This document shows, in pieces, positions 1 through 64,000 of a stretch of DNA of 64,000 nt. The first letter of the stretch is position 1; each line of letters begins with the position of its first letter. The position numbers and the translations under genes were made by a program. The DNA comes from Cricetomys ansorgei (Eukaryota; Chordata; Mammalia; Rodentia; Nesomyidae), in NCBI GenBank assembly GCA_026225945.1, contig JAMJFZ010002594.1:2356001-2420000 (forward strand), written 5' to 3'. Below the pieces are notes generated by a model. That model saw only the letters and a list, made by a program, of their open reading frames with translations. It was not told the origin of the DNA and made no database searches.

Positions 1-21994
<21,994 letters not shown>

Positions 21995-22689
21995 CTACTC
22001 TCCAGCTGGCCTCTTCATCTGGAACTCCTCCTGAGAGCGCGTCTCTGTTCCCGCAGTGTTCCCAGTCTAGTGACTCCAGGTGTCGTCAAGTCTCTACTTG
22101 CTCCCTCTCATTCAACTTGAAAATGCAGCTTCCCTTCGGGGCAGGCTCATTTCCTGCCGTCTCTCTGCACCTCTGAGATGGACTAAAACTCAACAAGTCA
22201 GACCTGTAGTCTGTTTTCAGGAGCTTCCGTGTGGCTGTCGGCACTGGGACCTCTTCCAGCTCCTCTGAGGGAGTTCCACAGGAGGGAGAAGCATGCCGGA
22301 CGAGCAGAGGTAGTTTCTGATAGGATCTCTGACTTTATGGATCGTTCAAAGCCATCCAGTGTATTCCTTCCAGTTCACACCAGTGTCTCAGCTCTGAGTT
22401 AACACAAAGAATCAATTCATCCGGAAACCCACGAGCATGCATGTGACCACAAGGTTCAGTGAAGAGTTGATTTCAAGACAGCTTTCAAAACTATGTTTCC
22501 AAATAAAAACAGTGGGCAGCAGAGACTTCAGAACCCCCTTCCTTTTTCAGGAGAAAACACTGTAAGCCTAAAAGTAGGAAAAGTAAACAACAAGGCAGAC
22601 TGCTGAGTTCAAGGCCAGCCACGGCTCAAAAGCAACCAAGGTCTCTTAGGAAGAAGGAAGTGCCGAGGGATCCCCACGAACCCGCGAAG

Positions 22690-23250
22690 GGCTAAGAGTC
22701 TGTCATCTCAGCTCCACGCACCTCGGTCTAGAGAGCGCACAGGGCGTCCGCGCCGAGTCCTCAGTTCCCGGAACCCACGCCTCCCATCTCAGAGGAGCAG
22801 GGGAAGTCAGTGACCATCCTGTGGGAAGGGGCCCGGGCAGGGAGAGAGAGGCCCGGACGCGCGACGGCACCCGGTCCCTGCGCGCGGCGGCACCCCCCGC
22901 GATCGCGCGCGGCCCCACCTCCCACCTCCCACCTCCCACCTCCCGCCTCCGGGGCGCGGCATGATGACGTAAGCGTGACGCGAGGCTGTGACGTCACGCG
23001 GCACCGCCCGCCCCCGGCGCGCGGCGGTGACGTCAGGGGCATGTCGGCGGCCGTGGCGGCTCAGGAGCCCTGGAGGCCCGTGGCCCCGCGGAGGAAGCGC
23101 GCGGCGGAGAGGCGGCCGCGGCGGGAGGAGGCGCGGGCCCGCGGGCCCCGGGCCGAGCCGGAGCCGGAGCCGGAGGCGGACGGCGAGGCTGTGCTGCGCC
23201 GCCTGCGCGAGGCCGAGTGAGTGCGGCGCGGGGAGGCCGCTCCGGCCTCA
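22690..23250. promoter_or_regulatory. Bidirectional CpG-island promoter of Hps4 (-) and Srrd (+)
   Basis: A sharply GC- and CpG-rich block separates the 5' ends of two divergently transcribed genes. There is no obvious TATA box. Just upstream of the Srrd ATG are CRE sites: TGACGTAA (22965-22972), TGACGTCA (22989-22996), TGACGTCA (23028-23035) and a half site TGACG at 22976-22980. A (CCCACCT)n stretch lies at about 22917-22944. A plausible non-coding first exon of Hps4 ends at 22722 on the minus strand (GAG then GTGCGT), but that boundary is a guess from consensus only. Confidence 0.85.
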
Positions 23251-26200
23251 GTCTCCCCGACCGGGCAGGGGGTGTGCCAACCCGCTGCCCTCGGCTGGCG
23301 CTGCGGCAAGCTCTCGGTGTGGCTGCCGTCCCCGTCACTGCGGTCACAGCGGCGTGACCGCAGCAGCCTGTCATTCCGTGCCGGCTTGACATGTTTGAGA
23401 TGGGGGTAGGGTTGCTCGGAGGATTTCAAGGCCAGGGTTGTCTGTTGTCTACCGCTGGTTGGTTCTGGCTGTATCTGTTTGCGGTGGAGGGGCGTGTGTC
23501 ATGGTGCGTGTGTGGAGCGCAGGCCCGCTCCTTACACTGCGTGGGTTAGCATGATCAGGCTTGGTGGCAAGTGCCTTCACCCTGTGGACCATTTTCCCAG
23601 CTCTGGTTTTGGGTCGGTGAGGCAGGATCCCATATTATAGCTTAGGCTAGCCCAGCAGACCTGGAAGTGGAGGAGATTCTGCCTCCTCTCCTAACGCTGA
23701 GATCACAGCCCACCGTGGCTGTTGCCGCTGTTGTAAACAGAGCTTGCAACGTTGGCATCGATGGTTTTGCTGAGCAGCAGCTGTGTCACAGACGTCTGTG
23801 TCCTGCATACTCCACAGCCTCCCTCGGATCTTGGGCACTCAAAAAGAGACATGCAGAAGTCATTGTTACAGCCCAGGCCTTGGCGACTTCAAACCTCGTG
23901 CTTTCACCTGTCTGCTGTTTTGGACTCTTGTTCTCTGCGCCCATCTCCCCACAGCTTGTTCAGTATCTTCTTACAGGGCTAGACAGTGCCCAGCACATGG
24001 GCTGCTTTGTACTCTCATTGTACTATGTACTCTTCTCTGGTTGTAGTCTTGCAGAGCTAAGTTACAAACTTTAGTTGCACTTTAGATGGGTCATAGGGGC
24101 TGTGGTGAGGGGGCCAAGAAATGGCTGGCCATGTGGTTAAGGGGGCAGAGAAAAGCAAGCAGCACCTCTAAGGTCTACGGAGAGAAGTGAGTTCAGGGGC
24201 CTGGGGCCTAACGAACTGTTTCCTGGGCTTTTTCAGAATCTCCCAGCATTCACTGCTTCTCCCAGCAACCCTACTGGGAGTACTTTGATGTGCTAGGTTC
24301 TCCTTTCCCGTCTGAGGAATGTCAGTCGCCTCTGGGGCAGTTCCTGTCTGAGTACCCTAAACACTTCCTCTGGCATATTTTAATTCTGTGTTGATTGTTG
24401 TGCCCTTAGGCTGTGGAAGCCAGTTGACTTGACTAAAGACCAGACCAGACCCTTGGAGTTTCCCTTTGACTTTTCCCTTTAGAATTCTTGGTAGTGGGAA
24501 CTCTGTTCATTGAGTTCCTGCTGAGTGGCCCCAGTTCTCTCTCTCTGGGTCGGATGACCTTTCGCAGGGGTCATCTGAGACCGTCTGCATATCAGATATT
24601 TACATTAATTCATAACAGCAAAATTACAGTTGTGAAGTAGCAACGGAAATAGTGTAATGGTTGGGGGTCCCCACACCCTGAGGGACTGTATTAAAGGGTC
24701 GCACCATCAGGAAGGCTGAGAGCCACTGCTCCTCAGTCTTGAGAGAAGGAAAGTCAGATCAGAAAGGCTAAGCCTGCAGACTTCTCAGTGTTGGTTGAGC
24801 TGCAGCTGTCAGGCGTCCTCTGGAAGCAGGGCCTCTTGCTGGAGGCCCTTTTGTACCCCAGCAGTCTGCACCAGGTCATGGTTACGTCGCTCAGGGAGGG
24901 GTGGCTTTGCATTGGAGGTCCTGCATCCTCCATGTGTCTGGTCAGGGCTAGGATGGCTCAAGACAGAAGGGAGATGACCCTACCATGTCTTGTCAACAGG
25001 GAGGACCTGCGGACCTCTGATTTCTGCAGTTCAGCGCTGGGTGAGTATTGTCGGGTGGAGGGGCCTGGGAATGGAAGAAAGGCCTGTCTGAAGGAGGGCA
25101 GAGGAGGACTTCTTCCCTGAGGGATATTTTGCTTCACAGTGTCACTTGTGCTAGGCTCTAATGCTGACTTCCTCAGAGTTGTGTCTTTGGCACTTCCTAA
25201 GTCTGAAGCAGAGTTGTTATATATTGTGCAGTGTAGTTTTGAGAATTAAGTAAGGTGGTAAATGCTTGGCTGGCACACAGAAGGCAACAAATGCTATTAA
25301 TCATTATCAGGATGGCTCGATGTTGTATTTATCTTTCTGTTTCCTTGGCATTACTGTGTAGACCTTCCCCCCTTGCAGTTATGTCCTCAATATAGTATGG
25401 GCAGCGTGGTAGTTAGTGAGCACACTGGTTACACTTGTATCAAGAGCTCCTGTTTCAGTCATTCAATTGAGTCTCATCTGCAGGCTGCAGTCTCTAGAGC
25501 TGGATTGTTAAATGAAAGGCAGTATCAAGCTACTATCCCAAAGTGTTTTCGTATAGGCTTTCCCTACCTGGGGAACCTGTGCGTGAAAACAGGTTGCTTA
25601 GTGTTAGAATAACTTTTGTTCATGACAATGACTGAAAACGGCCTGGAGGTGGTGTAGGCAGTGTAGGCAGTGGTGTTTGTAGAGGCCATCAGCATCCTGC
25701 ACACCTTTGAAGAGCTTTCCATCAATCAGAACACACTTCTCAAACTCCTAACACTGCGACCCTTACAGTTCCTCATGTTGTGGTGACCCCAACCATATAT
25801 TTTCATTGCTTCTTCCTAAGTGTAATTTTGTTATTGTTATGAATCATAAATGTAAATATCTGATATGCAGATGGCCTCAGGTGATCCTGTGAAAGGGTCA
25901 TTCAACCCCAAAAGGGGTTGGGACCCACACGTTGAGAACCGGTCCTTTGGATGAAAACCTTCTAGCGTGCTCTCAGGTTTGGGGCAGCAGAGTTCAGGAT
26001 CCCGCCTTTGGCAGCCTGGACACAGTCTCAGGCAGCTTCACTCTGGGTGTTGAGGCCTGTTGCCCTTCATTCACTGCCCTGGCTCTATGTGCTCTGACCA
26101 CATTCGGGGGAATGATCTTTCAGAAACCATCACCCAGTGTCTTAGAAAACAGCTGGACCAACTGCAGACCCTCACGGAAGCCCTTGGGAAACTGCACCTT

Positions 26201-28422
26201 GGCTCATCAGCTGGTGGGTCAGGAGAGCGCTTGGCTACGGGCACCTTCCCTGTGAAGGTTGTGTGCTACGGCCTTGGGAACTTTGCCTCCTGTGTCACTG
26301 CTCGGATCCAGCTCGCTTTTATGCTTCTCCTCCTGGAGACATGCCAGGTGAGCTGTGCTCCGCTGCCATGCCTGTGGTGGAGGTGTGCATGGACCTGACG
26401 CAGCCCTCTTCCCATCCAGATCCCCCGAAGCCACTGCTGGGTCTATGACCCTCTGTTCAGCCAAGCTGAAGTTTCGGTGCTCACCTCCCTTGGCGTGACT
26501 GTCCTCAGTGAGAACGAGGTAGGTGCTTTCATCGCCTCCAAACCTCTGTCTACCTCTGACGCAGTGCCTCGCCTGGCCTTCCTAGAGCCGTGGAAGCCAG
26601 TTTTAGTTTCAGCTTGGACTTACACACACCATGAAAACTTGAATCAGCTCTGTGAACTAGTGTGTTAGGGTTACAAAACCCTTAGGTCAAGAACCTGGAG
26701 AGATGGCTCTGCTGTTAAGAGCACTGGCTGCTCTCCCAGAGCAAGATTCCCAGCACCCATGTGGAGGCTTACAGCCATCTGTAACTCCAGTTCCAGGGGA
26801 CCTGATGTCCTCTTCTGACCCCCATGGGCACCAGGGATGCACATGGTGCAAAGACACAGGAACAAAACCCTAAAACACGTATAATTTAAAACAAAAAACA
26901 AAAAATGGGTCAAACCTCATAGGTCCCGTTTAGGTGTTATGTGGGTCCTGGGAATCAAACTCAGGTAGGACTGGCATGGTTGAGTGGCTCTGGCCCAGGA
27001 TGGTCTCAGCCTCATGATCCTGCTGCGTAAGCGGTGGCGAGACCCTAAAACACTCACTTCAGACTGGAGGCACGGGAGCAGGTAAGTGAGAGTCTGAGGT
27101 CACCTCTAACCCGGACAGCAGCAAGCGTGGCCTGTGCAACAGGCGCCACAGAGGCTGTGTCCCAGACCACAGACAGCTCCTGTGGAGGCAGCCGCAGGGC
27201 AAGGAGCCTGTGACCCCACCATGGTGGGGATGGCCAGAGCGTAGGACATGGCACAGGACCACACGGAGTACTTCATCTGGTCGGCTTGGGTTCCTTCTGG
27301 ACGTGGCTCCTTTAGTCCTTACAGCCATTTCCTGACATCACATCGCTAGTGTCGGCTCACCACAGGAGTTAGGGTCCTTAGCACCCATGCTGCTGTCGCT
27401 TCCACAGGAAGGCAAGTGCTGTATCCGAGGCCAGCCCACTGTCTTCTACATGCCGCACTGCGGGACAGCTCTGTACAACAATCTGCTGTGGAGCAACTGG
27501 TCCACAGACGCTCTTTCCAGGGTGGTCATCATCGGGAACAGTTTCCAAGGCCTCGAGGAAAGGTAAGCCTTTACAGCTGCCAGGCCCACCTGCGGGGAGA
27601 AGGGCTTTCCCCATGAGGAACTGGGAGAAAGGTTAAAGCAGTTAAGGAATCTGCAGACAGTCCCTCTTCTGAGGGACAGTGTTTGAGTAGCCGTGCTTCC
27701 TTAAGTGTGACCACGCTCCGATCTGCTGCGCAGTGCCTGTCTGTCCTGCCCTCTTAGTATCTCATTCACGTCCCAAAATTCTTTCTGAACTCATCTTGTT
27801 TTCTGTCATAAGTTGAAAAAAAAATCACCCATGTGTTTCCTAATTGTGTTTATTTCTTTATTTCTAGGTTGTTGGCAAGGATTCTGCAGAAAAATTATTC
27901 CTACATTGCAAAGGTGTCTGACAGACGAGTGGGACAGGGTGGGGGAGGGTGTAAAGCACAAAGCCACGGTGCCCGTCCATGTTCTGAGCACAGCGACTGG
28001 CAGGGCCTCTTCCTGGAACCAGTCGGTGCCTTTCTAGTTGTGCCCAGCTCCCTTCATTCTCAGAGCGAGGCGAGCATCCCCATTGCCTTTGGGACCAAGA
28101 ACCACTGCAGTACAGATCCCTATTTCTTACAAGGACAGTGGGTGGCCAGGTAAATGGAGAAGTAAGCCAGGAGAGGGGCCGTGCCTAATGCCTGTGTCTG
28201 GACCTCTCCGCTCAGATTCTGAAAGGCCTGGAGGAGTTCCCACTGCCTCAGACTCCACGCTACACAGACACCTTTAATGACACCTCTGTCCACTGGTTCC
28301 CTCTGCTCAAGCTGGAGAGCCTGCCTAGGGACCTGTGGGCATCTCGGGAAGAGCCTGAGTACCAGGGCTGCGAGGACCTGGAGATCATCAGGAAACCGAC
28401 AGACTGTGCCCGGCTGGGGTAG
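23041..28422 (+). CDS. Srrd: SRR1 domain-containing protein SRRD
   Basis: Seven coding exons: 23041-23216, 25000-25040, 26124-26347, 26420-26518, 27408-27562, 27868-27913 and 28216-28422 (TAG at 28420-28422). All have GT-AG introns and the phases join into 315 codons. The N-terminus is Arg/Ala/Glu-rich and encoded in the CpG island. The SRR1-like domain covers roughly residues 115-250, with the glycine motif CYGLGNF at 120-126, then [21 protein letters not shown] and [10 protein letters not shown] segments close to human SRRD. SRR1 was named in Arabidopsis for phytochrome B signalling and the circadian clock; the mammalian role is poorly defined. The 41-bp second exon lies between inverted repeat copies, so skipping it would shift the frame. 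The exon-6 donor (AAG, then GTGTCT) is weak. The gene is head-to-head with Hps4 and tail-to-tail with Tfip11. Confidence 0.97.
24540..24728 (+). repeat. Rodent interspersed repeat, copy 1 of an inverted pair in Srrd intron 1
   Basis: The segment contains CTGCATATCAGATATTTACA, then ACAGCAAAATTACAG, GGTTGGGGGT and GGGTCGCA. The reverse complement of 25735-25948 follows the same order of words. The class is unsure; it may be a non-autonomous DNA element. Confidence 0.8.
25735..25948 (-). repeat. Rodent interspersed repeat, copy 2 (inverted) in Srrd intron 2
   Basis: Its reverse complement shares CTGCATATCAGATATTTACA and the following words with 24540-24728. It stands in the opposite orientation about 1 kb away, on the other side of Srrd exon 2. 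Confidence 0.8.
26693..26900 (+). mobile_element. B2/B3-type SINE in Srrd intron 4
   Basis: GAGAGATGGCTC...TTAAGAGCACTGGCTGCTC...CAGCACCCATG...CTGTAACTCCAGTTCCAGGG is the B2/B3 tRNA-derived body, followed by an A-rich tail. Confidence 0.88.
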
Positions 28423-28507
28423 CAGGGCGCCACTGTGCAGGACACGCCATCTCCTTGGCCGGGCTGCTGGCGTCAAGTCACATCGGCCTTGGTGGCCTGG
28501 CCTCCCA

Positions 28508-28513
28508 AATAGA
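28508..28513 (+). terminator. Srrd: Probable Srrd poly(A) signal (variant AATAGA)
   Basis: AATAGA is 86 bp past the Srrd stop. No canonical AATAAA occurs on the plus strand before the Tfip11 coding sequence begins. Assignment rests on position and a known variant hexamer. Confidence 0.5.
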
Positions 28514-28542
28514 CTTCGTTTGTAAGCTCAGTTAAAGTGCCA

Positions 28543-28548
28543 TTTATT
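28543..28548 (-). terminator. Tfip11: Tfip11 poly(A) signal AATAAA
   Basis: The minus strand reads AATAAA only 22 nt after the Tfip11 TAG (28571-28573), so the 3'UTR should be about 40-55 nt. The plus-strand signal of Srrd lies within 30 bp, and the two transcript ends should abut or overlap. Confidence 0.85.
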
Positions 28549-28570
28549 CACACCTGTGGGGCCCTGGCGT

Positions 28571-31500
28571 CTACTTGGCCATGTCGATGAGGCTCTGCAG
28601 GGAGGTGGGCACCCATGTCTTCTCACCCTGCACAAACACCACACCCCGGTCGATGTAGATGACAATGCGGCCGAAGGTGTAAAGCTGCTTGCCCTCGTGC
28701 CGCTTGCCAATGACGGGCATGAACACGATGTTGTGCTCCTCTGCCTTGGTCTCGATGAGGTCCTTGAAGTTCATGGGCACTGAGCTGGCGGCCGCCCCGA
28801 TGCCCCGCTGCGCCATGTTCTCAGCTTCCCGGCGCTCCTGCATGGCCTCATACTGGAAGTCCTTCCTGCGCTCCGTGTGCGTGAGGTAGGCAATGTTCTC
28901 CCTCGCACCTGGCTGCATGTAGGCCCCTGAAAGAAGGAAAGACAGTGAGGAGAGGTGACCCCAGGTATGCAGAACCTAACGTGCATGATGACATGGTGCA
29001 TGACTCACTGAGGAGCCTGTGCCTGAGGACACAGGCACTGACATCATCAGTGCAGGCCTGGGGAGGCTCATTATCACAAAACTGGTCTGGAGACTTGAGG
29101 CTAATATCAAATACCAGAGTTAGACCTGTCAGTGTCAGATGAGGTATAGACAAGGCCAGAGTGCACAGAGGTAGCTCTCTAAATCACCACCCATGAGGTC
29201 ACCGCATAGTCTAGTGTGGCCTACACTTCTCCTTTCCCCTGGTGCACAGAGGCCCTGCCATCCAAGGATGGGAACGAGCTAGAGAGAAAACTCATCCACT
29301 AGGAGGATGACTCTGTTTGCAGAGTCCACTGTGGTTCCCAGCACCCACTTGAGATGGCCCACATCTACCTCACCAGGCTCCGCCTCCCCTGGCACTGCAC
29401 TCCTGTGTAACATCTCCCTCCAGACACATAAGCACATAATTAAAAGCCATAAAGATAAATGTCAGGTGTATTTAAGGATCCCGAGTGTGGCTCCTTGAAG
29501 AACCAGAGTAACCCAAACGCTGTGCTGTGAGGGGTACGGGAACAATCCTGACCGTGGTCTGGGGTGATAAGGTGGGTGGGTTAGAGGACAGCACCCCATC
29601 CCAGCCGCCGCCCGTGTGTCTGAGCTCTGAGCTCTCCAGGAGCTGAGACAGCTCGGAGAGGTCCCAGCAGTGCTGTGCATCAAGCTAAGTGCACCTTTAG
29701 CATGTTTGCTTCTGCTGTGAACACCTTCAATGTACTCAGTGCTCAGTGCCGTGACTTGCATAACAGGGCAAGCCTGGGCCTCAGCAGTGAGCAGTGATCC
29801 CCAGGGACCCAGATGCCATGCCACAGACACAGCTCATCCCTCTTGTAACCATGAAGTAGGCACAGAGCATCACAGGGGGAGCAACTACCAAGTGCTACAC
29901 CCACACAGGAGTATGGGAAGGCTGCCTAGAGCCAGACCCAGTCGGCCTCTGTCAGGACTAACTCGGTGGGAGTTAAAAGTAGCTGAGCCCACTGGACACT
30001 GTCCTGGGAGTGAAGTGACACTTGGGTGGCCTTGCAGAGGACCCCAAAATAGGAGTCAGTGTCATGCTTGGGAACCAGGGCCAGGACATCCCAACAGGAA
30101 CCTTACTCACCCACATTGGAGGACACAGCCCTGTTCATGATGTCAAGTGCTTCGTTGAACTTTTCCTTGACGGACGGGTGTGCCAGCACCTGGTCTGAGA
30201 ACATGGATTTCCAGCCCAGGTACCACTTGGTGATCTCCTCATAATTGGGGCTGTTACTGAGCCAGGAGCACAGCACCTGCCACAGGACACAGGACGCTGT
30301 AGAGGGGCTGGACCACAGCAGCATGAGCAGTGTCCCAGGGCCATGTGCTGTATTCAGCACTGCTCTCCCAGCAACCCACACTCCGGGGTGCACGGAGCTG
30401 CGGCATCTAATGATTAGCCAGCCCTTGGCCTAATTTCCACATCAGGTCCTATGAGGAACTGAGGACACATCCCGCCTAGACAGCAGTGGGCACTGAGTAC
30501 CCGGGGCTCTCACCCACACCCCACCTTGTCCCTCCTGGACCACAGTATACCTGAAGCCACTTGGGGAAGAAATGCTTCTCCAGCAGCCCCACCAGGCTGG
30601 AGACAGAGATCATCCCTTCCCAGTCCATCACCCAGTAGAAGGCATCCATATGCTGCTGGTGGGGGTTGATGACGAGCTCACCCAAGCACATGCCTGCAAG
30701 AGAGATGGTCCCCAGCTCAGCTTCTGCAGCAGCAGAGCCATGGAGGCACACAGTGCTACCCAGCAGACCCTTCAGGCTCTGGCCTGCTCCTTCCTTCACC
30801 CAGGCTGAGCTCCCTGTGGTTCACAAGTATTTAAGAGGAAGATGCCTTTCTGGTCCTGAAGCCCAAACAAGCCCCATCAGGAAACCATAGGCACAGAGAG
30901 CGGAGTCACTGCAGACCGCGGTCACAGCTGTGAAGCAGCAGCAGGCAGGCTCTGGTTCCACTCCCGTGCCAGCTCTGCCCTGTGCAGTGCACCTTCTGTG
31001 GACACGACTGGGCTGCACTTGGGCACCTGCCCAGCTCCTTACCCAGCTTGGGCACGATGTTCCTGAGCATGAAGGCCTCCCAGGACCCAGGGGTGAGGAC
31101 TTCTTTCCAGGGCTGCAGGATGAGCTTGGCTGAGGCGTCACTGGGGTGCCACTTCTGCAGCGCACTGGACAGCTTGCTGCGGACAGGGGAGTAGAGCGGC
31201 TCCAGGCGGGCCTGCATGAGGGGCAGCCACGGGTGGATCCACGAGTGGATGGGAACGGTGTCTGTCAAGGGGTTCCAGTTATCCACCTGTGGGTGAGTGG
31301 GGAAGGATGGCAATGAAGCCATGTTCGTGCATGACACACCAGTGCTGTCCTCAGGAAAGTGGGTGGGTCCTCACAGAGGGCCACAGTGCACACTGTGTGT
31401 GGAGGGCAAGAGCCACCTGGAGGCAGATGGGAGGCACAGCAGCCAAGTGGCCTCCCAGGCACTCTGCACTCTAGGTCCCTCAGAGGAAAAAACCATGCCA

Positions 31501-34500
31501 GCAGCTCAAACCTCAGCATGGCTCACGGTTCCCCGAAGAACTGAGGCACTAAGGAAATGGACTCCCTCTTGAGAAAGGTGGGGGAGAGGTACTACGGAAA
31601 AGGCTAGAATCAGCACTGCAGGACACCACTGGTGCCAGCCCTGCAGTCCCAGGAGTACAGCGGCACACGCACACTGCAGGGGCCCTGCCCTACCTCCTTC
31701 TGCAGCTTGGGGAAGATGAGCTGGTCCAGGATGTTGTCCAGGATCCACACAGGGATGATGTGTGCCCAGCTGTCCAGAAAGTCCACCATTGGGTCACAGT
31801 TCCTGGGCTGCCACTGGGCGACAACATTCCGAACAAAAGGCATCCAGACCTCCCACATGAGCCTGGAGAGGCAAGGGCACTGGTCAGCCACTGTTGGCTT
31901 CATGCCACCCCGTAGACCCCAGAGGAAATCCTCAGGGCAGTCCCCACAGGGGCCCCGGTGATGTCCCTCCATGGTCCACCAGCTGCTGGCTGCTCCAGGA
32001 CCACGTGGGCTAACGGTGTCAGCGCATGGTACTGGGGGGGTCACAGATGAGCACTCCCTCCTGAGACCCATCCTCTCCCAGCTGCCCCATCTTGGTCCTT
32101 TTTCCCTGCACTGCCTGTTCACTTGTCTGCCACCTGCCGTTTCCAGACTGTGGCTGAAAGCTGCTCAGGATCCTTGCAGGTTCAGCCCAGCTCCTGGACA
32201 CTCAGCAGATGTGTGAGTCGGCCAGCCTTCGACTCCCAAGCAGTCCCAGTGTGGAGCAGAGGCAAGAGGGCCAGAATGGCTTGGGGAAGCAGGGGCACAG
32301 TGGGGGGACCCTGGCACCTGTGGAAGGCATCTGAGGACAGGTCTTGGCTGCTGTGAGATAGCAGCTGGTCGTTCTCCAGGAGGCTCTTCCACTTGGAGAT
32401 GATCTGGGTGCCATAGCTGCCATCCTGCAGAGCACCGGCATAGTGAGCTTTCCCACCTCAGTGACCATGTCCCAGCCTGACCCCGCCCAGCTCTGGCCTG
32501 GCCCTGCCCGCACACCTCGAGGGGGTGCCAGTCCTTGAAGTAGTCCTTCACCAGCGGATAGACGATGGCCACCGCCAGGTCTGCGCGGTCTGCCAGGCGG
32601 TACTCCTCATAGTACTTGTCCTGCAGCGTCTCGAAGATGCGGGCGCACTCGTCCAGCGTGAGGGGGTCAGTGCTGTGGGGCTGCATGCGGCGCTCGCACT
32701 CCTCCACCAGGGCCAGCACTTTGCTGAGGTTGGAGATGACTCGCTCCTCGTGCGCGAGGACCTCGGCGGTCTTCTCGAGCTCGTGGGACAGGTTGACCAC
32801 CATGTCCCGCTCATACTGCAGCTGGCGGTCACTCTGGATGATCTCCTGCTCCGTGCGCTCGATGAGCAGCTGCAGGTTGTGCTCCAGCTCGGGCAGCGCG
32901 AAGCCGGGCACCTTGGCGTCCTTGCCAGCTGTGGGAGGCAGCTGCGCCAGCAACGGCAGCCCTTCATCAGGCACGCTGTGCTTGTGGCTGATCTGGCTGT
33001 AGCTGTAGTAGACCTTCTGCTCCCGGCCCGTCATGTCGATCACCTTGCAGAGGGTGGCAGGATGCCATGTTAGCCACCGCCAGAGGAGACACGATGACAG
33101 CCAAGGGTCAAGAGCCCTGCCGGGGACAGAGCTGCCAGCTCCACATTACCTCACACTCAACAGTGGCAGGCAGCTGCCCCCACTGCTGTCTAGCTACTTG
33201 GGAAGTGATGGCAACAAAGAAGGAAGCCTTCCCGCGATCCCATGGTTGGCTTTGCAGTGCTGGGGGTAGGAGCCGGGGCCTGGCACGTGCTGCACTGGCT
33301 GAGGACTTACACCAGGAGTGGTGCTGAGTTCATGGGGCATGACTCCAGACAGAAGGGAGCACTGTGTCTTGAGAAGCAGTGCTGCACTGGAACCCAGTGT
33401 CAGGAGGTGGGGAGGGAGGGCTGTGCATTTGAGGCCAGCCTGGGCTACATGGTAAGATTCTGTCTCGGAAAGGAAATAGGGACACACACACCCCAATGAC
33501 CTAGTTATCAGACAGACAGATCTCGGAGAAAGAGGGCCTCATACCTTGACCTGAGACAGCTCCTTCTGAGGCGCTGTGAGCTTCTTGCTGACCCTGCCCT
33601 TGGCCTTCAGCTCCTCCACGGTCTTGTAAGAGTACTTTGGCTTCTTCTTGCTCCCACTGGGATCCTTCCTCCACTGGCTCAACTCCTTCTGAAACTCCTA
33701 GGGCAGAGGGATGCAGAGAAATGCCAACAGAAGGCCTCTTCCACAGCAGTCAGGGGCCAAGGCCCATAACATGCCTGCAGTCACCAAGTATCATTCCCCA
33801 GCACCCCTGAGCAGCACAGGCAGGGCGATGCTAAAGGCGGGTGCTGGAGGGAAGAGAGAGGCTCTGCTGGTCTTCAGCTGACCTCATGCAGAACTCAGCA
33901 TGAACACTGGCCCCACCTGGCCGGACAATGAGCAGAGGGGAAATGAGGGAGGACACAGCTGTCTCCAAGCTGAGCAGTCTACGATGCAGTTAGACTACCG
34001 TGCAACTGTGTACCTCGGTCCCACCCTGTCCACAACCTTACAGCTGACCGCCTCACACACACCTGATGCCAGTGGCTGCAAACTGGGCCCCCAGCAGGCC
34101 TGTCACACAAGCAGCTGTGTGTTGACACCCAAAGGCCACCAGAGCGACAACCCGTGAACCAGCCGTCTGAAGCATCCAGGCCACAGGCCACCCACGCCTG
34201 CTTCTCATTACCTCCTCAGCCTCCTCTTCTGAGTCGGCCACGGGGAAGTCCTGCAGGGACTGGGTGGTCCGCTCCGAGCCGTAGGCCCCCACGGCCCCCT
34301 TGCCTTTTCTCTGTTTGGCTTCAATGGGGTTGATGATACCTGAACAAGGACAGGTGGGAGACCATCCAGATGTGGGCACACACTCGAGGACAGCACCAAG
34401 AGGCCGCCTCCTGCTCCTCACCCCGACAGCACACCACTACTCAGCACAGTGCCACGGCCCTGGACTCGACGAGCGAGGCCGCGTCTGAGGCAGGCATTCA

Positions 34501-37500
34501 GAAGCCCATGTGGCAAGCACAGAAACTCGGTAACTCAGGACACTGACTGGCGGAAGGACAGCTGTGGGCTGGTAAGGGCTCACACTGCCTGCACTTAACT
34601 TGTGTAACATGGCTAAGCCCTGGAAATGAACAGGAACCCAGCATTTTCATGAGGATTCCTGGCCCTCCCCAGGCTGTCTTCCCCTCTCCCACGCTGTGGA
34701 ACCTCAAGATGCTCTGCCATTCTCTTCCTGCCATGCTGTACACTGGCCAACCTGGTGCCCAGCTGCTGAGAGAACAGAAGCCACAGAAGCAGGGGCTACG
34801 GAGCTGAGCCTTCAGGGCCCAGGCAACCGCACAGAAGTGATCACAACATGGCAGGTGACAGGCCACAGAGTTGGGGGCTCAACTTTTAGAAGACCACACG
34901 CAGCCCCAGAGCAGCTGTAAAGCAGCCAGACTACTGCTGGGCACAATCTAGAGTTGTAGGGGGAACAGTCTGACTTTAAAATATTAGCAGTTATTTCTCC
35001 AGAAACACAGGCCAGGCCAAACCAGACAGGTGTCTGCAGCCACCTCAGACCTTAAGACTGTCCTTCCCCCATAAGCAAGTATGGTATTGAGCTAGGTTCT
35101 GAGAGATCAGAGTAGTGAGGAGCACACGTGGCCATGCTACCAAACTCAACTGCAGAGCAAACAGCCATTTTTGATTGGTTCTGTACATCCCTCCCAGGAC
35201 CTGTGCAGCTACTAAGGAGATTACCCACGTAGGAAGGGCTTCTGAGGAAAGAGGCAAGTGAGATGCATGATCCCATAGGTACCCCACACCCCACCACCCT
35301 CTGGGCCACAGCCTCACCTTGGGCATTCTTCCCCAGGCCCCTCCCAGGGACGTAGCCCATCTTCTGCAGCAGCTTCTGTCCAATCCCTTTTGTGTGTCTC
35401 TCCCAGCTGCCAAAGTCCATGAAGGACTTGGTTCCTCCTGCAAAGCCTTTCTGGCTGGGCTTAAAATTGCCACCCTGCAAAGAAGGCAAGACAAGCTTCC
35501 GTGAGAAAAAAAGAACAACAAAAAACAAGAGAAAACAGCCTACAGCTACAGTGCATCATGAAGAGCAGCGTGTGGATCAAAATCACTCCACTGCACAGAC
35601 CAGGAGAGAGGCTGCAGGACCCACATAGGTGCTCCCTGGGCTTCTCCCTGTCAAAGAAGCCTCTGCATGGGTGACCTCAAAGGGGCGCCACTCAGGGATG
35701 ATCCTGCAGGACCTACTGTTTTTAACTTCTTTGGTCCTAAATCCTTTGGAAATTCTTCCTGTTTAACAGGCTTCTCCTCCTCATCAGAGTCCTCAGAGTC
35801 CGCTTCCTCAGCCGCTCCTTTCTTGAGTCCTGCACTGATGAAGTTGACAGGTGCAGAATAGTCTCGGGCCCTGCAAAAAGACACAAATCTCCCAAGTTTG
35901 TAAAGAATACCTCTCTGCACTCTCTGTCCTAGAAACTGCTCACAGGAGAATTCCTCAGGAGAGGGCCCTCAAGGTGATGCAGAAGTTTAGTTTTAGTTAT
36001 GTTTAAAATGGTTGCTTTGTGCACCGTTGGGTGAGGGGCTGCCGAGGCCTTGCAGTTTTGTATTGTCTGCAGGTGTTGGCTTTGCGTAAGCAATGTTTGA
36101 CTGCTAATGATCAGCCACCTGTTCACTGCTTGCTGGCAGAGCTAGTATCAGTAGAACACCCGAGGAGCTTAGGTATCAATAAAAATCCGGGAGGCTCAGG
36201 GTGCCACTGTTCAGGATGACCCGTGCCAGGACAGTGGTTCCCTCTGCTGAGGTCTGGCAGGGTTCGCACCTATGAAAATGCCTCCCTGTCTTCCTTGCTG
36301 AACCACCACAGATTAACTGCTACATCATGGAGTCTACTTTAAAGCAGTAATATGTCTATTTACATCCAAACGCCAAAAGACACTCAAACCTGGCCTCCAG
36401 GAATCTTATGTTTAACACTTAACAATATTATGTTTATGTGTGGTTATTCACAAGACGGTGTGCGCGCCCAGAGAGCCAAAAGCAGAGATCCCCTGAAACT
36501 GGAGCTACAGGCAGTTTGTGGGCTGTCTGATGTGGGTGCTGGGACCCAGACTCAGGTCTGCAAGAGCAGTATTGATCTTAGCTGCTGAGTCGTTTGCAGC
36601 CCACATTTAGCATCTGCGGGGTATGCTCACTTCAGTCTGAAGCCAGAGCCTTGTCAATGGAGCTGATTATAAACTCAAAATATGACATCATAATCTTACT
36701 TCCATTTGAAATTTAAAAAAACGTTATTATGGTTATATGTACAATGGGGGAGAGCAGCACATGTACCTCATCAAGCATGTGGAGGTCAGAGGTCAACTTG
36801 GTGGAGTCAGTACTTCCCTTTCACCTTCTTTGTGGGATCTGGGGATTCAACTCAGCTGGCCAGGCTTGTACAGTAAAGAGCTTCACCTGCTTAGCCTTGC
36901 CTTTAGAGTGGGGTAGAACACTTGCCTAGCCCTGGGTCTAATTCCCAGCAAAACACACAGACACACACACACACAAACAGGGCACTTGTTTTAGATACTC
37001 CTTCAAGTGTAAAAATCAAGCAAGAACAAAAAAATTCAGATAGATAAAAACCCCGAGATAGTCAAGTGCAGGGGCACATGCTCTTTTCTTGTCCTGAGAT
37101 GGCTACGTAGCCCAGGCTGTACTAACACTTTTCCCGGGGACCTAATGATGCTCTTCCTTCATTTCAGCTATGGAGCCTTCTCCAGAGTCAGGCCTGCCCT
37201 GACCTCCCTATCCCGTGAGTGCTCCTTGACCAGGTCATGGTTACAAAGCTGCCTGTCTGTGGTTGATCAGTTCTCTGTCGGTAAGTAGCTGAGCAGGAAC
37301 CTGCCACCCCAGCTCAAACACACACAGCAAGACACTATGGCTACAGGACTCAAGGGGAGGAGAAAACCCTGCAGGGGGCTGTCTCCCTGATCCTCTAGAG
37401 CCAGGGAATGCGGCCCAGCAGATAGTACCGTTTGCCTCCAAAGCTGGGCCTCTCCTCATCCGAGTCGCGCTCAGCCCACACTCCGTAGGTGGCCTCCTCC

Positions 37501-37640
37501 TTGGTCTGCCAGTGGCGCTGCCGGTTGGGGTTGAACTCATTCTGGAGATCCCAGTCAGTGATTCCAAAGTTCTCTCGCTCATCATCATCATCATCATCCA
37601 GGTGGCCTTCTCCATCCCGATACAAGTGGGACAGCGACAT
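28571..37640 (-). CDS. Tfip11: TFIP11, tuftelin-interacting protein 11 (G-patch spliceosome disassembly factor)
   Basis: TFIP11 (yeast Ntr1/Spp382 relative) activates the DHX15 helicase to release the intron lariat and dismantle the post-splicing spliceosome in the nucleus. Twelve coding exons in transcript order: 37429-37640, 35717-35870, 35318-35474, 34212-34339, 33545-33697, 32516-33043, 32318-32424, 31694-31862, 31043-31286, 30551-30693, 30111-30276, 28571-28926. Phases join to 838 codons, the length I recall for mouse. Domains: acidic N-terminus [12 protein letters not shown] with an Asp run; G-patch at ~150-196 ([20 protein letters not shown]); a Lys-rich stretch at ~220-265; a central coiled region at ~300-420; and the GCFC-type C-terminal domain, ending [10 protein letters not shown]. 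The ATG is 9 nt inside its exon (acceptor GCTCTAG), so a non-coding first exon lies upstream, most likely in the CpG island at 41 kb. The acceptor at 33044-33045 is AAG rather than CAG or TAG. Confidence 0.98.
35983..36330 (+). mobile_element. LTR-like dispersed element, copy 3
   Basis: GTTATGTTTAAAATGG, TTGTCTGCAGGTGTTGG, GTATCAATAAA and CTCTGCTGAGGTCTGGCAGG match copies 2 and 4. It begins about 110 bp beyond Tfip11 coding exon 2, in the intron. Confidence 0.75.
36957..36976. repeat. Short (CA)n tract in Tfip11 intron
   Basis: About ten CA units, just downstream of a diverged repeat. Confidence 0.9.
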
Positions 37641-38239
37641 GGCCAGTCTCTAGAGCAAGTGGGACAGGAAGAGCACTGTGAGAACCTGGGGCCAGCAGAA
37701 GGTCGCAGGGCGTCGCTGTTCCTGTCTCCTCCAAACAGAATCCATTAGCCTCGAGCTACTACTCAGTAGAGCAGCCATTAAGCACAGGACGGAGTAACCA
37801 GCTCTGCAACAACGCAACAAGTCAGTCCCAGCAATCACACAGGTCTAGTAACTCACACTGCTGCCTTGGCCTGTCAGAGCCGAGCTCTGTTATTACCTCA
37901 AAAGCCAGGTGGGCACCTTGGCCTTTTTGGTTGGGAAGTGTTATATCTAGCCGCTTTGCAGTCCCGGGAGATTTCCAAACGTCCTCTGAAATAATGTCTC
38001 AGGAGACCGAACGACCGGTGTAGCTCAGGTTTTCCTTCTCAAACCTGAACGGTGTACTGGGAGGCGGCAGTCTCTACACTCTGCAGTCACACCTGGAGGA
38101 TGTGGGGTAAACAAGCTATTCTACCCAGGTATCCACTCAGCTATCTCTACAAACGGCATTCATGACTAGTCAGTTTCAGTAGTTTGTAAGGACTGATCAA
38201 AAGAATGCTTTAGAAAAAACAAACCTCCCGGCACCGGGA

Positions 38240-38340
38240 AGCAGAGACGGGTCTAGCTCTGTAACTTCAAAGTCAGCGTGGTCTATGTAGTGAGTTCCAG
38301 GCCAGCCAGGGCTACACAGTGAGACCTGATCTCAAAACAA
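38240..38340 (+). mobile_element. B1 SINE in Tfip11 intron 1 (partial)
   Basis: GTGAGTTCCAGGCCAGCCAG and GGCTACACAGTGAGACC. Confidence 0.85.
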
Positions 38341-38387
38341 CATCGAAAGCTGAGATCCCGGTAGATGCTAAAGAAACAGCATCCTGA

Positions 38388-38530
38388 TGGCGCACGCCTT
38401 TGATCCCAGCACTCAGGAGACAGAGGCAGATGGATCTCTGTGAGTTTGAGGCCAGCCTGGTCTACAAAGCAGGTTCCAAGAAAGCCAGGGCTACATAAAG
38501 AATCCCTGCTCGAAAAACAAACAAAAAGAA
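38388..38530 (+). mobile_element. B1 SINE in Tfip11 intron 1
   Basis: GATGGCGCACGCCTTTGATC, AGGCAGATGGATCTCTGTGA and GAGGCCAGCCTGGTCTACAA, with an AAACAAACAAA tail. Confidence 0.93.
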
Positions 38531-39077
38531 AGAGAAAGCGTCCTCTACTTCAGTCACACGGTCAGGTTCACCGTCATTACCAGTCCTGAGTGAGGAATCC
38601 TTGGGAATGACTGAAAATCAGGGACATTTAACACCACGGTCTGAGTTCAAACCCCACCTCTACCAGCGCTCCACATACAAAGCCCCCAGCACGGTGCACT
38701 GCACAGTAACGTCTTCAGTTCGTGATGCCATCGTGTTCAGGGGAACCACTGACTGACAGCGGAACCACTGACTGACAGCTCTGGACTTCCTCTGTGAGGG
38801 TGAAACTGCTGGGCTGTTAGGAATGCCTGTCTGCTGCTCCTCACCCTGCACCGGCCGACCTCCCCAGGTTCCAACCTCAGCTACGAGTGCACCCTGAGTG
38901 CAGAGTTCTCACGGCGGCAGGGAAGCTGGACCCACGGATTCCAGCACCGTGGCGTCCCCAGCGCAGGGGTGGGGAAAGCTCACAGAGGTCAGGAGACACA
39001 ACACGCTCACCGGGCTGGTTACTAAGTGTGAGCACCGGGACGCCGCAGACCCAGCGCCTCACAGGTCCCCGCATAGA

Positions 39078-40925
39078 TCCTCACCCGGGTCCCCTCACCT
39101 GGGTCCCCCCGTCTGTCCTCACCCGGGTCCCCTCACCTGGGTCCCCCCGTCTGTCCTCACCCGGGTCCCCCCCCCCCCCGTCTGTCCTCACCCGGGTCCC
39201 CCCGTCTGTCCTCACCCGGGTCCCCTCCTCTGTCCTCACCCGGGTCCCTCTCTGTCCTCACCCGGGTCCCCCCGTCTGTCCTCACCCGGGTCCCCCCCCC
39301 GTCTGTCCTCACCCGGGTCCCCCCGTCTGTCCTCACCCAGGTCCCCTCCTCTGTCCTCACCCGGGTCCCCCCGTCTGTCCTCACCCGGGTCCCCTCCTCT
39401 GTCCTCACCCGGGTCCCTCTCTGTCCTCACCCGGGTCCCCCCGTCTGTCCTCACCCGGGTCCCCCCGTCTGTCCTCACCCGGGTCCCCTCCTCTGTCCTC
39501 ACCCGGGTCCCCTCCTCTGTCCTCACCCGGGTCCCCCCCGTCTGTCCTCACCCGGGTCCCCCCGTCTGTCCTCACCCGGGTCCCCTCCTCTGTCCTCACC
39601 CGGGTCCCTCTCTGTCCTCACCCGGGTCCCCCCGTCTGTCCTCACCCGGGTCCCCCCGTCTGTCCTCACCCGGGTCCCCTCCTCTGTCCTCACCCGGGTC
39701 CCCCCGTCTGTCCTCACCCGGGTCCCCTCCTCTGTCCTCACCCGGGTCCCCCCGTCTGTCCTCACCCGGGTCCCCCCGTCTGTCCTCACCCGGGTCCCCT
39801 CCTCTGTCCTCACCCGGGTCCCCCCGTCTGTCCTCACCCGGGTCCCCTCCTCTGTCCTCACCCGGGTCCCTCTCTGTCCTCACCCGGGTCCCCCCGTCTG
39901 TCCTCACCCGGGTCCCCCCGTCTGTCCTCACCCGGGTCCCCTCCTCTGTCCTCACCCGGGTCCCCCCCGTCTGTCCTCACCCGGGTCCCCCCCCCCGTCT
40001 GTCCTCACCCGGGTCCCCGTCTGTCCTCACCCGGGTCCCCCCGTCTGTCCTCACCCGGGTCCCCCGTCTGTCCTCACCCGGGTCCCCCCCCCGTCTGTCC
40101 TCACCCGGGTCCCCCCCCCGTCTGTCCTCACCCGGGTCCCCCCGTCTGTCCTCACCCGGGTCCCCCCGTCTGTCCTCACCCGGGTCCCCCCGTCTGTCCT
40201 CACCCGGGTCCCCCCGTCTGTCCTCACCCGGGTCCCCCCGTCTCCTCACCCGGGTCCTCCCTCTGTCCTCACCCGGGTCCCCCCTCTGTCCTCACCCGGG
40301 TCCCCCCTCTGTCCTCACCCGGGTCCCCCCGTCTGTCCTCACCCGGGTCCCCCCGTCTGTCCTCACCCGGGTCCCCCCGTCTGTCCTCACCCGGGTCCCC
40401 CCGTCTCCTCACCCGGGTCCTCCCTCTGTCCTCACCCGGGTCCCCCCTCTGTCCTCACCCGGGTCCCCCGTCTGTCCTCACCCGGGTCCCCCGTCTGTCC
40501 TCACCCGGGTCCCCTCCTCTGTCCTCACCCGGGTCCCCCCGTCTGTCCTCACCCGGGTCCCCTCCTCTGTCCTCACCCGGGTCCCTCTCTGTCCTCACCC
40601 GGGTCCCCCCGTCTGTCCTCACCCGGGTCCCCCCGTCTGTCCTCACCCGGGTCCCCTCCTCTGTCCTCACCCGGGTCCCCCCGTCTGTCCTCACCCGGGT
40701 CCCCCCGTCTGTCCTCACCCGGGTCCCCCCGTCTGTCCTCACCCGGGTCCCCTCCTCTGTCCTCACCCGGGTCCCCCCCGTCTGTCCTCACCCGGGTCCC
40801 CCCCCCCGTCTGTCCTCACCCGGGTCCCCCCCCCCGTCTGTCCTCACCCGGGTCCCCCCCCCGTCTGTCCTCACCCGGGTCCCCCGTCTGTCCTCACCCG
40901 GGTCCCCCGTCTGTCCTCACCCGGG
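39078..40925. repeat. GC-rich minisatellite, ~24-bp unit, 74 perfect cores
   Basis: The unit is CTGTCCTCACCCGGGT plus a C-rich spacer. By hand I count 74 copies of TCACCCGGGT, two TCACCTGGGT copies near the left edge and one TCACCCAGGT near 39345. Three main spacers give 24-bp types (CCCCCCGT or CCCCTCCT) and a 22-bp type (CCCTCT); C runs vary to 12. Blocks with the order 24b-22-24a-24a-24b recur about five times, a sign of higher-order duplication. Because most units are multiples of 3, all frames stay open for long distances, but no true coding is implied. The C runs may be mis-assembled in length. Confidence 0.97.
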
Positions 40926-40929
40926 CCCC

Positions 40930-41000
40930 GCAGCGGGCAGGCCGCACGTCCGGGCGCAGAGGCCGTGGCCGCCGCGGCGAGGCCCCGCCCGCGCTCCCGG

Positions 41001-41032
<32 letters not shown>

Positions 41033-41520
41033 TCACCTCGCTCCACGCCCGCGGTCCACACAGCCTTCGCCCGGCGTCCGAAAGCCTGTCAAGCGCCCGC
41101 CGCCCGGAACCGGGATGTGGCCCTGGTGGCGCGCCGGAAGAACGTCACCCAGCGGCGGAAGTGGCGCGCTGTTGCCCCGGCAGCGGCTTACCGCCAGAGG
41201 GGGGCGGAGCTGCATACCGGAAGAGCTGGTGAGCCGGCCTCGCGCTGGTCCTGCGCCCGCCGGAAGTGACGACACACGGAAGGCTGTCTGGGCCTGGAGG
41301 GCGACTCCGAGAAGGCCGGCCCAGGCCGTGTGCGCCGGGACCCCGTGACCCCAGGAGCTCCCCCTCCGCAGGGCCGCGGCCAGGGATCCGCGCATGCGGC
41401 CCGCGGGCGGGGACGGGCGGAACCCACGCCCTTCCCCCGTCCTAGTGATGGCTGCTCTGCGGTGCAGACCGGGGTGTCTCCGGCCGGTCCCGGTCACGGG
41501 CCGAACCGCCTCGTGTTCCG
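40930..41520. promoter_or_regulatory. Tfip11: CpG-island promoter of Tfip11, with ETS sites
   Basis: This CpG-dense block lies directly upstream of intron 1. It has CGGAAG/CCGGAAGT-type ETS sites at about 41134-41140, 41155-41162, 41217-41223, 41260-41267 and 41276-41283. A candidate first exon on the minus strand ends at 41037 (GGAGCGAG, donor GTGAGC). A plus-strand donor (CTG, then GTGAGC at 41229) hints at a divergent transcript, as often seen at such promoters. The TSS is not determined. Confidence 0.75.
41001..41028. repeat. (GACGCC)n hexanucleotide beside the Tfip11 first-exon donor
   Basis: About 4.5 tandem GACGCC units. On the Tfip11 sense strand they read GGCGTC and start 8-10 nt inside the inferred intron. 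Confidence 0.85.
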
Positions 41521-41709
41521 GGACAGGTTGGTTTCCTCTCGCAGAGAACAGAAGGCGGGGTGCTGGTGGGGTTTGGGCTGTCTGGTTAGCTTTATTTTTT
41601 GTTTCTCCCTGTCAGCTTGCCTCCGACTAGAGTTACTTGAGAAGAGGACCCTCAGAGCTCCTGTGCGATGATTATGGGGAGGGCCCAGCATTGTGGGTGG
41701 CGCCACCTG

Positions 41710-41995
41710 CTCAGGCGGTCCTGGTTGCTGTAGAGTAGGGTGAAAACTCTGAGCTCACCGGAACGTTTGAGCTCACTCCCGGGTTTTGAAACCGCGCCAA
41801 TCACTGAGCAGTCCTTGGGCTTGAGATTCCTCCAGTCCCCATCCTGAAATTTTCACCCTGGAAGTGTGCTTCTCCAAAAACACCCCCTGTCTGCTGTCTT
41901 CTCCAATAAATCTCGTGTGAGTTTCGTTGCATGGTGTGACTTTGTGAGTCCTTGGCTCCTGGCTGCCAGGACACCTTTCCTCTCGTGGCTGAAAC
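41710..41995 (+). mobile_element. Probable solo LTR
   Basis: CCAATCAC near 41797 (CAAT box), CAATAAAT near 41904 (poly(A) signal) and a GTGAG...CCTTGGCTCC...GAAACACT tail resemble an endogenous retroviral LTR. No internal retroviral genes are seen. Boundaries are approximate. Confidence 0.45.
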
Positions 41996-42019
41996 ACTTA
42001 ACAGCCAGCATTCCTCCGT

Positions 42020-42170
42020 GGCTCCCGCTCCAGTTCTTGCCTTAAGTTCTGCCTTGGTTTCCCTTAGTGGACTGTAACCTGTAAACCAAATAAACCCTTT
42101 CCTCCCCAAGTTGCTTTTGGTCACGGTCTTTGCAATACAGCAATAAAGCCTAACTAAAACACGCAGGAAA
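42020..42170 (+). repeat. Rodent interspersed repeat with AAACCAAATAAACCCTTTCC
   Basis: This is a familiar high-copy rodent sequence containing two AATAAA hexamers and the words CCCCAAGTTGCTTTTGGTCA. I recognise it as repetitive but cannot assign its class with confidence. Confidence 0.6.
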
Positions 42171-42924
42171 GACATGTCAGTGAAGCTCTTGAGAATTCTG
42201 TCAGAGCCACCCTGATCTGGCGAAACCAGGGTCCCTGGGGATTCTAGTCACATTAATGAAAGAATTTAAGAGCATACACATGAAAGCAATACGGCAGGCA
42301 AGCTGTAACTCTGAGGAGAATGGAAACGAGAAGGGGAAAGACCGTAATGCCTTTGAGACGGCCAGTATGGAGGCCAGTCACATGGCAGAGAGGGGGGCCT
42401 TAGAGGGAAAGTATGGACACCCAAAGTGCAAATTTAAAGACAAACCCCAGGGCAAACAAGCTGGAAATCCAGAAGCTGCCTGGCAGAGAAGGGGAAAACC
42501 ATGTCATAAGGTAAACTGGCAGGGAGGGCGTTCACAGAATGAGCAGGGAATTTAAAAGCATACTTAGGTTGGGAAAGAATCTTCCCGTTCATGAACAAAT
42601 CAGAAGTGACCTCAGCCAGGCGGCCGGCACACCCAAGCTACAAGCTTTCTTCTAACTCTGGCGGTGTCTGTGTCTTACTCCATTGACATGAGCTCAGCCT
42701 CAATCTGACGTGATTGGCTAGTTCATAATCCTCACAAAAGGAAAGCTTATGATAGTCAAGGCTCTCAAATGTCTGACAGTCGGGGCTTGGGTGGATACTA
42801 CAGGTTTCACAAGATTGGGGGTTGGGGGGATGGAATACAGGCCCTTAGGCAAGCTAGCCATCATGGGGAGAAAAACAAAAAGCAAACCCTCACACTTGGG
42901 CTCTAGCCAGAAAAAGAAATGTGC

Positions 42925-43060
42925 CAGGCATGGTGACTCGGACCTTTAATCCCCGCACTGGGAGGCAGAGGTGGTTGGAGCTCTGAGACCTGGCCTACAT
43001 AGCAAGCTCCAGGATATCCAGGGCTAAGGAATGAGACCTTGTTTCCAAAAAAGAAAGAGA
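42925..43060 (+). mobile_element. B1 SINE
   Basis: GCCAGGCATGGTGACTCGG, CTTTAATCCCCGCACTGGG, then an A-rich tail. Confidence 0.88.
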
Positions 43061-44496
43061 AATGAAAGAAAAAAGAAACAAAAAGGAATAGTTACACCCT
43101 ACTGAGTCAGAAAGACCCGGCTGAACCTGGATGGGAATTCTGGGAATGCACAACTATTTTCAGATGAGCCTTCCTGCGGGTGGTCCTCTAAACAGGTCCT
43201 ACCCTAACGTGCTCCATCATTGAGGGGAACAAGGACAGGAACCAGTCGGTGCTGCCCACCGTGGGCAGACTTGCATGAAGCAACCATCAAGACCATTCCA
43301 AACAGACATGCCCATAGGTCAGTCTGATTTGGACAATTCATCAAAACTTTCAGATGACTGTGTCAGGTTGACAGAGCTAATTAGGACATTTCTAATTGGC
43401 TGACAAATTCATTCACTAGTCTTATTAAAATGTGGAGCATCTAGAAGCTAGATCCAAAGGATAATAAACAAAATGGGTGAAAAGTTTGCAGGGAGCATTA
43501 TAAGGGACACTGAAACAGACTCCTGGGGAGTGAGGAGTTCACAGACAGGCAGGCGGCTCTGAGGGTTCCGGGCCCCAGCACCAGAGACAGACAGTATGGC
43601 AGGGGCTTTGTGTAGAGGACTCAGAGCCTACACCGAAGCGGGTCTGTCTTTAGACCTGAGGACAGGGAAGCTTCACAGCACAGCCTTCAGACAGGCTCTG
43701 ACTAACAGGCAGGAGGCAGGGAAGAGGGTGAGGGATGGGATGTGTGGCCCCAATGCCAGCTTTGAAGGAAACTCACTTCCCGGATGAGAGAAACTGGCCC
43801 TGGGAAGTCTCTTAGCTCGGACCTCACAGACATGCCTCGGGAGGCTCCCTGTCAACAGCTGGGACACTGTGGCCAGAAGAGAGGCCAGACTCTAACACCA
43901 CATTCTTACAGGAAAGCCCTCACCAGCCCACGGAAGCTCTGGCCCTCCAATGTGCAGGCTGAAGACCAGAGCGAAGTATTACATGTTTCTAAGCCCAAGT
44001 CTTCTCCTCTGGAAAATGGTTGAGAAACTGATTTAGGTGAAACAGGTAAGCAATGGAGGCTTAAGAAGTTCTAGTTAAACCTTGTTCACATTTCTCTCCG
44101 AGTGCTGGGAAGATCACACAAGCGTTTGCTGGAGAGTACAAAGCGTTAGACTTGGGGTCAAAGGCTTGCACACATCTTCCACGTTTGCTGTGAATGGAGA
44201 ACTGTGGAACCACCAACACGAGGCCCTTAGGGATGAGGACTCACTTAACGGTCCTTGTATCCACAGTCACGTGGGTGTCTGCATGAGCCTCACACAAGCA
44301 TGAACTCAGGAAGGAAACGATGCTAAGGTGTTAACCACAGAAAGGCAGTGGAGAGTCTCACCAGTGCAGTGTCCTTGAGAACAGATAAAGAGCTTGGAGT
44401 CTGGGTTCCAAACCAATGAACGGTATATATTGCTTACAGCCCTGAGGGGTGGGTGTGTGCGCCTGCTTGGAGGGGATGTTACTACAGTGCACTTGT

Positions 44497-44499
<3 letters not shown>

Positions 44500-44537
<38 letters not shown>
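44500..44537. repeat. (CA)n microsatellite
   Basis: About 19 CA dinucleotides in the intergenic region. Confidence 0.97.
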
Positions 44538-44538
<1 letters not shown>

Positions 44539-44594
44539 AGAGGAAGCCAGAGGTCAATCTCAGATGTCATTCCTCAGGAGCCAAAGCCTTGTTT

Positions 44595-44785
44595 GTCGAG
44601 ACAGGGTCTCTCATTGGCCTGGAGCTTGCCAATTCAGCTCAGCTGGCCGGTCACCAGGTCATCTGTCACCGCTTCCTCAGCACCAGGATTACAAACACCT
44701 ACACCACACCAGGTGTTTTACACAGTCCTGGGGACGGACCTGGCTGCTCAGGCATGCATGAACTTTACCAACAGAGCCATGTCCC
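44595..44785 (-). mobile_element. B2/B3-like SINE, minus orientation
   Basis: Plus strand shows GGCCTGGAGCTTGCCAATTC, AGCACCAGGATTACAAACACC and AGAGCCATGTCCCCAGCC, the reverse complement of a diverged rodent SINE. Confidence 0.65.
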
Positions 44786-44999
44786 CAGCCTGGGAAACCT
44801 GCCTCTGCTGTTCATGGCTATGACATGGCTTTACTAGACTTGACGGAGCTGCAGAAGGGATGGCTAGATGCTAGTACCTACTCCATTGGCTCCAGCTGTA
44901 GACACAGGCTCTTTGTGAACTACTGGAGTGTAGTTAGGAGTACACGCTCTGCTTTGTTTGTTTGTTGTTATGTTAGGGATTTGGGAGGTGGTTTGGGTA

Positions 45000-45112
45000 T
45001 GGGTTTTGAGACAGCGTCTCACTATGTAGTCCAGGGTAGCTTTGAACTCACCACCCTCCTGCCTATGCCTCCAAAACCCTGGAATTACAGGCTTTACACC
45101 ACCGTGTGCTGC
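45000..45112 (-). mobile_element. B1 SINE
   Basis: GTCTCACTATGTAGTCCAGG and CTGGAATTACAGGCTTTACA in reverse orientation. Confidence 0.82.
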
Positions 45113-45687
45113 TAAGAATGTTGGGAAGGGGGCAGACTGCCACCAGAGTAGGTTGCTCAAAGAGCCGCACCCCTCCTGCCCCTCCTGTGAAGTTTCTGTT
45201 CTAAGCATCAGGAATTGATGGGAACTATCAGAGCCACTCAAGCAGAGAGGCCCTCACAGCAGCGAGCTGGCGTCCCCCCATGGGCCACCATCACCGAGGC
45301 CCAAGAGCTGGCGCTGTTTTAACTTGAAGGAGACAGCAGGGGTGTGGAACTTAACTGTGGCATTCACAGTAAAGGATTGTCAGGATGGAAGACGTTCAGT
45401 GAGGCCTAGGGTCCCGTGATCGTGAGGGCCACACTCTCATCTCCTGGCTTGTCCAGGCCTCATGTAGCCCATGTTGGGCTTTCATTCCTCGGCCCCTGCT
45501 TCCACGTCACCAGTGTTGTGGTTACAGGCTCATGCCCACATCCGGCTTGGTTTCCTGGTGTTGATGATTGTTGGGTACAGCTGTCTGTGGGGGACGCTGA
45601 CTCATTTAGAGGCGGTCACCTTCGAGCAGGTCACTTCGCCTCAGATGGCTGAAGAAGGATGTTTCCCTGTGTTCCTCTTCTTTTGTT

Positions 45688-45832
45688 TTGTTGAGACACG
45701 GTTTCTCTGTTGCAACACAGGCTGTCCTGGAACTCACTCTGTAGACCAGGCTGGGCTCGAACTCACGGAGATCCGCCTGCCTCTGCCTCCTGTGGATGGG
45801 ATTAAAGGCGTGCGCCACCAATGCCCGGCTTT
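45688..45832 (-). mobile_element. B1 SINE (well preserved)
   Basis: TGAGACACGGTTTCTCTG, GTAGACCAGGCTGGGCTCGA and GGATTAAAGGCGTGCGCCAC. Confidence 0.93.
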
Positions 45833-47035
45833 TGTATTCCTCTTGAACTTTACCACTCCCTAAATGTGGGGCTTGCAAGTGTGTTCTCTGCCTTTCTACA
45901 CCTCAGTTTCCCCATCTGATCACTGGGGACTGTGGCAGTGCTGCTCTTGGAGAGGTCCAAACACACACACAACCCTGCCACGGCCGCTGCCCAAAAGTTC
46001 CAAGTAAAGCGCGGAAGACTGCAAGCACTTTGAGAGATAAACGGATAGCTGTGGCCATTTTCACTTAAAAACAACCTAACCACGTGGAGGCCATCCAGCC
46101 CCAAAGATTAGTGCTGCGTGCTTTTTCATCAAGATTTCTCAGTTCAAATGCTCAGACCTCGGGGAAAGCAAGGAGAAAAAGCAACCAGAGGCCTAGATTC
46201 AGGGTGCTCGTATCTGTCCCCATTGCCTGTCAGGTCTCAGGAAAACAAACAAACAAACAAAACCTAGCCTTGGGACTCGGGGACATCCAGGCCCATATCT
46301 AGATTCCCAGTGAAGTAGACATGTAGCCATCCCAGAATGGGTTTCTAAGCAACAAGGTTCATCATGAGCATGGGAAGGCCCTCTGACACCCATTGGTCTG
46401 TCTATCACACCCCTTCCAGAAAAGGGAATATAGAGAGGGTCCCAGAAGAGTGAAAGTGCCCCCCAGCATGCAGTCGGGCCGGGACCCCAGGAACGCAGGA
46501 AAATCAGCTTCAATACCATCACCACTCCCTTCTGTGAGGCAACAGAGGGACTGTCTTACATTCAAGGTCACAGTTAAAGCCCTCTGCAGACTTCTCTTTC
46601 TCAGCCTTCAAAGCCATGGCCACCCCACCGTCCGTGCTCCTAGCCACACTCTGTGAAGTTTCTGTATCCTCTCAAAGATCGTGTGGGGAGCCTGGTTCCG
46701 TTACAACTTTAAATAGGCTGGTGCCATAGAAACAATCCTTAGGTGGCAGCTTCAGAGCTGATATATTTAAAGTCTCGCACATGTGCTTTTTCTTAGGCGG
46801 TGACATTACGCTGCAGCGTGTCACATTCTCCTTCTGAAGTCTGTTGTAAAAATAGACATGGTGTACTGAACTTGGCAGGACTGGAAACCCACATCAGCAA
46901 ACCTGGTTTCCCTGTAAAGGTTTCCGCATATGGTGCCTGCTTCAGTCCCTGGGAACACCCCGGGCTGTAGAGAAAGATGGGCTGTTTGGTGAGGTCTGCA
47001 AAGCCAGGCCCCTTGGAAGCACGGTGTTGGGGAGG

Positions 47036-47260
47036 GGCTGCAGAGATGGCTCGGCAGCTAAGAGCACTTGTTCTCCTGCAGAGGAACTGGGTCCAGTTCC
47101 TAGCACCCACATAGCAGTTTACAGCTGTCTGTAAACTCCAGTTCTAGCAGCTGACGCCCTCTTCTGGCCTTCCTGAGTACCAGGCACGCGAGGGGGCCAC
47201 AAAGATACATGTAGGCAAAACAGCCATATACATAAAAATAAAAATGCATAAAGGAAAATT
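47036..47260 (+). mobile_element. B2/B3-type SINE
   Basis: Starts GCAGAGATGGCTCGGCAGC, with TAAGAGCACTTGTTCTCC and CAGTTCCTAGCACCCACAT, and ends in AAAATAAAAATG. Confidence 0.88.
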
Positions 47261-47554
47261 TAAAGCACACAGCCTGATGGGTAAAGCACTTGCTTTGAAA
47301 GCCTGAAGCCCTAAGCCAGGTGTGGTCCATGTTTCAGTGGGACTTGCTGGCCATCGAGTTCTTGAGATCCAGGTGTCACTGCCCCACCCCCAAACACTCA
47401 GTGCTAGGACTACAGGCACATGCACCCGTGTCGATTGTGGGGGCTGGGGATTCGAACTCAGGCCCTCACACTTGCAGAGCAGGCCTCTCACCTGCTGTAT
47501 TAGTCATGGTTCTCCAGAGTAACAGAACTTATAGAATATGTATGTATTTGTGAA

Positions 47555-47665
47555 TATATATATATATGTGTATATATATATATATGTGTATATATATATA
47601 TATATTCACACACACACGTATGTGTATATATATTCTATATGTTCTATCCTATATGTATACACATA
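47555..47665. repeat. (TA)n/(TG)n microsatellite
   Basis: Imperfect TATATA and TGTGTATA blocks with palindromic potential. Confidence 0.95.
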
Positions 47666-47721
47666 TGTGTGTGTATGTACAGCCTGATGTGTAAAGCGCT
47701 TGCCTTGAAAGCCTGAAGCCC

Positions 47722-47815
47722 TAAGCCAGGTGTGGTGGCGCACACCTTTGAGCCCAGCTTAAAGCAGAGGCAGGAGGATCTTTGAGTTTGAGGTCAGCCT
47801 GTTCTACAAAGGGAA
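47722..47815 (+). mobile_element. B1 SINE (5' part)
   Basis: AGCCAGGTGTGGTGGCGCAC and GAGGTCAGCCTGTTCTACAA. Confidence 0.82.
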
Positions 47816-48184
47816 TTCCTGTGTACAAAGGACATGAGCGTGGACCCCCCACAAGACCCATGTAGAGCAGAGTGGTGGTGAAATCTGTAATCCCACACAT
47901 GCTTTGGCCCACAGACATATACACAAAATTGAAGATTTAAATTTTTTGAAACAGGATCTCACATTGTCTAGGCTGGCTTCCAACTCACTATGGTGCACCA
48001 CGCCTGGCTCGCTGACCAGAAGGTGGCCGGGCAGTCAGGCTGCCGGGGAGTGTATGCAAATGTATGCCAATAGACATGGACATCAGGAATGCCTGGTTCC
48101 AGCAGGTTATCGGACATCCTGAAGGAAGCAGGATTGGTAAAGGGAGCATGTTGATGAGGGCTGAATGGGTAGATCGGGTTCAGG

Positions 48185-48310
48185 AGCCAGAGAGGCAAAG
48201 GTGCTTGCTGCCAAGTCTGACTACCCGAGTTCAATCCCCGGAACCACACATGGTAGGCAAGAGCGGACGTTGTCCTCTGACCTCTACACCCGTTCTGTGG
48301 CATGTGTGCG
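48185..48310 (+). repeat. Rodent repeat, same family as 57780-57960, plus orientation
   Basis: GTGCTTGCTGCCAAGTCTGA, GAGTTCAATCCCCGGAACC and TGTCCTCTGACCTCTACACC. Confidence 0.6.
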
Positions 48311-49149
48311 CCAACAATCCTATAAACAAACAGATGTAATAAGAAAAGGGTCTGGGAGGCCTGGTCACCCCCTCACGAGTTTGAAGCAGGGGGAGCATCG
48401 CTGTTCATCCTCGCTGCTGTTAGTGATCACTGCACTGGAGGCACCACCGCCAGAGTCAGGAAGGAACGTCCTCATCAACTTGATTGGAAGTAGAGGCACC
48501 TGGGAGATTGGGCAAGCCGGGCCCTGAGTCTGTGAGGGTGTTTCCAGAGAGGGTAAGCTAAAAGAAAAAGCCTGGCCCTGCATGTGGGCAGCACCACCCC
48601 ACAGGCTGGGGATGCAGACTCACTAGAACGCCCTCCCCTGCCTCACTGCCCACTGTGACCTGTCACGTGCATGCTGTCATAAGGAAACTGAGCCAACATG
48701 ACCTTTCCTTGTGTAGGTATCGAGCAACACAAGTCAGCCTGCCTCCAAAATCCATGCGCCCAGGAAGCTGCAAGCCATGCGCCCCTGCCCCCCACCCTCA
48801 CAGCTTACCCCAAGGAGCCAGGCAAGGTGTAGCTGAGCTTCTCAGCCCTTATGAAGCTGTTCTTGGCCTAGCTGGTTACAGAACATCTAGGGACCATGCT
48901 ATACAGTAAACTCAGGCCCTGAGAAGTGTCTAGAAGGTCTGCGTAACATGTGAGTATGGAGGGAGCCTTGTTCCACACCCTCCAGAGGGGCCTGGCGGGT
49001 AAGACCACATTTGCTGCTCGCCTCCAACAGAACCCTGGGTGTAAGAGCTGAGCAAACACTCTTTCCGTGTTGCTATACGTCCTTGCGGACAAACTTTACC
49101 AGAAGGGACCCCACGTTGTCTTCCTGGACTCTTGCCTGTGAGTCTCTCT

Positions 49150-49440
49150 GTTGCAGTTTTTAGTTATATATGAAACAATTGTTCTATGCACTGTTGGGTG
49201 AAGGGCTGTCTAGGGCGTTTTGTATGGTCTGCAGGTGTTGGATTTTTGTGGGGATGTTTGATTGCTAATGATCTGCACCCGAGGAACTCTGGATCAATAA
49301 ACACCTGAGCTCAGAGCTCAGCATTCCACTGTTGAGTCTGGCGCTGGCCCTGCCGGTGGCTCCCTCTGCTGAGGTCTTGCAGTTGTCTTCCTCGCTGAGC
49401 CACCCCGTAGACATACATCTACATTTCTCTTTACTTTCCT
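49150..49440 (+). mobile_element. LTR-like dispersed element, copy 4
   Basis: GCACTGTTGGGTGAAGGGCTG, TGTTTGATTGCTAATGATC and GATCAATAAA match copy 3. It ends about 130 bp past the Tpst2 3' end, antisense to it. Confidence 0.75.
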
Positions 49441-49569
49441 TTACTCTTCCTGTGGGGCTCATGGAAGTTCAGCGGTGCCCTCAACAGCAGACAGGTTCTC
49501 CAGTGTCCACCTGTCACCCACTCACGAGGGAAGAGAGGACCGTATTCACTCCTGTGTGAAGTAAGGCAC

Positions 49570-50008
49570 AGACAGCAGCCTGTTTACTTTATTCAAATAT
49601 TCTCTCTGAAACTGAGTAGACTAAAGGACGGAGGGAAAGCCCATATATTAAACTCTTAAATAGATCCTTTGAGTTCAGAGTCAGGTCTCGGAGAGGCACG
49701 GTCTTTCTAGGGAAATGAGGCCGCCAAAGGAGCCTGTCCATTAGATAAGATAGCAAATTCAAGTCTTTAAAAAAGTTCTCAAGGAGAAAAAAAATAGAAA
49801 ATCCCTAAGTTTCTGAAGCTGGAGTGGTCCTGCTCCTCCCTTGAGGTCCACCCCGGGGGCATCGGGAGGCAGAGCATCCAGGTCTGTCTCCACCAAGATG
49901 GACAGATGTGCCACCTTGGCAGGCCACGGGCACGTTTTAAATTTAGATGTGCTTGGGTTGGTCCGACTTCTGTGTGTGTAGGTTGGCGTCTCCTCAGGCA
50001 TCAGAGCC
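49570..50008 (-). other. Tpst2: Tpst2 terminal 3'UTR exon (inferred)
   Basis: The acceptor TTCTCAGTTTCTGCAG ends at 50009, and a poly(A) signal lies at 49588-49593. The upstream exon ends at 51306 with CAG then GTAAGC, 7 nt past the stop, so a 3'UTR intron is required. Its partner acceptor is inferred from position and consensus. Confidence 0.6.
49588..49593 (-). terminator. Tpst2: Tpst2 poly(A) signal AATAAA
   Basis: AATAAA on the minus strand lies about 415 nt inside the inferred terminal non-coding exon (acceptor TTTCTGCAG before 50008). Confidence 0.7.
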
Positions 50009-50095
50009 CTGCAGAAACTGAGAAGAGAGAGGGAACGTCAACTTAGGGCGATGCTGAAACAGCATTTCTGTTTAACCCTTGCATTTTCTATTTCT

Positions 50096-50240
50096 TTTTT
50101 CATTTTTGAGAAGGGTCTCATCTCAGAACGTTGGGTGGACTGGGACTCAATATATGGACCAGGCTGGCCCAGAACTCAGAGATCCAGCTGCCCCTGCCTC
50201 CTGAGTGATGGGATTAAAGGTGTGTGCCACCACATGGGAT
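50096..50240 (-). mobile_element. B1 SINE
   Basis: ACCAGGCTGGCCCAGAACTC and GGGATTAAAGGTGTGTGCCA. Confidence 0.88.
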
Positions 50241-50439
50241 AAATAATTTCTCTTTAGTGTGTCGGTGCACGTGTGGGGGCAGGTGCCCACAGAGGCCAAG
50301 AGGACACGGGCTTCCGTCCATTCCTCGGATGCACGGAGGGCTGGGGAGAATCTAAATTTGAAACTGGCTCTTGAGTTCTCACCTATATTTTAACCTGACC
50401 TCGATGAGCCTCTTCTCTGATTTACAAAGAACAAACGAG

Positions 50440-50585
50440 GCCAGGTCTGGTGGTGCAGGTCTGTCTTCCAGCAACTTGGGAGGCTGAGGCAGGAAGATCG
50501 CGGGTTGAAGGCCTAGCGAGGCTACACAGTGAGTTCAAGGCCACTCCGGGCAGCTTAATGAGATCTCATCTTGAAGTAGAGGAGG
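50440..50585 (+). mobile_element. Old B1-like SINE
   Basis: GGCCAGGTCTGGTGGTGCAG, GAGGCTGAGGCAGGAAGATC and GAGTTCAAGGCCACTCC, next to the Tpst2 3'UTR intron. Confidence 0.75.
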
Positions 50586-51312
50586 GGAGGACACAGCTCC
50601 GAGGTGCAGCTTCTGCCTGCATGTGCCAGGCCCGAGGTTCCGTGCACGGACAGCCTCACTCCCCGAAAGTTCTGAGCTAATACAACGACTCTCAGAGGAC
50701 AGAGGCTTCGGCACCTGTTCCAGGCCAATCCATACCAGGGATTGACTGGTGGGCCCTGTAGGTATCGCTTTTAATCAGCCAATCAGGATCAAGCTAGCTG
50801 TGGAAATGGGCGGCCTGGGATTCTCTTTCAGGTTCTTTTCTTTGGAATGAAGCACCATGGCTGCTACAAGGGAGCCCTGACAGTCACAGAGACTGGATGT
50901 CTCCAGCGCAAAATCCCTTTCTTTACCTCCTATCAAAATAGACACCTAGAAGTCACTCTGGAAGAGCCAGACCCACAGATGGCACAGAAGGCCACGGGTT
51001 CTCTGTACAACTGAGGAGCTGTGTGTCCTGTCTCCTGTGTGCAAGGCAGCATCTGGCCCAACGCCTCGGGGAACACTTAGAAGAGTCCCATGATGGCTGT
51101 TACAAGAACAGTCATTGCTCTGAGCCAGAAATGAGGTTGTTTACAGGGGTGAGTTTGACAGACTCCACTGTCGATGTGGCGTAGGGTCCCTATCTCCACG
51201 GTCCAGCATCAATCCCTACTGCCCCTCCATCCAGAGCCCAGGCTAAGCCTCCATTCTATAAATAGCTCGCTAGCCAGTCACCATGGAAACGAGATGGGCG
51301 CTTACCTGGAAA

Positions 51313-59229
<7,917 letters not shown>

Positions 59230-61339
59230 TCACACACACAGGATTCTGGGGGGACAGGCTCAAGGCTTCAGACGCACGTACATGGTGCCCCACATACACC
59301 CCAGAGGACCACAGCAGCCAGCAAGACTCAATCATCTCATCACCATGGCTGTGGTGCCTTGGTCAACTGGGAGTTCCCTGTCGGTGCGTTAGCTGCCAGG
59401 CGGTGAAAGATGGCGACGGTGGTTACTATTAAAATGTGGGGAACACAGTACGGGCCTGCATGCCACCTGCTGGGATGCTGAGGCAGAAGGATTCCAAGTT
59501 CAAGCCTGTATGCATAAAGAGTAAAAAGTGGGGCTGGGGATGAAGGTGGGTGGGCGGGGGCCAGCCTAGCGCGCACACAGCCCTGGGTTGGAGCCCCGGG
59601 ACCACATTAACCAGGTGTGGTGGCTCGTGCTTGGGGTGAAGGCAAACCTTCTGGTTGGGAGTTAGAGTGCAGCCTGATGTACAAAAGACCCTGTCTTGGA
59701 AAAATAAACAAAACCAGGAAGTAACCGCAGGTCCGCCTGCTTCCTGCAGCACGCCCCCGGCTCCCCACAGTCCTGCCCCCCACTACTGCTCAGTTAATAA
59801 TCATGGAATGAGTGCTTGAATGACAAGGGCCTGGCACAAGGGGGAAACTGAGGTACAAAGAGACACCCAAAGTTACCCAGAAAGGAAGCAGCTGAGCCAG
59901 GGTCTGTCTTGTGCCACCCAGCAGGACTGCCTCCTTCAGCACTGCCCTTTCCTCTACCTGCACTTGGGATGTGTCGACCCTTTAGTCCAGGCACCAAGCC
60001 CAGGAACAGGGCAACAGCCAGCCAGGACAGCGGCCTCCCTGCACGGGTCCTGGCAAGGAAGTGGGGCGCTCACGGGGACAGGCATGGTGTGATCAGGAAC
60101 TAGATGCTGCTAGAGGGACCCGGGTGGGTGAAGTGGAGTGGCAGCCTGGAGCTAGCACAGCAGGACCGAGCCACAGGGAGGTGCTGTGGAGGGTGCAGAC
60201 ACAGGAGCAGAGGGGGCTGCTGGGACTGCACAAGGTGCTCAGACGAGCCAACGGGCGGCTCCAGGGAGCCTGCCTGGGACGTGAATGGTAATGCACCCCT
60301 CCCAGGCCTTGGCTGACCGGAGGGTAGGAATTCGTTGGTGCTTTTTCACAAAGGAGTTTCCTATGAAAAGCGGAACCAGCTACTGGCAGCTGCTGTCCAG
60401 CTCCCTGGCAACATCAAGTCTCCCCAGCTGGAGGCCAGCACGGACAGCGGGCAGATGTTCTGCCACCTCAGACCACCTCACCCATTCTCTGCTTCACCCC
60501 CAGTGTCTCTGGGCCTGTTCTCCCTGCCTGCTCTTGGAGCCTCTTGCTGGATTCAGACGGGTCCAGATTTACCCAGTTCTATCATTTCCACCTCTGCTGG
60601 CACTGTGGGCTCACACTGGAAGGCGACGGGTCCCCCGAGAAGAAGGAACAGCCACTGCAAACTGAGCTCAGGAGGAGAGAACCCTGTGTGACCGGGCGCT
60701 GCACATGGCCCAGAACACACAGGAGGTGAGCAGAGATGACAACTGACCAGGTTCAGAGCTGGACCAGCCCGCTCACAGGGCCACAGCAGTTGAGAACACT
60801 CAAGCCCGGAGGTCAGGGTGCTGAGGCCAGGACTCCTGGTGGCCACCACCTCTGGGCAAGTCAAGCTCCCATCCCTGCCACAGTCTAACTGGGGATGGCC
60901 CGCTGGGCTTGACGGGTTGCAGGGTTGAGAAGCGTCTGCCAAGGCAGATAAGCCTCATACAGGGCCAGCCAGGTGAGCACTGGGTCCCAGCAGGGGCCTC
61001 TCCCTGGAGAACGGCTCACTCGCTTCTGCAGCTGGTACTGCTCCTCACTTCAAGTCTGGGTCCAAGAGGAACCAGGCTGATTCCAAGGCACTTCTAGGGG
61101 ACAGAGCAGGCTGGCTAGGATGCAAAGCCACTCAGGTGTCTAAGGACGCCTTCAAGTGTTTTACAAAGCTCGCTTGGTGGAACTGAGATCCAAACTGTCA
61201 CTCACGATGACTGTTGTGCCCGGTCCCCTTGGAAGCTGCCAACCACACCTGAGCTGGAATTAGAACTACTGCCCTTCGGGGTGAAAAGATGGTGGTGGGA
61301 CGCTGTAACTGACGGGCACTTGCAGACTGGGGCAGCAGG

Positions 61340-61550
61340 AGTGTGTCATGTGTGTACACCTGTGTGTATATGGTGTGTATGCATGTGTGCACGTGTAGAC
61401 ATGCATGCACATCTATATACACATGTGTATGCATATGCACGTGTGTATATACATGTGTGTATGCGTATGTGTGTGTATGCACATGTACACGTGTGTGTAT
61501 ATACATGTATATGTATGTAGGTGTGCATGTATGCACGTGTGTGCACCTGT
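61340..61550. repeat. TG-rich alternating microsatellite
   Basis: Interrupted GTGTGTAT/ATGCACGTG words, similar in composition to the array at 56955-57500. Confidence 0.9.
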
Positions 61551-61749
61551 GGTTGGTGACTAACATACTGACCCTGGAAGAGGGAAAGGGACCCCAGGAC
61601 AGGAAGTGGTTTATCACATGATCACATGGCCAACTTGCCGCCAACAAGTCATCCGCGTGTTTCAGAATCCGAAGTCTGACATCCTGCCCGAATTTGTGTT
61701 TTCATAAATCTAGAATGCTCAGAGCTGCACAGCCAGGGCTACAGTCCTG

Positions 61750-61780
61750 ACCAAGGCCAAGGCCAAGGCCAAGGCCAAGT
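61750..61780. repeat. (GGCCAA)n hexanucleotide
   Basis: About five tandem copies of AAGGCC. Confidence 0.9.
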
Positions 61781-64000
61781 TTTTCCAAAGCGGGGTAAAA
61801 CCCAGCTTCTCTTAGGCAGGTGGCATGAACCAGAGGGCAGTTTGAGGAGCCACAGCTGTCCCACCAGTGAAGACATAGGCAAGAGCTCTGCAGACCTGGG
61901 TTCAAATCCCACCTCTGAAATTCACTGGCTCAAAACATACAAAGGAAACTTTCCTCCAGCCAGCAGGAGTGGGGCACTGAACACTGGATGGTGCCTGCCT
62001 GCAGGAGGCGCTCGGCAGTCACTGCCCAGGCTGGCCCAGACTTCACAGTTCACCAGTGGCTCCTTGTGTGCTGGCTAGCATTCCCAGTGTGCACCAGGCT
62101 CAGATGTCCCTGCATTTTAACTTGTCAGCTGGGCAGAAAGCTCACCATCCGGATGCTGGAGGCAGGAAACATGGAGGCATTCATGCCACAGCGGGGTCTG
62201 TGGGTGGACTCACCTCCCCTGGGCACTGATCTCCAAGCACCCGTCCCAGGGCCTGCTCCCCACGCTCCCTGCCCCCACAGTCCTGCAGACAATGGAGTAG
62301 TCAAGAGTGGACTGAGGCAGATCGGCTTTCGGGCTCCCGGAGGCGCTAGGCAATGGCCTTTAGGGGAGAGACTGTGCAGAACTTTGCTGTGGTGGGGCGT
62401 CATCTGTTCCTCTAGGAGTTACTGGCTTGGCTCACAGGGTTCTGCTGACTCAGGGAGCCCAAGTCCCTGCCAGCCTCTTCCCTCCTCTCAGCCCTGGACG
62501 GCAGGAAAAGAAAACAGCGGGCCTGTCACCACCCGGGGAATGTGCGTGTTGTTAACCAGGCTGTGCACCACACAGCTCCAGAGGGTGCCGGGTGCCCAAG
62601 TATACCATTCCCTGTAGTCAGGCACCGCCCAGCCTCTACCACCTGACACTGGTGGATGAAGCTCACTGAGAAGGAGGGAGTAGAATTTCTCCAACCAGGG
62701 AACCCAGGAACTAACTGAATCTGTTTCCCATCTCAGCAACTCCACAACTCAGGTCCCAAACACCGTGTTCCAGGTGCAGGCTGTGGCCTGGCATGCCAAG
62801 AGGGTGCCCAAAGCTTGGGAGGAGGTGTCAGTAGATAGACCTCACTCCTGAGGCCTTACCACTACACAGTTCCCACTTCCCGTCTAAGAGAAGGATCTCC
62901 TGCCACCGGCGACAGGAGACATGGCACATTCCACAGCCCTCCTTGGTCCTGTCTCAGATGCCGGCATACGGATGCTACAGGGCACGGCTCCAGAGATGGA
63001 CGAGTCCCTGACCTCAGAGACCAGAGTCTCAGTTCCCTAGTCCGTGAACAGGGGCTGCTGGGAAGCTCTTGCCAGACAGGAGGACCTGGAAGACCAGCGG
63101 CGAGTGACTGTCATTGTGTCCCAGTGGGAAAGAGCGGTGCTTGTATCTCAGTCCTCCATCTTTAGAGTTCACTGGCTCCACACCTCTATCCGTTCTCGTG
63201 TCTTTTTTTCTGTTCTCTGGAAATCCAGTCCCACTGATACAATGAGGTCCAGCAGGAGAAGGGTTCCCGCTCTGCCCCACACTGCAGGGTGCTCTGGCCC
63301 CTGGACTCAGGGCACGGCAGCTGACTCCCCCTGGGAAGAAATTCTCAGGGAGGGGACTGGATGCTTCCAAAGGCAGCCGGAGGCAACCTGGTTGCCCTCA
63401 GAAGGCCCCTGAAATGCTAGGCATGCCCCAGCCCTGCCAACACCATAGCTGGCACTAGCTGCTCTCCAAGAACACTGGCTCGCTGAAACCATGCACCAAC
63501 TGATGGGCCTTCCAGCTCAGCACAGGGCACCCACTGTACGGCTGCAGGAACTGAGGGGAGGTTTGGGTTCAAATTCAGCCAAACTGAACAAAATGTAAAA
63601 ATTTACTTTGCTTTGTACTGGTCATAATCCAAAGGCCCAGAAGCCACTGGAGCCAGGGGATGGGGAGGGGGACAGGAGGACGGGGGATGGTGGGGACAGA
63701 GGGACAGGACAAGACTAACATACTGGACAGCCCTGGCCTATGTCAGGGTGACTGAAGGATAGCTGGCCTCTGGGGCCCCTGGGATGGGGGTGATTTGTGG
63801 GGCAGCCCCTGCAGGTTCTACGCACAGGCTCATCTGAGCTGGGGGAACCGCCTCTGTAGACATGTGTGGACTTCCTGTCTGCTTTCCCTAGACAGTAGTA
63901 TTTGACAACCACACGCTGCATGTGCACTGCTCCAGGGTGCAAATCAATGCGAAGTGCACTGTGGTGCGAGAGCGCTCAACAGTAAAGGTGCTTGCTGCAC

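What the first reader, a model, noticed from the sequence alone, without database searches (positions are those of the whole stretch)
39078..40925. Tfip11 intron 1 carries 74+ repeated 5' splice-site-like sequences on the sense strand
On the minus strand, the direction of Tfip11, each minisatellite core reads ACCCGG|GTGAGGACAG, matching 7 of 9 positions of the 5' splice-site consensus. Two edge units read CAG|GTGAGG, better still. The strand is purine- and G-rich with no pyrimidine tract, so acceptors are absent: the array is a donor-only decoy cluster between the inferred first exon and coding exon 1. TFIP11 itself helps dismantle spliceosomes, so U1 capture here could tune its own splicing or suppress premature polyadenylation. 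The sequence match is seen; the regulatory loop is inference.
Basis: partly seen in the sequence, partly recalled or inferred. Interest (0 to 1): 0.75.

Follow-up and report, generated by a model that had tools for sequence, protein, structure and literature searches.

The report
Donor-like minisatellite in Tfip11 intron 1
A tandem repeat just downstream of the inferred start of the Tfip11 gene repeats a sequence that looks like a splicing donor site about 78 times, but it is most simply an ordinary G-rich minisatellite, and nothing available here shows that the splicing machinery uses it.

Summary
On the minus strand, window 39,078-40,929 is a roughly 24-bp minisatellite with 78 GGTGAGG cores: 75 CGG|GTGAGG, 2 CAG|GTGAGG, 1 TGG|GTGAGG. 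Tfip11 is encoded on that strand, and the array lies between an inferred first-exon donor (41,036) and the ATG exon (37,640). By a recalled matrix the motif outscores 10 of 11 Tfip11 coding donors. After a folding penalty its predicted U1 pairing about equals the inferred exon-1 donor. No acceptor-like site was found (0 of 202 AGs).

The regulatory story is not supported. Inferred intron 1 has none of 12 poly(A) hexamers, so suppression of premature polyadenylation has no evident substrate. Published decoy exons bind U2AF at a 3' splice site, which the array lacks. A shuffled unit holds an equally good donor in 2.9% of trials, so one seed plus duplication suffices. A minisatellite providing multiple splice donors is in print (title only). 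Best reading: an ordinary, G-skewed intron-1 minisatellite whose donor-like motif is a by-product; occasional donor use stays possible. No RNA data or second species could be examined.

The parts
39078..40929 (-). GC-rich minisatellite; modal unit GTGAGGACAGACGGGGGGACCCGG (24 bp); 78 GGTGAGG cores; G-rich on the Tfip11 sense strand
39093..39139 (-). the two best donor-like units, CAG|GTGAGG with GT at 39,136 and 39,098, at the acceptor-proximal edge
41031..41039 (-). inferred exon-1 donor GAG|GTGAGC (GT at 41,036), 116 bp upstream of the first array donor-like site (40,920)
   Evidence: sequence inference, no RNA evidence
41000..41499 (-). CpG-island promoter region (GC 0.74-0.76, CpG obs/exp 0.86-1.10 in two 250-bp windows)
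   Evidence: start site inferred
37428..37640 (-). Tfip11 coding exon with ATG, TIP_N domain (Pfam PF12457); candidate acceptors upstream at 37,650, 37,686 and 38,093
28574..37640 (-). Tfip11 coding region, 12 tblastn pieces; G-patch and GCFC domains

Best explanation
An ordinary GC-rich minisatellite that expanded by tandem duplication of multi-unit blocks at the CpG-island end of Tfip11 intron 1. Its unit happens to carry a fairly good donor sequence in the transcribed orientation, and duplication copied it. If it affects the gene, the likelier routes are physical: G-rich RNA and a displaced G-rich strand favouring R-loops or G-quadruplexes just after the start site. Shown: the array, its strand, its G skew, the donor match. 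Inferred: the first exon, transcription through it, R-loop formation, absence of a selected splicing role.
For: Unit order suggests block duplication: two 7-unit runs (EFFGEFE, FEFFGEF) each occur twice, and 43 of 2,000 order shuffles reach a repeated run that long. Lengths of the 77 complete units are 14-31 bp, with variation mostly in the G run and the bases beside it. A donor this good arises in 2.9% of dinucleotide-shuffled units. Sense-strand G skew is +0.44 to +0.46 in the two 1-kb bins of the array (sign reversed). 17 hits of a home-made QmRLFS-like rule lie in the array on the sense strand and 0 on the other; 36 G-run quartets with loops up to 12 nt on the sense strand, 0 antisense; 41% of 25-nt windows reach G4Hunter 1.2 on the sense strand, against 2% elsewhere. 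No acceptor-like sites; no poly(A) hexamers in inferred intron 1.
Against: The donor score is unusually good: above 10 of 11 coding donors, while four other tandem units that I chose from the 35 TRF rows reach at most 6.0 on either strand. Predicted U1 pairing net of unfolding (-7.0 to -7.5 kcal/mol) about equals the inferred exon-1 donor (-7.2 to -8.0). Strict G4 motifs (loops 1-7) number only 1, and the R-loop rule fires 20 more times elsewhere on the minus strand, 14 of them in the 53-kb repeat. No copy-number polymorphism, R-loop or G4 was measured.
Confidence: 0.73

Rival explanations
1. Array units serve as real alternative first-exon donors. The acceptor-proximal CAG|GTGAGG units would give a 5' UTR extended by about 1.9 kb and variable in length, as the title of a paper on a human interferon-induced transcript suggests is possible.
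For: Two units score 11.31, above the inferred exon-1 donor at 10.19. They sit nearest the acceptor, the site favoured when several donors are U1-bound (recalled). The only ATG in 39,060-40,945 is at 39,074, beyond both. Precedent title seen.
Against: No RNA evidence. Array sites are predicted to be harder to open: median 3.7-4.2 kcal/mol of 78, and 4.7-5.4 at the two CAG units, against 1.7-2.6 at exon 1 and a median of 2.7-3.6 for 11 other strong donor-like sites of the gene. A very long first exon is unfavourable (recalled).
Confidence: 0.12
2. Donor-only decoy cluster that titrates U1 and tunes Tfip11 splicing in a feedback loop.
For: Many sites with plausible U1 pairing.
Against: No acceptor-like site, whereas published decoy exons have 3' splice sites bound by U2AF. 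No evidence of a loop. One pre-mRNA cannot plausibly deplete U1, which is abundant (recalled).
Confidence: 0.05
3. U1 telescripting: the donors protect intron 1 from premature cleavage and polyadenylation.
For: Dense donor-like sites near the 5' end fit the general idea.
Against: 0 of 12 signal hexamers in the 3,386 nt of inferred intron 1; in the following 9,090 nt of the gene only 10 hits to weak variants and no AATAAA/ATTAAA. Part of the lack is composition: the array has almost no T.
Confidence: 0.03
4. The G runs act as an intronic splicing enhancer (hnRNP H/F) for the exon-1 donor.
For: G 54.5%, with a run of 5 or more G in 52 of 77 complete units (counted), starting about 116 bp after the inferred donor.
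Against: Known effects are local, and most of the array lies far beyond that range (recalled). Not tested.
Confidence: 0.07

Closest known systems
[quoted passage not shown]
   Same: A tandem repeat whose units carry a donor sequence in the transcribed strand.
   Different: There, by its title, the donors are provided to a transcript (title seen in the reference list of PMC2572611; paper not held). The exon-boundary position and 12-bp unit are recalled. Here use is unproven and the unit is 24 bp in an inferred 5' UTR intron.
Decoy exons of retained introns (OGT, SF3B1, ARGLU1; passages of PMC12017769)
   Same: Splice sites inside an intron that are recognised but rarely used are proposed to affect its removal.
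   Different: Decoy exons have 3' splice sites bound by U2AF; this array has no acceptor-like site.
G-skewed CpG-island 5' ends that form R-loops (Ginno 2012 and 2013, seen only as references)
   Same: G-rich non-template strand directly downstream of a CpG-island promoter.
   Different: Here the skew comes from a minisatellite of about 1.85 kb; R-loop formation was not measured.

Membership tests
Minisatellite / VNTR | Head-to-tail units of 10-100 bp in many copies | tested here: met
   24 bp, 75.0 copies, 91% matches
Minisatellite / VNTR | Copy-number polymorphism between individuals | not testable with these tools
   One assembly only; unit order suggests past block duplication
Donor-providing minisatellite (IFI6 type) | Units carry a donor sequence on the transcribed strand | tested here: met
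   77 of 78 units score 8.98 or more by a recalled matrix
Donor-providing minisatellite (IFI6 type) | Spliced transcripts use the units | not testable with these tools
   No RNA data held
Decoy exon | 3' splice site able to bind U2AF | tested here: not met
   0 of 202 AGs have a pyrimidine tract by the simple rule
U1 telescripting element | Cryptic poly(A) signals in the intron to be suppressed | tested here: not met
   0 hits of 12 hexamers in 3,386 nt
R-loop-prone G-skewed promoter end | G skew on the non-template strand downstream of a CpG-island start | tested here: met
   the start site is inferred
R-loop-prone G-skewed promoter end | RNA:DNA hybrid present in cells | not testable with these tools
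   Needs DRIP-seq or similar

The most novel reading that the evidence does not exclude
The minisatellite supplies working alternative donors for Tfip11 exon 1. The two acceptor-proximal CAG|GTGAGG units would add about 1.9 kb of 5' UTR with no upstream AUG in the added stretch, whose length varies with repeat copy number, so that a splicing factor's own expression would differ between individuals through a VNTR.
Probability: 0.1. Interest if true: 0.55.

Novelty: new member of a known kind. Interest (0 to 1): 0.22.

Why it matters
If the units are used or bind U1, this would be a clean natural test of how U1 chooses among dozens of near-identical donors, in a gene for a spliceosome factor. 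As it stands, it illustrates how a repeat unit can carry a splice-site match that duplication multiplies without any need for selection.

Tried and rejected
Telescripting was rejected for lack of poly(A) hexamers. Structural occlusion of the donors was tested as a reason to dismiss them; it only evens them with exon 1, so it was not used as a refutation. Coding potential over 38,900-41,100: the longest stop-free run in each sense frame is 110-126 codons, and on the plus strand 674, 733 and 733 codons because that strand is C-rich; none of these six longest runs has a methionine. Rfam: 0 matches at gathering score in the window. Searches for a 20-base piece of the unit: 0 in viral contigs and 0 in genome contigs, collections of viruses and of bacteria and archaea, so uninformative about related mammals. 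Literature, in the held open-licence library only: TFIP11 with minisatellite gave 0 papers; minisatellite, splice site and U1 snRNP gave 3, none on point by title; TFIP11, splicing and exon 1 gave 15, judged by listing only; listings were seen and none of those papers opened except PMC6027298; passages of PMC11506328 that mention splice donor sites were about transposons. The full text of no paper was read. Comparison with mouse, rat and hamster could not be made, and the species was not determined; a rodent is inferred from B1-like repeats recognised by recall.

Full report
Gene and place. tblastn with a recalled human TFIP11 protein gives twelve matching pieces on the minus strand, from 37,640 to 28,574. 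Independent support comes from Pfam TIP_N (9e-17), G-patch (2.3e-10) and GCFC (2.5e-10) on three of four translated exons tested (the fourth gave no family), and from PDB chain 8ro2_TF, Tuftelin-interacting protein 11 (4.9e-93). Tpst2 lies upstream on the same strand (recalled probe, three pieces at 59,136-53,791; Sulfotransfer_3 domain). The array is thus upstream of the ATG exon and begins 116 bp downstream of a good donor, GAG|GTGAGC at 41,036, next to a CpG island. That this donor ends the first exon is inference from sequence.

The array. TRF reports a 24-bp period with 75.0 copies at 39,122-40,929, higher-scoring rows at 48 and 72 bp, and irregular edge units from 39,078. Splitting at the core gives 78 units: 75 CGG|GTGAGG, 2 CAG|GTGAGG, 1 TGG|GTGAGG. 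Of the 77 complete unit lengths, 46 are 24 bp and the rest 14-31 bp, with the variation mostly in the G run and the bases beside it. Block duplication is suggested: two seven-unit runs each occur twice, and 43 of 2,000 order shuffles reach that length.

Donor quality. With a matrix recalled from memory, the modal unit scores 8.98, the two CAG units 11.31 and the inferred exon-1 donor 10.19. The 11 coding donors, read from the exon boundaries, score 1.23, 4.35, 11.14, 6.32, 7.87, 7.21 and 3.48 and 7.82, 7.48, 4.57 and 8.56 (the last four picked by me from the listed GT sites as the ones that fit the protein). The modal unit therefore exceeds 10 of 11. Duplex energy with the unmodified U1 5' end is -11.2 kcal/mol for the modal unit and -9.7 for exon 1. 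The local opening cost is 3.7-4.2 (median of 78, two window settings) against 1.7-2.6 for exon 1 and a median of 2.7-3.6 for 11 other strong donor-like sites; among the seven coding donors folded, six need 1.2-3.9 and one 5.5-6.4. Net values for array and exon 1 are about equal. The model leaves out proteins.

Is it more than chance? Copies are not independent, so the unit is the right object. 1.0% of mono- and 2.9% of dinucleotide shuffles of the 24-mer contain an equal or better donor on the given strand. Four other tandem units that I chose from the window reach at most 6.0 on either strand. The donor is therefore mildly unusual for such a unit, but it was noticed after the fact and needs no selection.

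Functional claims. The premature-polyadenylation role fails on substrate: none of 12 signal hexamers occurs in the 3,386 nt of inferred intron 1, and the first AATAAA/ATTAAA found downstream of 41,100 is at 28,548, just past the coding end. The decoy role lacks the 3' splice site that published decoy exons have. For the autoregulatory loop there is no evidence. In the passages of PMC8599867 that I read, TFIP11 is the homologue of yeast Ntr1 and in human cells acts in U6 2'-O-methylation and tri-snRNP assembly independently of DHX15.

What it may do. The sense strand carries G skew of about +0.45 across the array (sign reversed), 17 hits of an R-loop rule that I wrote after QmRLFS from memory (0 on the other strand inside the array; 20 elsewhere on the minus strand and 4 on the plus strand), and 36 G-run quartets with loops up to 12 nt, though only 1 under the strict loop limit of 7. 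A physical effect on early elongation is therefore the likelier influence if there is one, but it is unmeasured. Use of units as alternative donors remains open: a minisatellite that provides multiple splice donors is in print (title seen in the reference list of PMC2572611; the paper itself is not held).

Verdict. A correct and well-described sequence observation; an ordinary minisatellite as the best reading; the proposed feedback function unsupported, and two of its parts (polyadenylation suppression, decoy) disfavoured by sequence.

Noticed in passing
38900-41100, + strand: The C-rich strand across the array is free of stop codons in two frames for 733 codons (674 in the third), without methionine: a composition effect.
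   Followed up: yes
52182-52789: A second minisatellite, 29-bp unit, 20.8 copies, downstream of the matched Tpst2 pieces on the minus strand.
   Followed up: no
53209-53710: CATC-type repeat of about 500 bp next to the last matched Tpst2 piece; on the minus strand it gives 14 hits of the R-loop rule.
   Followed up: no
15212-16594, + strand: A 461-codon open frame matching Pfam DUF4515 (1.2e-65). It was one of 10 frames scanned out of 200 stop-to-stop frames of 90 or more codons.
   Followed up: no
37428, - strand: The donor of the first coding exon is weak by the recalled matrix (ACG|GTACTA, 1.23), the lowest of the 11 coding donors.
   Followed up: no
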